A stretch of DNA of 64,000 nt from NCBI RefSeq assembly GCF_009687865.1, contig NZ_BLAE01000014.1, forward strand, positions 35,213 through 99,212, in the 5' to 3' direction. A program made the translations under genes and the position numbers. Numbering within the stretch: position 1 is the first letter of the stretch; every line of letters starts with the position of its first letter. Under the pieces are notes generated by a model that saw only the letters and a program-made list of their open reading frames with translations, ran no database searches and was not told the DNA's origin. Of the stretch, positions 1 through 64,000 are shown piece by piece. The stretch is from Acrocarpospora macrocephala. Its GTDB lineage: Bacteria; Actinomycetota; Actinomycetes; Streptosporangiales; Streptosporangiaceae.

Positions 1-54
1 GGTGGGAACACCCACGGCAAGCATTCGGCGCTCACCTTCCTCGTGACGCGCTGA
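1..54 (+). CDS. C-terminal fragment of an unidentified protein (partial)
   Basis: Frame 1 is open from the window edge and ends at a TGA at 52-54, giving a 17-residue tail, GGNTHGKHSALTFLVTR. It would end convergently with the kinase gene on the other strand, with a short overlap. The tail is too short to assign a family, and only the uninterrupted frame and convergent layout support it. It could equally be intergenic sequence. Confidence 0.3.
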   Translation, partial: GGNTHGKHSALTFLVTR

Positions 55-1192
55 CGGCTGGGAACTCGGCGACGACTTCCCAGCCGTTCTCCCTGGTAGG
101 ACCGGCGGTCAGCTGGCCGCCCAGGGCTTGGACGCGTTCGACCATGCCGACCAGGCCGAACCCGCCCCCCAGCCGGGTCAGCCGGGGGTCGCCGGGCGAG
201 CCCACGTTGCGGACCCGGAGCCGTACCAGATCGGGGGGCGCGCTCAGGGCGGCCTCCACCCACGCCGCGCCGGGAGCGTGGCGGCGGACGTTGGTGAGCG
301 ACTCCTGGAGCACGCGGTGCAGTGTCGTCAGAACCTCCGGCGGGAGCGCCAGATCGGTGACCCCGTGGCCGATGTCGAAGCTCGCCCGCGGCCCTTGGGC
401 GGCGAACCGCTCCACCATGATCCGCAGGTCGGCGAGGTCGACCCCCGGACTGCGCGAGGCCTGTTCGTCGGCGCGTAACACCCCGACCAGGCGGCGCATC
501 GAGGTCAGCGCCTCGCCCCCGGCGGTAGCGATGGCGTCCAGGGCGGGCAGCACCGTCTCCGGCCGCTGCTCGCCGACGGCTCTGGCCGCCTGCGCCTGGA
601 CCACGATGCCGGTGATGTGATGGGCCACCAGATCATGCAGCTCGCGGGCCAGATCCAGCCGCTCGGACCGGCGCACCGCCTCCACGGCCGCCTCCCGCCG
701 ATGCTGCTGCAGCCGCAGATAGGCCCCGGTCACCGCGCCGACCGCCCAGCCGACAAAGAACAGGACCTCGAACACACCCCCCGGCGTGCCGCCGCCCACC
801 CGCAGCCCGGCCGACAGCTGCAGCGTGATCAGGGCCGCACCAGCGAGCACGACGGCGCCTCTCAGCGGCCGCACCCACCGCAACACGCTGATCGTGAGCA
901 CCATCAACGCCCCGGCTTCGGCCATGCCTGGCACCGGAAGATCGTCCATCGCCGCGGCGGCGAGGGTGAGCACCAGCGACACCACGACCAGCGTCACCAT
1001 CGAGCCCACCCGGAACCGGCTGCGCGCCAGCACGGCCACCAGCCCCGCCAGACCGCCCACCGGAATCAGAAAGGCCGACGCCTGCCCGTGTGACACCGCC
1101 AACGCGGTTTCGAGCAGCAGAATCATCCCCAGCAGCCCCAGCAGGGCGAACTCGCTGAGCCGCTGGATCCAGTTGACGAAACCTTCACCCAC
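32..1192 (-). CDS. Sensor histidine kinase, NarL/DesK type
   Basis: Membrane-bound histidine kinase of the HisKA_3 family. The N-terminal half holds about five hydrophobic segments. The H-box follows as LARELHDLVAHHITG, with His as the presumed phospho-acceptor. The C-terminal HATPase_c domain shows the N-box (LQESLTNVRRHAPGA) and the G-box (GGGFGLVGMVERV). No response regulator is visible; the partner may lie beyond the left edge. The start is uncertain: a GTG at 1192 places the first hydrophobic segment close to the N-terminus, whereas a TTG at 1288 would add 32 non-conserved residues. An inverted repeat (CGGCCGT at 1231-1237, ACGGCCG at 1253-1259) lies between the two candidates and may belong to the promoter. 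The kinase assignment is firm; the stimulus is unknown. Confidence 0.88.
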   Translation of the reverse strand: MGEGFVNWIQRLSEFALLGLLGMILLLETALAVSHGQASAFLIPVGGLAGLVAVLARSRFRVGSMVTLVVVSLVLTLAAAAMDDLPVPGMAEAGALMVLTISVLRWVRPLRGAVVLAGAALITLQLSAGLRVGGGTPGGVFEVLFFVGWAVGAVTGAYLRLQQHRREAAVEAVRRSERLDLARELHDLVAHHITGIVVQAQAARAVGEQRPETVLPALDAIATAGGEALTSMRRLVGVLRADEQASRSPGVDLADLRIMVERFAAQGPRASFDIGHGVTDLALPPEVLTTLHRVLQESLTNVRRHAPGAAWVEAALSAPPDLVRLRVRNVGSPGDPRLTRLGGGFGLVGMVERVQALGGQLTAGPTRENGWEVVAEFPAVSASRGR

Positions 1193-1326
1193 GCTGGCCG
1201 AGCCTAGAACCCCCCACCGACAAACCGCATCGGCCGTTCGGCCGACCCCTGGACGGCCGAACCCATCGTTCGGGCGAGATGAACCCAAGCTTCGAAAGTG
1301 TTCTATCTACAGAGGAGGTGGGGGGC

Positions 1327-1440
1327 ATGACCGTCCTCGGAATCATTTTTGTGCTCATCGTGGTGCTACTCGCGCTGGCCGATCCGCTGCTGCTGTCGCG
1401 ATTCGAGCGACTGGACGAGAAGAAGAACGGGTGGCGGTAG
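1327..1440 (+). CDS. 37-residue single-span membrane peptide upstream of metB
   Basis: ATG preceded by an exceptionally strong Shine-Dalgarno run (AGAGGAGGTG at 1311-1320). The product is one hydrophobic helix of about 20 residues (TVLGIIFVLIVVLLALAD) followed by a charged tail (RFERLDEKKNGWR). It ends 9 bp before the metB ATG, so the two are probably co-transcribed. No family is recognised. The strong ribosome site, membrane-helix composition and packed spacing argue that it is translated; a regulatory leader peptide for metB is the main alternative. Confidence 0.6.
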   Translation: MTVLGIIFVLIVVLLALADPLLLSRFERLDEKKNGWR

Positions 1441-1449
1441 CCTCACTGC

Positions 1450-2589
1450 ATGACTGAAGGCTTTGAGACCCTGGCCATTCACGCGGGTCAGGAGGCGGAC
1501 CCGCTGACCGGAGCCGTCGTTCCGCCCATTTACGCCGTATCTACCTACAAGCAGGACGGCGTGGGTGGGCTTCGTTCCGGATACGAGTACAGCCGGTCGG
1601 CCAACCCGACCCGTACCGCACTGGAAGAATGCCTGGCCGCCGTGGAAGGCGGGGCGCGGGGATTGGCGTTCGCGTCCGGCCTGGCCGCGGAGGACACGCT
1701 GCTGCGCGCGGTCTGCCGCCCGGGTGACCATGTGATCATCCCGAACGACGCTTATGGCGGGACATTTCGCCTATTCGCGAAGGTTCTGGAGGCCTGGGGG
1801 CTGTCCTACGACCCGGTCCCGCTGAGTGACGTGGACGCGGTCCGAGCCGCCGTCCGGCCGCAGACCAAGGTGATCTGGGTGGAGACGCCCACCAACCCGC
1901 TGCTCGGCATCGCCGACATCGCCGCGCTCGCGTCGATCGCGCACGACGCGGGGGCCATGCTCGTGGTGGACAACACCTTCGCCTCGCCGTACCTGCAGCA
2001 GCCGCTGGCGCTCGGCGCCGACGCGGTGGTGCATTCCACGACGAAGTATGTCGGGGGGCATTCGGATGTCATCGGGGGCGCGCTTGTGGCCGGGTCGGCG
2101 GAGCTGGGGGAGCGCCTGGCGTACCACCAGAACGCGATGGGCGCGGTGGCCGGGCCTTTCGACGCGTGGCTGACGCTGCGCGGGCTCAAGACGCTCGCGG
2201 TGCGGATGGACCGGCACTGCGACAACGCCGAGCGGATCGTGGATCTGCTGCTGGCGCACCGGAAGGTGACCGAGGTGCTGTACCCGGGCCTGCCCGGACA
2301 TCCCGGACATGAGATCGCGGCCAAGCAGATGAAGCGTTTCGGCGGAATGATCTCGTTCCGGGTCGCCGGGGGCGAGGCCGCCGCCGTGGAGGTCTGCAAC
2401 CGGGCGCGGCTGTTCACGCTCGGCGAGTCCCTGGGCGGCGTCGAATCCCTGATCGAGCACCCCGGCCGGATGACACACGCGTCCGTGGCCGGTTCGGCGC
2501 TGGAGGTGCCCGCCGACCTGGTCCGCCTGTCGGTCGGCATCGAAACCGTCGACGACCTGCTCGCGGACCTCTCCCAGGCGCTCGGCTAA
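1450..2589 (+). CDS. metB: Cystathionine gamma-synthase
   Basis: PLP enzyme of transsulfuration that joins an activated homoserine ester to cysteine to give cystathionine for methionine synthesis. The 379-residue length is normal for the Cys/Met metabolism PLP family. The cofactor lysine is K199 in STTKYVGGHSD; SGYEYSRSANPTR, the phosphate-binding loop after FASGLAAED, and the ETPTNP motif are all present. Cystathionine gamma-lyase or O-succinylhomoserine sulfhydrylase share this fold and cannot be excluded from sequence alone. The MetB call is favoured because metB is linked to mca and greA in other actinobacteria. It ends convergently with, and overlaps by 4 bp, the DUF2269-like gene. Confidence 0.9.
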   Translation: MTEGFETLAIHAGQEADPLTGAVVPPIYAVSTYKQDGVGGLRSGYEYSRSANPTRTALEECLAAVEGGARGLAFASGLAAEDTLLRAVCRPGDHVIIPNDAYGGTFRLFAKVLEAWGLSYDPVPLSDVDAVRAAVRPQTKVIWVETPTNPLLGIADIAALASIAHDAGAMLVVDNTFASPYLQQPLALGADAVVHSTTKYVGGHSDVIGGALVAGSAELGERLAYHQNAMGAVAGPFDAWLTLRGLKTLAVRMDRHCDNAERIVDLLLAHRKVTEVLYPGLPGHPGHEIAAKQMKRFGGMISFRVAGGEAAAVEVCNRARLFTLGESLGGVESLIEHPGRMTHASVAGSALEVPADLVRLSVGIETVDDLLADLSQALG

Positions 2590-3026
2590 CTCCCGGGGCC
2601 CCCGTTGAAGACCATCAGCACCAGGATCACCAGCCAGATCAGCGAGGTCACCCCGCCCAGCGCGGCGATCCTCCCGGTCTGAACCTTCGCGTCATCCTCC
2701 GGGTTGTCGTTCTCGAGAGCCCGGAGGGCCTTGCTCATATCCCGATCGATAATGACCAGCAGCACAGCGGCCACGATGAACAAGGTCATCGAGACCGTCA
2801 GGTACACCTTCGCCAGGTCGGACCGGCCGAGCAAGGCCCCGAACAGGAAGACCCCCAGCGTCAGCGACCCGAACAGTCGCCCGGCCCGCTTCAGGAAGCG
2901 CAGGACGTTGAGGTCACGCGCCCGGATGTACCGCGGCACATAACTCGTGACGGCGGTGAGCGGACCAATCGCGAAGATCGCGAACGCGATGTGCAGCCAC
3001 AGCAGCACCTTGTCGGAAAACGACAT
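2586..3026 (-). CDS. DUF2269-like integral membrane protein
   Basis: A 146-residue protein with about four hydrophobic segments: near residues 7-27, 52-68, 72-92 and 122-142. The opening LLWLHIAFAIFAIGP and the basic RYIRARDLNVLRFLKRAGR loop are typical of small DUF2269-type membrane proteins, whose function is unknown. The start ATG lies directly next to a perfect 7-bp inverted repeat that occupies the place where a Shine-Dalgarno sequence would be, so translation or transcription is probably controlled there. Confidence 0.7.
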   Translation of the reverse strand: MSFSDKVLLWLHIAFAIFAIGPLTAVTSYVPRYIRARDLNVLRFLKRAGRLFGSLTLGVFLFGALLGRSDLAKVYLTVSMTLFIVAAVLLVIIDRDMSKALRALENDNPEDDAKVQTGRIAALGGVTSLIWLVILVLMVFNGGPGS

Positions 3027-3029
3027 GCG

Positions 3030-3047
3030 CTGAGGCTATCGCCTCAG
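3030..3047. promoter_or_regulatory. Palindrome over the ribosome-binding region of the DUF2269-like gene
   Basis: CTGAGGC-tatc-GCCTCAG, a perfect 7-bp inverted repeat with a 4-base spacer, begins 4 bases upstream of the ATG at 3026. On the minus-strand mRNA it would form a tight hairpin in the Shine-Dalgarno position. As DNA it could equally be a repressor operator. Confidence 0.45.
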
Positions 3048-3065
3048 TGATCAGACCGGCAGTGC

Positions 3066-3099
3066 GATTCCGTACGGCTCCCGCAAGACATACGGAATC
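3066..3099 (-). terminator. Stem-loop after the 82-residue membrane protein gene
   Basis: GATTCCGTA and TACGGAATC form a perfect 9-bp stem with a 16-base loop, 10 bp beyond the stop codon of the minus-strand gene ending at 3109. No U-tract follows, as is common for actinobacterial terminators. It could instead insulate the DUF2269-like gene downstream. Confidence 0.45.
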
Positions 3100-3108
3100 A
3101 CGCCGATC

Positions 3109-3357
3109 TCAGACCCGCAGTTCGCGGTCCAACTCCAGACAGGTCGGGCACGCGTGCTCCGGATGAATGACGCAGGCCGTGTGATCGACGCTGAGCCCGA
3201 GAATGCGCCGCGTCCCCGACGACAGCACGCTCCGCGGGCTGAGGGTCAGCGACCGCCGCCGGTCCTCCCGCCGGATACTGTGGACGACGAGCATGAACGC
3301 GCTGAGCGCGACCAGCCCCGCGGTGAGACTGAACAGAACGATGATTGTGTACAACAC
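3109..3357 (-). CDS. Small membrane protein with C-terminal Cys cluster (82 aa)
   Basis: The GTG at 3357 is chosen because GGGGAG sits 6 bases upstream. One transmembrane helix (residues about 3-26, LYTIIVLFSLTAGLVALSAFM) is followed by a basic stretch (RREDRRR). The C-terminus carries DHTACVIHPEHACPTC, a Cys/His cluster that could bind zinc. The same plan (helix, basic stretch, HT-C...CPxC) appears in the next gene upstream at 3520-3693, so the two look paralogous. Both point away from the GntR regulator. Small membrane proteins near GntR regulators occur in actinomycete conjugative elements, but no homology to a named Spd protein is claimed. Confidence 0.55.
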   Translation of the reverse strand: MLYTIIVLFSLTAGLVALSAFMLVVHSIRREDRRRSLTLSPRSVLSSGTRRILGLSVDHTACVIHPEHACPTCLELDRELRV

Positions 3358-3449
3358 GTGCGACTCCCCATGCTGATGTTGGGTCTGTGTCGCCGCTGAC
3401 TCCCCGATTGCCAGGCATGACACGCTGTAAACCGACCATATGAGGGCGA

Positions 3450-3476
3450 TCCGACCCTGAGTTGTGAGGGTTCGGA
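3450..3476 (-). terminator. Imperfect stem-loop between the two small membrane protein genes
   Basis: TCCGACCCT and AGGGTTCGGA pair with a single bulged base around an 8-base loop. It lies downstream of the minus-strand gene ending at 3520 and could act as a terminator or as an RNA-processing site between the two genes. Confidence 0.35.
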
Positions 3477-3519
3477 CAGGTTTGGCTATGCCGGACGGAT
3501 AGCGCCCCTGCCCTCGTGG

Positions 3520-3693
3520 TTAGCTCCGGTTGTGGCTGTAGCGGCGCGCGCAGATCGGGCATGGCGGCACCCGGTAGTCACAGGTGTGGTGCGTCCGCGC
3601 CCGGTCGGTCAGCACGATGTTGACCGCCAGCGCCACAAAGGCGAGGGCGATGCCGGCGCCGATGACCAGCGACGCGATGAGGATGAATTCCAC
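3520..3693 (-). CDS. 57-residue membrane protein with CPIC motif
   Basis: The GTG at 3693 has AAGGAT about 7 bases upstream. Residues 3-28 form one hydrophobic helix (FILIASLVIGAGIALAFVAL and on). The rest is basic and Cys-rich, with HHTCDYRVPPCPICARRY. Spacing of the Cys residues resembles the neighbour at 3109-3357, suggesting paired or duplicated proteins with a cytoplasmic zinc knuckle. No known family was recognised. Confidence 0.55.
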   Translation of the reverse strand: MEFILIASLVIGAGIALAFVALAVNIVLTDRARTHHTCDYRVPPCPICARRYSHNRS

Positions 3694-3788
3694 GGCGGAT
3701 CCTTTTCTTCGGTGGCCTCTATATCAGCATTCTCAGGGCCTGCGAAGGAAGGGTTGGAATATAAACTCAGCCCTGTTGGCCATCGTTA

Positions 3789-3896
3789 AACTCATGACCG
3801 GACTCATGCCATTGAGCTACTCATTGGAATGAGTGCGACGTATTACGACGACCGGCTCGTCTCACTCATAGGCATGAGCGGCTTGTACCAATGAGT
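3789..3896. promoter_or_regulatory. ATGAGT operator array in the GntR divergent promoter
   Basis: About seven copies of ACTCAT or its complement ATGAGT (some with one mismatch) lie in 108 bp. They include a near-ideal palindrome ACTCATTGGAATGAGT at 3819-3834 and a second pair CTCAT-aggc-ATGAG at 3865-3878. A further AGTGGTCTAG half-site, like the GntR/HutC (DasR-type) box, follows at 3894-3903. The array separates the small membrane genes from the regulator and is the probable autoregulatory site. Confidence 0.55.
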
Positions 3897-3932
3897 GGTC
3901 TAGGTCTAACTTTGCCAGGGGAAGGGGTTCAC

Positions 3933-4712
3933 GTGGCGGAAGCGCTCTATCGTCAGGTCGCGGCAGATCTCCGGGCGAAGATCAACACGGGGGAGCTGCC
4001 GCCGGGCATCCAGCTCCCGTCCGAATCGGCGCTGGAGCGGCTGTACGGCCACCTCTCCGGCTCGCGCGGGGACGCGAAGCTCTCGCGCAACACGGTGCGG
4101 CTCGCGATCGCGATCCTGCAGAACGAGGGACTCGTCGAAGCCCGCCACGGCAGGGGCACGTTCGTACGCGAGCGCGTGACGTTCACGGTCCTCGCCTCGG
4201 CGGAGGAGGGCGTGGAGGTCACCGACCGCGACGCTTTCGTGGCGGCGGTGAGCGTGCAGGGCCGGAAACCCGAGCAGCTGGGCCTCCGGATGGAGATCAG
4301 GACCGCCTCGCCCGAGGTGGCGGAACGGCTGCGCATCGAGGAAGGCGACACCGTCGTCGTGCGGAGCATGAACCGCCTGATCGACGGCCGTCCCTGGTCG
4401 ATCCAGGAGTCCTTCTACCCGATGGACATCGCCGCGGGCACCCTGCTCATGTCCCCGCAGAACATCGAACACGGCACGGTCACCGAGCTGCGCCGGCACG
4501 GGCACGGCCAGGTCGGGTATCGGGACGAGATTGTCTGCCGGATGCCGACCCAGGCGGAGGCGGTGTTTCTCGGCCTCGGCGCGGGCGTGCCGGTTCTAGA
4601 ATTGTTCCGCACGGCCCACTCGCCGGACCGGCCGATCCGTTTGACCATCAATGTGTATGCGGGGGACAGCACCCAGCTGGCCTACAATATCGGTGAACCC
4701 GGAAACGAGTGA
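3933..4712 (+). CDS. GntR-family (HutC subfamily) transcriptional regulator
   Basis: The N-terminal winged helix-turn-helix starts ALYRQVAADLRAKINTGELPPG and continues LPSESALERLYG, SRNTVRLAIAILQNEGL and the wing GRGTFVRE. The C-terminal UTRA-like effector domain runs from about residue 75 to the end (IQESFYPMDI, LELFRTAHSPDRPIRLTINVYAG). Start GTG 3933 is preferred over ATG 3891: it has GAAGGGG 7 bases upstream, while the ATG lies inside the operator repeats. The helix-turn-helix carries an insertion (GHLSGSRGDAKL) between helices, which is unusual but occurs in regulators of integrative elements. It probably represses its own promoter and the small membrane genes. Effector unknown. Confidence 0.85.
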   Translation: MAEALYRQVAADLRAKINTGELPPGIQLPSESALERLYGHLSGSRGDAKLSRNTVRLAIAILQNEGLVEARHGRGTFVRERVTFTVLASAEEGVEVTDRDAFVAAVSVQGRKPEQLGLRMEIRTASPEVAERLRIEEGDTVVVRSMNRLIDGRPWSIQESFYPMDIAAGTLLMSPQNIEHGTVTELRRHGHGQVGYRDEIVCRMPTQAEAVFLGLGAGVPVLELFRTAHSPDRPIRLTINVYAGDSTQLAYNIGEPGNE

Positions 4713-4783
4713 TCGTCCGCCGCTGGAGTATATTGTGGCGCGCGAATTAACAACCGGTCGATTAATAGAATGGAACACGCGTC

Positions 4784-5182
4784 ATGATCTTCGTGCCCGA
4801 AGCGTACAGCGACGCTTGGTTGGAGCTTCCCCTCGCTTATGTGGCGCGGGTGGCCGAGGTGCTGGGCGCTGAACGCTGGTGGGACGATCCCTTCGATCCC
4901 CGGGACGCGACGATCCTGCTCGGGCACGGGCGCGCGCTCGTCTGGGACGAGGAGAGCGGGTGGCGGCGCGGAACCTTCCTGTCCGGGCACAAGGGCGTGC
5001 GCACCGAGCTGGCCGGGGCCGTCTACCTGGGCGGCGGCGTGCTGCCGGAACCGGAGCGGGTGGCCGACCTGCTCGCGGGCGGCGGAACGGAGCGGCCCGT
5101 CTACCGGTCCTACCGGGATATCGGCGACGGGTTCGACCAGGAACTGGTCAGGTACGCCGGCGGGCTCGTAGGAAGTCGTTGA
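4784..5182 (+). CDS. DUF6292-family protein
   Basis: A 132-residue soluble protein with the pattern I associate with DUF6292: YVARVAEVLGAERWWDDP near the N-terminus, RALVWDEESGWRRG in the middle, and VYLGGGVLPEPERVADLL near the C-terminus. Members occur in actinomycetes, often beside GntR regulators or element-borne genes, and their function is unknown. It follows the GntR gene in the same direction after 71 bp of unusually AT-rich spacer. It overlaps the 3' end of the opposite VWA gene by 35 bp. Confidence 0.65.
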   Translation: MIFVPEAYSDAWLELPLAYVARVAEVLGAERWWDDPFDPRDATILLGHGRALVWDEESGWRRGTFLSGHKGVRTELAGAVYLGGGVLPEPERVADLLAGGGTERPVYRSYRDIGDGFDQELVRYAGGLVGSR

Positions 5183-7097
5183 CGACGTACTCACCGAGGC
5201 GGTCGGCGCTGGGGGCGAAGACGCGCCCGCCGTTGCGGCGGGCCACCTCGTCCACGAACTCGCGCAGGCGTTCGTCGGCGGCGAGCATGAAGACGTTCAT
5301 GGTGGCGCGGCGGCGGGTCATCTTGTCGACCTCGGCGAGGGTGAGCTCGAGGGTCTCCCGGGAGGGCGGCCACTCGAAGCGGGGCACGCCGTTGCGCATC
5401 AGGTGCGCGGTGGGCTCGCCGTCGGTGACCACCAGCACGACGGGTTCGAAGTCGGGGTGGCGGTCGAGGTGGCGGCCCGCGATGAGCAGGGCGTGGTGCA
5501 GGTTGGTGCCCTGGACCATGTCCCATTCGAGCCCGGCCAGCTCGTCGGGCTGCAGCACGCGGGCGTAGTTGGAGAAACCGACGATCTGCACCGAGTCCTG
5601 CGGGAACTTGGAGGCGACCAGGGCCTGCAGGGCGAGCGCGGTCTGCTTGGCGGCGGCCCAGGTGCCGCGCAGCGCCATCGAGTAGGACAGGTCGACCAGC
5701 AGGCAGACGGCGGCGGCTGAGCGGCGTTCGGTCTCGGAGACCTCGAAGTCGTCCACCGAGAGGCGCACCCGGCCGTTCGCCGCGCCGCGCCGTACCCCGT
5801 TGATGACGGTGCGGACGACGTCGATGGGCTGCTCGTCGCCGAAACGCCAGGGGCGGGTGGAGCCGGTGAGCTCGCCCGCCGCGCCCGCGTCGCGCTGGTC
5901 GTGGTCGCCGCGGCGGCTGGAGTCGAGGGAGGCGAACACGCGGCGCAGGGCGGTCTCGCCCAGGCGGCGTACGGCCTTCGGAGTGAGTTCCAGTTTGCCC
6001 CGATTGCGGCGGAGGTAACCCTGGTTCTCCAGCTCGCGCTCGATCCGGCGCAGGGCTTCCAGGTCGTCCACGCCGGAGCGGCCGAGAGCGCGCCGGACGG
6101 CGGCTTCGTCGATGTCGTCCAGGCGGGCGCCCGGGTAGTCCTGGCGGAGGGCGGCTTCGAGCTCGCTCAGGTCGGCGAGTTCCTGGAGGGCGCCCACGGC
6201 GTCGCCCATGCCCATCGGGTCGTCGCCGCTGACCCGCTCGGGGGAGCTCCAGGACAGGTCGGGACGCCGGGCGTACAGGGAGTCGCCGAGGCGGCGCATC
6301 TGGTCGGCGAGACCGGCGCGTTCGAGCGTCTGGGCCATGAGACCGGCGAGTTCCTCGCGCTGCTGCGGCGTGAGCGAGGCCAGCAGCCGCTGCGCGGCCG
6401 CGGCCCGCCGGGCAAGCTGATCGACGAGCTCCTCCAGGTTCCGCGGATTCTCCGGGAACATGTCCCCATATTTCCGCATGAAGGAGTCAAAATCCTCCTG
6501 GGTGTGCTGCCCCTGGGCGTCCCTGTCCAGCATGTCGTTCAGGTCGGACATCATCTGCCGGACCCGTTCCATCGCCTCCGGATCCGGATTGGCGAGAGCT
6601 TCCTTCATGCCGCGGAACTGGCTGTCCAGGATCTCCCGGCGCAGCAGGTCGCGCAGCTCCTCGAAGGTCTGCCGGGCCGCCGCCGACCGCCAGTCGTACT
6701 CGTCCAGCTCCCGCACGGCCCGCGCGGTGTCGGACGGCAGCGCGTCCAGGGCCGCCTCGCGGAACCGCGCGTCGTCCGAGGGATCGGGGAACAACTCCGC
6801 GCGTTCCTGGCCGATCGCCTTGTCCAGCAGGGCGCGGGCGCGTTCGAGGGTGCCGTCCAGGCGGGTGTTCTCGCGGAGCTCGCGGCGGCGTTGCCGTACC
6901 TGGCGGAGGAGCTCTTCCAGGCCGCGCCGGTCCGGCGCGTCGGGGAGGCCGCGTTTGAGCAGGTCGCGCAGGGCGTCCAGCGGGGTGGAGCCGGACAGGA
7001 TGGCGTCGCCCATCTCGTCCAGCGCCGAGCGCACGTCGTAGGGCGGGGCGAGCGGATCCGGCCCGTCCTGGTATTCGCCGTAACGGTAGGCCGTCAT
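5148..7097 (-). CDS. VWA domain protein, partner of a MoxR-type AAA ATPase
   Basis: A 649-residue cytoplasmic protein. The first two thirds are charged and helical with many Arg/Glu/Leu runs. The C-terminal third is a von Willebrand A domain with the MIDAS motif DLSYS (in VCLLVDLSYSMALRG), the conserved Thr in GTNLHHAL, and VTDGEP as the third metal-site strand. It overlaps the upstream ATPase gene by 4 bp (ATGA), so the two are translationally coupled. MoxR AAA plus VWA pairs act as chaperone or metal-insertion machines on client proteins; the client here is unknown. Confidence 0.85.
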   Translation of the reverse strand: MTAYRYGEYQDGPDPLAPPYDVRSALDEMGDAILSGSTPLDALRDLLKRGLPDAPDRRGLEELLRQVRQRRRELRENTRLDGTLERARALLDKAIGQERAELFPDPSDDARFREAALDALPSDTARAVRELDEYDWRSAAARQTFEELRDLLRREILDSQFRGMKEALANPDPEAMERVRQMMSDLNDMLDRDAQGQHTQEDFDSFMRKYGDMFPENPRNLEELVDQLARRAAAAQRLLASLTPQQREELAGLMAQTLERAGLADQMRRLGDSLYARRPDLSWSSPERVSGDDPMGMGDAVGALQELADLSELEAALRQDYPGARLDDIDEAAVRRALGRSGVDDLEALRRIERELENQGYLRRNRGKLELTPKAVRRLGETALRRVFASLDSSRRGDHDQRDAGAAGELTGSTRPWRFGDEQPIDVVRTVINGVRRGAANGRVRLSVDDFEVSETERRSAAAVCLLVDLSYSMALRGTWAAAKQTALALQALVASKFPQDSVQIVGFSNYARVLQPDELAGLEWDMVQGTNLHHALLIAGRHLDRHPDFEPVVLVVTDGEPTAHLMRNGVPRFEWPPSRETLELTLAEVDKMTRRRATMNVFMLAADERLREFVDEVARRNGGRVFAPSADRLGEYVVNDFLRARRRT

Positions 7098-8497
7098 GTG
7101 CGGTAGACCGCGCCGCCCGCGATGTCGTCCTTGGAGAGGCGGCGCATCAGGTAAAGGCCTTCGAGCGTGAATTCCAGGGCGGCGGCGGCGTGGCCGGGGG
7201 ATTCGTCCCCCTCGCCCATGCCGATCCGGGACATGATCTTGGCGAGGCCGTCCACCCGGCCGATCCGGCGCAGCAGTTCGGTGGCGGGCACCAGCTCGCC
7301 GGATTCGATCTGGGCGCCTTCGGAGAACTTTTCCAGCAGCGGCGCGAGCTCCAGGCCGCCCAGCGTGTTGCGGAAGGTCTCGGCGGTGGCGCGGCGGAGC
7401 AGGTGGGCCAGCACCTCGACCTCGCGGCCCTCCTCGCTGACCTCGAACTCCACCTTGCCGCGCAGCGTGTGCACGATGCCGGGCAGGTCGCAGACCCGGG
7501 TCACCGCGTTCTCCTCGCCGGTCAGCGCGGCCCGGCGGACCGCGGACGCGGCGGCGGTCTCGGTGGCCGCGATCGAGAAGCGGGCCGACACGCCCGAGCG
7601 GGTGTCCACGGCGGTCGATTCCCGGACCAGCCGGGTGAACCTGGCGATGATCTCGACCAGGTGCTCGGGCACGTCCGCGCCGATGTCGGGGATGACCTCC
7701 TGGCGGATCAGGACCAGCTCATCCTCGATCGTCTTGGGATAGTGGGTACGGACCTCCGCGCCGAACCGGTCCTTGAGCGGGGTGATGATCCGCCCCCGGT
7801 TGGTGTAGTCCTCCGGGTTGGCGCTGGCGATCAGCAGCAGGTCCAGAGGCAGCCGCAGGTTGTAGCCGCGGACCTGGATGTCCCGCTCCTCCAGCACGTT
7901 CAGCAGCGACACCTGGATGCGTTCGGCCAGGTCAGGCAGCTCGTTGACGGAGAAAACGCCCCGGTTGGTCCGGGGCACCAGGCCGTAGTGCACGGTTTCC
8001 GGGTCGCCCAGCGTGCGCCCTTCGGCGATCTTGATGGGGTCCACGTCGCCGATCAGGTCGCCCACCGAGGTGTCGGGGGTGGCCAGCTTCTCGCCGTACC
8101 GCTCGCTGCGGTGCTTCCACGCGACGCGGATCTCGTCGTCGGCCAGGCCCCGGCAGCGGGCACAGACGGGAGCGTACGGATGGTCGTTGATCTCGCACCC
8201 GGCCACCACCGGCGTCCACTCGTCGAGCAGCCCGATGACGGTGCGGATCAGGCGGGTCTTGCCCTGACCGCGCTCGCCGAGGAGCACGAGGTCGTGACCT
8301 GCGATGAGGGCGCGTTCGAGATGCGGGAGCACGGTCTCGTCAAAGCCGACGATGCCGGGGAACCGGGGCTCACCCGCGCGCAGGCGGGCCAGCAGGTTCT
8401 CCCGGATCTCGGCTTTCACCGACCGGTGGACGTGTCCACTCTCGCGCAGTTCACGCAGAGTGCTCAGTGACGGAGCAGGTGCGGGCGATTTGTGCAC
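7094..8497 (-). CDS. MoxR/magnesium-chelatase-like AAA+ ATPase
   Basis: AAA+ ATPase with Walker A GERGQGKTRL, a Walker B region in VFSVNELPDL, sensor region LLLIASANPEDYTN, and a CxxC pair (CARCRG) in an insertion resembling ChlI-like proteins. Similar proteins are often auto-annotated as sigma-54-interacting regulators, but no sigma-54 or DNA-binding domain is visible, so chaperone activity with the VWA partner is more likely. The GTG at 8497 is chosen by comparison with usual N-termini; an ATG at 8533 would add 12 basic residues. Neither has a strong ribosome site. Confidence 0.82.
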   Translation of the reverse strand: MHKSPAPAPSLSTLRELRESGHVHRSVKAEIRENLLARLRAGEPRFPGIVGFDETVLPHLERALIAGHDLVLLGERGQGKTRLIRTVIGLLDEWTPVVAGCEINDHPYAPVCARCRGLADDEIRVAWKHRSERYGEKLATPDTSVGDLIGDVDPIKIAEGRTLGDPETVHYGLVPRTNRGVFSVNELPDLAERIQVSLLNVLEERDIQVRGYNLRLPLDLLLIASANPEDYTNRGRIITPLKDRFGAEVRTHYPKTIEDELVLIRQEVIPDIGADVPEHLVEIIARFTRLVRESTAVDTRSGVSARFSIAATETAAASAVRRAALTGEENAVTRVCDLPGIVHTLRGKVEFEVSEEGREVEVLAHLLRRATAETFRNTLGGLELAPLLEKFSEGAQIESGELVPATELLRRIGRVDGLAKIMSRIGMGEGDESPGHAAAALEFTLEGLYLMRRLSKDDIAGGAVYRT

Positions 8498-8673
8498 GGG
8501 ATTGAGCCTACGTCGCGGATGCAACACCCGCATCCGATTGCGCTGCGGATCTTGACCATTCAGTGACGAATCGGGTGAGTTCCGGAACGGTGTTGTGGGG
8601 AGAATCGGGCATGAGGGCTATGAAATAGAACTACACGAGATAACGGACTTGTCCTGATGAGAGGGGGCGCGCG

Positions 8674-9849
8674 ATGGCAGTGTTGACAAGCCGGTTCGCT
8701 GACGGGCTAGCCGTCGGGCCCAACCTGGTGGAGAGCGCGGAGACCGCGATCCGGCAGGCTCTCGCAGGGCTGACCGGGCCGGCCGACCTGGTCTGTTTCT
8801 TCATCTGCGGCGAGGACGCCGAGGACGTGACGAAGGCCGGGCAGCGGGCGATGGAGCTGGCGGGCGAGGCGGCGGTGATCGGCTGCAGCGCCACCGGCGT
8901 GATCGGCGACGCCCAGGGCGTCGAGCTGTCCCCGTCGGTGAGCGCCTGGGCGGCTTCGCTGGGAGAGGCCCGGGTGACCACATTTGCCCTGGAATCACTC
9001 CGAGCCGATGACCGATTTGTGGTGATCGGGTTGCCGGAACGGGAGGTGGACGACCGGGTGGCGATCATGCTCGCCGATCCGTACACGTTCCCGACCGATG
9101 CCTTCGTGGAGCACTCCAGCGAGGTGCTGGGGAACCTGCCGCTCATCGGCGGCCTGGCCAACGGCCTGCAGGGCCGTGGTTCGGTCCGGCTGTTCGCCGA
9201 CGGCGAGGTCTACACCGAGGGCGCCATCGGCGTCATGCTGAGCGGCGCGGTGCGGGTGAGCACGGTGGTCAGCCAGGGCTGCCGCCCGATCGGCCCGACC
9301 ATGGTCGTCACCCGCGCCGAGGAGAACGTGCTGCTGGAACTCGCCGGCCAGCCCGCGCTGGCCCGGCTGGAGGACATCGTCAGCGCGCTCGACGAGGAGG
9401 ACCGCGAGCTCGTCGCCTCCGGCCTGCAGATCGGCATCGCCATGGACGAATACGCGGAACGCCACGAGCGCGGCGACTTCCTCATCCGGGGCGTGCTCGG
9501 CATCGACCCCGAGCGGGAGGCGGTCGCCATCGGCGACATCGTGCCGGTCGGCCGCACCGTACGCTTCCAGGTCAGGGACGCGGAAACCGCCGACGAGGAC
9601 CTCTACGAGCTGCTGGACGCGCACCTGGCCGAAGGGGGCCGGGTGGACGGCGCCCTGCTGTTCTCCTGCAACGGCCGGGGCTCGGCCATGTTCGGCACGC
9701 CCGATCATGACGCGCTCGCCCTGCGCGACACCCTCGGCCCGATCGGCGTCGCCGGATTCTTCGCGGCCGGCGAGGTGGGCCCGGTCGCCGGTCACAACCA
9801 CGTGCACGGTTTCACCGCCTCCGTCCTGGTCTTCTCCACCACAATCTGA
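8674..9849 (+). CDS. FIST-domain sensory protein
   Basis: A 391-residue soluble protein with FIST_N then FIST_C domains. Visible marks are the GCSATGVIG turn near residue 73, LPLIGGLANG near 155, and FSCNGRGSAMFG with GVAGFFAAGEVGPV near the C-terminus. FIST domains are proposed to bind small ligands, possibly amino acids; the signalling partner is unknown. GAGGGGG upstream of the ATG supports the start. The gene is followed after 9 bp by a ROK kinase, suggesting an operon. Confidence 0.85.
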   Translation: MAVLTSRFADGLAVGPNLVESAETAIRQALAGLTGPADLVCFFICGEDAEDVTKAGQRAMELAGEAAVIGCSATGVIGDAQGVELSPSVSAWAASLGEARVTTFALESLRADDRFVVIGLPEREVDDRVAIMLADPYTFPTDAFVEHSSEVLGNLPLIGGLANGLQGRGSVRLFADGEVYTEGAIGVMLSGAVRVSTVVSQGCRPIGPTMVVTRAEENVLLELAGQPALARLEDIVSALDEEDRELVASGLQIGIAMDEYAERHERGDFLIRGVLGIDPEREAVAIGDIVPVGRTVRFQVRDAETADEDLYELLDAHLAEGGRVDGALLFSCNGRGSAMFGTPDHDALALRDTLGPIGVAGFFAAGEVGPVAGHNHVHGFTASVLVFSTTI

Positions 9850-9858
9850 GGGAGCTCC

Positions 9859-10824
9859 GTGATGGTCGTGCTGGCGGTCGACATCGGCGGGACCAAACTC
9901 GCGGTCGGCCTGGTGGACACCGACGGCGAGCTGGTGCTCTCGGAGCGGGTCCCGACCCCGCCCGGCGGCGACGCCGACGACTTATGGAAGGCCCTGGCCG
10001 GGCTGGCCGAGAGCGTCGCCGAGCGGGCGGCAGGCGAGCTGATCGGCGTCGGCATCGGCGTCGGAGGGCCGATGGCCTGGCCGGAAGGCGTGGTCTCCCC
10101 GCTCAACATGCCCGGCTGGCGCGACTTCCCGCTGGTCGCCCGCCTGTCGGAACGTTTCCCCGGCATCCCGGTGCGGATCCACAACGACGCCGTGGCCTTC
10201 GCGGTGGCGGAACACTGGCGCGGCGCCGGTCACGGCAGCGACAACATGCTCGGCATGGTCGTCTCCACCGGCGTCGGCGGCGGCCTAATCCTGGGCGGCC
10301 ACCTGATCGACGGCGGCACCGGCAACGCCGGGCACATCGGCCACATCATCGTCGAACCGGACGGGCCCGCCTGCGGCTGCGGCGGCCGGGGCTGCCTGGA
10401 GGCGGTCGCGCGCGGTCCCGCGCTGGCGAGCTGGGCCCTGGCGCAGGGCTGGCAGCCCGGAGGACGCCCCTCGCTGGAACCGCTCTACCTGGAGGCCGCC
10501 GCCGCCTCGGCCCGCCAGCTGGCCTTCGACGCCGCAGCCGGGGACCCGATCGCGCTGGCCGCGATGCGCAGGGCCGGGCGGGCGATCGGGCTCGCGCTGG
10601 CCTCGGCCACCCACCTCTGCGACCTCGACCTGGTCACCATCGGCGGCGGCCTCTCCCAGGCAGGCAAACTGATCTTCGACCCGCTGGAGGAGAGCCTGCG
10701 CGCCCACGCCCGGATGGACTTCGCCCAGCGCGTCCGGGTCCTGCCCGCCGCGCTCGGCCAGGACGCCGGCCTCATCGGCGCCGCCGCGCTCATCCTGCGG
10801 AGCGACCGCTATTGGGCAGGCTGA
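9859..10824 (+). CDS. ROK-family sugar kinase (glucokinase-like)
   Basis: ATP-dependent sugar kinase of the ROK family, 321 residues. The N-terminal phosphate loop is VLAVDIGGTKLAVGL, the catalytic region contains HNDAVAFAVAEHW, and the ROK zinc site CGCGGRGCLEA is complete. The second nucleotide motif is TIGGGLSQAG. No N-terminal helix-turn-helix is present, so it is an enzyme rather than a repressor. The start is GTG 9859 (GGGAG at 9850-9854) or the adjacent ATG 9862. Glucose is the most likely substrate, but N-acetylmannosamine or other hexoses cannot be ruled out. Confidence 0.87.
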   Translation: MMVVLAVDIGGTKLAVGLVDTDGELVLSERVPTPPGGDADDLWKALAGLAESVAERAAGELIGVGIGVGGPMAWPEGVVSPLNMPGWRDFPLVARLSERFPGIPVRIHNDAVAFAVAEHWRGAGHGSDNMLGMVVSTGVGGGLILGGHLIDGGTGNAGHIGHIIVEPDGPACGCGGRGCLEAVARGPALASWALAQGWQPGGRPSLEPLYLEAAAASARQLAFDAAAGDPIALAAMRRAGRAIGLALASATHLCDLDLVTIGGGLSQAGKLIFDPLEESLRAHARMDFAQRVRVLPAALGQDAGLIGAAALILRSDRYWAG

Positions 10825-10848
10825 ATCTCACCCTGCGAAGATGACGCC

Positions 10849-12063
10849 ATGGACGTTCCTCAGGTGACGTACGACGATGTCGTCGCCGCACGCAAGCTGC
10901 TGACCGACGTGGTCGTGCAAACGCCGGTCATCCACTCCCGGGTGCTGTCCGAGATCGTCGGCGGCCCGGTGCACCTCAAATGCGAGAACCTCCAGCGGGC
11001 CGGCTCGTTCAAGGTCCGTGGCGCGTACGTCAGGATCGCCCGCCTGAGCGACGAGGAACGGGCGCGCGGCGTGGTCGCGGCGAGCGCGGGCAATCACGCC
11101 CAGGGTGTGGCGTTCGGCTCGGGCCTGCTGGGCGCCAAGTCCACGGTCTACATGCCGGAGGGCGCGCCGCTGCCCAAGGTCGAGGCCACCCGCGGCTACG
11201 GCGCTGAAGTGATCTTCGCGGGCCACACGGTCGACATGGCCCTGCAGGAGGCCAAGAAGCACGCGGCCGAGACCGGCGCGATCTTCATCCATCCCTTCGA
11301 CCACCCGGACGTGATCGCCGGTCAGGGCACGGTCGGCCTGGAGATCCTGGAGCAGCTGCCGGAGACCGGCACGATCGTGCTGGCCATCGGCGGCGGCGGG
11401 CTTGCGGCCGGGGTCGCGCTGGCGGTCAAGCAGCTCCGGCCGGGGGTGCGGATCGTCGGCGTGCAGGCCGAACGCGCGGCCGCCTACCCGGAGTCGCTGG
11501 CCGCCGGGCATCCGGTCATGGTCGAACCGGCCACCACGATGGCGGACGGCATCGCGGTCGGCCGCCCCGGCGAGCTGCCGTTCGAGCTGATCCACTACCT
11601 GGTGGACCAGGTGGTCACCGTGTCGGAGGAATCGCTGTCGCGGGCGCTGCTGCTCTGCCTGGAGCGGGCGAAGCTGGTGGTGGAGCCCGCCGGGGTCGCC
11701 GGGGTGGCCGCGCTGCTCGACCAGCCGCACGCGTTCGACGCGCCGGTGGTGGCGGTGCTGTCGGGCGGCAACATCGACCCGCTGCTGCTGGCCAAGCTGC
11801 TGCGGCATGGTCTGGCGGCGGCCGGGCGGTATCTGGCGTTCCGGATCCGGCTGCAGGATCGGCCGGGGGCACTGGCGGCCCTGCTCGGGCGGCTGGCCGA
11901 GTTGCGGGCCAACGTGCTGGAGATCGTGCACGAGCGGGTAGGGGCGCGGCTGCACCTGGATGAGGCCGAGGTGCTGCTGCAGCTGGAGACCCGGGGGCCG
12001 GCGCACTGCGACGAGGTGCTGGGAGCGCTCCGCCGGGAGGGTTACAAGCTCATCTTCTCCTAA
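10849..12063 (+). CDS. ilvA: Threonine ammonia-lyase (threonine dehydratase)
   Basis: PLP enzyme converting threonine to 2-oxobutyrate and ammonia, the first step to isoleucine. K55 in AGSFKVRGA is the Schiff-base lysine, SAGNHAQGVAFG is the substrate loop, and AIGGGGLAAG is the phosphate-binding glycine loop. A single ACT-like domain follows at about residues 325-404 (RYLAFRIRLQDRPGALAALL), so the enzyme is of the short, one-ACT type common in actinomycetes. Whether it is feedback-inhibited by isoleucine or is a catabolic form cannot be decided from sequence. Confidence 0.9.
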   Translation: MDVPQVTYDDVVAARKLLTDVVVQTPVIHSRVLSEIVGGPVHLKCENLQRAGSFKVRGAYVRIARLSDEERARGVVAASAGNHAQGVAFGSGLLGAKSTVYMPEGAPLPKVEATRGYGAEVIFAGHTVDMALQEAKKHAAETGAIFIHPFDHPDVIAGQGTVGLEILEQLPETGTIVLAIGGGGLAAGVALAVKQLRPGVRIVGVQAERAAAYPESLAAGHPVMVEPATTMADGIAVGRPGELPFELIHYLVDQVVTVSEESLSRALLLCLERAKLVVEPAGVAGVAALLDQPHAFDAPVVAVLSGGNIDPLLLAKLLRHGLAAAGRYLAFRIRLQDRPGALAALLGRLAELRANVLEIVHERVGARLHLDEAEVLLQLETRGPAHCDEVLGALRREGYKLIFS

Positions 12064-12129
12064 AGCTTCCAGGGGTCGTACGGGCCGAGGGGAGAAAACG
12101 GGCATCAACCACGTCAATGGGGGTGAAAC

Positions 12130-13092
12130 GTGGTTGAAACCATGATTAGCGCTGAAGGCCTTGCAAAGCACTATGGCAAGGTCAAAGCGCTTAATGGGGT
12201 GGACCTTGAGGTTCCCCGCGGCAGCGTGCTGGCCCTGCTCGGTCCCAACGGGGCAGGGAAGACCACCGCCGTACGGATCCTGGCGACCCTGCTCCGCCCC
12301 GACGCCGGGCGCGCCACCATCGCGGGCATCGACGTGCTGGCCCGGCCGGACGAGATCCGCAAGGTGATCGGGCTGACCGGGCAGTACGCGGCCGTGGACG
12401 AATATCTGACCGGGCGCGAGAACCTCGTCATGTTCGCGCGGCTCTACCACATGGATCAGCAGACGGCCCGGGACAGGGCCGCCGAGCTGCTCGAACAGTT
12501 CGGATTGGCGGACGCGGCCGACCGGCAGACCAGGACGTATTCCGGGGGGATGCGGCGGCGGCTGGATCTGGCGGCGTCGCTCGTGGCCAAACCCAAGGTC
12601 ATCTTTCTGGACGAGCCGACCACGGGGCTGGATCCGCGCAGCAGGAACGGCATGTGGGACGTGATCAGGGAGCTGGTCCACGATGGCGCGACGTTGCTGC
12701 TGACCACGCAGTATCTGGAGGAGGCGGACGCGCTCGCCGACAACATCATGATCATCGATCACGGTCTGGTGATCGCGCGGGGGACGGCGGACCAGCTCAA
12801 GGACCGCCTCGGCGGGGAGCGTATCCAGGTCGCGGTGAAGGATCGGTCCCGGCTACCCGAACTGAAGGCGATCGCGTCCAACGTCGGCTGTGGCCTGCCC
12901 GAAGTGGATCTCGAGAGCCACAGCGTCACCGTCGAGGTGCGCGACGGGGCGGCGTCGCTGGTGGAGTTCGTGCGCCGGCTGGACGCCAAGGGCATCGAGC
13001 CAAGCGACGTGGAACTGCGCCGCCCCACCCTGGACGAGGTCTTCCTGGCCCTGACCGGCCACCGCACCGAGAGCGTGATCCGCGATGGCTAA
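12130..13092 (+). CDS. ABC transporter ATPase, DrrA (drug resistance) type
   Basis: Cytoplasmic ATPase of a two-component exporter. Walker A is GPNGAGKTT (residues 38-46), the Q-loop region is GLTGQYAAVDEYLTG, the signature is YSGGMRRRLD, Walker B is VIFLDEPTTGLD and the switch region is TTQYLEEAD. The C-terminal extension with RRPTLDEVFLALTG is typical of DrrA homologues. A GTG at 12130 follows a G-rich ribosome site; an ATG lies 12 bases later. It overlaps the permease gene by 8 bp. The exported compound is unknown. Confidence 0.9.
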   Translation: MVETMISAEGLAKHYGKVKALNGVDLEVPRGSVLALLGPNGAGKTTAVRILATLLRPDAGRATIAGIDVLARPDEIRKVIGLTGQYAAVDEYLTGRENLVMFARLYHMDQQTARDRAAELLEQFGLADAADRQTRTYSGGMRRRLDLAASLVAKPKVIFLDEPTTGLDPRSRNGMWDVIRELVHDGATLLLTTQYLEEADALADNIMIIDHGLVIARGTADQLKDRLGGERIQVAVKDRSRLPELKAIASNVGCGLPEVDLESHSVTVEVRDGAASLVEFVRRLDAKGIEPSDVELRRPTLDEVFLALTGHRTESVIRDG

Positions 13093-13888
13093 ATGGTCCG
13101 AGATGGCGCAGCCGTTCGGGGCGGCTCGCTGGACTGTCGCCGACAGTTTGGTGATCACGCGGCGGTATCTGACGCACATCCCGCGCATCCCGGAACTGGT
13201 GTTCTTCACGATCGTGCAGCCGATCATCTTCATCCTGCTGTTCTCGATCGTGTTCGGCAACGCGATCCGGGTGCCCGGCGGCGACTACATCAACTTCCTG
13301 CTGCCCGGCATCTACGTGCAGACCATGGCCTTCGCCACCACGAGCACCTGCGTCGGGCTCGCCGAGGACCTGCACAAGGGCCTGGTGGATCGGTTCCGGG
13401 CGCTGCCGATGGCCAGGTCCGCGGTGCTGGTCGGGCGGCTGCTGTCGGACACGGTGAAGAACGCGCTGATCCTGGCCATCATGATCGTGGTCGGCTACAT
13501 CGTCGGGTTCCGGATCACCAACGGGTTCTTCCCCGCGCTGGCCGGGATCCTGCTGCTGCTCCTGTTCGCCTTCACCTTCGCCACCATCGGCGCCTGGATC
13601 GGCCTCTCGATGAAATCCGTGGAGGCCGCGAACATGGCCGGCATGGTGTGGATCTTCCCGCTCACCTTCGTCAGCAGCGCGTTCGTGCCGGTCGACTCGA
13701 TGCCGTCGTGGATCCGGCCGTTCGCCCACAACCAGCCGGTCACCGTGACCGTGGACGCGCTGCGCGCCCTGTTCCACGGCGGCCCGACCCTGTCACCCCT
13801 GATCCAGTCGCTGGTCTGGTGCGTGCTCGTCACGGCGATCTGCCTGACCGGCGCGATCACCACCTACACGAGGGTGTCATCCCACTGA
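13085..13888 (+). CDS. ABC-2 type permease, DrrB type
   Basis: A 267-residue membrane protein with six predicted spans, starting with LVFFTIVQPIIFILLFSIVFG, and the conserved GLAEDLHKGLVDRFRALPMARSAVL loop characteristic of ABC-2 drug exporters. The FVPVDSMPSWIRPFAHNQPVT motif near the last span is typical of DrrB. It is translationally coupled to the ATPase. Its end overlaps the convergent M1 peptidase gene by 12 bp. Confidence 0.9.
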   Translation: MAKWSEMAQPFGAARWTVADSLVITRRYLTHIPRIPELVFFTIVQPIIFILLFSIVFGNAIRVPGGDYINFLLPGIYVQTMAFATTSTCVGLAEDLHKGLVDRFRALPMARSAVLVGRLLSDTVKNALILAIMIVVGYIVGFRITNGFFPALAGILLLLLFAFTFATIGAWIGLSMKSVEAANMAGMVWIFPLTFVSSAFVPVDSMPSWIRPFAHNQPVTVTVDALRALFHGGPTLSPLIQSLVWCVLVTAICLTGAITTYTRVSSH

Positions 13889-15328
13889 GGCGGGCTTGGC
13901 CGGCTTGAACAGCCAGGCGTCGAAGAGGTCGTCCAGCTGCTCGCCCGAGATCTTCTCGGCCATGTCGATGAACTGCTCGGTGGTGACGTTGCCGTAGCGG
14001 TGGTCGGCCGTCCACTTCTTGAGCAGCGGGAAGAACTTCGTGTCGCCGATCTCGGTGCGCAGCGCGTGCAGCGCCATGCCGCCCCGGACGTAGACCGAGG
14101 CGTTGAACAGGTCGTTGGGGCGGGTCACGCCGGGCGGATATTTCCAGATCTCGTCGGTGGCGCTGGCGTAAGCGTCCTCGAACGACTGCTGGGCGGTCCC
14201 GTTGCCGCGGTGCTCGCTCCACAGCCACTCGGCGTAGGTGGCGAAGCCCTCGTTGAGCCAGAGGTCCTTCCAGCGGTTGATGCTCAGGCTGTTGCCGAAC
14301 CACTGGTGGGCCAGCTCATGCGCGATGATGCCCTCGTCCGGCTCGAAACCGCCGTAGATCGGCTTGGTCTGGTTCTCCAGCGCGTAACCGGCCGCGAAGT
14401 CGTCCACCACGCCGCCGGTGGACTTGAACGGGTAGGGCCCGAACACGGTCGTCCAGTAGTCGGTGATCCTGGCGGACTGGTCATACAGGCTGTTCAGGCT
14501 CTTGCTGAAGCGGGGGTCGGTGGCGGCGTAGACCGGGATGCCGCCCGGCGAGTCGCCGGTGCGGACCTGGAACTTGCCGGTGGTCATGGTGGCCAGGTAG
14601 GTCACCATGGGGTTGGACTCGCGCCACACGAACGTGGTCTTGCCGTCCTTGGTCTGGGGCGTTCCGGCCAGCTCGCCGTTGGCGATCGCGGTCACGCCCT
14701 CGGGAACGGTCAGGGTGAAGTCGAAGGTGGCCTTGTCGGAGGGATGGTCGTTACTGGGGAACCAGGTCTTCGCGCCGTTGGGCTCGCACGTCACGAACGC
14801 GCCGTCCGCGGTGGGGATGAAGCCGTAGGAGCCCAGGTTCGAGGAGTTCTGCACCGGGTCGGGCGTGCCCGCGTAGGCGACCGCGACCTTGAACGCGGCG
14901 CCGTCCCGGAGATCGGAGAAGATCGTCAGCTCATCCCCGTGCCGCTCGAACTGGGCGGGTCGCCCGTTGACGGTCACCGCGCTCACGGTGAACCCGTGCA
15001 GATCCAGGTTGAACTGCGACAGCTCCTGCGTGGCCTTCGCATCGATGGTCGCCGAGCCGCCCAGGTGTTTGCTCCGCGGTTCGTAGGCCAGCGCCAGCGC
15101 GTAGTGGGTGACGTCATACCCGCCGTTCCCGTCCCCGGGAAAGTAGGGATCCCCGATCCCGGTCGTCCCCGCGGTCGCGGCCGACACCGACCGCGCCGCG
15201 GCCGGTGGGTTGGACGCGATCGGCGCCTCCCTGCCCGCGGCGTTGTCGGCGCCCGTGGCGCTGTTCGACGCCGAGCAGGCGACCGTAAGGCCAGCCGCGA
15301 GCAAGCTGACCACCTTGCGTCCACGCAT
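13877..15328 (-). CDS. Secreted M1-family zinc metallopeptidase (lipoprotein)
   Basis: Gluzincin aminopeptidase with the zinc motif HELAHQWFG and the downstream Glu in NEGFATYAEWLW. The N-terminus RGRKVVSLLAAGLTVACS is a lipoprotein-like signal with the candidate lipid Cys at residue 18. At 483 residues it contains the N-terminal beta-saddle (GGYDVTHYALALAYEP) and catalytic domains but not the large C-terminal helical domain of PepN, as in other actinobacterial short M1 enzymes. It likely trims peptides at the cell surface. Confidence 0.87.
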   Translation of the reverse strand: MRGRKVVSLLAAGLTVACSASNSATGADNAAGREAPIASNPPAAARSVSAATAGTTGIGDPYFPGDGNGGYDVTHYALALAYEPRSKHLGGSATIDAKATQELSQFNLDLHGFTVSAVTVNGRPAQFERHGDELTIFSDLRDGAAFKVAVAYAGTPDPVQNSSNLGSYGFIPTADGAFVTCEPNGAKTWFPSNDHPSDKATFDFTLTVPEGVTAIANGELAGTPQTKDGKTTFVWRESNPMVTYLATMTTGKFQVRTGDSPGGIPVYAATDPRFSKSLNSLYDQSARITDYWTTVFGPYPFKSTGGVVDDFAAGYALENQTKPIYGGFEPDEGIIAHELAHQWFGNSLSINRWKDLWLNEGFATYAEWLWSEHRGNGTAQQSFEDAYASATDEIWKYPPGVTRPNDLFNASVYVRGGMALHALRTEIGDTKFFPLLKKWTADHRYGNVTTEQFIDMAEKISGEQLDDLFDAWLFKPAKPASVG

Positions 15329-15459
15329 GTGTGACGTGCCCCCTCCGCACCCGATCCCTGACGAGCAACCCTACGCGAGGAGAACGACAGGTTCAGGCGG
15401 CGGCGACGGAGGTTTGCAGGGCCTTGTCGGGCCATGCGGCTTTCGCGGGGCGAAAAGAT

Positions 15460-16593
<1,134 letters not shown>

Positions 16594-16650
16594 TCACCGA
16601 AAATAGTGGACAATATGCTCAGGAAAAGCGGCGATCATCGGAGCATTATT

Positions 16651-17118
16651 GTGACCGTTGACCAGTTGGATGTCCGGCTTGTCGCGTTACTGGAGGAAGA
16701 GCCGCGCATCGGCGTGCTGGAATGTTCGCGGCGGCTCAACGTGGCGCGCGGGACCGTGCAGGCCCGGCTCGACCGCCTCGCCGCCCGCGGCGTGATCATC
16801 GGGTACGGCCCGCAGATCGATCCGGCCGCGCTCGGTTTCGATGTGACGGCGTTCGTGACGTTGCAGATCCGGCAGGTCAGCGGGCATGATCCAGTGGCGG
16901 ACCGGCTGGCTCTGATCCCCGAGGTGCTGGAGGTGCACACGATCACCGGCGGGCATGACATGCTCTGCCGGGTCGTCGCGCGCAGCAACGCCGACCTGCA
17001 GCGGGTGATCGACCAGATCGTGGACGTGCACGGGGTGGTCAGGACCGAGTCCGTGATCGCGTTGGACACCCCGGTGCCGTACCGAACCCTGCCTTTGGTC
17101 AAGGCCGCGCAACGGTAG
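16651..17118 (+). CDS. Lrp/AsnC-family regulator, likely of hppD
   Basis: The helix-turn-helix is VTVDQLDVRLVALLEEEP, ECSRRLNVARGTVQARLDRL; the C-terminal RAM/ligand domain follows (FVTLQIRQVSG, VHTITGGHDMLCRVVARS). GGAG precedes GTG 16651 by 7 bases, the best ribosome site; an in-frame ATG at 16615 is possible. Position opposite hppD suggests control of tyrosine catabolism, sensing an aromatic amino acid or pathway intermediate. At 155 residues it is of normal length. Confidence 0.87.
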   Translation: MTVDQLDVRLVALLEEEPRIGVLECSRRLNVARGTVQARLDRLAARGVIIGYGPQIDPAALGFDVTAFVTLQIRQVSGHDPVADRLALIPEVLEVHTITGGHDMLCRVVARSNADLQRVIDQIVDVHGVVRTESVIALDTPVPYRTLPLVKAAQR

Positions 17119-17206
17119 TGGACGATAGCCGCAAGGTAGCTGCAATGTCCCAAGCATCGTTATCTATCGTCTACCGTGAACGCCTGCGAGAGGTCTGGGG
17201 GATCGC

Positions 17207-19432
17207 GTGCGAAGCGGTGAGGAAGATGGGGCACCTGGTCAGGAGGCCGCCGAACCGGCGGTTGCCCAGGAGGCCGGCGAGCCGACGGCTGTGCTGGAGG
17301 CCGTTGAATCGACGGCCGAACCGACGGCGAAACCGCGCCGGAGGCTGCTGCGTCGTGTCCTCATCGCCGGCGGGATCGGGATCGCCGGTCTGATCGCCAT
17401 GTTCGGGGTCGTCTGGGCGATGACCCCGATCCCGGACACCACCCAGGCCCTGGCCACCGCGCAAGGTTCGCTGTTCTACTACCGGGACGGCAAGACCGTC
17501 CTCGCCACCCAGGGCGTCAACCGCAAGAACGTGCCGCTCAGCAAGGTCCCCGCCGTGGTCAAGGACGCCGTGATCGCCGCCGAGAACCGGACGTTCTACC
17601 AGGACACGGGCGTGTCACTCACGGGTACGGCTCGCGCCATGTGGTCCACGTTCACCGGGCAGCAGATCCAGGGCGGATCGACCATCACCCAGCAGATGGT
17701 GCGCAACTACTACAGCGGGCTGAGCCAGGAACGTTCCGTGATCCGCAAGCTCAAGGAGATCATGATCTCGTTGAAGGTGGATCGCTCCAAGTCCAAGGAC
17801 TGGGTGCTGGAGCAGTACCTCAACACGATCTACTTCGGCCGGGGCGCGCACGGGGTGCAGGCCGCCTCGCTGGCCTACTTCAACAAGGACGTGAGCAAGC
17901 TGGGCGCGGCCGAAGGGGCGTACCTGGCGGCGGTGATCCAGCAGCCGACCCGGTTCGCCGACCCGAAGGGCGCGGACCTGGCGGCGGTCAAGGCGCGCTG
18001 GCAGGCGGTGGTCTCCGGGATGACCGAGACGAAGGCGCTCACCTCGGCGCAGGCCGCCGGGCTGGTGTTCCCGACGCTGGTCAAGCAGAAGTCGCCGCTG
18101 TCGCTGGGCGGGCAGAAGGGCTACATGCTCGCGCAGGTACGGGCCGAGTTGAACCGGCTCGGGTACAGCGACGAGGACATCAACCAGGGCGGCCTGAAGG
18201 TCACCACGACGTTCGACCGCAAGTTGATGGGGCTGGCCGAGGAGGCGGTCAAAGCCGTGCTGCCGGCGGACACGCCGAAGAAGGTACGCACCGGGCTAGC
18301 CGCGGTCGATCCGGCCACCGGGGAGGTGGTGGCCTTCTACGGCGGGCGGGACTACAACGCGACCGAGTGGAACAACGCTTTCGACGCGAAGGTGCAGGCC
18401 GGGTCGACGTTCAAGGCGTATGCGCTGGCGGCGGCGCTGGAGAACGGGTTCGACCTGTGGACCCGGGTGGACGGGAACTCGCCGATGCATATCGCGTCCG
18501 CGACGATCCCGAACTCGGGGGATGCGTCGTACGGGTCGGTGGATCTCGTGCAGGCCACCCGGAGTTCGGTCAACACGGCGTTCGTCGATCTCGGGCAGAA
18601 GGTCGGGCTCGCCAAGGTCGCGCGGGCGGCGGAGGCGGCCGGGATTCCGGCCGATCAGTTGACGCAGCATCAGGCCGCGCCCACGTTCCCGCTGGGGGTC
18701 GCGTCGGTGAGCGCGGTGCAGCAGGCGTCCGCGTATGGAACGTTCGCGGCGGACGGGATCCATCATGACGCGCACGTGATCCGGTCGATCACCGATGTGC
18801 GGGGGCACACCCGGCAGATCACCGCGCCCGGGAAGCGGGCCTTCAGCGCGGAGACCACGGCTGACACGACGTTCGCGCTCGAGCAGGTCGTCCAGGGCGG
18901 CACCGGCACGGCCGCACGCCTCTACGACCGCCCCGCCGCCGGCAAGACCGGCACCACCGACGAGTCGGCCGCCGTCTGGTTCACCGGCTATGTTCCGCAG
19001 CTGTCCGTGGCGGTGGACATGTTCAGAGACGACAACAAAGCGGTGACCGTCCCTGGTTATGGCGCTTTGTACGGAGGCACGCTACCCGCCCAGATCTGGA
19101 AGTACTTCATGTCGGCCGCGATGGACGGCAAACCAGTCGAGGAATTCCCGCCACCGACCGACTACCAGACCATGTGGGACAGCCCGAACAGCCCTTCCGA
19201 CCAGAACAACCAGAACGGCGACGGCGATAACTCAACCCCCTGGGACAGCCCATCACCGTTCCCAACCGCAACGGACACGCCCGAAATGCCCGACTCACCC
19301 CCACCAACCGAGGGCGACGGCCAGGGCAACCAGGACAACCCAGGCAACGTCAGCGACACCGCGAACCCCGACCCCCCAACCCCAGCCGAACCAGTAGCCC
19401 CCGACCCCACAACAACCGAAGTGAACTTCTAA
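17207..19432 (+). CDS. Class A penicillin-binding protein (transglycosylase/transpeptidase)
   Basis: Bifunctional peptidoglycan synthase, 741 residues. A short acidic cytoplasmic tail is followed by a membrane anchor (about 49-71) and a GT51 glycosyltransferase domain with E126 in AAENRTFYQDTG and the GGSTITQQMVRNYY motif. The transpeptidase domain has S400 in STFK, SVN at 454-456 and K580 in KTGT. The C-terminal tail after about residue 650 is Pro/Asn/Asp/Ser-rich low complexity, probably in the cell wall. GTG 17207 has GGGGGA 4 bases upstream. It acts at the outer face of the membrane in cell-wall growth. Confidence 0.93.
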   Translation: MRSGEEDGAPGQEAAEPAVAQEAGEPTAVLEAVESTAEPTAKPRRRLLRRVLIAGGIGIAGLIAMFGVVWAMTPIPDTTQALATAQGSLFYYRDGKTVLATQGVNRKNVPLSKVPAVVKDAVIAAENRTFYQDTGVSLTGTARAMWSTFTGQQIQGGSTITQQMVRNYYSGLSQERSVIRKLKEIMISLKVDRSKSKDWVLEQYLNTIYFGRGAHGVQAASLAYFNKDVSKLGAAEGAYLAAVIQQPTRFADPKGADLAAVKARWQAVVSGMTETKALTSAQAAGLVFPTLVKQKSPLSLGGQKGYMLAQVRAELNRLGYSDEDINQGGLKVTTTFDRKLMGLAEEAVKAVLPADTPKKVRTGLAAVDPATGEVVAFYGGRDYNATEWNNAFDAKVQAGSTFKAYALAAALENGFDLWTRVDGNSPMHIASATIPNSGDASYGSVDLVQATRSSVNTAFVDLGQKVGLAKVARAAEAAGIPADQLTQHQAAPTFPLGVASVSAVQQASAYGTFAADGIHHDAHVIRSITDVRGHTRQITAPGKRAFSAETTADTTFALEQVVQGGTGTAARLYDRPAAGKTGTTDESAAVWFTGYVPQLSVAVDMFRDDNKAVTVPGYGALYGGTLPAQIWKYFMSAAMDGKPVEEFPPPTDYQTMWDSPNSPSDQNNQNGDGDNSTPWDSPSPFPTATDTPEMPDSPPPTEGDGQGNQDNPGNVSDTANPDPPTPAEPVAPDPTTTEVNF

Positions 19433-19439
19433 GAACACC

Positions 19440-19477
19440 GCCCGGGGATTGCATCAACCGATCGGTGGATTCCGGGC
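19440..19477 (+). terminator. Weak stem-loop after the PBP gene
   Basis: GCCCGG (19440-19445) pairs with CCGGGC (19472-19477); the loop contains its own palindrome ACCGATCGGT. No U-run follows. It lies 8 bp past the PBP stop codon and before the ABC-transporter operon. Confidence 0.35.
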
Positions 19478-19549
19478 TCAGCCGGATCAGCGGCGGATCA
19501 TGGCCGGGCAGGCGATTCGGGCGAGGGAGCGTCCGGCCAAGCTGAGTGC

Positions 19550-20467
19550 ATGGCGGTTATCGAGGTGAACGACCTCGTCAAGAGGTACGGCAGGCTCCCG
19601 GTGGTGAACGAGGTGTCCTTCTCCGTGGAGCAGGGCGAGATCTTCGGCATCCTCGGGCCCAATGGGGCGGGCAAGACGACCACCGTGGAGTGCGCCGAGG
19701 GATTGCGGCGGCCCGACTCGGGATCGATCAGGGTGCTCGGGCTCGACCCGGTCAGGGATGGGCGGGAGCTGAGTCACCAGGTCGGCGTGCAACTGCAGGA
19801 GTCGCTCCTGCCGGAGAACATCAAGGTGTGGGAGGCGCTCGACCTGTACGCCTCCTTCTACCGCGCCCCCAAGGACTGGCGCGAACTGCTGGCGGAGTGG
19901 GGGCTGGCCGACAAGCGCCAGGCCAGGTTCGGCACCCTGTCCGGCGGGCAGAAGCAGCGCCTGTTCATCGCCCTGGCGCTGGTGGGCGACCCGAAGGTGG
20001 CCTTCCTTGACGAGCTGACCACGGGGCTGGATCCGGCCGCCCGCCGGGTCACCTGGGAGCTGATCAAGCGGATTCGGGCGGCGGGCGTGACGGTCGTCCT
20101 GGTCAGCCACTCCATGGACGAGGTGGAGGAACTGTGCGATCGGGTCGCGGTGTTCGACCGGGGGCGGATCGTCGCGCTGGACACCCCCGCGAACCTGATC
20201 TCGGCCGTGGACGCCGACCAGCATCTGCGCTTCCGGCCGCTGACGCCCTTCGACGACGCGGTGCTGACAGGGCTGCCGGGGGTGGTGTCGGTGACTCGCT
20301 CCGGCGACCGGGTGATCGTCGCGGGCCGAGGCGACTTCGCCGGCGCGGTGACCTCCGCGCTGGCTCGTGACCATGTCCCGGTGGCCGAGCTGCGGGTCGA
20401 GCAGCACACGCTCGACGACGCCTTCATCGCCCTGACCGGTCGTGCCTTCGACACCCAGGAGAGGTGA
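19550..20467 (+). CDS. ABC transporter ATPase of a two-component-linked exporter
   Basis: A 305-residue ATPase with Walker A GPNGAGKTT, signature LSGGQKQRLFIALAL, Walker B VAFLDELTTGLD and H-loop LVSHSMDEVEE. Walker B has Leu in place of the usual Pro (DELTTGLD rather than DEPTTGLD), a tolerated variant. The C-terminal 80 residues form the regulatory extension seen in ABC-2 exporters. It overlaps the permease start, and the permease is followed by a histidine kinase and response regulator: an exporter plus sensor operon, as in LiaFSR or antibiotic-detoxification modules. Confidence 0.9.
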   Translation: MAVIEVNDLVKRYGRLPVVNEVSFSVEQGEIFGILGPNGAGKTTTVECAEGLRRPDSGSIRVLGLDPVRDGRELSHQVGVQLQESLLPENIKVWEALDLYASFYRAPKDWRELLAEWGLADKRQARFGTLSGGQKQRLFIALALVGDPKVAFLDELTTGLDPAARRVTWELIKRIRAAGVTVVLVSHSMDEVEELCDRVAVFDRGRIVALDTPANLISAVDADQHLRFRPLTPFDDAVLTGLPGVVSVTRSGDRVIVAGRGDFAGAVTSALARDHVPVAELRVEQHTLDDAFIALTGRAFDTQER

Positions 20468-21171
20468 TGGCCGGCTTTTCCAAACTCGCCAAGGTCGAGT
20501 CCAAGCTGCTGCTGCGCGACCCCGGCGCGATCTTCAGCATGGCCATCCCGCTCTTCATCCTGGTGATCTTCAGCGGCGGGGCCGGTCCGGGGGACACCGC
20601 GCTGCCCTCGATGTCGATGACGATCGCGGTGGGGTTGGTGGGGCTCTACATGGTGCCCACCACCCTGGCCACGTATCGGGAGCGGGGCATCCTGCGCAGG
20701 CTGTCCACCACGCCGGTCAGCCCGGGCGCCCTGCTGGGCGTGCAGCTGATGCTCCAGCTCGTGTTCGCGGTGCTCGCCTCGGCGGTGCTCGTCGCGGTCT
20801 CGGTGGTGATCTTCCAGGCGGCCCCGCCCGCCCGCGTCGTGGCGATGGCGACCGCCTTCCTGCTCGGCACCTCGGCGATCTTCGCGGTCGGTCTGCTCAT
20901 CGCCGCGACCGCGGCGAACGGGCGCGCCGCCAACGGTATCGGCGTGCTGCTCTACTTCCCGCTGGCCTTCCTCGGCGGCCTGATGCAGCCCAAGGAGGCC
21001 ATGCCCGAACTGCTGGCCGCGATCGGCGAGTTCACCCCGCTCGGCCTGTTCAGGCAGGCCGTCCACGACGCCTGGAGCGGGGCGGCGACACAGCCTCTGC
21101 TTCTTGCGATAATGGCGGTATATGCGCTGGTCATCGGCTTGGTCTCGGCCCGTTGCTTCCGCTGGGCGTGA
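20467..21171 (+). CDS. ABC-2 type permease
   Basis: A 234-residue membrane protein with about six spans (IPLFILVIFSGGAGPG, MTIAVGLVGLYMVPTTLATY, LLYFPLAFLGGLMQP). The motif YRERGILRRLSTTPVSPGALL matches ABC-2 permeases. ATG 20467 overlaps the last base of the ATPase stop codon; a GTG at 20464 is an alternative. It pairs with the ATPase at 19550 as exporter. Substrate unknown; drug or lipid-linked compounds are plausible given the adjacent sensor kinase. Confidence 0.88.
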   Translation: MAGFSKLAKVESKLLLRDPGAIFSMAIPLFILVIFSGGAGPGDTALPSMSMTIAVGLVGLYMVPTTLATYRERGILRRLSTTPVSPGALLGVQLMLQLVFAVLASAVLVAVSVVIFQAAPPARVVAMATAFLLGTSAIFAVGLLIAATAANGRAANGIGVLLYFPLAFLGGLMQPKEAMPELLAAIGEFTPLGLFRQAVHDAWSGAATQPLLLAIMAVYALVIGLVSARCFRWA

Positions 21172-21178
21172 GTCGGCG

Positions 21179-22420
21179 ATGACGCCGTCCGACCCGCTCG
21201 ACACCGCGGAAGGGCGGTTGGCCACCGGTCTGGCTGTCGTTCCGTACGTGCTGCTGGCCGTCTCGGTGGGGCTCGCGCTGCTCACCGGGGACATCTCAGG
21301 GGACCATCGGTTCGGCGTCCTGGGGCTGAGCGCGCTCGCTGCGGGATGGACGCTGTGGATGGTCACGCTGCACCCGGCTTGGATGGTGAACGGCAAGGCG
21401 GCGGGCCTCTATATCGCCGGGCTGGTGGCGTTCGTCGCGGCGCTGGGCCTGCTCAGCCCATGGTTCGCCGGTTTCTACGCCTTCACCGGCTACGTCCACT
21501 CCTGGCACCTGCTGCGTGGGCGATGGCGGATCGCGGGCGTGGTCGCGACGGCGGCGGCCGCGGTCACCGGCTACTTCGGCGGGCTGCCCGGCCCTGATCC
21601 GGCCGTCATCTCCTCCTACGTGCTGGTCATCGTCGCCATCGTGATCCTGGTCGTCCTGTTCAGCCTCTTCGGCGATATGACCGCCGACCAGAGCGTTCGG
21701 AGGAAGAAGATGGTCGATCAGCTCGCCGAGGCCAACTCCAAGCTGGAGGAGACGATGCGGGAGAACGCCGGGCTCCAGGCCCAGCTCCTCCTGCAGGCCC
21801 GCGAGGCGGGCGCCACTGACGAGCGCCAGCGCATGGCACGGGAGATCCACGACACGCTGGCGCAGGGGCTGGCCGGGATCATCACCCAGGTCCAGGCGGC
21901 CGCCCGGGCCAAGCACGACCCGGTCGAGTGGCAGCGCCACCTCGACTACGCCGCCCGGTTGGCCAGGGACAGCCTCGCCGAGGCTCGCCGGTCGGTGCAC
22001 GCGGTGGGTCCGTGGGAGCTGGAGTCCGCCCGGCTGCCGGAGGCGCTGGCGGACGTGGTGAAGCGGTGGGAGGGCATCCACGGCGTGCGGGCCGAGTTCG
22101 CCACGACCGGCCCGGCCCGGCCGCTGCACCCCGAGGTGGAGGTGACCCTGCTGCGCGTGGCGCAGGAGGCCCTGGCCAACGTGGGCAAGCACGCGGGCGC
22201 CGCCCGGGTCGGCGTCACCGTGTCCTACATGGACGACGTGGTAACCCTGGACGTGCGCGACGACGGCGCTGGGTTCATCCCGGGCGCCCACAGTGGCGGC
22301 TTCGGCATGACCTCCATGCGGCAACGCGTGACCAGGCTGGCGGGCAGCCTGGAGATCGAGTCGGAGCCCGGCGGAGGCACCGCCGTATCGGCCACGGTCC
22401 CGGCTCAGGAGCCCAGGTGA
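21179..22420 (+). CDS. Sensor histidine kinase (LiaS/NarL type)
   Basis: Membrane kinase, 413 residues from ATG 21179, with about five to six N-terminal spans (LAVVPYVLLAVSVGLALL to VISSYVLVIVAIVILVVLF), a short coiled-coil linker (KKMVDQLAEANSKLEETM) and a HisKA_3 domain, H-box ERQRMAREIHDTLAQGLAG. The ATPase domain has AQEALANVGKHAGA and VRDDGAGF. It overlaps the response-regulator start (GTGA). Lying just downstream of an ABC exporter, it probably senses the exporter substrate or envelope stress. Confidence 0.92.
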   Translation: MTPSDPLDTAEGRLATGLAVVPYVLLAVSVGLALLTGDISGDHRFGVLGLSALAAGWTLWMVTLHPAWMVNGKAAGLYIAGLVAFVAALGLLSPWFAGFYAFTGYVHSWHLLRGRWRIAGVVATAAAAVTGYFGGLPGPDPAVISSYVLVIVAIVILVVLFSLFGDMTADQSVRRKKMVDQLAEANSKLEETMRENAGLQAQLLLQAREAGATDERQRMAREIHDTLAQGLAGIITQVQAAARAKHDPVEWQRHLDYAARLARDSLAEARRSVHAVGPWELESARLPEALADVVKRWEGIHGVRAEFATTGPARPLHPEVEVTLLRVAQEALANVGKHAGAARVGVTVSYMDDVVTLDVRDDGAGFIPGAHSGGFGMTSMRQRVTRLAGSLEIESEPGGGTAVSATVPAQEPR

Positions 22421-23052
22421 ACGAGCCCCCGATCCGGCTGATCGTCGTCGACGACCATCCCATCGTCCGCGACGGCCTGCGCGGCATGTTCACCGGCGAG
22501 CTGGGCTTCGAGGTGGTCGGGGTGGCGGGTGACGGCGCGCGGGCGGTCAGCCTCGCCGAGGAGTTGCGGCCCGACGTGATCCTGATGGATCTGCGGATGC
22601 CGGGCACCGACGGGGTCACCGCGATCAGGCGGCTGGCCGAGCGCGGCAGCACGGCCAGGATCCTCGTGCTGACCACCTACGACACCGACAGCGACGTGCT
22701 GCCGGCCATCCAGGCGGGCGCGACCGGCTACCTGCTGAAGGACGCGATGCCCGAGGAACTGGTCCGTGCCGTGCGGGCCGCCGCGCGCGGCGAGGCGGTC
22801 CTGTCTCCCTCCGTGGCCACCCGGCTGATCGGCCAGGTGCGCGCGCCGTCCGATCCGCTGAGCGCACGCGAGCTGGAGGTGCTCGCGCTGATCGCCCGCG
22901 GCTCCACCAACCGCGAGGCCGCCGCCCGCCTGTTCATCAGCGAGGCCACCGTGAAAAGCCACCTGCTGCACATTTACGCCAAGCTCGGCGTCAACGACCG
23001 CGCCGCCGCCGTCGCGGTGGCCTTCGAGCGAGGGCTGTTCGACCGATCTTGA
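22417..23052 (+). CDS. NarL/LuxR-family response regulator
   Basis: A 211-residue two-domain regulator. The receiver has the acidic pair in IVVDDHPIVRDGLRG, the phospho-Asp in VILMDLRMPG and the conserved Lys in GYLLKDA. The LuxR helix-turn-helix is LSARELEVLALIARGSTNREAAARLFISEATVKSHLLH (given here in pieces; residues about 145-185). GTG 22417 overlaps the kinase TGA. It most likely activates the exporter operon starting at 19550. Confidence 0.93.
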   Translation: MNEPPIRLIVVDDHPIVRDGLRGMFTGELGFEVVGVAGDGARAVSLAEELRPDVILMDLRMPGTDGVTAIRRLAERGSTARILVLTTYDTDSDVLPAIQAGATGYLLKDAMPEELVRAVRAAARGEAVLSPSVATRLIGQVRAPSDPLSARELEVLALIARGSTNREAAARLFISEATVKSHLLHIYAKLGVNDRAAAVAVAFERGLFDRS

Positions 23053-23107
23053 TGAAGCTCAGCAGCGGCGGCTGCGACTCGGCGGCCTGGTCATTTGTTG
23101 GGTGTTC

Positions 23108-25135
23108 TCAAGCTGTCTGGCTGAGTTCGTTCTTGAGTGCGCTGGGGGTGGTGACGGGAAGTCTGCACGCGAACTGGCGGCAGACGTAGGCGGCCGGTTC
23201 CCCGTTGATCGTGCCCCTTTCGCGTAGGAGGGGTACGGTCTCGTCTCCGTTTCCCCACGCTACGACCAGGCCGGGGACCGTCGACATCAATGCCGTCCGA
23301 TGGAGTTGTTTTGCTCGGAGGTCGTCTGGTGGCCCGACTATGGCGACCTCGATTGGTCCGTCCAAGGCGGCCTGTGCCACTGCCAAGCCCCATCCGGCGA
23401 AACGGGCGTACTTCGCCGCCAGGACCGAAACAGCCCCCAGTGCCGCCTCGGCTGCCTCCCGATGTCTGGTCGATCCGCTCAGGGCTGCGTATGACAACAA
23501 TGCCCCTGCCGCCGCGAACTGCCCGGAAGGGGTTGCGTTGTCCGTCGGGTCCTGGGGTCGCTGGAACAAACGCTCCCCATCATCTGCCGTATCGAAGAAA
23601 CCGCCATTCCCGTCCCCGAAGCGTTCCAGCACGCTCTCCAGCAGTTCCCCGGCACTCTCGAACCACCGCGTCTCCCCGGTAACGCCATAAAGCGCGATAA
23701 GTCCCTCGGCTAGATCTGCATAATCCTCGAGAACTCCCGAATTCCGTCCTGCGTGTCCGCCTAGGGAGGTACGCAACAGCCACACACCGGTCGATCCGGT
23801 GGAAGTCCCCTCCGGGCTGAAGTCGTCGTGTGGATCGATGGATTTGTGTGGATTTTTCGTGACATGTAGGTCTATGAGCAACTCGGCAGCAGATCTGGCT
23901 GCATCAACTAGATCTGGACGGTCGAAAAGTGCGCCAGTTTCGGCGAGTGCGGCTATCGCGAGGCCATTCCATCCAGCTACGACTTTGTCATCCCGTCCCG
24001 GGCGGACACGTTCTCCCCGGGCGGCGAGCAATGCATTCCGTACCCGTTCGAAACGATCATCGGGATCCACTGGCAGTTGAAGAACCGAAGTGCCGTGCTC
24101 GAAAGTCCCCGAGACGTCGAACACCGTCACCGCCCAGGTGCCGTCCTCGTCTCCGAGGACCTCCCTGAGCTGGTCAGGAGTCCAGACGTAGAACCGGCCC
24201 TCCTCGCCTTCACTGTCGGCGTCCAGAGCCGACGCGAAACCGCCCTCCGGGGTTCGCATTTCTCGCAGCAGCCAGTCGGCGGTTTCCAGGGCGATTCGTT
24301 TGGCGAGCACGGAACCAGTGGCCCGCCACCAATGCGTGTACACGCGAAGCAGCAGCGCGTTGTCATACAGCATTTTCTCGAAGTGGGGGACAATCCACTC
24401 CGCGTCCACGCTGTAACGCGCGAAACCGCCGCCGAGCTGGTCGTAGATTCCGCCCCTGGCCATGGTGTCGAGCGTTTTCTCCGCCATCGCGAGAGCATCC
24501 GCCGTACCTGCACGAAGAAGAAACTCCAGGACCATCGACGGCGGGAACTTGGGCGCGCTGCCGAAACCTCCGCGTGCCGCGTCGAAAGTATTGGCCAGAT
24601 CGCGAACGGCTGCGGCGAGGGTGTCCCGTGACGGCAGCGGACCCGAGGGCAGGCCCGCTCGCTCGTTCAGCGCCTCCACCACATTCACGCCCTGCGCCAA
24701 CACGGCAGGCCGGTCGTTCAGCCACGCCTGCGAGATGCCATGAAGCAACCGCTGGAACTGCGCACGCGGAAAATACGTCCCCGTGTAGAACGGATGCCCA
24801 TCCGGCGTCGCGAAGACGGTCATCGGCCAGCCGCCGTGCCCGGTCATCGCCTGGGTGGCCCCCATGTACACGGCATCCACATCGGGACGTTCCTCCCGAT
24901 CGACTTTCACGTTGACGAACTTGTCGTTCATCATCCGGGCCGTCGCCTCGTCCTCGAAGGACTCGTGCGCCATCACATGGCACCAGTGACAGGCCGAATA
25001 TCCCACCGAGATCAGCAGCGGCACATCTCGCTCGCGCGCCGCCGCGAACGCCTCCTCGCCCCATTCCCACCAGTCCACCGGATTCCCGGCATGCTGCAAC
25101 AGATAGGGACTCGTCGCATCAACCAGCCGATTCAT
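23108..25135 (-). CDS. Thioredoxin-domain protein of the YyaL/DUF255 (SSP411) family
   Basis: A 675-residue protein. The N-terminal thioredoxin-like domain has the CxxC-type motif [16 protein letters not shown], preceded by [19 protein letters not shown]. An (alpha/alpha)6-barrel domain follows, related to N-acylglucosamine 2-epimerases ([44 protein letters not shown]). GGAGGT lies 6 bases before ATG 25135. The M. tuberculosis homologue (Rv1084) lies beside mca, as here. Biochemical function is unsettled; roles in redox or sugar metabolism have been suggested. Confidence 0.9.
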
Positions 25136-25330
25136 TTCCGACCTCCTGGGTAGCCGCTCCTTCCATCTTCCCCTGCCGTCGAGGTCCCGCGGAGGTCGCC
25201 TGGCGAGGTGGCGAAGCAGGTATGGGGTCCGGGGATGTATTCGGGTGGCGGCGGGCGTAGGCTCACGGGACGTGAGCGAGGACGTCAGGTGTCGCGGTGG
25301 GGTGTGGGCGTGGCCGGTGGAGGAGGCTGC

Positions 25331-26479
25331 GTGAGCGTGGATTTGGAGTTTGCGATCCGGCATTCCGGGCGGGCGGGGAAAGATCTCACCCGGCGGGATG
25401 TGGCGCGGGTGCTGCTCGCGGTGCCGACGGGGCAGGCGCTGGTGTCGATGCCCGACCTGAAGCGAGAGCTGCTCGCGGTGGGGAATCCGCTGTCGGCGGC
25501 GTTCTGGGAATCGGCGAAGACCACGCTGGCGCGGATCGAGTCGGGGCTGGCCACGGTGGGCGACGTGCAGCGGTGGCTGGAGTCGACCGGGACCGAGCCG
25601 ATCCTGCTGACCCGCAGCTATTTCGTGTGGCCGGACGAGGGCGAGCGCGGCCCGGTGGCCACCGAGATGTACGCGCGCCTGGTCGAGCACCTGGAGTCGC
25701 TTCTGGCGATCGGTGTGATCGATCCAGATTTGCTGGCGGCGGGGGATCCGGCGGCGCGTGAGGCGTACGAGGAGTTGCAGGAGCGGTGGCTGGCGACGTC
25801 GCTGCCCGATGGGCGGGTGCCCAGCGCGGTGGTCAGCGACGAGCAGGACGAGGAGCTGTTCGCGGCCTGGGACGAGGAGGAGGCGTTCGCGCTCGGGGAG
25901 TTGCGCCGGAGCATGGCCGATCTGCCCGCGCCGCCGCTGCCGGTGGAGGATCTGCGGGCGGCCGCCGGGCGGCTGCGGCGCACGCTGGTGCGGCCGGGGT
26001 TCCCAGGGAACGTGCTGCGGGCCTGCGCGGGTCTGGACGAGGCGGCGCTGCCGGCCGAGGACGAGGATCTGTGGCTGGCGGTGGCGGCCGGGATCACCGC
26101 GCCGATCTCGGACCTGCCGGACGAGGAGGACGCGGCCCGGTTCTTCGACCTGGACGGCGAGCTCAGCCACGAGGACTCGGTGCTCGCCTCGCTGTGCGCG
26201 ATCAACCACGCTGACTGGCTGGCCGCCGTCACGGCTCTGGCCCGGTACGGCCCCGGCGTGCTCGCCTCACCCGAGCGGATCGCCCGGTTCATCGCGGACT
26301 CGGAGGAGAACGACGGCGAGGCCGACAGCCTGGAAGACCTGGAAGCGACCGAAATGCTCTTCACTGCTGTCACCCCGCTGTGGGCTCACCTCGGCATCGT
26401 CGACAAAGCCGAAGTCCTCACCCCACTGGGCTGGTGGGGCCTCCCGAAGGCGTTGGAACGCGCCTGGTCCCCCGAGTAG
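25331..26479 (+). CDS. Conserved acidic actinobacterial protein of unknown function
   Basis: The GTG at 25331 has AGGAGG at 25321-25326, giving 382 residues. The protein is soluble, very acidic and rich in Glu/Asp/Leu/Ala. The N-terminus ([36 protein letters not shown]) is followed by long helices, including two acidic blocks [17 protein letters not shown] and [15 protein letters not shown]. No catalytic motif or known domain was recognised. It ends nearly flush with the convergent GNAT gene. Codon use looks native. Confidence 0.75.
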
Positions 26480-26480
26480 G

Positions 26481-26786
26481 TTAGGCGATTTCGTCCTGGT
26501 AGTTGTCGGGGACGAGGTCGGCGTATTCGGGGTGGCGTTTGATGTAGGACGCGATGAAGGGGCAGAGGGGGACGACGGAGAGGGCGCGGTCGCGGGCGCC
26601 GTTGAGGGCGGCGCGGGCGAGTTGGCTGCCCAGTCCCTTGCCCTCGAACGCCGAGTCGATCTCGGTGTGGAGGAAGACGATTTTCCCGGGGCGGAGCCGG
26701 TATTGGGCGAACCCGGCCACATCGCCTTCGACAAGGATCTCGTAACGGTGGGTTTCGGGATTGTCGACGACGGTGGCCTAGGTCAC
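26481..26786 (-). pseudogene. GNAT acetyltransferase (YjdJ type) with a stop at codon 3
   Basis: The reading frame ATVVDNPETHRYEILVEGD then AGFAQYRL, FLHTEIDSAFEGKGLGSQLA and CPFIASYIKRHPEYADLV is a complete small GNAT of about 100 residues, with the acetyl-CoA loop EGKGLGSQLA. The expected start is GTG 26786, which overlaps the stop of the preceding gene (GTGA) and has GAAGGA 6 bases upstream. The codons then read GTG ACC TAG. Homologues of this type commonly begin with a short Met-Thr-Glu/Ala-like stretch, so TAG probably replaces a sense codon such as GAG or CAG. Without readthrough only a GTG at 26720 remains, which would lose the first strand. Nonsense mutation, sequencing error or true readthrough are all possible. 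Confidence 0.6.
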
Positions 26787-26938
26787 TTTTTGTCCTTCTC
26801 GTGCGGGACCTGGATTTTCGAGAGCTGCTTGTTCATGGACTTGACGAGGAAGAACAGCGCGACGCCCAGCGCGAACACGACGAGGAAGCCGAGCAGCCCC
26901 GGGCCGTACTCAGGAGCGGCGGCGGCGATGAAGTTCAT
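26783..26938 (-). CDS. 51-residue single-span membrane protein, mca-linked
   Basis: ATG 26938 to TGA 26783. Residues about 13-32 form one hydrophobic span (GPGLLGFLVVFALGVALFFL), flanked by a short acidic N-terminus and a basic tail ending HEKDKK. It lies just downstream of mca, 9 bp past its stop, and overlaps the GNAT frame by GTGA. A small gene in this place also occurs between mca and the YyaL homologue in mycobacteria (Rv1083), from memory. Function unknown. Confidence 0.65.
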   Translation of the reverse strand: MNFIAAAAPEYGPGLLGFLVVFALGVALFFLVKSMNKQLSKIQVPHEKDKK

Positions 26939-26947
26939 CTCTCAAGT

Positions 26948-27838
26948 CTACGAGCAGGCGGTGGGGGCCTCCGCGTGGACTCCCGCGAACAGGTCGTCCT
27001 CGGGGACGGTGGTGTCCACCAGGGCGCGGGCCAGGTGGAAGTCCTCGGTCGGCCAGACCTCCATCTGGATCTCGATCGGGCAGACGAACCAGAAGCCGTC
27101 AGGGTCCACCTGGGTGGCGTGCGCGAGGAGCGCGCGATCCCGGGTCTCGAAGAAGTCGGCGCACGGCACCCGGGTGGTGACATCCCACTTCTCCGGCCTG
27201 TCCTCCCAGCGAGAGATCCAGTCCGCATACGGCGAGCCCATGCCCCGCGAGGTCATCGCCTCATGAAGCGCCTCGAACTTGTTCTTGGAGAAACCCATCT
27301 GGTAGTACAGCTTGAGCGGCTGCCACGGCTCCCCGGCCTCGGGGTAACGATCGGGATCCCCGGCCGCGTCGAACGCCTCCACGGAGACCCGGTTGGTCAT
27401 GATGTGGTCGGGGTGCGGGTAACCGCCGTTGTCGTCGTACGTCAAGATCACATGCGGCCGGAACTCGCGGACCGCGGCCACCAGCGGCGCGGAGGCCACC
27501 TCCAGCGACTGCAACGCGAAACACCCCTCCGGCAGCGGCTCGTTCTCGTCCTCGGGCAGCCCGGAGTCGACGAAACCGAGGAAACGCTGGCGCACGCCGA
27601 GGATCTCGCGGGCCCGCTCCATCTCAAGCCGCCGCACCTCGCCCATGTTCTCCAGGATGTCCGGCCGGTCCATCTTCGGGTTCAGGATGGATCCGCGCTC
27701 GCCACCGGTGCAGGTGACCACCAGCACGTCCACGCCCTCGCTGGCATAGCGGGCCATGGTCGCGGCGCCCTTGCTCGACTCGTCGTCGGGGTGCGCGTGC
27801 ACGGCCATCAGCCTCAACGGCGCGATCTCAGCACTCAC
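26948..27838 (-). CDS. mca: Mycothiol S-conjugate amidase
   Basis: Zinc enzyme that cleaves mycothiol S-conjugates into a mercapturic acid, exported, and glucosaminyl-inositol, recycled. The PIG-L/LmbE fold is shown by the zinc motif AVHAHPDDESSKG and by HPDHIMTN. GTG 27838 has GAGGAG 4 bases upstream, giving 296 residues, normal for Mca. The MshB deacetylase is related, but synteny with DUF4307 and greA and the motif DYPEAGEP-like WQPLKLYYQMGFSK region support Mca. It is divergent from the DUF4307/greA genes. Confidence 0.92.
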   Translation of the reverse strand: MSAEIAPLRLMAVHAHPDDESSKGAATMARYASEGVDVLVVTCTGGERGSILNPKMDRPDILENMGEVRRLEMERAREILGVRQRFLGFVDSGLPEDENEPLPEGCFALQSLEVASAPLVAAVREFRPHVILTYDDNGGYPHPDHIMTNRVSVEAFDAAGDPDRYPEAGEPWQPLKLYYQMGFSKNKFEALHEAMTSRGMGSPYADWISRWEDRPEKWDVTTRVPCADFFETRDRALLAHATQVDPDGFWFVCPIEIQMEVWPTEDFHLARALVDTTVPEDDLFAGVHAEAPTACS

Positions 27839-27980
27839 GGGTCTCCTCAAATGTCCTGGGCAACTGCTCAAAGAGGCTAGCTTCAGGGTGCGACAGTTTT
27901 CGCCTCGGGCAAGCCTCCGCGGCACCCTCCGCGAACAATTGTCTCGGACAACGCCGCCAGACCGCAGGGAGATTCCGCGC

Positions 27981-28397
27981 ATGTCCCCAGAGCCAGTCAC
28001 GCGCCCGGTTCTCGGCACGCCCGCGGACTTCCCCGAACGTCCTCCCGCGGGCCGCAGCCGGTTCGTGGTGTATGCGGTGATCGGCCTGATCGTCGCCGTG
28101 ATCGCCTCCGGCTGGGGCTACGTGATCCTCAGCGCGCGCGGAAATCCGGACGTCCGGGCCGAGGTGGTCTCCTTCGACGCGAGCGCGGCCGACTCGGCGG
28201 CGATAACCTTCCTGGTGCACAAGCCCGCCGACCGCGAGGCGAGGTGCCTGGTGCGCGCCCTGGACACCCACCACGTCGAGGTGGGCACCCGCGAGGTCAC
28301 GATCCCCGCCGGAGAGTCCGACAATTCGTTCACCGAGCGCGTGAAGACCAGTGCGCAAGCCACAGCCGTGCACGTTCAGTATTGCAATCTCGTATAG
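27981..28397 (+). CDS. DUF4307 membrane-anchored protein
   Basis: A 138-residue protein with one span at about residues 28-49 (FVVYAVIGLIVAVIASGWGYVIL) and an extracytoplasmic beta-rich domain with two Cys (ARCLVRALD and VQYCNLV). This matches DUF4307, found between mca and greA across actinobacteria (Rv1081c in M. tuberculosis). Function is unknown. The ATG at 27981 lacks a strong ribosome site; family N-termini of this length support it. Confidence 0.85.
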   Translation: MSPEPVTRPVLGTPADFPERPPAGRSRFVVYAVIGLIVAVIASGWGYVILSARGNPDVRAEVVSFDASAADSAAITFLVHKPADREARCLVRALDTHHVEVGTREVTIPAGESDNSFTERVKTSAQATAVHVQYCNLV

Positions 28398-28420
28398 TGG
28401 AATCTTTGGGGAAGCGTTCG

Positions 28421-28442
28421 AAGGCGTTAACTTCTACGCCTT
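28421..28442 (+). promoter_or_regulatory. Stem-loop in the greA leader
   Basis: AAGGCGT and ACGCCTT form a perfect 7-bp stem with an 8-base loop, extendable by CG pairs. It lies between the DUF4307 stop and the greA ribosome site. A TATAGT hexamer at 28393-28398 could be the greA -10 element, which would put the stem in its 5' UTR. It could terminate DUF4307 transcripts or attenuate greA. Confidence 0.4.
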
Positions 28443-28474
28443 TCGACTCACCTAGGGAAGCAAGGAGAACCCGC

Positions 28475-28975
28475 GTGGCCGTCTCCCAGAACGATTCCGT
28501 CACCTGGCTGACGCAGGAGGCGTACGACCGCCTCAAGGAGGAGTACGACCGCCTTTCTGGTCCGGGCCGGATCGAGATCGCCAAGAAGATCGAGGCCGCC
28601 CGCGAGGAGGGTGACCTCAAGGAGAACGGCGGATACCACGCCGCCAAGGACGAGCAGGGCAAGATGGAGGCCCGCATCTTCCACCTCCGGCAGATCCTCG
28701 ACAGCGCCAAGGTTGGCGAGGCCCCCCGAACCGAGGGGGTGGTCGGGCCCGGCATGACGGTGACGATCCGCTTCGTCGGCGATGACGACGAGGTGACCTT
28801 CCTGCTGGCCTCCCGCGAGGAGAGCGGCGCCCCGATCGACGTGTACTCGCCCAAGTCCCCGCTCGGGGCCGCCATCAACGGCAAGAAAATCGGCGACAAG
28901 GCGACGTACACGATGCCGAACGGCCGGGCGATCACGGTCGAGGTGCTCGAAGCCGTGCCGTACATCGGCAACTGA
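28475..28975 (+). CDS. greA: Transcription elongation factor GreA
   Basis: Rescues arrested RNA polymerase by stimulating transcript cleavage. The N-terminal coiled coil begins WLTQEAYDRLKEEYDRL and carries the acidic tip AREEGDLKENGGYHAAKDEQ with the conserved Asp and Glu that reach the active site. The C-terminal FKBP-like domain includes SPKSPLGAAINGKKIGD. GTG 28475 has AAGGAG 8 bases upstream; 166 residues is normal for actinobacterial GreA. A strong terminator follows. Confidence 0.95.
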   Translation: MAVSQNDSVTWLTQEAYDRLKEEYDRLSGPGRIEIAKKIEAAREEGDLKENGGYHAAKDEQGKMEARIFHLRQILDSAKVGEAPRTEGVVGPGMTVTIRFVGDDDEVTFLLASREESGAPIDVYSPKSPLGAAINGKKIGDKATYTMPNGRAITVEVLEAVPYIGN

Positions 28976-28985
28976 CGTTTGTTCA

Positions 28986-29018
28986 AAATCCGCCGGAGAC
29001 ACGCGCTCCGGCGGATTT
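28986..29018 (+). terminator. Intrinsic terminator after greA
   Basis: AAATCCGCCGGAG (28986-28998) pairs perfectly over 13 bp with CTCCGGCGGATTT (29006-29018) across a 7-base loop, 11 bp past the greA stop. A short T-rich stretch follows (TCGGCGTTTT). It is the clearest terminator in the window. Confidence 0.8.
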
Positions 29019-29074
29019 CGGCGTTTTGGATCCGCTAGCCTCGTGGGTCGGGCCATGGCGAGAGGGGTGAGGGC

Positions 29075-30298
29075 GTGATCCGCAGGGCGCTCGCGGAAGC
29101 CCGCAGGGATCTCGCCTACCGTCCCCGGCTGCCGGGCCGCCGTCCGCTCCGGCTGCCCTGGCTGTGGCGGCGGGCGATCCCGCTGCTGGTGGTGCTGCTG
29201 GTCGCGGTCATCTCCGCCGACCTCCTGATCCTGGCCGAGCTTTACGGGCAAGCCGAACGTCCGGTGGCCGCCCGGCAGCGGAACTTCGTGGCCACCGCGG
29301 AGGAGTCCAGGGACGACCCCCCGCCGCCGGTGGCCCCGCTGGGCAAGTTACGGCAGCCGCACCTGTTCGTGGTGAGCGATCAACCGCTCGCGGCGGATAC
29401 GATCGCCCGGATCCGGGAGGTGCCGGGCGTGGCCGCGCTGGATGTCACCGACGCGGCCGAGGTGACCATGGACGGGCGGCGGGTGCCCACCATGGGAGTC
29501 GATCCGTCCACGTTCCGGGCGTACACCCCGGCGCCGACCGCCGGGTCCGACGTGTTGTGGGCGAACATCGCCAAAGGCGAGGTGGCCGTCTCGTTCGAGC
29601 TCGGCAACGACGGCGGCCTGCCGCTCGGGTCCGAGGTGACCAGCGGCGGGCGGAAGCTCAGAATCGGCGCGTACGCGACGGTGGGCATGAGCACGATCGC
29701 CGCGATCGTGTCCCGGCCGACCGCCAGAGCCCTGGGCCTGCCGGAGGGGAACGCGCTGGTGGTCAGCGCGCCCAAGGTCGACTCCGGGAAGCTGCGCCGG
29801 ACGCTGCTGCGGCTGCTGCCGAAGGGCAGCCAGGTGGCGACGATCAATCCGGTGCTGGCCGGGCCCCGGCGGCAGACCGCGTGGCCGGCGTCGGCGTTCA
29901 TGTCGGCGCAGCAGACCGAGGCGATGTTGCGGGCGGCGGTGGGCAAGCTGGGCCGGCCGTACGAGTGGGGGGCCGAAGGGCCGGAGAGTTTCGACTGTTC
30001 CGGTCTGGTGCAGTGGGCGTTCCGGCAGGCGGGGGTGAGCATGCCGAGGGTGGCGTCCCAGCAGTGGGCGAGCGGGCCGCAGATCCCGCTGGAGCAGGCC
30101 CAGCCGGGCGATCTGCTGTTCTGGCGCAGCGATCCCACCAACCCTGCGTATATCTCCCATGTGGCGATTTACTGGGGCGACGGGAAGATGCTGCACGCAC
30201 CCAGGACCGGCGACGTCGTCAAGATCGCCAAGATCCACACCAGGGGCTTCGCCGGCGCGGTCCGGGTCAGCCCGGGCGTCGCCGCCCAGGTTCGCTAG
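29075..30298 (+). CDS. Membrane NlpC/P60 peptidase with an N-terminal MacB-like domain
   Basis: A 407-residue protein with one N-terminal span (residues about 34-56, AIPLLVVLLVAVISADLLIL), then an extracytoplasmic region and a C-terminal NlpC/P60 domain. The catalytic Cys is in SFDCSGLVQWAF, His in YISHVAIYWG, and the third polar residue is probably the His in MLHAP. The middle region (VTMDGRRVPTMGVDPSTFR, GEVAVSFELG, GLPLGSEVTSGGRKLRIG) resembles the periplasmic core of MacB/FtsX-type ABC permeases, here without the transporter. Such a domain might regulate the hydrolase. It likely cleaves peptidoglycan stem peptides at the cell surface. Confidence 0.82.
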   Translation: MIRRALAEARRDLAYRPRLPGRRPLRLPWLWRRAIPLLVVLLVAVISADLLILAELYGQAERPVAARQRNFVATAEESRDDPPPPVAPLGKLRQPHLFVVSDQPLAADTIARIREVPGVAALDVTDAAEVTMDGRRVPTMGVDPSTFRAYTPAPTAGSDVLWANIAKGEVAVSFELGNDGGLPLGSEVTSGGRKLRIGAYATVGMSTIAAIVSRPTARALGLPEGNALVVSAPKVDSGKLRRTLLRLLPKGSQVATINPVLAGPRRQTAWPASAFMSAQQTEAMLRAAVGKLGRPYEWGAEGPESFDCSGLVQWAFRQAGVSMPRVASQQWASGPQIPLEQAQPGDLLFWRSDPTNPAYISHVAIYWGDGKMLHAPRTGDVVKIAKIHTRGFAGAVRVSPGVAAQVR

Positions 30299-30882
30299 AT
30301 CGGCAGCCCCGCCTCCAGCAGCGCGAGCGCCTCGTCCACCAGCTCGGCCAGCGGGCGCGCGCCGTCCTCCTGCACCCAGCGTTGCAGGGTGGGGATGAGC
30401 GCGCCCACGACCGCGCCGGTGAGCGTCTGCACCGCGAGGTCGGCCGGATCACGGCCTTCCCGCTTGGCGATCGCCTCGGCCAGCAGGCCGAGCGTGTCCA
30501 TCATGTTCTGCGTCACCCGGGCGCGGATCGCCGGAATAGTCAGCTGCAGCCGGGCTCGGGCGAGGAGCTCCCGCTGCTCGTCCGCCGGGATCATCGCCAT
30601 CGACTCCCGGAATGTGTCCCGCAGCGCCCGCAATGGCGGTTTGTCCTTCGGCTGCTCGGCCAGCATGGAGATCAGCAGGGGGTCGTAGTCGTCCTGGACG
30701 ACGATGTCCTCCTTTGTCGCGAAATATCGGAAGATCGTGCTGGGGGAGATCTCCGCGGCCTCCGCGATCTGCTCGATGGTCGTCGCGTCATAGCCCTGCT
30801 CGGCGAACAATCGCAGGGCCTGCTCCTGGATCGTCCGCCGAGTCCTGGCCTTCTTCCGTTCACGCAGTCCCGGCGAGTTCAT
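30295..30882 (-). CDS. TetR-family regulator of the adjacent MFS pump
   Basis: The N-terminal TetR helix-turn-helix reads RRTIQEQALRLFAEQGYDATTIEQIAEAA then ISPSTIFRYFATKEDIV (in pieces). The C-terminal ligand domain is all helical. ATG 30882 is chosen by family length (195 residues) and GGGAG 8 bases upstream; it overlaps the MFS gene end by 23 bp, so the two are one operon with the pump first. It probably represses the pump from the palindrome at 32339-32372. Confidence 0.9.
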   Translation of the reverse strand: MNSPGLRERKKARTRRTIQEQALRLFAEQGYDATTIEQIAEAAEISPSTIFRYFATKEDIVVQDDYDPLLISMLAEQPKDKPPLRALRDTFRESMAMIPADEQRELLARARLQLTIPAIRARVTQNMMDTLGLLAEAIAKREGRDPADLAVQTLTGAVVGALIPTLQRWVQEDGARPLAELVDEALALLEAGLPI

Positions 30883-32335
30883 GGACCGATTCTCCCGCCT
30901 CCTCCGCGCTCGTGCCACGCATGAACACCGCCACCAGCACCGCGCTGAGCAGCGCCGCCGCGCCGCATGTCCACAGCACCGCGTCCATCGCCGCCGCGAA
31001 GGCGTCCTGCCCCGCCGCGGCGAACTCCGGCACGTGTACGGCTGCCGCCACCGAGTCGCGCACTCCCTCGGGGGCGGAATCGGGCAGGTTGCCGGCGTAC
31101 ACGGCGGAGAGCAGGCTGCCGAGCCCGGCCACCCCGAAGGCCCCGCCGGTCTGGCGCAGGGACTGGAGCACTCCCGTGCCCATGCCGGTGCGATGCTCGG
31201 GCAGCATGGCGAGCACGCCGTCCATGGCGGGGACCATGGTCAGGCCGACGCCCGCTCCGGCGACCGTGAGCCAGGCGGCGGTGTAGGCGTACTCGCCGGG
31301 CAGGATCGCGCCGAGCGCGAGCCCGGCGGTGAGCAGCAGCAGCCCGGCGGTCATGATCGGCCGCAGCGTGGTCTTCTTGAGCAGGCGCTCGCCCGCGAAT
31401 CCGCCGAGCATCAGGCCGAGGATCATCGGGGTGATGCGCAGGCCGGTGCCCATCGCGTCGAAGCCCTGCACGGCCTGCAGGTAGAGCGGCACCACGAACA
31501 GCACGCCCATCATGCCGAGCGAGACCAGCGAGGCCGCGATCGAACCCCATAGGAAGACCCGGTCCCGGAAGAGGCTGAGGTCCATCATCGGGGTGCTGCT
31601 GCGCATTTCCACCCGGACGAACGCGGTCAGAAGCACCAGGCCCACCGCCAACGGGATGAGAGCCCCGGGGGAGCCCCAGCCGTCCACCGGGGCCTGGATC
31701 ACGCCGTATACCAGGGCGGCGAGGCCGGTCACCGACAGCAGCGTGCCGGTCACGTCCAGCCGGGGTGCGGCGGGGTCGCGCGACTCCGGCACCAGCAGGA
31801 CCACGGCGACCAGCGCGATCGCCACCGCGGGCAGGTTGATCAGGAAGATCGATCCCCACCAGAAGTGGTCGAGCAGGTAGCCGCCCACGATCGGGCCGAG
31901 CGGCAGCCCGACGGCCATGCCCGCCGTCCACACCGCGATGGCCTTGGCCCGCTCGCCCGCGGGGAAGATGCTCGGCAGGATCGAGGTGGACAGCGGCATG
32001 ATCAGCGCCGCGCCCGCGCCCATCAGCGCGCGGCCCGCGATCAGCCAGCCGGTCGTGTCGGCCAGCATCGCCATCGCCGACGCCACCCCGAACGCGGCCA
32101 GACCGGCGACCAGCAGCTTCTTGCGGCCGAGCCGGTCGCCGAACACGCCCGCGGGGAGCAGCAGCGCCGCGAACGTCACCAGGTAGGCGTCGACGATCCA
32201 CTGGAGTTCGCCGGTGGAGGCGTTCAGGTCCACGGCGAGCGTGGGGAGCGCCACGTTGAGCACGGTCGCGTCCAGTCCGATGACCAGGACGCTGAGTACA
32301 AGGGCTGACAGAGCCCACCATCTGGAAGTAACCAT
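30860..32335 (-). CDS. MFS multidrug exporter, DHA2 (EmrB/QacA) family
   Basis: A 491-residue proton antiporter with 14 predicted spans. Motif A is GVFGDRLGRKKLLVAG after span 2, motif D1 is DATVLNVALPTL in span 1, and motif C is GPIVGGYLL in span 5. It likely exports a toxic small molecule. The ATG sits 6 bases after a possible -10 element, so the mRNA may be leaderless. A TetR regulator is encoded downstream in the same operon. Confidence 0.92.
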   Translation of the reverse strand: MVTSRWWALSALVLSVLVIGLDATVLNVALPTLAVDLNASTGELQWIVDAYLVTFAALLLPAGVFGDRLGRKKLLVAGLAAFGVASAMAMLADTTGWLIAGRALMGAGAALIMPLSTSILPSIFPAGERAKAIAVWTAGMAVGLPLGPIVGGYLLDHFWWGSIFLINLPAVAIALVAVVLLVPESRDPAAPRLDVTGTLLSVTGLAALVYGVIQAPVDGWGSPGALIPLAVGLVLLTAFVRVEMRSSTPMMDLSLFRDRVFLWGSIAASLVSLGMMGVLFVVPLYLQAVQGFDAMGTGLRITPMILGLMLGGFAGERLLKKTTLRPIMTAGLLLLTAGLALGAILPGEYAYTAAWLTVAGAGVGLTMVPAMDGVLAMLPEHRTGMGTGVLQSLRQTGGAFGVAGLGSLLSAVYAGNLPDSAPEGVRDSVAAAVHVPEFAAAGQDAFAAAMDAVLWTCGAAALLSAVLVAVFMRGTSAEEAGESVHELAGTA

Positions 32336-32338
32336 GAA

Positions 32339-32372
32339 TTGATAGTAACTCTCAAAATGTAGTTACTGTCAA
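32339..32372 (-). promoter_or_regulatory. Promoter and TetR operator of the MFS/TetR operon
   Basis: On the minus strand TTGACAGTAACT and AGTTACTATCAA form 12-bp inverted arms with one mismatch and a 10-base spacer. The upstream arm contains TTGACA (-35) and the downstream arm TACTAT (-10, 19-base spacing). The start ATG begins 6 bases beyond. A repressor bound here would block both promoter elements. Confidence 0.65.
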
Positions 32373-32411
32373 CGCCTTTGCTCTGGCGAGATGCGGTGTA
32401 ATCTTTATTAC

Positions 32412-32930
32412 ATGGATGCAGAAGAACAGCTGAAAGGCTGGTTCACCGGGCGGTTGCCCGAAGGCTGGTTCACCGGGCGGCCCGAGATCGTGCTGGACCG
32501 GGAAGAGATCACCGTGCTCGGCGCGCTCCCGCCGCTGACCGTCGCCGACGACCTGCCGGACGTGGAGAAGGCCGCCGCGCTGGAGGGCTACGTCGAGCGG
32601 TTCCGCGAGGAGACCAGGGAACGCCGGATCGACATCGCCCGCGAGGCCGAGCACCGGTTCCGCCGCAAGGTCTCCTGGGGGGTCACCGCCGGCGAGGAGA
32701 CAGTGATGTTCACCACTCTCTCGGTGCCCGTCATGACCCGGCTGCGGCAGCCGGAACGGCAGGTGCTCGACACGCTCGTCGCCGCCGGGGTCGCGCGCAG
32801 CCGCTCCGACGCCCTCGCCTGGTGCGTCAGGCTGGTCGGCAAGCACACCGACACGTGGCTCGCTGACCTGCGCGATGCCCTCCAGCACGTTGATCGAGTT
32901 CGCGCGGCGGGCCCCGACGTAGTGGACTAA
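32412..32930 (+). CDS. Conserved actinobacterial protein with RHH-like C-terminus
   Basis: A 172-residue acidic protein of unknown function. It begins with a duplicated GWFTGR motif, encoded by a 20-bp perfect direct repeat at 32434-32453 and 32461-32480. The centre holds FREETRERRIDIAREAEHRF and FTTLSVPVMTRLRQPER. The C-terminus (VARSRSDALAWCVRLVGKH) resembles a ribbon-helix-helix or other dimerisation helix pair. I recognise the protein as conserved among actinomycetes but know no function. It is divergent from the MFS operon. Confidence 0.7.
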   Translation: MDAEEQLKGWFTGRLPEGWFTGRPEIVLDREEITVLGALPPLTVADDLPDVEKAAALEGYVERFREETRERRIDIAREAEHRFRRKVSWGVTAGEETVMFTTLSVPVMTRLRQPERQVLDTLVAAGVARSRSDALAWCVRLVGKHTDTWLADLRDALQHVDRVRAAGPDVVD

Positions 32931-32945
32931 ACCAATTAATCAAAA

Positions 32946-32955
32946 GGTCTGGACC
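32946..32955. promoter_or_regulatory. GntR/DasR-like box, distal, upstream of pckG
   Basis: GGTCTGGACC, with flanking A on each side, matches the DasR-type core TGGTCTAGACCA at 10 of 12 positions. It is followed by CCAATgcgATTGG (32954-32966), a second small palindrome. Confidence 0.4.
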
Positions 32956-33116
32956 AATGCGATTGGCCTATACCAATGTGTGGGCCGGAAAATTCGGGTA
33001 AGGAGTGGGCACGTTTTCTTTGAACCGGGCCTTGGCGGGTAGGCTCCCACTGAGCATCATGGCCGCCACCTGCGCTTAGGTGGCTGGATATGGCCTGATT
33101 AACGGCGTGGAAACAT

Positions 33117-33132
33117 ACTGGTCTACGCCAAT
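33117..33132. promoter_or_regulatory. GntR/DasR-like box, proximal, upstream of pckG
   Basis: ACTGGTCTACGCCAAT matches ACTGGTCTAGACCACT, the box bound by DasR-type HutC/GntR regulators, at 13 of 16 positions. It lies about 65 bp before the pckG start. The rest of the 266-bp intergenic region holds a CCACCT/AGGTGG stem near 33066-33083 and the AAAGGAG ribosome site. Confidence 0.5.
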
Positions 33133-33196
33133 TGGATTAGGCGCGTATTCATCGTCAATGATGATTTGGCCCCGCTAGACAAAGGAGCCGTCGCCG

Positions 33197-35017
33197 ATGT
33201 CCGTCACCGTTTCGCGTAATCCCCAGCCGACTTCTGAGCAGTTCTCCCACCCGACCACTCACCGCGAGTTGGCCGCCTGGGTCGGCGCGATCGCCGAACT
33301 CACCGAGCCGGACCGGATCGAATGGTGTGACGGCTCCGAAGCGGAATGGACCCGGCTGACCAACCTCCTGGTCGACCAGGGCACCTTCACTCGGCTGGTA
33401 CGGCGCCCCAACAGCTTCCACGCCGCCTCCGACCCGAGCGACGTGGCCAGGGTCGAGGACCGGACCTTCATCTGCTCCGAGCGGGAAGAGGACGCCGGGC
33501 CGACCAACAACTGGGTCGCGCCCGCCGAGATGCGCGCCACCTTCGGCAAACTGTTCCGGGGGAGCATGCGCGGGCGCACCATGTATGTGGTTCCGTTCTG
33601 CATGGGGCCGCTCGGCGGTTCGATCTCGCAACTCGGGGTGGAGATCACGGACTCGGCGTACGTGGTGGTGTCGATGCGGGTCATGACCCGGATGGGCGAC
33701 GACGCGCTCCGCCTCATCGAGGAGCGCGGCGACTACGTCAAGGCGGTGCACTCGGTCGGCGCGCCGCTCGAACCCGGGCAGGCCGACGTGCCCTGGCCCT
33801 GCAACCAGACCAAATACATCAGCCACTTCCCGGAGACCCGGGAGATCTGGTCGTACGGCTCTGGCTACGGTGGCAACGCTCTCCTGGGCAAGAAGTGCTA
33901 CGCGCTCCGCATCGCCGGCACGATGGCCCGGGACGAGGGCTGGCTGGCCGAGCACATGCTGATCCTCAAGCTCACCCCGCCAGCTGGCGAAGCCCGCTAT
34001 GTGGCGGCGGCCTTCCCGTCCGCGTGTGGCAAGACCAACCTGGCCATGTTGCGGCCGACCATTCCCGGCTGGAAGGTCGAGACGATCGGGGATGACATCG
34101 CCTGGATGCGGTTCGGGGCGGACGGGCGGCTTTACGCGATCAACCCGGAGGCCGGGTTCTTTGGGGTCGCGCCCGGCACCGGCGAGAGCACCAACGCGAA
34201 CGCGATCAAGACGTTGTGGGGGAACAGCATCTTCACCAACGTCGCGCTCACCGATGACGGGGATGTCTGGTGGGAGGGCATGACCGATGAGCCGCCGGCG
34301 CATCTGACCGACTGGAGGGGGCGGTCCTGGACGCCCGCTTCGCCCGAGCCCGCCGCCCATCCGAACGCGCGCTTCACCACGCCCGCCGAGCAGTGTCCGA
34401 CGATCGCCAGGGAATGGCAGAACCCCGACGGAGTTCCGATCTCGGCCATCCTGTTCGGTGGGCGCCGGGCTACCGCCGTGCCGCTGGTCACCGAATCTCT
34501 CAGCTGGGAGCAGGGCGTGTTCCTCGGCGCCAACGTGGCGTCGGAGAAGACCGCCGCCGCTGAGGGCAAGGTCGGTGAACTGCGCCGCGACCCGTTCGCG
34601 ATGTTGCCGTTCTGCGGTTACAACATGGGCGACTACTTCGCGCACTGGATCTCGATCGGCCGGACGCCGGGGGCGCAGCTTCCGAAGATCTACTACGTCA
34701 ACTGGTTCCGCAAGGACGATCAGGGGCGCTTCGTCTGGCCCGGGTTCGGCGAGAACAGCCGCGTACTCAAATGGATCGTCGACCGCCTCAACGGTCAGGC
34801 CTCCGCCGTCGAAACCCCGATCGGCCGCCTTCCTGTCTCGCTGGACACCGAGGGTCTCGACATTTCCCCTGAGGATCTCTCGTTGCTCCTGACCGTCGAC
34901 CCGGAGATCTGGCGGGAGGAAGCCGCGCTCGTCCCCGAGTTCTTCAGAACCTTTGGCGATCACCTGCCCAAGGAACTCTGGGAGGAGTACCACGCTTTGC
35001 TCGCCCGCCTAAACTGA
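33197..35017 (+). CDS. pckG: Phosphoenolpyruvate carboxykinase (GTP)
   Basis: Gluconeogenic enzyme converting oxaloacetate and GTP to phosphoenolpyruvate, CO2 and GDP. A 606-residue protein of the GTP-type family with the kinase loop FPSACGKTN, the oxaloacetate/PEP region [14 protein letters not shown], the metal-site strand [13 protein letters not shown], and the guanine-binding region [20 protein letters not shown] at 33180-33186 supports ATG 33197. Two GntR-type boxes in the long upstream region suggest control by a carbon-source regulator. A dispersed GC-rich repeat begins about 65 bp past the stop. Confidence 0.96.
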
Positions 35018-35080
35018 CAGCGGTGAGCGGCGCCCACCCCAAAGCAGGAATGCCCGCCAGCGTCGTCGGGCGTTCCGGAG

Positions 35081-35235
35081 GGGTTCTCCCACCCTGATCT
35101 ACCTCGGGGCTCCGCCCGGCCGTCACGGTGGTTTTCCCACCCGCCCAGCCCTTTGTTTCCCCTCGGGGCTCCGCCCCGCCCCCGCTGTCACGGTGGTTTC
35201 CACTCACCCTTCCCCTCGGGCTCCGCCCCGTCCCG
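35081..35235 (-). repeat. Dispersed GC-rich intergenic repeat, copy 1
   Basis: Contains, in reverse orientation, two GGGCGGAGCCC(C)GAGG hairpin modules joined to GGAAACAAAGGG and GGGTGGGAAAACCACCGTGAC blocks that recur at 39404-39614 and 43043-43210. GGGC-GGA-GCCC is self-complementary and can form a tight hairpin. Part of the copy lies inside the 3' end of the convergent sigma-factor gene and encodes its tail RGGARGEG. Confidence 0.75.
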
Positions 35236-36130
35236 CCCGTAGCAGGGCGCCGGCGTCGCCGATCCGGTCGACGTGGTGGAGCTTGTCGGGGTTGGCAATG
35301 GAGTGGATCGTCTGGATCTGGCCGTCGGCGATGCTGAGGCCCATGATCCCGACCAGACGGTTCTGCGCGTCGAATGCCATGGCGCCGGGCTGGCCGTTGA
35401 CCTCGGCGGCCTGGATGCGCACGCCCCGGCGCGCCAGCGCGGACATCCCGGCCGACAAGGTCCGGGCCACCCGCTCCCGGCCGAAGACCGGCCGCGCCTG
35501 CGCCGGCACCTTGCCGCCGCCGTCAACGTACAGCGCCACATCCTGCGCCAGCAGCGCCTCCAGCGCTCGCAGGTCGCCCTGCCCGGCGGCGGCGAAGAAA
35601 CGCTGAGCCAGCTCTTCCCGCTGCCGCCGAGAGGCGTGGTAACGCGGTCGGCGCTCTCGGACGTGGCGGCGAGCCCGCGCGACCAGGTGCCGTGCGCTGT
35701 CCACATCGGTGCCGATGAACTCGGCGACCTCGGCGTACGGATACTCGAACACCTCCCGCAGCAGGAACGCGGCCCGCTGCCGCGGCGACAAGCTCTCCAG
35801 CAGGACCAGGAACGCCAGCGACAGTGAGTCGGCGGTCTCGGCATGCTCGGCCGGTGACGGACCGGTGACCACCGGTTCCGGCAGCCACTCACCGACGTAC
35901 CGCTCCCGCCGGACCCGTGCCGAGCGAAGCTGGTCGATGGCCAGTCGGGTGACCAGCGTGGCGAGGTACGCCCGCGGCGAGGCGATCTGCTCGTCGCGTC
36001 GCAGGGTCTGGTGCATCCGCAGGAACGCTTCCTGCACCACGTCCTCGGCTTCGCTGACGCTGCCGAGCATCCGGTAGGCGATGGCGAACGCCCGCGGTCG
36101 CAGCTCGTTGTACAGGTCGGCGGCAGACAT
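35204..36130 (-). CDS. ECF sigma factor, ECF41 (SigJ) type with SnoaL-like C-terminus
   Basis: A 308-residue extracytoplasmic-function sigma factor. Sigma2 is AFAIAYRMLGSVSEAEDVVQEAFLR; sigma4 is SPRQRAAFLLREVFEYPYAEVAEFIG. The C-terminal SnoaL-like domain begins near residue 175 and replaces an anti-sigma factor. ECF41 hallmarks are all present: GEWLPEP in the linker, DGGGK, and NPDKL near the end. ECF41 genes typically lie beside epimerase/oxidoreductase genes; here an epimerase is immediately upstream in the operon (6-bp gap). The last residues come from an intergenic repeat. Activating signal unknown. Confidence 0.93.
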   Translation of the reverse strand: MSAADLYNELRPRAFAIAYRMLGSVSEAEDVVQEAFLRMHQTLRRDEQIASPRAYLATLVTRLAIDQLRSARVRRERYVGEWLPEPVVTGPSPAEHAETADSLSLAFLVLLESLSPRQRAAFLLREVFEYPYAEVAEFIGTDVDSARHLVARARRHVRERRPRYHASRRQREELAQRFFAAAGQGDLRALEALLAQDVALYVDGGGKVPAQARPVFGRERVARTLSAGMSALARRGVRIQAAEVNGQPGAMAFDAQNRLVGIMGLSIADGQIQTIHSIANPDKLHHVDRIGDAGALLRAGRGGARGEG

Positions 36131-36136
36131 GTCCGG

Positions 36137-37081
36137 CTATCTCATTCCCTCGGTGAAACCCGTACGCCAGGTCGGGTACCGCGGCGCCCAGTCCAGTTCG
36201 CGTTTGATCTTCTCGCTGGAGATCCCGCGGGCCCGCGTCATCATGTCCACCGGGGTCCGGCCGGCCAGCAGGCGTACGAGCCAGGCCGGTACGCGGCGCG
36301 GCGGTTTGGCGCCGAGCGCGCGGGCCAGTTCCGGCAGCCAGTCGCGCACCGGCGCCGGTTCATCATCGCCGACGTGGTAGATCCCGGGCTTGCCGCGTTC
36401 GATGGCCGCGACCGTGGCCGACGCGGCATCGGTGATGTGCACCAGCGACCACACCCCACCGCCGCCACCCACGATCGGGAACCTTCGCTTGCGGATCAGC
36501 CCGGCCATGACCGCGTCCGGCGCGGCCTCGATGCCGGTCCCCGGGCCATAGAAGCCACCGTAGCGAAGCACGATGCCGTCGGCCCAGCTGATGCCGGTCA
36601 CCGCTTCCTCCAGGTGGCGCAGCGCGGCCACCGCCGCCGCGGCGTCCGCGGGCGGGTTCGGCTCGATCCGGCCGTTCTCGTCGGCGACCGGCCCGCCGGT
36701 GCGCTCCATCCACCCGGAGTTGCTCTGCGCCACGAACTTGGCGACGCCGACGGCACGCGCGGCGGCCAGCAGGTGGTCGGTGCCTTCGGTGCGCAGCCGG
36801 TTGGTGGCGGCCGCCATCCGCTTCACGTGCCGAAAGTCCGCCGGTCCGCTCAGCGCGGTGAGCTGATGGACGATCACCTCGGGCTCGGCCCTGGCCACCA
36901 CGTCGGCCACCGAGTCGGGGTCGAGCGCGTCGACGATCACCGGTTCGGCGCCGAGCGCCCGCAGCGCGCCGGTCTTGGCCGCCGAGCGGGTCGTGCCGAT
37001 CACCTCGTGGCCGCGCGCCACGAGCTGGAAAACGAGGTGGCTGCCGATCGCGCCGGACGCTCCGGCAATGAAGATCCTCAT
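36137..37081 (-). CDS. NAD(P)-dependent epimerase/dehydratase (atypical/extended SDR)
   Basis: A 314-residue Rossmann-fold protein with MRIFIAGASGAIGSHLV (GxxGxxG), TTRSAAKTGALRALGAEP typical of nucleoside-diphosphate-sugar epimerases, and the Ser/Tyr region LRYGGFYGPGTG. ATG 37081 has GGAGA 4 bases upstream. It is the first gene of an operon with the ECF41 sigma factor, and genes of this family are the usual targets of ECF41 factors. The substrate is unknown. Confidence 0.87.
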   Translation of the reverse strand: MRIFIAGASGAIGSHLVFQLVARGHEVIGTTRSAAKTGALRALGAEPVIVDALDPDSVADVVARAEPEVIVHQLTALSGPADFRHVKRMAAATNRLRTEGTDHLLAAARAVGVAKFVAQSNSGWMERTGGPVADENGRIEPNPPADAAAAVAALRHLEEAVTGISWADGIVLRYGGFYGPGTGIEAAPDAVMAGLIRKRRFPIVGGGGGVWSLVHITDAASATVAAIERGKPGIYHVGDDEPAPVRDWLPELARALGAKPPRRVPAWLVRLLAGRTPVDMMTRARGISSEKIKRELDWAPRYPTWRTGFTEGMR

Positions 37082-37231
37082 GACGTCTCCGTTCGTCGTG
37101 CTCACCAACAGGAGACGAGACACCCCCGCAGCCCATGAACGGCAGTTACCCATTTCACAGTAGGGCGGGGTCATGCCGCCGGGCACTCCGGTCAACGTGT
37201 TCGAGGGCAACAAGGCCGAGACGACAGGCGT

Positions 37232-37699
37232 TCATGAAGCCCACCGGCTGCCCGACGCCGACCGGCGGAGGCTGTGCCCACGGCGTCCCGGCCGGGTTGT
37301 AGCCAGACGTCGCGCTGGGTCAGCCGGTGAAGGACTGGGGCCGAAGCGGCCCCACGCCACGAGGGCGGCCAGGGCGAGGAAGGCGAGGTTGACCACGATT
37401 GCCTGGGCCTCGTGACGGCGGAGGTGTGTGATGCTCGCACCGATCATCAGCAGCACCAGACCGACGGCGGCCAGTGGCACCAGAACCGGCGCGATGTCGA
37501 GCAGGGCGGGCAGGATCAGGCCCACTGCGGCCAGGATCTCGAGGGTGCCGATGGCCTTGACGGCGCCGGCGCTGAAGTCTTCGGCGAATCCCATGCCGGA
37601 GGCGGCCAGCTTCTCTTTGGGCTGGATCAGCTTCACGGCGCCGCTGGCCAGGAAGATTACAGCCAGCAGTCCCGTAATGATCCACAGAGCGATGTTCAT
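37232..37699 (-). CDS. DoxX-family membrane protein with a frameshifted C-terminus
   Basis: ATG 37699 with GAGGAA 6 bases upstream. Four spans are visible (IALWIITGLLAVIFLASGAVKL, AIGTLEILAAVGLILPALL, APVLVPLAAVGLVLLMIGA, AIVVNLAFLALAALVAW). The first carries the DoxX motif FLASGAVKLIQPKEKL. After AWGRFGP the frame runs 30 odd residues of Arg/Ser-rich sequence (ADPARRLATTRPGRRG). One extra C in the C-run at 37337-37340 would instead end the protein at FGPQSFTG and a stop at 37320, the usual DoxX ending. The real gene is probably 37320-37699 with a one-base deletion or sequencing error. Lying between two ECF41 genes, it may be a target of one. Confidence 0.8.
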   Translation of the reverse strand: MNIALWIITGLLAVIFLASGAVKLIQPKEKLAASGMGFAEDFSAGAVKAIGTLEILAAVGLILPALLDIAPVLVPLAAVGLVLLMIGASITHLRRHEAQAIVVNLAFLALAALVAWGRFGPSPSPADPARRLATTRPGRRGHSLRRSASGSRWAS

Positions 37700-38059
37700 A
37701 AGGGTTTCCTCGCAAGGTTGTGAGCGACTTCGGGTTCGGAGTCGGAGGGAGTGATCGGGGGCCCCACGTGAGGGTGGCGGTGCCGATCTGGCTGGTGGGG
37801 TCCCGGCAGGCCGGTGCTGGATGGCGCTGCTGAAAGCGTCCATGCCGGCGGTGCAGTCGGAAGCGGTCAGGCGCAATCGCAGGACGGAGAGGGCGGGTCG
37901 TGATGTCGCGAGCTTTCTTGTTCGCTGGATGATGTGTTCGTCTCAGCAGTTCGACGACACAGCCCCTCGAAAGGTGAGGTGCTTTGCCGGCCTCACAGTT
38001 CGGTGCCTTGTCTCGTCGAACTGGTGAGGCCAGATGCGACCAAGGGAGTCGTCGACACC
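37700..38059. promoter_or_regulatory. Divergent regulatory region between doxX and the second ECF41 gene
   Basis: 360 bp without a convincing gene. CAGTTCGACGA at 37947-37957 is the exact inverse of TCGTCGAACTG at 38013-38023, an 11-bp inverted repeat about 55 bp apart, with a further CAGTTCG at 37996-38002. These may be regulator sites or stem arms in the sigma-factor leader. No ECF41-type promoter (TGTCACA and CGTC) was found with confidence. Confidence 0.4.
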
Positions 38060-38992
38060 ATGACCCGATCCGAGCCAGGACACAGCCGACCCGATCCGAG
38101 CCTGAGCGCGATCATGAGCGAGCGGCGTCAGCTGATCAATCTCGCGTACCGGCTCCTTGGCTCCCTGGCCGAGGCGGAGGATGTCGTACAAGAGACGTAC
38201 GCCCGCTGGTACGCCATGTCCCAGCAACAGCAGGAAGCCATCGAATCTCCCGGCGCCTGGCTGACGAAGGTCGCCAGTCGCATCTGCCTCGACCTGCTCG
38301 GCTCGGCACGCGCCCGGCGGGAGCGCTACGTGGGCGAATGGATCCCGGAGCCGCTGCCCGGACGTACGGAGTGGATCAACGCCCGGACGGGCGGCGCCAC
38401 AGCCGACCCGGCCGACCGGGTCACCCTCGACGAGTCGATCAACATGGCCTTCCTCGTCGTGCTCGAATCGATGACCCCGGCCGAGCGCGTCGCGCTCATC
38501 CTGCACGATGTCTTCCGCTACTCCTTCGCCGAAGTCGCCGAGATCGTCGGCCGCACCCCGGCGGCATGCCGCCAGCTGGCCTCCTCAGCCCGCCGTCGCA
38601 TTCGCGCGTCCCAGCCTCCCGCGACTCCGACAGCCCAGCAGGCCGGCATCGTCAGGAACTTCAAGCAGGCATGGGAAGCCAAGGACATCGACGCCCTCAT
38701 CGGCCTCCTCGACCCCGAAGCCACCGCGATCGCCGACGGCGGCGGCCTCGCCAGCGCCCACCTCCACCCGATCACAGGCGGCGAGCCGATCGCGCGCGCC
38801 TTCCTCGAGGTCGCCGGCAAGGCACCCAACCTGACGCTCCTGGAACGCACGGTCAACGGCCAGCCCGGTCTGGTGGCTCAACTGGACGGCATCACCGTGG
38901 TAGTGGTGGCGTTCCACGTCGCAGGCAACCGGATCAAACACATCTGGGCAGTACGGAACCCCGAGAAACTCCGACCTTGGACGACGGCCTGA
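38060..38992 (+). CDS. Second ECF41-type sigma factor with SnoaL-like C-terminus
   Basis: A 310-residue ECF sigma factor. Sigma2 is LINLAYRLLGSLAEAEDVVQETYARWY, sigma4 TPAERVALILHDVFRYSFAEVAEIVG, and a SnoaL-like domain follows (FKQAWEAKDIDALIGLLDPEATAIADGGG, in pieces). The linker has GEWIPEP and the end has NPEKLRPW, both ECF41 marks, with DGGGL in place of DGGGK. ATG 38060 is used; GGGAG lies 11 bases upstream. It is divergent from the doxX gene and distinct in sequence from the factor at 35204, so the two are not a recent duplication. Confidence 0.92.
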   Translation: MTRSEPGHSRPDPSLSAIMSERRQLINLAYRLLGSLAEAEDVVQETYARWYAMSQQQQEAIESPGAWLTKVASRICLDLLGSARARRERYVGEWIPEPLPGRTEWINARTGGATADPADRVTLDESINMAFLVVLESMTPAERVALILHDVFRYSFAEVAEIVGRTPAACRQLASSARRRIRASQPPATPTAQQAGIVRNFKQAWEAKDIDALIGLLDPEATAIADGGGLASAHLHPITGGEPIARAFLEVAGKAPNLTLLERTVNGQPGLVAQLDGITVVVVAFHVAGNRIKHIWAVRNPEKLRPWTTA

Positions 38993-39403
38993 CGCGCGTC
39001 TCCGTACTCGGGTCTCCGGTCGGTGCCGGGAAGGAGCCCGTAACGACGGGAACGGGGCGGAGCCCAGAGGGCGCAATGGCGGGGTCGGGCGGAGCCCCGC
39101 TATCGGGAAGTTAGGTGGCAGGGCTTGCCGTCAATTGCCCTGAAACCAGGACGGATCTCCTACTAGAACGTGGCTCGACCAAGATCTAATTCTGCGGGAG
39201 CTCCGAATGGGCGAGCGTGTGGTGCCGGTGGATGAGCATGTGTTCGATCCGGCGCGTCTGCCCGGACTGCGACCTACCACATCATCATTCACCACACTTG
39301 ACACCCACACCCACCGACTAACTTCCCGCCATTCGGGTGGAGCCCCTGAGGGCGTAATGGCGGGAACGGGGCAAAGCCCAGGGCAGAGCTCCTGAGGGCG
39401 TAG
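38993..39403 (+). repeat. Gene-free stretch with degenerate GGAGCCC modules
   Basis: Two short blocks, 39053-39108 and 39338-39403, carry variants of GGGCGGAGCCC followed by GAGGGCGCAATGGCGGG. These are related to the repeat copies at 39404-39614. Between them an open frame from ATG 39207 (MGERVVPVDEHVFDPARLPGL) has gene-like composition for about 23 codons and then decays, so it may be a gene remnant. No other feature was seen. Confidence 0.5.
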
Positions 39404-39614
39404 TGGCGGGGGCGGGCGGAGCCCGTGGGGAATCGAAGGGATGGGTGGGTGGGACATTCACGGTGACGGCCGGGGTGGAGTCCCGAGGTAGGTCAGGGTG
39501 GGGAGAGCCACGCGGATCAAGCTGCTGTTTCGTCGGGGTGACCGCGGTGTTGGCGGGGGTGGGCGGAGCCCGTGGGAAAACAAAGGGATGGGTGGGTGGG
39601 GAACAACCACGGTG
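39404..39614 (+). repeat. Dispersed GC-rich intergenic repeat, copy 2 (double module)
   Basis: Two similar modules (39404-39466 and 39541-39614), each with CGGGCGGAGCCCGTGGG, then AAAGGGATGGGTGGGTGGG and CACGGTG, flank a middle block 39467-39540. From about 39461 to 39600 the sequence matches the reverse complement of 43046-43190 with few differences. It lies about 130 bp before the TIGR04222-type gene. Confidence 0.8.
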
Positions 39615-39746
39615 TTGGACGGTCTGTGGCTGTGGGGCGTTCGTTCTTCAGGTGGATGCGAAACTATCGCGGGCATGCGATCGTCTATCGGGTAGACGGG
39701 GTGATGCGGGACAGAAGGCCCCCCGTCCTCTCCCCCAGGAGGCGAC

Positions 39747-40778
39747 ATGGAGCTGGTGCTTCTGGTCTCCGCGATCGTTATCGCGGTGCTGGTCTTCTCG
39801 GTCGCGTCGGCGGTGAGTCGAGAACTTCGGCGGGTCCGGTCCAGGCATACGCTCGGCGGGCCACCCCCGGACGTGTACGAGCTCGCGTACCTGGCCGGAG
39901 GGCCGCGACGGACGGTGAACACGGCGATCGCGATGCTCAGTGCGCAGGGCAAGATCCGGGTGGCCCGGGGCGGGCGGGTGACCACCGTGGCCGGCGCCGG
40001 CGGTTCGCGGGAGGCGGTCGAGCAGGAGCTCCTCGATCTGGCCGCCGTGCCCGGCGGTCGGACGGCCGGTGAGGTACGCCAAATAATGGCCCAAGGACCC
40101 GCGTTGATCGGGCTCATGCACCGGCTGATCGGCCGCGGCTACATGGTCCAAGACGCCGCCCTCACGCACGGCCGCGTCCTCAACCGCGGCCTGGGCTGGT
40201 TCGTCGTGTTGTCCGGCCTCAACTGGGTGATCTCGGTGGTGGCGCTCGCCACCGATTCGGTCCCGGTCAGCGTCTTCAATATCCTCGCCCTGGTCGCCGG
40301 CGCGTTCGTCAGCCTGATCGGCCTGGGCTTGCACCAGGCCAACCGGAACAGGCTGCGAAACCTGCTGACGAACGCCGGGTACGAGGTACTGAGCACGGCC
40401 CGGCTCACGCACCGACCCGGTTCCGGGGTCGGCCGGAACTTCGTCTTCTACTCCGACCACCACCCCGGCCACGCCAACGACAACGCCTTCGCGTACGCGG
40501 CGGTCGGCGGCGCGGTCGCGCTGTACGGCCTCGGCGAATTCAACTCGCCCGACGCGGCTGAGATCGCGAGAGAAGACCAGACCTCCGGGAGCAGCGGATA
40601 CGGGTGCGCGGCGGGCGCTTGCGGCGGCGGAGGCGGCGGGTCCAGCGATTCCAGCAGCTGGGGCTCCGACCCGGGCGGCTTCGGCGGTGGGGACTTCGGC
40701 GGCGGCTCCAGCGATTCGGGCGGCGGCTCGAGCTGCGGTGGCGGTGGCTGCGGCGGTGGCTGCGGTGGTGGTGGTTGA
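39747..40778 (+). CDS. TIGR04222-type membrane protein with Cys/Gly-rich tail
   Basis: A 343-residue protein with GGAGG 4 bases before the ATG. An N-terminal span ([20 protein letters not shown]) is followed by a conserved cytoplasmic domain ([25 protein letters not shown], in pieces; [18 protein letters not shown]) that I associate with TIGR04222. A pair of spans follows near residues 148-190 ([38 protein letters not shown]). The last 57 residues are Gly/Ser/Asp low complexity with five Cys, at about 287, 292, 330, 335 and 339, ending [15 protein letters not shown]. The next gene encodes a DUF692 oxidase, a family that modifies peptide cysteines, so this tail is a candidate substrate (inference). 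Confidence 0.82.
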
Positions 40779-40825
40779 GGTGGCGGCTGATCCCGCTCGC
40801 TCGCATGTCCCTCCGCTGAGTGAGG

Positions 40826-41275
40826 GCTTGCCGGATTCGTCGGGGCAGGGTCTTTCCGCGCACCCGCTGGGTTCCGCGCCCTTGCCGGATTTCTTAGGGC
40901 AGGGCTCTTCCGCGCACCCGTCGGATTCCGGGCACTTGCCGGATTCGGCGCCACGGGGTTCTTCGCCACGAGGTTCTTCAGCGCATCCGGTGGCTTCCGG
41001 ACACTTGTCGGATTCTGCTTCACGGGAGGATCGGGGATTCTCCGCGGATCCGTTGGATTCTGGGCACTTGCCAGATTCTGCGCCATGGGAGGGGCGGGGG
41101 TTCTCCGGGGATCCGTTGGGTTCTGGGCGCTTGCCGGATTCGGTGCCACGGGAGGGGCAGGGTTTTTCAGCGCATCCGATGGATTCCGGGCGCTTGTCGG
41201 ATTTTGCTTCGCGGGAGGGGCGGGGGTTCTCCGCGGAATCGTTGGGTTCTGGGCGCTTGTCGCTGTTTTCGCCGT
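40826..41275 (+). repeat. Imperfect 60-63 bp tandem repeat array before the DUF692 domain
   Basis: Seven or so diverged units, each with a version of TTGCCGGATTC, GGGAGGGGC, and TCCGCGGATCCG. All are in frame with the DUF692 domain with no stop, encoding about 21-residue units such as [16 protein letters not shown]. Third-position GC is lower than in neighbouring genes, so it may be either a translated linker or an untranslated leader. Confidence 0.7.
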
Positions 41276-42132
41276 CGGAAGCGCCTCTCACCGGGAGCGG
41301 TCGATCGAGGGGGCCACGGGTCGAGTTGGGGGTGGGGATCGGATGGCGGTCCGAGATCGATCTCACCGTGGAGCGGCTGCCGGGGGTCGAGTTCGTTGAG
41401 GTGATCGCGGAGACGTTGCGGCCGGGGCGGCTTCCGGAGTCGTTGCGGGTGTTGCGGGAGCGTGGGGTGCCCGTGATTCCGCACGGGGTGGCGCTGGGGA
41501 TCGGCGGCGCCGACAAGCCGGAAATTTCGCGACTTGAGCACTTGGCCGCTTGCGCGGAAGCCCTGGACGCGCCGCTGGTCAGCGAACATCTGGCCTTCGT
41601 CCGGGGCGACGGCATGGAGGCCGGTCACCTGCTCCCCGTTCCCCGGACCCGCGATGCGCTGACGGTCGTCGTCGAGAACATCAAGATCGCGCAAGCCGAG
41701 TTGCCCGTTCCATTCGCGCTGGAGAACGTCGCCGCCCTGTTCGGCTGGCCCGACGACGAGCTCACGGAGGCCGAATTCCTCGGCGAACTCGTCGAACGCA
41801 CCGGCGTCAAGCTGCTCATCGACGTGGCCAACCTCTACACCAACGAGGTGAACCTGGGCTCCGACGCCAAAGCCGCCCTCGATCGCCTGCCTCTCACCGA
41901 ACTGGCCTATGTCCACGTCGCCGGCGGACACTCCCACAACGGCGTCTGGCACGACACCCACACCGCCTCCGTCCCGGAACCCATTCTGGACGTCCTTACC
42001 GAACTCTGTAGCCGTGTCGACCCGCCAGGAGTCCTCCTGGAATGGGACGACGACTACCCAAGCGACGCCGCCCTCGCCCAAGAACTCACCCGCATCCGCA
42101 CCGCGATGAGCCGAGCCTCCACCCACCCATGA
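41179..42132 (+). CDS. DUF692 (MNIO) multinuclear non-heme iron oxidase
   Basis: TIM-barrel protein of the family that includes MbnB, TglH and ChrH, which oxidise cysteines of ribosomal peptides with two or three irons. Metal-ligand motifs are visible: [58 protein letters not shown] and [11 protein letters not shown]. The barrel begins [12 protein letters not shown] near 41323. The start is uncertain: ATG 41179 lies within the tandem repeats; TTG 41326 or GTG 41332 would give a minimal enzyme of about 268 residues; the frame is open back into the upstream gene. It overlaps the next gene by ATGA, so enzyme and partner are co-translated. Confidence 0.88.
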
Positions 42133-43016
42133 CCGACCCTCAACCTCACCCGGCACCTCCAACGAGCCCGGCAGATCCCACGACACCCCCAGCTGCTGCC
42201 GACCCTGCGGGTCCGATGGCCTCTGCGGATTCCGTGGCCTCTGCGGATTCCGTGGCCTCTGCGGGTTCGTCGGAGTTTGTGGGGCTGGTGGAGTTGGGCT
42301 CTGTGGGGCGGGTGGACTCTGCGGGGCTGGTGGACTCTGCCGGTTCGGCAGGTCCTGCGGGTTCGTTGGGCTCGGGGGACTTTGTGGGTTCGGCAGATCC
42401 TGCGGGTTCATTGGGCTCGGGGGACTCTGGGGGTTCGTTGGAGTTTGTGGGGCTGGTGGAGTTGGGCTCTGTGGGGCGGGCGGATTCTGCGGGGCGGGCG
42501 GATTCTGCGGGGCTGGTGGATTCTGCGGGGCTGGTGGACTCTGCCGGTTCGGCAGATCCTGGGGGGTCGCAGAACTCTGTTGATGTGGCTCGGGAGCGCC
42601 TGGCCGTGGCCGAAGGTCGATTGCTTGCGGCTCTGGTCGCCGGGGGTCCGGAACCTCCCGGCTTCGATGGTTCCCGCCTGAGGATTCAGGCACATAGCTT
42701 GATCGCCAAACGACGCGGTCTGGTGGCGACCGCTCTTCCCGCGCTGGCCTCCGCGCTCGGTGGGAACTTCGCCCGCGAGTTCTTCGACTACGCCAACGGC
42801 CGACCCAAACCGCCTGGCGGCTCCCGCGCCGACGCCCGAGCCTTCGCCGAATGGCTTCGCGCGGAAGGCCGCCTCCCCGAGCAACCCGACAGGACGGACA
42901 GCCCAAAGGCCGTCAAACCCTCGGGCATGGGAAGCCAGGCAATCGTTTGGGCTGGAGAGGAAGTCGCCCAGTCCCCGTGGTGGCGACGGTGGCGACAGCG
43001 TAAGCAGCCGAGCTGA
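42129..43016 (+). CDS. SCO6045-like partner of the DUF692 enzyme, with repetitive N-terminus
   Basis: A 295-residue protein. Residues about 1-150 are low complexity ([13 protein letters not shown], then repeats of [12 protein letters not shown] and GSLGSGD). The folded C-terminal domain starts [28 protein letters not shown] and continues [42 protein letters not shown] and [17 protein letters not shown] (in pieces). This matches what I recall of the SCO6045-like C-terminal domain, a helical partner found with or fused to DUF692 proteins, comparable in role to MbnC. ATG 42129 overlaps the DUF692 stop. It may recruit the substrate tail to the oxidase. Confidence 0.72.
42218..42570 (+). repeat. 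Minisatellite-like repeats in the partner gene
   Basis: Short in-frame units of 15-18 bp: GGCCTCTGCGGATTCCGT is repeated directly at the start and GGACTCTGCGGGGCTGGT and variants recur further on. A larger duplicated block containing TTTGTGGGGCTGGTGGAG appears near 42279 and 42446. Units are multiples of three and keep the frame. There are no unique spacers, so it is not a CRISPR array. Confidence 0.8.
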
Positions 43017-43042
43017 CCCACATCCGCAAGCAGCCCTTCAAC

Positions 43043-43210
43043 TACGTGGTTTTCCCACCCACCCATCCCTTTGTTTCCCCTCGGGCTCCGCCCGCCCCCG
43101 CCAACACCGCGGTCACCGGAACGAAGCGGCAGCTTGATCCCCGTGGTTCTCCCACCCTGGTCTACCTCGGGACTCCGCACCGGCCGTCACCGTGGTTCTC
43201 CCACCCAGCC
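43043..43210 (-). repeat. Dispersed GC-rich intergenic repeat, copy 3
   Basis: Inverted relative to copy 2. Read on the minus strand it contains GGGTGGGAGAACCACGGTGAC, GGAGTCCCGAGGTAGACC, GGATCAAGCTGC, GACCGCGGTGTTGGCGGG and CGGGCGGAGCCCGAGGGG blocks in the same order as 39461-39600. It begins 27 bp after the partner gene stop. Copies 2 and 3 therefore bracket the DUF692 cassette as an inverted pair. (Individual blocks quoted are 21 bases or fewer and partly overlapping in meaning.). Confidence 0.8.
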
Positions 43211-43545
43211 TTGCATGTGAACGACAGCCTCACCGTGGTCGCCGTCATCGGCCGCACCGGCAGATCCGGTGCCATCGTCGGATTCTCTTTCGGGCAGCTC
43301 CGACTCACCCCTGTTGATCGCCCTTTCGGCATGTCCATGTGTTGCATACGGGTGGCGGTCGATGGCCCGTGCACTGGACTGCTCCCGTCATCCTCGTGGC
43401 TGCCAACCCCCAGGACGGGACCGCCGCGTCAAGATCAGCGAAGCGAGGTAAGCCCCTGACTCCTCGGGCACGATCTGGACACGTGAGCAGCGAGGACGGC
43501 GGAGAACTTCACCGCATTCAACCGCGATACGCCTAGGGTGATGAT
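43211..43545. other. Intergenic stretch, no supported gene
   Basis: About 335 bp between repeat copy 3 and the broken RTX gene. Short frames exist on both strands, but none has a ribosome site or recognisable domain. Gene decay is plausible. Confidence 0.5.
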
Positions 43546-44135
43546 CTAGCTGCGCTCGTGGGGTGCGAGGGTGTCCGGTCTGCCTGTAGGCGTGCGTCGT
43601 CCGCCTGAGGCGGGGCCGGGTGTGGAGGCGGGCACGCGGCTGGAGTCGGGCGCGACCTCCCGGGCCATGCCGGAGTCGGGTGCGACCTCCTGGGCGAGGC
43701 CGGGGTCGGGTGCGACGCAGGCGGAGTCAGGCGTGGTCGGGGCCTTGTGCAGCCTCAGCTCGCCGGTCGTCTCGTCGTAGGCGATGGCGTCGATGAACGT
43801 GCCGCCGATGCACTGACCCGAGGAGGAGCATGACCGGGATCAGAGGCGGCGCCTATATCGTCGGCGCCTACTTGTACCGGGGTTGGGTGCGACACCCCGG
43901 GCGGGGCTGGGGTGCCGCCGTCGCCGTCGAGGGCGTCGTTACCGCTGCCACCCCAGTGGATGTCGTCGCCGCTGGCGCCGTTCAGGTGGTCGTTGCCGGG
44001 GCCTCCGTTGAGGGTGTCCTTGCCCGCGTTGCCGTGACATCGGTGAGGGTTCGGGGACAGGATCGCGCCCCTGGCCAGGAGCGCTCGGACCAGCATCAAA
44101 ACAGCCTGTCTCCATGGGTGGGAGAGTCGCCGCAT
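43546..44135 (-). pseudogene. RTX calcium-binding repeat protein, frameshifted remnant
   Basis: From ATG 44135 the frame encodes an odd basic N-terminus and then about three RTX nonapeptides (GGPGNDHLNG, GASGDDIHWGG, GSGNDALDGDG), which bind calcium in secreted proteins. Near 43815-43830 the conserved-looking sequence moves to another frame (SSSGQCIGGTFIDAIAYDETTGELRL in pieces), which ends at a stop at 43546-43548 after a repeated VAPDSGMAREVAPDS tail. No signal peptide is evident. Truncation at the 5' end plus a frameshift indicates a decayed secreted or surface protein. Confidence 0.55.
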
Positions 44136-44158
44136 TAATACATGTCGGGTTTGGGGGG

Positions 44159-44740
44159 ATGTGCGGTGGATATCCTCTGGAGGTGGGAGGACTACGTTGT
44201 GTTGATGGTTCGTACCTGAGCGTTAATCCAGTCGTTTGCCGGGATAGCGCAGGCATCCCGTACGAGATCACCCTGGCGTTGTATCGCGACGGCGCGCCTT
44301 ACGGGATGGTCGGAGAGAGGTGCGGGTGGTTGCTGGCGCGGCTGGCCAGAGGGGTGGCGGAAGCGCGGGAAGAGATGGGGGAGTGGGGGGATCCGGATGA
44401 CCGATTCCCACGGGGTGAAGACGAGTTGTTCGCGTTCCGATATCGCGCGAGGACCGACATTGTGGGGCGTGGGGAGCTGCGGTGTCAGGTTCGGACGATT
44501 CCGGTGTGGGAGCCGCGAGGCGGCCGGGCGCGCGGGGAATGGCGGCTGACCAGGCGGGCGTTCGTGGAGGCGTGGGGGAGTCAGGGGGTCGGGCTGCGAG
44601 CGGTGCTCACGTCCGGTCAGCTCGGAGCCTTCCTCGACGGCCTAGTCGCCGAGGCAGAAGACCGACTTGGCACCTGTTTTGGGATGGAACGCAACAGCAA
44701 CCTCATAAAGGGAGCGGGCACTATCGCGCGCCCCCGATAA
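44159..44740 (+). CDS. Hypothetical protein, unrecognised
   Basis: An open frame giving 193 residues from ATG 44159 (preceded by a G-run). The sequence includes LRCVDGSYLSVNPVVCRDSAG, ITLALYRDGAPYGMVGERCG and a Trp/Arg-rich C-terminal half (RGEWRLTRRAFVEAWG). Composition is protein-like, soluble and mixed. A GTG at 44183 is an alternative start. It lies between the RTX remnant and the prenyltransferase gene. No family or motif was recognised. Confidence 0.5.
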   Translation: MCGGYPLEVGGLRCVDGSYLSVNPVVCRDSAGIPYEITLALYRDGAPYGMVGERCGWLLARLARGVAEAREEMGEWGDPDDRFPRGEDELFAFRYRARTDIVGRGELRCQVRTIPVWEPRGGRARGEWRLTRRAFVEAWGSQGVGLRAVLTSGQLGAFLDGLVAEAEDRLGTCFGMERNSNLIKGAGTIARPR

Positions 44741-44802
44741 TTGCTTGACCCGGCTGTCTCGGAAGTCGGCCTGAGGCGGCGGCGACGAAACCTGGGGGCG
44801 CC

Positions 44803-45585
44803 ATGGGCGTGCGCGATCTCGTATACCGCAATCTCCTGTACAAGGTGTACGAGCGCAGGCTGGAGCACAAGATTGCCAAAGCGGCGGCTCCGATCCCCCG
44901 GCATGTCGGCGTGATAGTGGACGGGAACCGTCGCTGGGCCAGGATGATGGGCCTGGAAGACGTCAACCGCGGCCACCAGAAAGGCGCGGACAAGATCTCC
45001 GAGCTGCTGGTGTGGTGCCGCGAGGCCGGAGTGGAGTACGTCACCCTCTGGCTACTCTCCACCGACAACCTCTCCCGCGACAAGGCCGAGCTGGAACCCC
45101 TGCTCCAGGTGATCGAGGGCCTGGTGGGCAATCTCGTCGAGCAGGGATGGCACGTCACTCCCATGGGATCGCTCGATTTGTTGCCCGATCACACGGCTCG
45201 TGTCCTGAAAGATGCCAAAGAAGTCACATCACACCGTCCCGGGCTGATTGTGAACGTTGCGGTTGGGTATGGAGGAAGACGTGAGATCGCTGATGCGGTG
45301 CGCTCTCTTCTCCAGGAGCACGCCAGCAAGGGCGCGAGTATCGAGGACCTTGTCGAGGTCCTCGATGTCGAGCACATCGCGGAGCATCTCTACACGCGTG
45401 GCCTGCCCGACCCGGATCTTGTCATCCGGACCTCGGGAGAGCAGCGACTGTCCGGATTCCTGCTCTGGCAGAGCGCCCACTCGGAGTTCTACTTCTGCGA
45501 GGCCTACTGGCCCGACTTTCGCAGAGTGGACTTCCTCCGGGCACTCCGGTCCTATGGCGCGCGTCACCGTAGGTACGGCTCCTGA
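44803..45585 (+). CDS. Short-chain Z-isoprenyl diphosphate synthase, Rv1086 type
   Basis: Cis-prenyltransferase, 260 residues, condensing isopentenyl diphosphate with an allylic diphosphate. The catalytic Asp is D40 in IVDGNRRWAR; GHQKGADKI, WLLSTDNLSR, VAVGYGGRREI and DLVIRTSGEQRLSGFLLWQSAHSEFYF (in pieces) complete the family motifs. GLEDVNRGHQKG resembles the mycobacterial Rv1086 enzyme that makes E,Z-farnesyl diphosphate, rather than the long-chain UppS. Its product would prime decaprenyl phosphate, the lipid carrier for cell-wall sugars. Synteny with phoH2 agrees. Confidence 0.9.
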   Translation: MGVRDLVYRNLLYKVYERRLEHKIAKAAAPIPRHVGVIVDGNRRWARMMGLEDVNRGHQKGADKISELLVWCREAGVEYVTLWLLSTDNLSRDKAELEPLLQVIEGLVGNLVEQGWHVTPMGSLDLLPDHTARVLKDAKEVTSHRPGLIVNVAVGYGGRREIADAVRSLLQEHASKGASIEDLVEVLDVEHIAEHLYTRGLPDPDLVIRTSGEQRLSGFLLWQSAHSEFYFCEAYWPDFRRVDFLRALRSYGARHRRYGS

Positions 45586-45659
45586 AACGGCACGTGAACA
45601 GCCCCTATCGGACAGGATTGAAGCGTTGGCGGGCGGGGATTCAGGTCGTACCGTAAGAA

Positions 45660-45677
45660 GTAAGCAGCAGTGCTTAC
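45660..45677 (+). promoter_or_regulatory. Small palindrome between uppS-like gene and phoH2
   Basis: GTAAGC-agcagt-GCTTAC, a perfect 6-bp inverted repeat with a 6-base spacer, about 75 bp past the prenyltransferase stop. It could be an operator for the phoH2 promoter or a weak terminator. Confidence 0.35.
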
Positions 45678-45785
45678 CTCGGGAGAGGGCCCATCCTTGC
45701 GTCTCAAAGACCTTGCGAGGAGGGCCGGTCCACGGTTCCGCCTCGGCGGGGTCCGGGCCCGGTCCGTTCACCACCAGTCAAGGCA

Positions 45786-45806
45786 GGGCGCCGCGCTTTG
45801 GCGCCC
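45786..45806 (+). promoter_or_regulatory. Hairpin abutting the phoH2 ribosome site
   Basis: GGGCGCC and GGCGCCC pair over 7 bp with a 7-base loop and end directly at the GGGGGAGA Shine-Dalgarno region before GTG 45819. Base pairing this close to the ribosome site suggests translational control. Confidence 0.4.
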
Positions 45807-45818
45807 GGGGGAGAACGC

Positions 45819-47138
45819 GTGGCATTGTCCTCAGGCAACCCGTCCAAGTCCCGTCGCACGTACATCCTCGACACATCAGTGCTGCTCGCTGATCCAGCGG
45901 CGATGAGCCGCTTCGAAGAGCACGAGGTTGTACTCCCGATCGTCGTCATCACCGAGCTGGAGGCCAAGCGGCATCATCCCGAACTGGGGTACTTCGCCAG
46001 GCAGGCTCTGCGCTCACTCGACGACCTCCGGGTGCGGCACGGACGACTCGACGAGCCTATGCCCATCGGCGAGGGCACGATCAGGGTGGAGCTCAACCAC
46101 AGTGACCCATCGGGGTTGCCGGCCGGGTTTCGGCTGGGCGACAACGACACCAGGATCCTGACCGTCGCGCAGAACCTCGCCAGCGAGGGCTTCGACGTGG
46201 TGCTGGTCTCCAAAGATCTGCCGATGCGGGTGAAGGCCGCGTCCATCGGCCTGGCCGCGGAGGAGTACCGGGCCGAGTTGGTGGCCACCACCGACAACGG
46301 CTGGACCGGAATGTCGGAACTCCAGGTGACGACGGAGGATGTCGAGGCGCTCTTCGAGAGCGGCACGGCAGACCTGGAGGAAGCGCGCGAGCTGCCCACC
46401 CACACCGGGCTGCGGCTGCTGTCCAGCAAGGGCTCGGCGCTCGGCCGGGTGCTGCCGGACAAGTCGGTCCGGCTGGTCCGCGGCGACCGCGAGGTGTTCG
46501 GCCTGCACGGTCGCTCGGCCGAGCAGCGCATCGCCCTCGACCTGCTGATGGACCCCGAGGTGGGCATCGTCTCGCTCGGCGGCCGGGCGGGCACCGGCAA
46601 GTCGGCGCTGGCCCTGTGCGCGGGCCTGGAGGCCGTGCTGGAGCGCCGCCAGCACCGCAAGGTGATCGTCTTCCGCCCGTTGTACGCGGTGGGTGGCCAG
46701 GACCTCGGCTACCTGCCGGGCACCGAGAACGAGAAGATGGGCCCCTGGGCGCAGGCGGTCTACGACACCCTGGGCGCGGTCACCACACCGGAGGTGATCG
46801 AGGAGGTGCTCGACCGCGGCATGCTGGAGGTGCTGCCGCTGACGCACATCCGCGGCCGGTCCCTGCACGACGCGTTCGTGATCGTGGACGAGGCCCAGTC
46901 GCTGGAGCGCGGCGTGCTGCTGACCGTGCTGTCCAGGATCGGGGCCAACTCCCGGGTGGTGCTCACCCACGACATCGCGCAGCGTGACAACCTGCGGGTG
47001 GGGCGGCACGACGGCGTGGTGGCGGTGGTCGAGAAGCTCAAGGGCCACCCGCTGTTCGCGCACGTCACGCTGACCCGCTCGGAGCGCTCGCCGATCGCGG
47101 CCCTCGTCACCGAGATGCTCGAAGACATCACGGTCTAA
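45819..47138 (+). CDS. phoH2: PIN-PhoH fusion protein (PhoH2), RNase/helicase
   Basis: A 439-residue toxin-like fusion. The N-terminal PIN RNase domain has the acidic residues in [21 protein letters not shown] and [14 protein letters not shown] with [14 protein letters not shown]. The C-terminal PhoH ATPase has Walker [12 protein letters not shown] and Walker [12 protein letters not shown], then [14 protein letters not shown]. Mycobacterial PhoH2 (Rv1095) has RNA helicase and sequence-specific RNase activity. GTG 45819 follows GGGGGAGA. No separate small upstream partner gene (PhoAT-like) was identified with confidence. Confidence 0.93.
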
Positions 47139-47662
47139 CGGGGGAGCTGCCGGCCTTCTGCCGCGAGGTCCCAGAACTCGCGGCAGGTGTGCTCGCCGAG
47201 GGTTCTCGGCCCGCTCACGTCGGTGTGGGTGATCTTCACGGCCCAGATGTCCTGCCGCTGCCGCATGGCGGTGCAGGTCATCTGGGCCAGCGCCGTTCTG
47301 GTGATCTGCCCGCCGCCGGTGATGAACAGCGACAGCCGGAATCCGTCGGCGTTCTCCGGGTCGTTGCGTACGACACCGAAACGCGTCATCTGGCTGGACT
47401 GCCACTGCAGCCCGGCCAGGTCGGTGCTCAGCCCGTCGGTGGTCCTGGCGCCCGCCTGGAACAGGGCGCCCATGACGTCGTCCATGGAGTGCGAGGCCGC
47501 CGCGACCTTGAGCGGTTCGAGCCGGTTCTCGCGAAGCAGGTAAACCGTGGCGAAGGTGAATTTCGGGCTGATGACCGGCGGCATCCCGCCGTCCAGCACA
47601 TCGGTCGGCCGCACCCCGCAGGCGGTGAGCAGGATCAGGGCGAGCAGCCAGAGCCTTCTCAT
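47135..47662 (-). CDS. Lipoprotein encoded with a two-component system
   Basis: A 175-residue protein with the lipobox [11 protein letters not shown] at the N-terminus (lipid Cys at residue 15). The rest is beta-rich ([36 protein letters not shown]) with two further Cys and resembles single GerMN-like or LpqB-type domains, though I cannot confirm this. ATG 47662 overlaps the kinase stop (ATGA), making it the last gene of the regulator-kinase-lipoprotein operon; it may modulate the kinase sensor from outside the membrane. It ends convergently with phoH2 over 4 bp. Confidence 0.8.
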
Positions 47663-49080
47663 GGGCGTGGCACCCAGAGCGTGAACTGCGTGCCGGGCTC
47701 GGCGAGCTTCACGGTGATCGTGCCCCGGTGCAGTTCGGCGTTGGCCTTGGCGATGGACAGCCCCAGGCCGCTGCCGTCGCTGCGGGTCCTGGTCACCCCG
47801 GCCTTGAAGAACCGGTCGAACACGTGCGGCAGGGCCTGGCGCGGGATGCCCTCGCCGTGGTCGCGCACCATCACCTCCAGGCCGCTGGGCAGCACCCGGG
47901 CGCTGATCAGCACCGGCGGCGCGCCGTGGCTGAGCGCGTTGCCCGCCAGGTTGGCCACGATCACGTCGAACCGCCGCGGGTCCAGCGAGTAGATCAGCCC
48001 CGGCGGCACGGTCAGCTTCACCTGGTCGCTCCACCCGCGCATCTCCAGGCAGTCGGCCAGCGCGTCGCCCACGTCCACATTCTCCCGGTGCAGTACGGCC
48101 GCGCCGGAGTCGAACCGGCTCACCTCGATCAGATGCTCCACCAGCACCCGCAGCCGGACGATCTCCTTCACCACCAGGTGCGTCGCTTGCCCGGCGTCCT
48201 CGGGCAGCTTGCCGGCCTCCTCGGTGAGCATGTCGGTGACCGCGATCATGGTGGTCAGCGGGGTGCGCAGCTCGTGCGACACGTCCGCCACGAACCGGCG
48301 CGACATGGCCTCGAGCCCGCGCAGCTCGGAGACGGTCTGCTCCAGCGCGGCGGCGGTCTCGTTGAAGGTGGCGGTCAGCTCGGCCAGCTCGTCCCGGCCG
48401 TGCACCGGCAGCCGGGTGTCGAGCTCGCCCGCGCCGAGCGCCCGGGCGGCCGCGCCGAGCCTGCGGATCGGGAGCAGCACCTGGCGGGCCGAGAGCAGGG
48501 CCAGGCTGAGCGCGATCACCAGGGTGAGCAGGCCGGCCTGGAGCAGCGCGTAGCGCAGGTTGGCGAGGACCCGCTCCTCGTTGCGCATCGAGACGAAGAC
48601 GTACACCGACATGCCGGTGGAGCGGGTGGAGCCGGTGCCGGTGAGGCGTTCCACGTCGGTGCCGACCAGGAGCGTCGGCTCGCCGTTGATCATCAGGGTC
48701 TGGTAGGAGAGCCGGTTCCTGGCCTCGGCGCGGAGCTTGTCGGGGATGTCGTCGGGGCCGAGGGTGGCGCCGTCGCTGGTGCGGGGGACCTCCTGGCCGT
48801 ACTCCAGGACGACCTGGCGGTCGGGCCCGCTCAGCGATTCCACCAGGCCGGCCAGGTCGTCGTCGGTGACCGAGGCGTCGTTGGGCCAGAGCAGGTCGCT
48901 GGTGCCGATCGGCAGGGTCATCCGGTCCAGCACGTCGCGGACGTCCTCGATCGCGCTGCTCTCGGCGCGGTGTAGCAGCTCACCGCGGACCAGCTGGTAG
49001 CCGATGCCCGCGACCATCACCGAGGCGGTCACCGCGACGATCGTGAACGTGACGACCAGCCTCTTCCGCAGACTCCTCAC
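47659..49080 (-). CDS. Sensor histidine kinase (MtrB/OmpR-partner type)
   Basis: A 473-residue membrane kinase. Span 1 is LVVTFTIVAVTASVMVAGIGY, span 2 ALLQAGLLTLVIALSLALLS, with an extracytoplasmic sensor of about 140 residues between. HAMP is LLPIRRLGAAARALGAGELDTRLPV (in pieces), H-box FVADVSHELRTPLTTM, N-box DVIVANLAGNALSHG and G-boxes RDHGEGIPRQ and GSGLGLSIAKA. GTG 49080 overlaps the regulator stop (GTGA). Architecture and the downstream lipoprotein recall MtrAB-LpqB, but mtrA/mtrB proper usually have other neighbours, so this is likely a paralogue. Confidence 0.92.
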   Translation of the reverse strand: MRSLRKRLVVTFTIVAVTASVMVAGIGYQLVRGELLHRAESSAIEDVRDVLDRMTLPIGTSDLLWPNDASVTDDDLAGLVESLSGPDRQVVLEYGQEVPRTSDGATLGPDDIPDKLRAEARNRLSYQTLMINGEPTLLVGTDVERLTGTGSTRSTGMSVYVFVSMRNEERVLANLRYALLQAGLLTLVIALSLALLSARQVLLPIRRLGAAARALGAGELDTRLPVHGRDELAELTATFNETAAALEQTVSELRGLEAMSRRFVADVSHELRTPLTTMIAVTDMLTEEAGKLPEDAGQATHLVVKEIVRLRVLVEHLIEVSRFDSGAAVLHRENVDVGDALADCLEMRGWSDQVKLTVPPGLIYSLDPRRFDVIVANLAGNALSHGAPPVLISARVLPSGLEVMVRDHGEGIPRQALPHVFDRFFKAGVTRTRSDGSGLGLSIAKANAELHRGTITVKLAEPGTQFTLWVPRP

Positions 49081-49751
49081 GGGGGGCTGAAGCGGTAGCC
49101 GAAGCCGCGGACCGTGTGGATGAAGATCGGCTCGGCCGGGACCGGCTCGATCTTGGCGCGGATGCGCTGCACGCACGCGTCCACCAGCCGGGAGTCGGCC
49201 ACGTGGGTGTGGTCCCAGACCGCGCGCAGCAGGTAGCGCCGGTTGAGCACCTGCCCGGGGTGGCGGACCAGCTCCAGCAGCAGCCGCAGCTCGGTCGGGG
49301 TGAGGTGGATCTCGCGGGCGTGCAGGGTGACCTTCAGCGCGCCCCGGTCGATGACCAGGTCGCCGAAGGTGATGCGGTCGGTGGAGGCCGATTCGAGCCG
49401 CCGCAGCACCGCCCTGATCCGGGCGTCGAGCACCCGCGGCTCGACCGGTTTGACCACGTAGTCGTCGGCGCCCGCCTCCAGGCCGACCACCACGTCCAGG
49501 TCGTCGCCGCGCGCGGTGAGCAGGATGATCGGCAGCGAGTCCAGCTTCCTGATCCGGCGGCACACCTCGACGCCGTCGATTCCGGGCAGCATCACATCCA
49601 GGATCACGATCTCCGGCCGCCGGGCCCTGATGTGATCGAGCGCCTCTTCACCCGTCGCGTACCCGGTGACGGAATGCCCCTGCCGGGCCAGCGCGAGCTC
49701 GAGGCCGGTACGGACCGAGGGGTCGTCTTCGACCAGGAGGATGCCTGCCAC
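49077..49751 (-). CDS. OmpR/PhoB-family response regulator
   Basis: A 224-residue regulator from GTG 49751. The receiver has ILLVEDDPSVRTG, phospho-Asp in IVILDVMLPGIDG, and VVKPVEP with the conserved Lys. The winged-helix domain has LTPTELRLLLELVRHPGQVLNRRYLL (in pieces) and IHTVRGFGYRFSPP at the end. A 20-residue extension to 49811 is possible but unsupported. First gene of the regulator-kinase-lipoprotein operon. Confidence 0.92.
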   Translation of the reverse strand: MAGILLVEDDPSVRTGLELALARQGHSVTGYATGEEALDHIRARRPEIVILDVMLPGIDGVEVCRRIRKLDSLPIILLTARGDDLDVVVGLEAGADDYVVKPVEPRVLDARIRAVLRRLESASTDRITFGDLVIDRGALKVTLHAREIHLTPTELRLLLELVRHPGQVLNRRYLLRAVWDHTHVADSRLVDACVQRIRAKIEPVPAEPIFIHTVRGFGYRFSPP

Positions 49752-49899
49752 TGAGTCATTATGAGGCCTCGTATGTACCGAAACCGTGACACCGGACGCA
49801 CAGGATCCCAACGATCCCCCGGAAGGCTGGCCAGGGGGCCCTCCTTCGGTACGGGGGTCCGAGGGGCGGCCCCTCCAGCAACACGCACCACACGAGCAC

Positions 49900-49915
49900 T
49901 GTGACCAAAATCACA
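49900..49915. promoter_or_regulatory. CRP/FNR-like site upstream of the lytic transglycosylase gene
   Basis: TGTGACCAAAATCACA is a perfect match to TGTGA-N6-TCACA, the binding site of Crp-family regulators. It lies 107 bp before the transglycosylase start and 149 bp from the divergent regulator start. In M. tuberculosis Crp controls rpfA, another muralytic gene. Confidence 0.6.
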
Positions 49916-50021
49916 ATGACCAAGAAACCCCATGTAACCGGCGGTTAGGTCAAAGGAACACCAACTCACTTTCATGTATGGGTTGCGGACTACCCCCCGT
50001 CCCAGGGCAAGCTCATAGGTC

Positions 50022-50771
50022 GTGAGTCCAGGTCAGCAGTTATCGGATCGGTCGGCGCCAGCGCGCGCCCGGTCCCGACGCGCCCGGCGTCCGGAGCGTC
50101 CCGCCCGGCAGGATCGCCCCGATCTCCCGCCGCGCCGCCCGCGCCAACCCGTGCTGACCCCCAAGCGCATCGCCATCATGGCCGTCACCGTGGCGGTGAT
50201 CGCGGGGGGCACCACCTGGCTGGTCAAGACCTCCATCTACAACAACAGCCTGGCGCCGCAGGTGATCGACCCGGCCGTGCTGGCCGGCGACTTCGAGAGC
50301 AGCCCCCAGCTCGACGCCCTGAAGGCGCACGCCGCCGCGGCGATCCAGAAGGAGAAGATCGAGGCCGACCGGGAGGGCCGCAAGCCCCTGGACCCGGCCA
50401 AGCGGCCGACGCAGGCCCCCGGCGGCGGCGGATTCCCGCCGATCGACTTCCCGACCGGCTCCAACCCCGACCCCGGCAGCAACAAGGCCCTCGGCAAGAC
50501 CATGAACGAGGCCATGGGCTGGTCGGACGAGTGGGGCTGCCTGGAGAAGCTCTGGGACAAGGAAAGCGGCTGGAACGAGCGGGCGATGAACCGCTACAGC
50601 GGCGCGTACGGCATCCCGCAGTCGCTGCCCGGCAGCAAGATGGCCAGCGCCGGCAGCGACTGGCAGACCAACTCCGCCACCCAGATCAAGTGGGGCCTCG
50701 GTTACATCAAGAACCGGTACGGCTCGCCGTGCGGCGCGTGGGGACACTCCCAGCGGGTGGGCTGGTACTAG
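50022..50771 (+). CDS. Membrane-anchored lytic transglycosylase-like protein
   Basis: A 249-residue protein with a very basic Arg/Pro-rich cytoplasmic N-terminus, one span (residues about 50-67, IAIMAVTVAVIAGGTTWLV) and a Pro/Gly-rich linker. The C-terminal SLT-like domain has the catalytic Glu in LWDKESGWNERAMNRYSGAYG, then IPQSLPGSKMASAG and IKWGLGYIKNRYGSPCGAWGH (in pieces). This is the short actinobacterial transglycosylase-like form. It would cleave glycan strands at the cell surface. A Crp-like site upstream suggests control by cAMP or a related signal. Confidence 0.85.
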   Translation: MSPGQQLSDRSAPARARSRRARRPERPARQDRPDLPPRRPRQPVLTPKRIAIMAVTVAVIAGGTTWLVKTSIYNNSLAPQVIDPAVLAGDFESSPQLDALKAHAAAAIQKEKIEADREGRKPLDPAKRPTQAPGGGGFPPIDFPTGSNPDPGSNKALGKTMNEAMGWSDEWGCLEKLWDKESGWNERAMNRYSGAYGIPQSLPGSKMASAGSDWQTNSATQIKWGLGYIKNRYGSPCGAWGHSQRVGWY

Positions 50772-50848
50772 CGAAATCCAGGTCAGGGTTTCCTGATCCT
50801 TCGGCAAGGCGGATTCGCCCCCGCCGGTGAGCGGCGCACGCTTGCCGC

Positions 50849-52759
50849 ATGGGTGTGAAGGTCAGCGTGGTGGTCTCGGTGTTCAATCCGGGGCCTTCGA
50901 ACGACTCCTTCGACGCGTGCGTACGCTCGCTGCTGGAGTTGCCGCCGGACGAATATGAAGTGATCTTCGCGGACGACCAGTCCACGGACGGCACCGAGGC
51001 GCGCCTGGACGCGGTCGCCGCGGTCCGCCCCAACATCCGGGTGCTGCATCTGGAGCACAGCGGGTCGCCGCTCAAGGGGCGCAATTCGGGGCTCGCCGCC
51101 GCGCGCGGCGACTACGTGTTCTTCATGCACGCCCACGACCGGCTCGAACCCGGCTCGATGGTGAAGATGCACGCGAAGGCCGTGGAGACCGACGCCGACG
51201 TGCTGCTCGGGCGGCTGGCCCTGGACGGGCCGCCGCTGTCGGTGTTCAGCCGGAACCGGGATCGGGCGGATCTGCTCAAGGACCGGCTGCTGACCGTGCC
51301 GACCGCGCACAAGCTGTTCCGCCGCGACTTCCTGGAGGATCACCAGCTGCGCTTCGCCGAGCGGGCGCTGTCGGAGCACGCCTTCGTGCTGCACGCCTAC
51401 CTGGCGGCGAAGGTGGTGGCGATCCTGGCCGAGCCGGTCTGCTGCCACGTGGCGCCGGGCGGGCCGGGGGAGCCGGAGGATCCGCGGGAGCTGGTCTCGG
51501 GGCTGCGGGCGCTGATGGACATCGTGGACGCGCAGACGCAGCCGGGGGCGCAGCGGGATCGGATCAACGCCTACCTGTTCCGGGTGCTGGCGCTGCGGCG
51601 GCTGGGCGGCGCGCGGTTCACCAGCGGCTCGCAGCCGCGGCGGACGGCCACGTTCACGCTGCTGCGCGAGCTGGCCGCCGATCGGTTCCCGGCGCGGCTG
51701 GATCCGTACCTGCCGGTCTACCAGCGGGCGCGGGTGGCGCTGCTGCGGGCCGGGCGGCAGGCGGAGCTGACCGATCTGGCCTGGGAGTCGAAGGGGACCC
51801 GGCTGCGGGCCCGGCTGTCGGACGTGCGCTGGGAATCGAGCGTGCTCACCCTGTCGCTGACGGTGGAGATCGTCCGGGCGAACGGCTCGCCGCTGTGGTT
51901 CCGGCAGGAGAACGGGCGGCTGCTGTGGACGCCGCCGGTGGCCATCGACGGGCTGCTCGATCCGGAGCTGGCCGATGTGACGGAGGCCGCGGCGAACGCG
52001 CGGATGGAGGTGTTCATCCGCAATCCGGACACCGGCGCCAGCTTCTTCCTCCCGGTGACCAGCGAGGTCGACCAGAAGGTCGTGGGCGAGCGGGTACGGC
52101 TGCGCGCGGTCGGCGCGGCCCGGCTGGACGTGGGCACGGCCGCGCTGGGCAATCCGGTCGATCCGGGGGTGTGGGAGGTGCACGTCCGGATGCGGGGCAC
52201 CCATCCGGCGCGGAGCCGGGTCGGGCGGCCGGACTCGGGCATGAACGTGGCCGGGGTGCTGGCGGACTATCCCCGGCGGCTGGTGGTGCCGTGCTGGTCG
52301 GAGCTGGGGGAGCTGAGCGTGTGCGTGGAGCCGCGGTCATTCCCCGAGTCGATCGCGCTGGTGTCGCCGGGGGTGTCGGTGGCGCGGCGGGACGGGCACG
52401 TGTATGTGGCGATGCCGGTGCCGTACGTGCCGCCCAGCGGGGGGCCGATGGTGGAGCTGCTGCTGCGGCAGAAGGGCGGGCGGGGGCGGACGATCGTGGT
52501 TCCGGCGCTGGTGGAGCCGGGGGTGCCCGGGCGGCTGGCCGGGCAACTGGTCGCCAAGGTGCCCGTCCGGCGGTTGAGCGGGGCCGGGGTGCTCGGGCCG
52601 GGAACGTGGCGGCCGCGGTTGCGGATGGACGACAAGGTGGTCGAGCTGCGGTTCGGGCTCGAGGTCAGCCGGGCGGGGCAGGTGCGGGTGCTGCCTGTGG
52701 AGCCCGCCGCGAAGCCGTCCCTGTTCCGGCGGATCGCCCGGCGGTTGTCGAGGTCCTAG
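50849..52759 (+). CDS. GT-A (family 2) glycosyltransferase with long C-terminal region
   Basis: A 636-residue cytoplasmic or membrane-associated transferase. The N-terminal GT2 domain has VSVVVSVFNPG, the nucleotide-binding FADDQSTDGTEARL, and a DxD-region motif FFMHAHDRLEPG, in which the usual DxDD is replaced by HAHD. Residues about 310-630 form a beta-rich region (ARLSDVRWESSVLTLSLTVEI and similar repeats) like those in actinomycete teichoic-acid or wall-polymer glycosyltransferases. The C-terminus is basic. It converges with, and overlaps by 4 bp, the SDR gene. Substrate unknown. Confidence 0.82.
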   Translation: MGVKVSVVVSVFNPGPSNDSFDACVRSLLELPPDEYEVIFADDQSTDGTEARLDAVAAVRPNIRVLHLEHSGSPLKGRNSGLAAARGDYVFFMHAHDRLEPGSMVKMHAKAVETDADVLLGRLALDGPPLSVFSRNRDRADLLKDRLLTVPTAHKLFRRDFLEDHQLRFAERALSEHAFVLHAYLAAKVVAILAEPVCCHVAPGGPGEPEDPRELVSGLRALMDIVDAQTQPGAQRDRINAYLFRVLALRRLGGARFTSGSQPRRTATFTLLRELAADRFPARLDPYLPVYQRARVALLRAGRQAELTDLAWESKGTRLRARLSDVRWESSVLTLSLTVEIVRANGSPLWFRQENGRLLWTPPVAIDGLLDPELADVTEAAANARMEVFIRNPDTGASFFLPVTSEVDQKVVGERVRLRAVGAARLDVGTAALGNPVDPGVWEVHVRMRGTHPARSRVGRPDSGMNVAGVLADYPRRLVVPCWSELGELSVCVEPRSFPESIALVSPGVSVARRDGHVYVAMPVPYVPPSGGPMVELLLRQKGGRGRTIVVPALVEPGVPGRLAGQLVAKVPVRRLSGAGVLGPGTWRPRLRMDDKVVELRFGLEVSRAGQVRVLPVEPAAKPSLFRRIARRLSRS

Positions 52760-53589
52760 CGGGCGCTCCAGCCGCCGTCGAGGGGGATGGAGACGCCGGT
52801 GATGAACGAGCCCTGGGGGGAGCAGAGGTAGGCGACCATCTCGGCGACCTCCTCGGGCTCGATCAAGCGCTTGATCGCGGCGGGCTGGAGCATGATCTGC
52901 TCGACGACCTCGGCCGGGTCGATGCCGTGGCTCTCGGCCTGGGCGGCGATCTGGGCCTCCACCAGGGGCGTACGCACATAGGCCGGGCTCACGCAGGTGG
53001 AGGTCACGCCGAAGGACGCCCCTTCCAGGGCGATCACCTTGGACAGCCCTTCGAGCGCATGCTTCGCCGTCACGTACGCGGATTTATACGGCGAGGCCCG
53101 CAGGCCGTGCACCGACGAGATGTTGACCACCCGGCCCCAGCCCTGCTCCTTCATGTACGGCAACGCCGCCCGGACCAGCTGGAACGGCGCCTCCACCATG
53201 ACCTTGAGGATCCGGGCGAACACCTCGAGCGGGAACTCCTCGATCGGCGCGACATGCTGGAACCCCGCGTTGTTCACGATGATGTCCGGAAATATCCGGA
53301 CCTCGTCGGGGGGCGACGGCGCCGTCCAGTCCGCGCTCTCCTGGGCGTACGGGCTGCGCGCGACCTGATCGCGGATCGCCGCCATGAACCCGGGATCCGA
53401 CAAATCCACGGTCACCGGAGTCCCACCCAGCTCGGCCGCCACCTTCTCGGCCGACTCGGCGTGCAGATCCACGACCACGACATGCGCCCCCGCCGCCGCC
53501 AGCCGCCGCGCACACGCCCGCCCGATGCCACTGCCCGCACCGGTGACCAGTGCGGTACGTCCCGCTAGATCCCCGTTCATACTCGTCAT
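52756..53589 (-). CDS. 3-hydroxybutyrate dehydrogenase-like SDR
   Basis: A 277-residue short-chain dehydrogenase. Cofactor motif TALVTGAGSGIGRACA with an acidic VVDLH strand favours NAD. NNAGFQHVAPIEEFP, the catalytic Ser in VVNISSVHGL and YVTAKHALEGLSK are complete. FQHVAPIEEFP and KSAYVTAKH match D-beta-hydroxybutyrate dehydrogenases, which interconvert acetoacetate and 3-hydroxybutyrate in ketone-body or PHB metabolism. An insert of about 20 residues after DPGFMAAIRDQVARS is seen in some members. Start ATG 53589; ATG 53580 is equally possible. Confidence 0.85.
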   Translation of the reverse strand: MTSMNGDLAGRTALVTGAGSGIGRACARRLAAAGAHVVVVDLHAESAEKVAAELGGTPVTVDLSDPGFMAAIRDQVARSPYAQESADWTAPSPPDEVRIFPDIIVNNAGFQHVAPIEEFPLEVFARILKVMVEAPFQLVRAALPYMKEQGWGRVVNISSVHGLRASPYKSAYVTAKHALEGLSKVIALEGASFGVTSTCVSPAYVRTPLVEAQIAAQAESHGIDPAEVVEQIMLQPAAIKRLIEPEEVAEMVAYLCSPQGSFITGVSIPLDGGWSAR

Positions 53590-53603
53590 GCTCGCAGAAT
53601 CTA

Positions 53604-53624
53604 GGCGGCGTTCCGGAGGCCGCC
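53604..53624 (-). terminator. Weak stem-loop after fumC
   Basis: GGCGGC and GCCGCC pair around a 9-base loop between the fumC stop (53657) and the SDR start (53589). The position fits termination of fumC transcripts; no U-tract is present. Confidence 0.35.
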
Positions 53625-53656
53625 CATGGGGTTGGCCGACATACTCCCGTATCGCA

Positions 53657-55045
53657 CTATGTGGATGGATAAGTCATCGACAGGACGTCCAGGGCCTGGT
53701 CCAGCTGGGCTTCGGTGAGAGCGCCGCCGGCCACGTGGCCGCGTTCGATGACGACCTGGCGGATGGTCTTGCGCTCGGCCAGGGCCTGTTTGGCGATCTT
53801 CGCGGCCTCCTCGTAGCCGAGGTAGCGGTTGAGGGGGGTGACGATCGCGGGGGAGGATTCCGCGTACTCCCGGAGGCGTTCGGCGTTGGCCGTGATGCCG
53901 GCGACGCAGCGGTCGGCGAGCAGGCGGGAGACGCTGGCCAATAGGCGGATCGACTCCAGGACGTTGCGGGCGATCACCGGGAGCATCACGTTGAGCTCGA
54001 ACGCGCCGGACGCGCCGGCCAGGGTGACCGTGGTGTCGTTGCCGATCACCTGGGCGGCGACCATGGTGACGGCCTCGGGGATGACCGGGTTGACCTTGCC
54101 CGGCATGATCGACGAGCCGGGTTGCAGGTCGGGCAGGCTGATCTCGGCCAGCCCGGCGCGCGGCCCCGAGCCCATCCAGCGCAGATCGTTGGCGATCTTC
54201 ATGAGCGACACCGCGACGACCTTCAGCGCGCCGGAGAGCTCGACCAGCCCGTCCTGCGAACCCTGCGCCTCGAAGTGGTTCCCGGCCTCGGTGAACGGCA
54301 GGCCGGTGGCCCCGGCGAGTTCGGCGATGACCTTTCCGGCCCAGGCCCGGTCGGGGGTGTTGATCCCGGTTCCGACCGCCGTGCCGCCGAGCGGGAGTTC
54401 GGCCACCCGGGGGATCGTGCCCAGCACGCGGTCGATGCCGTGCTCGATCTGCGACGCGTAGCCGCCGAACTCCTGGCCGAGTGTGACCGGGGTCGCGTCC
54501 ATCAGGTGAGTGCGGCCGGATTTGACCACATCGGCGAATTCTGTGGACTTGGCGACTAGGGCGGTCGCCAGATGCTCCAGGGCGGGCGTGAGATCGTCTG
54601 TGAGGGCTTGGACGGCTGCTATGTGAATGGAGCTCGGGAAGACGTCGTTGGAGGACTGTGCGGCGTTAACGTGGTCGTTGGGGTGGACCGGGCGGCCCAG
54701 CCGTTCCTCGGCCAGGGTGGCGATCACCTCATTGGCGTTCATGTTGGACGAGGTGCCGGAACCGGTCTGGAACACATCCACGGGGAAGTGATCGTGCCAC
54801 TGGCCTTCGGCCACCTCGTTTGCGGCCTCCCGGATCGCCTCTGCCATGTCTTGGTCGAGCAGGCCGTACTCGGAATTGACCGTGGCGCACGCGGCCTTGA
54901 TGCGGCCTAGCGCCGCGATATGGACGGGTTCGAGACCCCGGCCGGAGATCGGGAAATTCTCCACCGCGCGCTGGGTCTGGGCCCGCCATTTGGCCTCGGA
55001 GGGCACCCGTACCTCGCCCATGGAGTCATGTTCGATCCGCGTCAT
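53657..55045 (-). CDS. fumC: Class II fumarate hydratase
   Basis: Iron-independent fumarase interconverting fumarate and malate in the TCA cycle. The 462-residue protein has the superfamily signature [31 protein letters not shown], the substrate loop [18 protein letters not shown] and the catalytic His region [15 protein letters not shown]. tuberculosis encodes fumC near phoH2 in the same block. A class I fumarase lies 3.5 kb away, so this organism has both types. Confidence 0.95.
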
Positions 55046-55055
55046 GACTCCAGTA

Positions 55056-57290
55056 TCAAGAACCTCCGGACGGCCTCTCCAAAGTGGGGGCGAAGGAGGC
55101 GAAGACCGCGTCCCGCTCGGGGGCGGACTTCTCCCATTCGGATTCGAGGGCCTGCCAGGAGATCGCGTACGTGGCTCCGCCGGGCACGGACACCCAGCGG
55201 CACAACACCCGGACGGTCTTGCCGCCGTCCTCGTAGGTGAACTCCCAGTCGGCGGTGTCGGTGCCGGAATACGGGCTCGGCTGGACCGGGGCGATCCTGA
55301 TCAGCTGGTAGCCGGGATACTGACCGTCCTGCTCGCCCGCCGCCTCGACCGCCTGGATGGCCTCGACCAGGTCGGCCGGACGCTCGGGGACGACCTCCAC
55401 GCGCATCCGGTTCAGGCCCTTGCCGAACGTGATGCCGTCCTCGTCACCCTTGGGCTCGGCGAAGCGGCTCGGGTAGTCGACGGTGAAGCCGTTGGAGTCC
55501 TCGTGATGCTTCAGGGCGGGGTCGGGATCGGCCGCCGAACTGCTGGGGGCGCCCTCCTCCGAACCGCTGGTCGTCCGTGCCGGGCGCTTCAGCTGGGTGG
55601 CGTCGTCGGCGCTCGCGCCGAGCGCGTTCATCGCGAACACCGCGATCGCGGCGGCCGCGATCACGGCCAGCGCGATCGCAATGATCAGCGCCGTCTTGCG
55701 GCCGTTGCGTCCCTTCTTGGCCGGAGGCCTGCCCTGCTGGGACTGCATAGCGAACAGGTCGGTGCCAAGGCCCTGCTGCGGCGGGGTCAGTCCCGCCGGG
55801 ATGGGTACGGCCCGCGTCGCCGAATCCGGGCCGATCCCCAGCGGAGCCACCATCGGCGGCACCTGCGGCACCTCGCCCTGCGGATAACCCTGCTGCGGGT
55901 ATTGCGGCTGCTGTTGCGGTACGGGCGGGGGCTGGCCGTACATGGGCATGGCCGGCGGACCCGGCTGGTACTCCGGCGGCGGAGCGTAGCCCGGGGACGG
56001 ATGGGCGAAGGGCGGAGGGGCGGGCTGGTTCTGGAGAGGCGCGGGGCCCGGCGGCGGAGGCGGAGGCTGCTGCGGGCGCTGCGGAGCGCCGGGCAGCGGG
56101 AGCGAGCTCGGGGTGGCGTCGTTGTCGGGCGGGAAGACGCGCTTGCCCGGCAGCCGTCCCCCGACCGTCGTGTCCTCGGCGGACGACTTCTTGACGACGG
56201 TCGGCGTGTCGGCGGCGGGCATTTCCGCCACTTCCGGAAGGAGCGCTCCGCCAGGCGAACGGGCGATCACGACCGTGCGATCAGTTTCGTCCGACCCCGC
56301 ACCCGGCACCGGCGCGGGTGGCGGCGGTGGTGGCGTGGGCGGTGGGCTCGCGGGCCGAGGCGCCTGCGGCGGTGGCATGGGCGGCGGGCTCGCGGGCCGG
56401 GAGGCCTGGGGCGGAGGCGGGGGAGCCGCGGGCCGCATCGGCGGAGCGACGGGCTCGCCCGGCAGGCGGACCGACGTCGGGGTGTCGGCGATCGTGCGCA
56501 GCATCACCGCCGCTCGGTCCGGGGTCAGCCGGAGCGTGTAGTCCTTCTCCAGCAGGCCCTCCAGCACCGGCCGCAGCGGCCCGGCATGCGTGGGCGGGTC
56601 GCAGCTCTCGGTCATCAGCGCGGTGAGCGTCTCGGCGACCGACCGCCGCTCGTACGCGGGACGGCCCTCCACCGCGTAGTACAGCGTCGCGCCCAGCGCC
56701 CACAGGTCGGACTCCGGCCCGGTGTGATCGCCCCTGGCGCGTTCCGGTGCCGTGTAACCGGGCGAACCGATCACCATCCCGGTCTGGGTGAGCGCGCTGT
56801 CGCCGATCGACTTGGCGATGCCGAAGTCGGTGAGCACCACCCGGCCGGTATCGGTGAGGATCACATTGCTGGGCTTGACGTCCCGGTGCAGGATGCCCTG
56901 GGCGTGCGCGGCCCGCAGCGCGCCGAGCAGATCGTGGCCGATCTCGGCCACCAGCCGGAGCGGCAGCGGCCCCTCCGCCTCGATGACCCCCTCCAGCGAG
57001 CGCCCCTCGACCAGCTCCATGATGATCCACGGCACGCCCTCGAACTCGATCGCGTCGTAGATCGTGGCCACCGAGGGATGGCGCACCCTGGCCGCGGTGC
57101 GGCCCTCACGGATCATGCGTTCTCGCAGCTCGTGGCGTTGCTCGGCGGTCAGACCCGAATCCTGCCTGATCTCCTTGACCGCGACGTCGCGCCCGAGCGA
57201 GCGATCGACGGCACGCCAGACGGTGCCCATGGTCCCGCGACCAAGGGGTGTGATCAACTCGTAGCGCTCAGCGAGCAGCCTGCTCTGCAT
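55056..57290 (-). CDS. Transmembrane Ser/Thr protein kinase with extracytoplasmic domain
   Basis: Hanks-type kinase, 744 residues. The glycine loop is [12 protein letters not shown]39 in VAVKEI, catalytic D137 in [11 protein letters not shown] at 155-157, and an activation loop [17 protein letters not shown] Pro-rich linker (about 275-530) leads to one span ([22 protein letters not shown]) near residue 550. The extracytoplasmic domain of about 170 residues has [14 protein letters not shown] and [18 protein letters not shown] and no PASTA repeats; it may bind a ligand. It lies 10 bp downstream side of fumC and beside a second kinase gene. Substrates unknown. Confidence 0.93.
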
Positions 57291-57346
57291 GAGTAGAAAG
57301 ATAGCGATTCTTCCTTGAGTATCGCTTTCTGATCACTTGCGAATTT

Positions 57347-58513
57347 TCAGCGGCCAAGCCGCCGGGGCCAGAACCGGCGGGGAAGCACCATCTTCAGGAA
57401 GTTGGAAAGGGCTCGCGAGAAAGGGCTCGGAGTCACCTCGTACTCCGCCGGTTTGCGGTGCACGCCCTCGCTCGGGCGGCGGCGCTGGGCGGGCACCGGC
57501 ACGGCGGCGATCTCGCCGGTGTGCGGTTCGCGTGGGTAGACCGGCAGAGGAGACGGGCGCGGCGCGGGCCGGGGCAGCGGGCGCGCCTCGGCGCGGTGCT
57601 GCCCGCGATGTGGTGGTTTGCGGGTCGCCGACGGGAACACCGGCGGCGCGGACGGGCGAGGCGTGCGATGCGGGGTGATCGGCTCCTCGGCGGAGCCGCC
57701 CGCGGCCACCCGGGCCAGCATGAGGGCGGCCCGGACCGCGTCGAGGCGCGCCTCCGGGTCGATCTGCAGCAGCCCGCGCAGCACCGGGGCCAGCGGCCCT
57801 GCGCGCTCCATCGGGATCGGCGCGCCGCTGGTCAGGGCGGCCAGCGCGGCGGCAGCCGTACGGCGGCCGTGCAGGCCCCGGCCCTCGACGGCGGTGTACA
57901 GGGTGGCGCCGAGCGACCACAGGTCGGCGGCCGGGCTGGCCTTGTCGCCCAGCACCCGCTCCGGCGCGATGTATCCGGCCGAGCCGAGCACGATCCCGGC
58001 CTGGGTGATTGAGACGTCGCCCTCCAGCGCGGCCAGACCGAAGTCGGTCAGCACCGCCCGGTCCTCGGTGACCAGCACGTTGCTGGGCTTGACGTCCCGG
58101 TGCAGGATGCCCTTGGCGTGCACGGCGCGCAGCGCGCCCAGCACCTGGCGGCCGATCTCGGCCACCCGCTGCGGGTTCTGCGGGCCGCTGTTCTTGACCA
58201 GCTCCTCCAGGGACTCGGCCTTGAGTAACTCCATCACGATCCAGGGCCGGTCGTCCTCGGTGATGACGTCGAAGACCGTGATGACGGAGGGGTGGGCCAC
58301 CATGGCGGTCGCCCGGCCCTCCCGTTCGGTCCTGGCGCACAGTTCGGCGCGCAGATCCTCGTCCAGGACCAGCGGCAGCCGCACCTCCTTGACCGCGACA
58401 TCACGGTCAAGAAGCTCATCGCGGGCACGCCAGACGGTCCCCATGCCGCCGCGTCCCACCGGCTGGAGCAGCCGGTAACGCGCGGCTAACTGGTATCCGG
58501 ACGGCGCGCGCAT
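57347..58513 (-). CDS. Cytosolic Ser/Thr protein kinase
   Basis: Hanks-type kinase, 388 residues from ATG 58513. The glycine loop is PVGRGGMGTVW, K42 in VAVKEV, D140 in [11 protein letters not shown] at 157-159 and the activation loop TQAGIVLGSAGYIAPE. The kinase domain ends near residue 270; the rest is Pro/Arg-rich (PRPSAPPVFPSATRKPP) without a transmembrane segment. ATG 58531 or 58555 would extend the N-terminus. Its kinase domain resembles the neighbour at 55056, suggesting an old tandem duplication in which only one copy has a membrane anchor. Confidence 0.9.
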   Translation of the reverse strand: MRAPSGYQLAARYRLLQPVGRGGMGTVWRARDELLDRDVAVKEVRLPLVLDEDLRAELCARTEREGRATAMVAHPSVITVFDVITEDDRPWIVMELLKAESLEELVKNSGPQNPQRVAEIGRQVLGALRAVHAKGILHRDVKPSNVLVTEDRAVLTDFGLAALEGDVSITQAGIVLGSAGYIAPERVLGDKASPAADLWSLGATLYTAVEGRGLHGRRTAAAALAALTSGAPIPMERAGPLAPVLRGLLQIDPEARLDAVRAALMLARVAAGGSAEEPITPHRTPRPSAPPVFPSATRKPPHRGQHRAEARPLPRPAPRPSPLPVYPREPHTGEIAAVPVPAQRRRPSEGVHRKPAEYEVTPSPFSRALSNFLKMVLPRRFWPRRLGR

Positions 58514-58606
58514 GGGTGGCAGCTTACCCATTTCGGTACACGTGCCTGTAGACACCTGGCCGAATAGTTGTCGAGATCTTCTGTCAAATCCGGTCAGGAC
58601 GGTCGT

Positions 58607-60247
58607 TCAACGCCTGCCGATGGTCAACACCGGGCCTGTGGTGTCCTGGAAGAAGTCCTCACCCTTGTCGTCCACGACGATGAAGGCGGGGAAGTCGACG
58701 ACCTCGATCCGCCAGACCGCCTCCATCCCAAGTTCCGGATATTCCAGGACTTCGACCTTCTTGATGCAGTCCTGCGCGAGGCGGGCGGCCGGGCCGCCGA
58801 TCGAACCCAGGTAGAAGCCGCCGAACTTCTGGCACGCCTCGGTGACCTGCTTGGAGCGGTTGCCCTTGGCCAGCATGACCATCGATCCCCCGGCCGCCTG
58901 GAAGCGCTCCACGTAGGAGTCCATCCGGCCGGCGGTGGTGGGGCCGAAGGAGCCGGAGGCGTACCCTTCGGGGGTTTTGGCGGGTCCGGCGTAGTAGACG
59001 GCGTGATCCTTGAGGTACTGCGGCATCTCGCCGCCCGCGTCCAGCAGGTCGGCGATCTTGGCGTGCGCGATGTCGCGGGCCACGACCAGCGGGCCGGTCA
59101 GGCTGAGGCGGGTCTTGACTGGGTACTTGGTGAGCTCGGCTCGGATTTCGGACATGGGTCGGTTGAGATTGATGCTGACCACGTCGTCGGAGAGGTGCTC
59201 GTCGGTGGTATCGGGCAGGAAACGCGCCGGGTCGGTCTCCAGCTGCTCCAAGAACACGCCCGCCGGGGTGATCTTCGCCAGGGCCTGGCGGTCGGCGGAG
59301 CAGGAGACCGCGATCGCCACCGGGCAGGACGCGCCGTGCCGGGGCAGGCGGATCACCCGGACGTCGTGGCAGAAGTACTTGCCGCCGAACTGGGCGCCGA
59401 TGCCGAGCTTCTGGGTGAGCTCGAAGACCTTCTTCTCCATCTCCAGGTCGCGGAAGCCGTGCCCGGCCGGGGATCCTTCGGTGGGGATGCTGTCCAGGTA
59501 GCGGGCGCTCGCGTACTTCGCGGTCTTCAGCGCGTGCTCGGCGCTGGTGCCGCCGACCACGACCGCCAGGTGGTACGGCGGGCACGCGGCCGTGCCGAGC
59601 GAGCGGATCTTCTCCTCCAGGAACTGGAGCATGCGCTTCTCGTTGAGGACGGCCTTGGTCTCCTGGTAGAGGAAGGACTTGTTGGCGGAGCCGCCGCCCT
59701 TGGCCATGAACAGGAGTTTGTAGGTGTCGTCGCCCTCGGCGTACAACTCGATCTGGGCGGGGAGGTTGGAGCCGGTGTTCTTCTCCTCCCACATGGTCAG
59801 CGGGGCCATCTGGGAGTAGCGCAGGTTGAGCTTGGTGTAGGCGTCGTAGACGCCGCGCGAGATGTGCTCGGCGTCGCGGCCGTCGGTGAGCACGTGGCGG
59901 CCGCGTTTGCCCATGACGATCGCGGTGCCGGTGTCCTGGCACATGGGGAGCACGCCGCCGGCCGAGATGGAGGCGTTCTTGAGCAGGTCAAGCGCGACGA
60001 AACGGTCGTTGCCGCTCGATTCGGGGTCTTCGATGATCTTGCGGAGCTGGGCGAGGTGGGACGCCCGGAGGTAATGGGAAATATCGTGAATCGCGGTTTC
60101 GGTGAGCAGCCGGAGCGCCTCCGGGTCGACCTCCAGGAACCGGCGCCCCGCCCCCTCGACGACCCGCACCCCCTCTGCGGTGATCAGACGGTATTCGGTC
60201 TCGTCCGCGCCCAGCGGCAGCAGGTCGGTATAGTCGAACTCGGGCAT
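58607..60247 (-). CDS. fumA: Class I fumarate hydratase (4Fe-4S)
   Basis: Iron-sulfur fumarase, 546 residues, oxygen-sensitive, with the alpha/beta halves fused in one chain. The cluster Cys is in [17 protein letters not shown], with further candidates in [15 protein letters not shown] and [11 protein letters not shown]-side residues. [14 protein letters not shown] and GLRLPRH-like [21 protein letters not shown] (in pieces) mark the family. ATG 60247 has AAGGA 2 bases and GGAGG 15 bases upstream; ATG 60277 would add 10 residues. Presence with a class II enzyme suggests use under different iron or oxygen conditions. Confidence 0.92.
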
Positions 60248-60284
60248 CGTCCTTGATCCTCCGTGCGGGGTGTCCACTCGCCGT

Positions 60285-61211
60285 TCACTGTACGACGCCT
60301 CGCTCCGGCCGCAGGCCGAGGAGTATCCCGACGATCACGAGGGCCGCTCCCGCGAGGTCCGCGACGGACGGCACGCCAAGGCCGAGTACGACTCCCGTGC
60401 CGATCGCGCCAACCGGGATCATCCCGGCGAACAATCCCGCCTTTCCCGGGCCGAGCCGGGGCAACGCGCTGTACCAGAGGAAGAACGCGACCGTTGTCAC
60501 GATGAGTGCCAGATATCCCAGTCCGAGCGCTTCCGCGAGCGTCGGAACTCGCAGGATCCCCGTCCCGTCGAAGACCACCCCGAGCACGAGCAGCGACGGC
60601 ACGGCCAGCGCCGCCGAATACGCCGACACCCTGATCGCCCCCAACTTCGGCAACAGCGGCAACGCCAGCAACGAGAAGCACACCTCACAGGCGAGCGCGC
60701 CCAACGCCCACAGCAGCGCGGCCGGGGTCCCCGATCCAAGCCCGGTCGCGAGCGTGGCCCCCGCCACCACCACGGCGGCGGCGATCAGGATCCGCCTGGA
60801 CGGCGGCGTCGGCTTGGCCCGGCTCAGCATGGCCGGGATCGGCGCACACAAGGCCAGTGCCAGCGGCACGGTCCCAAGAACGGTCCCGACCAGGGCAGGA
60901 CCCGCATGCCGAGCTGACTCGATCACGCAAATATTGAAGATCACAAGCCCGGTGAGCGAGAGCAACACAAGCAGCACCCGATCCCGCGAAGTCAACCGCT
61001 CAGCCCGGAACCGCCTTGCGTCCATGGCCTGAGCCACCACGAACAGGACCACGGCGGCGACCGCGTAGCGGACGGCCTGGCCGCCGTAGAGCGGGTAGTT
61101 CTGGATCACGTCGGAGACGGCCGCGAGGGTGCCCACCATGAACATCGCGCCCGTGGCCATGGCGACGGCCTGGAGGTCTAGGGCGTGGGCTGTCTTGATA
61201 TCCGTGGTCAT
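60285..61211 (-). CDS. EamA/DMT-family transporter
   Basis: A 308-residue membrane protein with ten predicted spans in two EamA halves ([55 protein letters not shown]). The second half carries the typical end [16 protein letters not shown]. It likely exports or imports a small metabolite. It is divergent from the MocR gene at 61280, sharing a 68-bp promoter region, so that regulator probably controls it; similar MocR/EamA pairs are often vitamin-B6 or amino-acid related (inference). Confidence 0.87.
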
Positions 61212-61279
61212 GTCGCACGATGCTAGGGATGTAATGGTTCTCGCTAGGAGTCCAATTATGTGCGGGAATTGAGGACCAA
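61212..61279. promoter_or_regulatory. Shared promoter of EamA and MocR genes
   Basis: 68 bp with a pair of related elements, AGTCCAATTA near 61250-61259 and GGACCAATTGG at 61273-61283, that may be MocR operator half-sites. GAGGA lies 4 bases before the TTG start of the MocR gene. Confidence 0.45.
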
Positions 61280-62653
61280 TTGGCTGATCTTCATGTGGAG
61301 ATCGATCGGGAGGCCGGGGGGATCGCGGGGCAGATCGCGCGGGAGTTGCGGGAATCGGTGCGGTGTGGGCGGCTTGATCCGGGTGCTCGGCTGCCGGCGA
61401 GCCGGGATCTGGCGAGGGATCTCGGGGTTTCGCGGGGGGTGGTGGTCGAGGCGTACGAGCAGTTGGTCGCGGAGGGGTTTCTGGAGTCGCGGATCGGGGC
61501 TGGGACGCGGGTGGCGGTGACGGCGGGGCGTTCCGAGCGGGAGCCTTCGGTCATTCCGCCGGAGGCGTCCTTTGCGCATCGGCCGACATCTCCGGATTTG
61601 GGGGCGTTTCCGCGGCGGGCCTGGTCGGCAGCGTTGCGGCAGGTGCTGGCCACGTTGCCGAACGATGGGCTGGATTACGGGGATCCGGGTGGGGTGCTGG
61701 AGTTGCGGGTGGAACTGGCCGCCTACCTCCGGCGGGTACGCGCCGCCGACGTGACGCCCGGCGACATCGTGATCGTCACCGGGGTCGCGCAGGGGCTCAG
61801 CCTGCTGGTGACCGTGCTCGCCCAGGCGAAGGGCCGCCCGATCGTGCTGGCCACGGAATCGCCCACGAGCGCCCGCCAGGAGCCGCTGCTCAGGCGCGCC
61901 GGAGCCGACCTCGTCGGGGTGCCGGTCGACGACGAGGGCGTGGATGTGCAAGCGCTCACGCGTACCGGGGCTGAGGCCGTGCTGGTCACGCCCGCGCACC
62001 ACTACCCGACAGGCGTGGTTCTGTCCCCGCGCCGCAGGGCCGAACTCGTCGCCTGGGCCGCCGCGACCGGAGCGACGATCATGGAAGACGACTACGACGC
62101 CGAGTTCCGCTTCGACCGCGACCCCGTCGGCTGCCTGCAGGGCCTCGCCCCCGGCCACGTCGTCTTCGCGGGCAGCGTCAGCAAGGCCCTCGCCCCGGGC
62201 CTGCGCCTCGGCTGGCTCGCCGCTCCACCCGCCCTGGCCCGCGCGGTACGGCTAGCGCGCGCCGAACTCGACCTCGGCTCCCCGGTGATCGACCAGCACA
62301 CGCTCGCGCATTTCATCAGATCAGGCGGATACGAGCGACATCTCCGCCGCATGCGCCGCGAATACCGCACCCGCCGCGACGCCCTCGTCCAAGCCCTCGC
62401 CGAACACTTCCCTGACATCCGGGTTCGCGGCATCTCGGCAGGTCTGCACCTCTACGCCGAACTCGACGACCCCGCCATCTTCGCCCGCTCCGCACAGGCG
62501 CACGGCCTCGCCGCCGAAGTCGCGGGCGACGGGTTGGCGATCGGGTTCGCGCGGCTGCCGGAGCATCGGATCGCGGCAGCCGTTCGGGCTATCGCCCAGA
62601 AGGGCGGACCATGGCATGCGAGGGCCGATCAGGCGGGCTATGGCACAGGCTGA
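61280..62653 (+). CDS. MocR-family (PdxR-like) regulator with aminotransferase domain
   Basis: A 457-residue fusion. The N-terminal GntR winged helix has AGQIARELRESVRCGRLDPGARLPASRDLARDLGVSRGVVVEAYEQL (in pieces, residues about 14-62). The C-terminal fold-type I aminotransferase domain has the PLP lysine in AGSVSKALAPGLRLGW and DDYDAEFRFDRDP. It binds PLP rather than catalysing transamination. TTG 61280 is supported by GAGGA 4 bases upstream. Likely regulator of the divergent EamA transporter. Confidence 0.9.
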   Translation: MADLHVEIDREAGGIAGQIARELRESVRCGRLDPGARLPASRDLARDLGVSRGVVVEAYEQLVAEGFLESRIGAGTRVAVTAGRSEREPSVIPPEASFAHRPTSPDLGAFPRRAWSAALRQVLATLPNDGLDYGDPGGVLELRVELAAYLRRVRAADVTPGDIVIVTGVAQGLSLLVTVLAQAKGRPIVLATESPTSARQEPLLRRAGADLVGVPVDDEGVDVQALTRTGAEAVLVTPAHHYPTGVVLSPRRRAELVAWAAATGATIMEDDYDAEFRFDRDPVGCLQGLAPGHVVFAGSVSKALAPGLRLGWLAAPPALARAVRLARAELDLGSPVIDQHTLAHFIRSGGYERHLRRMRREYRTRRDALVQALAEHFPDIRVRGISAGLHLYAELDDPAIFARSAQAHGLAAEVAGDGLAIGFARLPEHRIAAAVRAIAQKGGPWHARADQAGYGTG

Positions 62654-62665
62654 TCGGGTGGGCTA

Positions 62666-63829
62666 TCAGAGGGGAGGGCTGACCGGGCGCCCATCGAACC
62701 CCCGGGCCAGGACGATGATCGCGGCGGCCAGCACCAGCGGGGCGACGAACGCGATCCGCAGGTCGGCGGCGTCCGCGATGCCGCCCACCAGGGCCGCGCC
62801 GACGATGAACCCGACGTAGTTGAACATGTTGACCCGGGCGATGGCGATTCCCGTACCCGCCGGATCCAGGCGGCCCGCCGCGGAGAAGGACTGCGGGGCG
62901 ATCACCGACAGACCCACTCCGGTGAGGGCGAAACCGGCGATCGCCAGGGACTCACTGGGAGCGGCGACGATCGCCAGGAAGCCCAGCGTGGCCACCACCG
63001 CGCCGGTCCGGACGATCGCGACCGGCCCGAATCGGCGCACCGCGACATCCCCGCCGACCCGGACCAGGAACGTCGTCGCCTGGTACGCGCCCAGCGCCCA
63101 CGGCACCAGCCACGCCTCCGACAGCATGATCTTGTCGAAGTAGACCGAGCCGAAATTGGAGATCGAAGAGTCGCCGACGTACAGGAAGGCCATCGCGAGG
63201 CAGAGCGGCAGGATCGGAGCCCACGGGAAGCGGCCGACGGCCCGGGTGGTGGATTCGACGTGTTCTTCCGCTGGGGTGCAGAGCCAGTGGGACGCGATCA
63301 GGGAGATGGCGATGCCGGGGACCATGGCGATGGTGAAGGTCGGGCCGAGCGTGAGGCCTTCGGCGGCCAGGGACGCCCAACCGGCGCCGATCACGGCGGC
63401 GGCGCTCCAGAGGGCGTGGAAGCTGGTCATCACCGGGCGGGCGTACCGGCGTTCGACCGCCGTGCCCTGCATGTTCATGCCGGCGTCGACGCCGCCGAGG
63501 CCGATTCCGAACAGGACCAGGGCGCCGATCAGGAGGGGGACGTTCGCCGCGAATCCGCACAACACCACGGCTACGCAGGCCAAGGGTTGGACCGCGCGGA
63601 GGATCTGGCGGCTGCCGTACCGGGCGGCGAGGGCACCCGCGAGCACGCTGCCGACGCCCGCGATCACGGGGACCACGAGCAGGAGCAGGGTCAGTTCGCC
63701 CTCGCTGAGGCGGTGCTTCTCCTGGAGGGCCGCGACCTGAGTGAGGAGCGTGGCGAAGGTGAGACCTTGGACGAAGAAGACGGCGAAGGTGGCGAGCCGT
63801 GCCTGCCGGTCTCGTGGGGAGGGGGCCAC
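62666..63829 (-). CDS. MFS transporter, 12 spans
   Basis: A 387-residue MFS protein (LATFAVFFVQGLTFATLLTQ span 1; GALAARYGSRQILRAV motif A region; VGGVDAGMNMQGTAVERRYARP in pieces). The GVDAGMNMQ and FGRFGxVAI-like VRRFGPVAIVRTG segments resemble the small actinobacterial YbjJ/inner-membrane-protein MFS group. It ends convergently with the MocR gene 12 bp away. Substrate unknown. Confidence 0.87.
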   Translation of the reverse strand: MAPSPRDRQARLATFAVFFVQGLTFATLLTQVAALQEKHRLSEGELTLLLLVVPVIAGVGSVLAGALAARYGSRQILRAVQPLACVAVVLCGFAANVPLLIGALVLFGIGLGGVDAGMNMQGTAVERRYARPVMTSFHALWSAAAVIGAGWASLAAEGLTLGPTFTIAMVPGIAISLIASHWLCTPAEEHVESTTRAVGRFPWAPILPLCLAMAFLYVGDSSISNFGSVYFDKIMLSEAWLVPWALGAYQATTFLVRVGGDVAVRRFGPVAIVRTGAVVATLGFLAIVAAPSESLAIAGFALTGVGLSVIAPQSFSAAGRLDPAGTGIAIARVNMFNYVGFIVGAALVGGIADAADLRIAFVAPLVLAAAIIVLARGFDGRPVSPPL

Positions 63830-63940
63830 GATGCCTCCGTTAGAACATGAGGGGCATTCAAGATTCCGTCAGGCTAGGGGTGCCGGAGACGGTGGTCAAC
63901 GGGTGTGCTAGACCTTCGGGTCAGCGCTTAGGCTCAGGAC

Positions 63941-64000
63941 GTGAGCAGTGAGTTCCGCGATTTCCGCGACTGGATCGCCGCCTGGGTGGCACCCCGCGAC
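63941..64000 (+). CDS. Start of an unidentified protein (partial, runs off window)
   Basis: GTG at 63941 opens a frame (SSEFRDFRDWIAAWVAPRD) to the window edge. AGGAC lies immediately upstream as a weak ribosome site. Too short to identify. Confidence 0.4.
   Translation, partial: MSSEFRDFRDWIAAWVAPRD

Follow-up and report, generated by a model that had tools for sequence, protein, structure and literature searches.

A Cys-rich tail of a TIGR04222 membrane protein as a candidate substrate of an MNIO enzyme and its partner in Acrocarpospora macrocephala

Characterised MNIO enzymes modify small peptides. Our window (the entire 64,000-nucleotide stretch of A. macrocephala DNA that we analysed) contains, on its plus strand at 39747–43016, a tight, operon-like trio of genes, which encode a membrane protein of the TIGR04222 family, an enzyme of the DUF692/MNIO type and a third protein, here called the partner (Table 1). 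This arrangement raises the question of whether the substrate of such an enzyme might be the Cys-rich tail of an integral membrane protein. Our answer is that, in this soil actinobacterium, the trio probably lets an iron enzyme and a helper protein alter that tail. By computation we established the genes themselves and how tightly they are linked, that Cys tails depend upon MNIO, and that MNIO and partner are linked and also occur naturally fused; we judge it reasonably probable that the tail is the substrate of MNIO and partner.

The trio and its components

The membrane protein scores 100.5 bits against NCBIfam TIGR04222 (cut-off, 43). All of the Cys residues in its 343-residue sequence (287, 292, 330, 335 and 339) fall within the last 57 residues, and in an AlphaFold2 model with a mean pLDDT of 81.3, residues 284–343 lie below pLDDT 50. 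The middle domain may be winged-helix-like, as weakly indicated by this model together with weak GntR/HTH matches (E 0.023 and 0.046); a Foldseek search for a PDB relative of the membrane protein returned a best E of 1.4, and such a missing match does not prove a new fold. The two groups of Cys residues are both kept in the four other Acrocarpospora loci that we fetched, with five or six tail Cys in each, and the stretch between the groups varies in length.

The MNIO enzyme matches Pfam PF05114 (MbnB_TglH_ChrH) at 264.1 bits (gathering score, 25; E 1.5e-78). Conserved His, Asp, Asn and Glu columns of its relatives coincide with the same residues in the solved MNIO proteins 3BWW, TglH and MbnB, in agreement with the initial annotation, which had credited the enzyme with all of the DUF692 metal-ligand motifs; some of these columns are presumed to bind metal. 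The closest NCBIfam equivalog is BufB, at 183.7 bits (below the cut-off of 310), and the enzyme part of an MNIO–partner fusion, when aligned alone with VIA-align, has a fold that matches those of characterised MNIOs. TglHI and MbnBC resemble the trio in enzyme fold and in the principle of an enzyme acting with a partner; their substrates are small peptides, and their products are different. Among the best 80 of 572 named matches, the closest MNIO is that of A. pleiomorpha, which is 98% identical. The A. macrocephala genome encodes a second MNIO (contig C10, locus L099) that is divergent and has a long C-terminal extension; in its surroundings we found neither a TIGR04222 neighbour nor a partner of the trio type.

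Table 1. Features of the trio in the window (positions are numbered from the first nucleotide of the window)
Feature	Position	Strand	Description or basis
TIGR04222 membrane protein	39747..40778	+	343 aa; TM1, winged-helix-like domain, TM2–TM3 hairpin, short helix, Gly/Ser/Cys tail
Cys tail, residues 287–343, proposed MNIO substrate	40605..40775	+	Cys positions; kept in genus; MNIO association
MNIO (DUF692) enzyme	40780..42132	+	450 aa; domain from about 41329; PF05114
Repeat insert (54/63-nt units), N-terminal part of MNIO frame	40794..41313	+	Tandem repeats; comparison with A. pleiomorpha
Partner, PME-type 2 like	42129..43016	+	295 aa; about 88 aa form a conserved core, followed by a basic C-terminus
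Repeat-rich insert, N-terminal part of partner	42161..42545	+	Tandem repeats; comparison with A. pleiomorpha

The MNIO reading frame is open far 5′ of the domain (about 41329). Because the MNIO frame of A. pleiomorpha opens right behind the stop codon of its membrane protein, we set the start at GTG 40780, one base past the equivalent stop, as the most likely choice from the sequence. The partner's start at 42129 shares an ATGA overlap with the end of the MNIO gene. Profiles and coordinates therefore confirm what had been read from the letters alone: TIGR04222, DUF692 and partner in succession, five Cys in the last 57 residues, and the ATGA overlap. Relative to A. pleiomorpha (locus L103), from which both inserts are missing, the MNIO gene has gained a net 522-nt in-frame repeat insert and the partner gene an in-frame insert of net about 354 nt; these adjoining genes have each been expanded by a different repeat. 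The trio is also bracketed by an inverted repeat pair (39501–39603 and 43051–43153; 103 nt, 89% complementary), and since 56 matches to a 76-base stretch of this repeat occur in the same genome, we regard it as a dispersed repeat.

The partner, which the initial annotation had labelled ‘SCO6045-like’, has no Pfam or NCBIfam match; it is PME-type 2 like in being encoded directly 3′ of MNIO and in showing no DUF2063 signature. PME-type 2 proteins are also characterised by a structural likeness to NGO1945 and TglI, and here the comparisons gave no significant signal for a DUF2063 relationship by profile: DUF2063 matches two of 34 members of the partner family, weakly (best E 0.083), and an hhalign comparison of the partner with one DUF2063 protein was not significant. 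There is no DUF2063 match in the A. macrocephala genome, nor any meaningful match to the partner among solved chains. A partner domain lies behind MNIO, or is fused to it, at 83 of 85 loci (one of the 83 matches, in genome G149, is partial), and the fused form accounts for 21 of the 85; these loci are drawn from 111 MNIO genes, and as 80 of them were included because a TIGR04222 gene is nearby, the count holds for that kind of MNIO. At one locus (L240, from a record titled Streptosporangium nondiastaticum), a TIGR04222 gene lies directly 3′ of MNIO, and we detected no partner domain.

Cys tails and MNIO genes across the class

The initial annotation had put forward the tail as the enzyme's substrate, with co-occurrence across genomes set beforehand as the test. 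We searched 197 genomes spread evenly over the class, plus 150 of the family, for TIGR04222 and MNIO, and fetched the DNA around TIGR04222 genes that scored above the cut-off, of which 175 were counted. Second fragments of split genes (four TIGR04222 rows and one MNIO row) were dropped before counting, as were rows under the cut-off and one row from the family (G282) whose frame is broken by a stop; the family listing for TIGR04222 extends far below the cut-off. By rules of our own choosing, a Cys tail has at least three Cys, each with 60% Gly/Ser within five residues on either side, and ‘near MNIO’ means within 6 kb. Cys tails were present in 84 of 100 TIGR04222 genes near MNIO versus 8 of 75 elsewhere. 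The family sample gave 66/70 near MNIO versus 4/55 not near, and the class sample 23/35 versus 4/26 (23/35 versus 3/26 under an earlier, coarser rule). When counted by genus, Cys tails occur in 32 of 33 near MNIO and in 5 of 30 not near; in the nine genera that have both kinds, the near-MNIO copies are the richer in Cys in eight and the poorer in one. Genomes without MNIO have a Cys tail in just one of 43 TIGR04222 genes, and this one (in G079) is at the end of a contig, which cuts off its downstream side. Gene order matters too: a Cys tail is found in 76 of 81 cases when the membrane protein precedes MNIO, and in 8 of 19 when it comes after. Starting instead from the enzyme, the two samples contain 111 MNIO genes: 80 lie within 6 kb of a TIGR04222 gene (Cys-tailed in 69), and 31 have none above the cut-off at that distance. 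In most lineages sampled, then, the outcome supports the substrate claim; the Streptomyces-type loci described below go against it.

The composition of these tails is distinctive. When the last 40 residues are taken from each of the 84 near-MNIO tails that are rich in Gly/Ser, Cys (9.8%) is third behind Gly and Ser, and Ala (2.3%), Val (0.6%) and Arg (0.3%) are rare; Gly follows 357 of the 425 tail Cys, and the commonest spacing between Cys residues is four. One might suppose that the tail Cys are a by-product of drift in low-complexity, GC-rich DNA, bearing in mind that a single change converts a Gly or Ser codon to Cys and that tail lengths vary. This we consider highly improbable: the abundance of Cys alongside such scarce Ala, Val and Arg disfavours a mere drift of Gly codons, every one of the four other genus loci has its five or six Cys, and Cys tails are nearly absent where there is no MNIO. 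The tail Cys are unlikely to be there by chance, given that they are kept in the genus loci and that, across the class, the tail goes with MNIO. In our alignment (A1) of 85 out of 87 candidates, Cys conservation is partly a consequence of selection, since members were picked for having at least three tail Cys. Gly/Ser tails of any kind number 4 of 42 in genomes without MNIO versus 84 of 99 near MNIO; because they are so scarce in the former, what is tied to MNIO is the tail together with its Cys, and the dependence of Cys considered apart from the tail is tested weakly by these data. At one locus (L049, in G038), the Cys tail runs, by eye, into a partner-domain-like piece, as if an MNIO between the two had been deleted.

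The exceptions are concentrated in loci that we call ‘Streptomyces-type’, our label for one family (f18) of the class sample, which we assigned from named relatives. Ten TIGR04222 genes beside MNIO in these genomes have no tail Cys, and both MNIO and partner are kept; eight of these loci have no other Cys-tailed copy, and two (in G182 and G173) have one alongside. At L079, L081 and L084–L089, an MNIO–partner fusion is retained next to a TIGR04222 copy that has no tail Cys. In four of eight Streptomyces-type genomes (G073, G101, G123 and G133), a distant TIGR04222 copy has one Gly-flanked Cys. A search of 19 loci for a conserved small Cys-rich ORF near Streptomyces-type MNIOs (at least 25 aa, shared by at least six loci) gave no convincing candidate: by eye, the recurrent ORFs resemble reading frames of other genes, or else the TIGR04222 copy that has no Cys. 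In total, 16 genes near MNIO fall short of three Cys. Besides these ten, they are the gene in G181, the second copy in G128, a gene fragment in G260, and genes in G305, G254 and G259 with two Cys each. Counted by MNIO locus, three further of the 80 are without a copy that has at least three Cys, namely those in G181 (none), G259 and G305 (two each). Among the best 80 of 572 named matches, 15 loci are without a tail of at least three Cys: five have two, a single locus has one, four are devoid of them, and the remaining five have no TIGR04222 match (three of them with one side ended by the contig); this named set is not independent, because its organisms overlap our unnamed samples, from which the profiles were built.

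These exceptions bear upon another explanation, that the tail is an unmodified Cys scaffold for metal or redox purposes, that MNIO and partner use some other substrate, and that the genes are linked through a shared stress response. The eight Streptomyces-type loci in which MNIO and partner persist with no TIGR04222 copy other than a Cys-less one are what would be expected, as are the Cys tails among TIGR04222 genes away from MNIO. On the other hand, this explanation is at odds with the contrast between genera described above, and with the fact that the trio stays together while its flanks differ: in a comparison of 103 loci, a uppS-like gene occurs in 29 and a phoH-like gene in 28, and hemY/hemQ-like genes adjoin the Streptomyces-type loci (names that we presume from the look of the translations). 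We therefore regard the unmodified scaffold as distinctly unlikely. Among the minority of recurrent neighbour clusters at the 103 loci to which we could give an identity, we recognised no metal system, and we noticed nothing around the trio that links it to metals.

Placement of the tail relative to the membrane

If the tail is the substrate, then on which side of the membrane does it reside? The initial annotation left open whether the product would be at the cytoplasmic or the outer face. In 85 aligned Cys-tailed relatives, Lys/Arg are in excess after TM1 (78 of 83), before TM2 (79 of 84) and after TM3 (71 of 84, with the reverse in six); this charge pattern suggests an N-terminus that is outside, a winged-helix-like domain that is inside, a hairpin, and a C-terminal side that is again inside. 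A fourth hydrophobic segment, residues 245–260, is a 16-residue helix in the model. Its mean hydropathy is 1.21, compared with 2.27 to 2.34 for TM1–3, and 18% of the 85 members reach at least 1.6. This helix could cross the membrane: its flanks average 2.04 Lys/Arg on the N-terminal side and 0.81 on the other, which fits an in-to-out orientation.

The placement published by Antoine et al. (PMC12452194), in the passages that concern topology, is periplasmic, from predicted topology. In an exported-tail scheme that these authors proposed by analogy with exported bufferins, the Cys would be modified on the cytosolic side, either ahead of membrane insertion or as it proceeds, after which the tail crosses and the product faces the cell wall. 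That helix 245–260 precedes the tail, with its Lys/Arg excess on the appropriate side, fits such a scheme, but the helix is short and weakly hydrophobic. It also aligns with a helix of DUF2207 proteins: an alignment of the TIGR04222 profile with that of DUF2207 spans 210 columns (97%, E 7.2e-11) and includes helix 245–260, and 16 of 85 TIGR04222 members touch PF20990 at E ≤0.1 (best, 2.9e-4). DUF2207 proteins are described, in the relevant passages of PMC10457818, as having an N-terminus predicted to be extracellular and a Gly/Ser-rich C-terminus predicted to be ‘intercellular’ (by which intracellular is evidently meant). The homology and the charge patterns together lead us to place the tail in the cytoplasm, with moderate confidence, and so to favour the cytoplasmic of the two faces; this claim contradicts the published topology (PMC12452194), and we hold export of the tail to be somewhat unlikely. 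The two families do differ: DUF2207 proteins have an additional external N-terminal domain (as described in the same passages of PMC10457818), and although some of them end in a Gly/Ser tail, the six such tails that we inspected have no Cys.

A proposed reaction and its relation to known systems

We envisage that MNIO, together with the partner domain, would oxidise Cys in the (Gly/Ser)-Cys-Gly motifs of a disordered C-terminal tail. A tail on the cytoplasmic side would adjoin the cytosolic enzyme, and the product would stay anchored at the inner face of the membrane, being neither a free nor an exported peptide. The product would most likely be 5-thiooxazoles, which the nearest MNIOs to have been characterised produce, and it would most likely serve to bind a soft metal, such as copper, at the membrane; bufferin maturases are reported, in the passages of PMC13097082 that we cite, to make copper-binding 5-thiooxazoles. 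It is because our MNIO is nearest to these maturases that an anchored thiooxazole array is our best guess; the analogy points only weakly to this product and to the metal role. As a tentative possibility, we propose that the membrane-tethered tail at the cytoplasmic face forms an anchored array of modified Cys on a DUF2207-type scaffold in many actinobacterial genera.

The trio is like the bufferin and captophorin systems (BufB, HvfB and FonB, with DUF2063 partners) in that its MNIO is nearest to BufB, a partner is encoded beside MNIO, and there are several Cys, most of which precede Gly. However, those systems are defined by a Sec-exported precursor, a DUF2063-RRE partner and the BufB cut-off, none of which applies to the trio. 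Bufferin precursors are peptides exported by a Sec signal that have PME-type 1 partners, according to the cited parts of PMC12452194 and PMC13097082, whereas here we have an integral membrane protein and a PME-type 2 like partner.

The reading of the tail as substrate is not new as a proposal, because Antoine et al. (2025) have already made it. The passages of PMC12452194 on these proteins describe more than 3,500 TIGR04222 proteins with Cys in Gly/Ser C-terminal tails, a TIGR04222–MNIO linkage that is frequent, though not general, and partners that are named PME-type 2; subsets of TIGR04222 proteins are proposed there as MNIO substrates, with modification and role left for future work. The initial annotation knew of no described function for the trio. 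As regards function this stands, but those passages of PMC12452194 had already presented the trio, as a class, along with the idea that the tail is the substrate. We found no experiment on such a trio, and no mention of MNIO–partner fusions or TIGR04222–DUF2207 homology, in the open literature that we searched or in the PMC12452194 passages. The clusters in those passages of PMC12452194 share with ours the same three components, Cys in a Gly/Ser C-terminal tail, and the proposed substrate role. They differ in that a partner is given for at least 10% of all TIGR04222 clusters, versus 83 of 85 loci here, which are mostly of MNIOs near TIGR04222; in addition, we find fusion to MNIO in 21 of 85, and we argue that the tail is cytoplasmic.

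Were the tail of a membrane protein to be modified in place, then MNIOs would also edit proteins, and a large actinobacterial family of membrane proteins would gain a testable function. The natural MNIO–partner fusions are single-chain enzymes that are convenient for reconstitution. Among the PME-type 2 examples in the cited part of PMC12452194, one comes from Saccharothrix sp. NRRL B-16314 and has 115 residues; the partner that we found there (L269) also reads as 115 residues, the two having been compared by strain and length.
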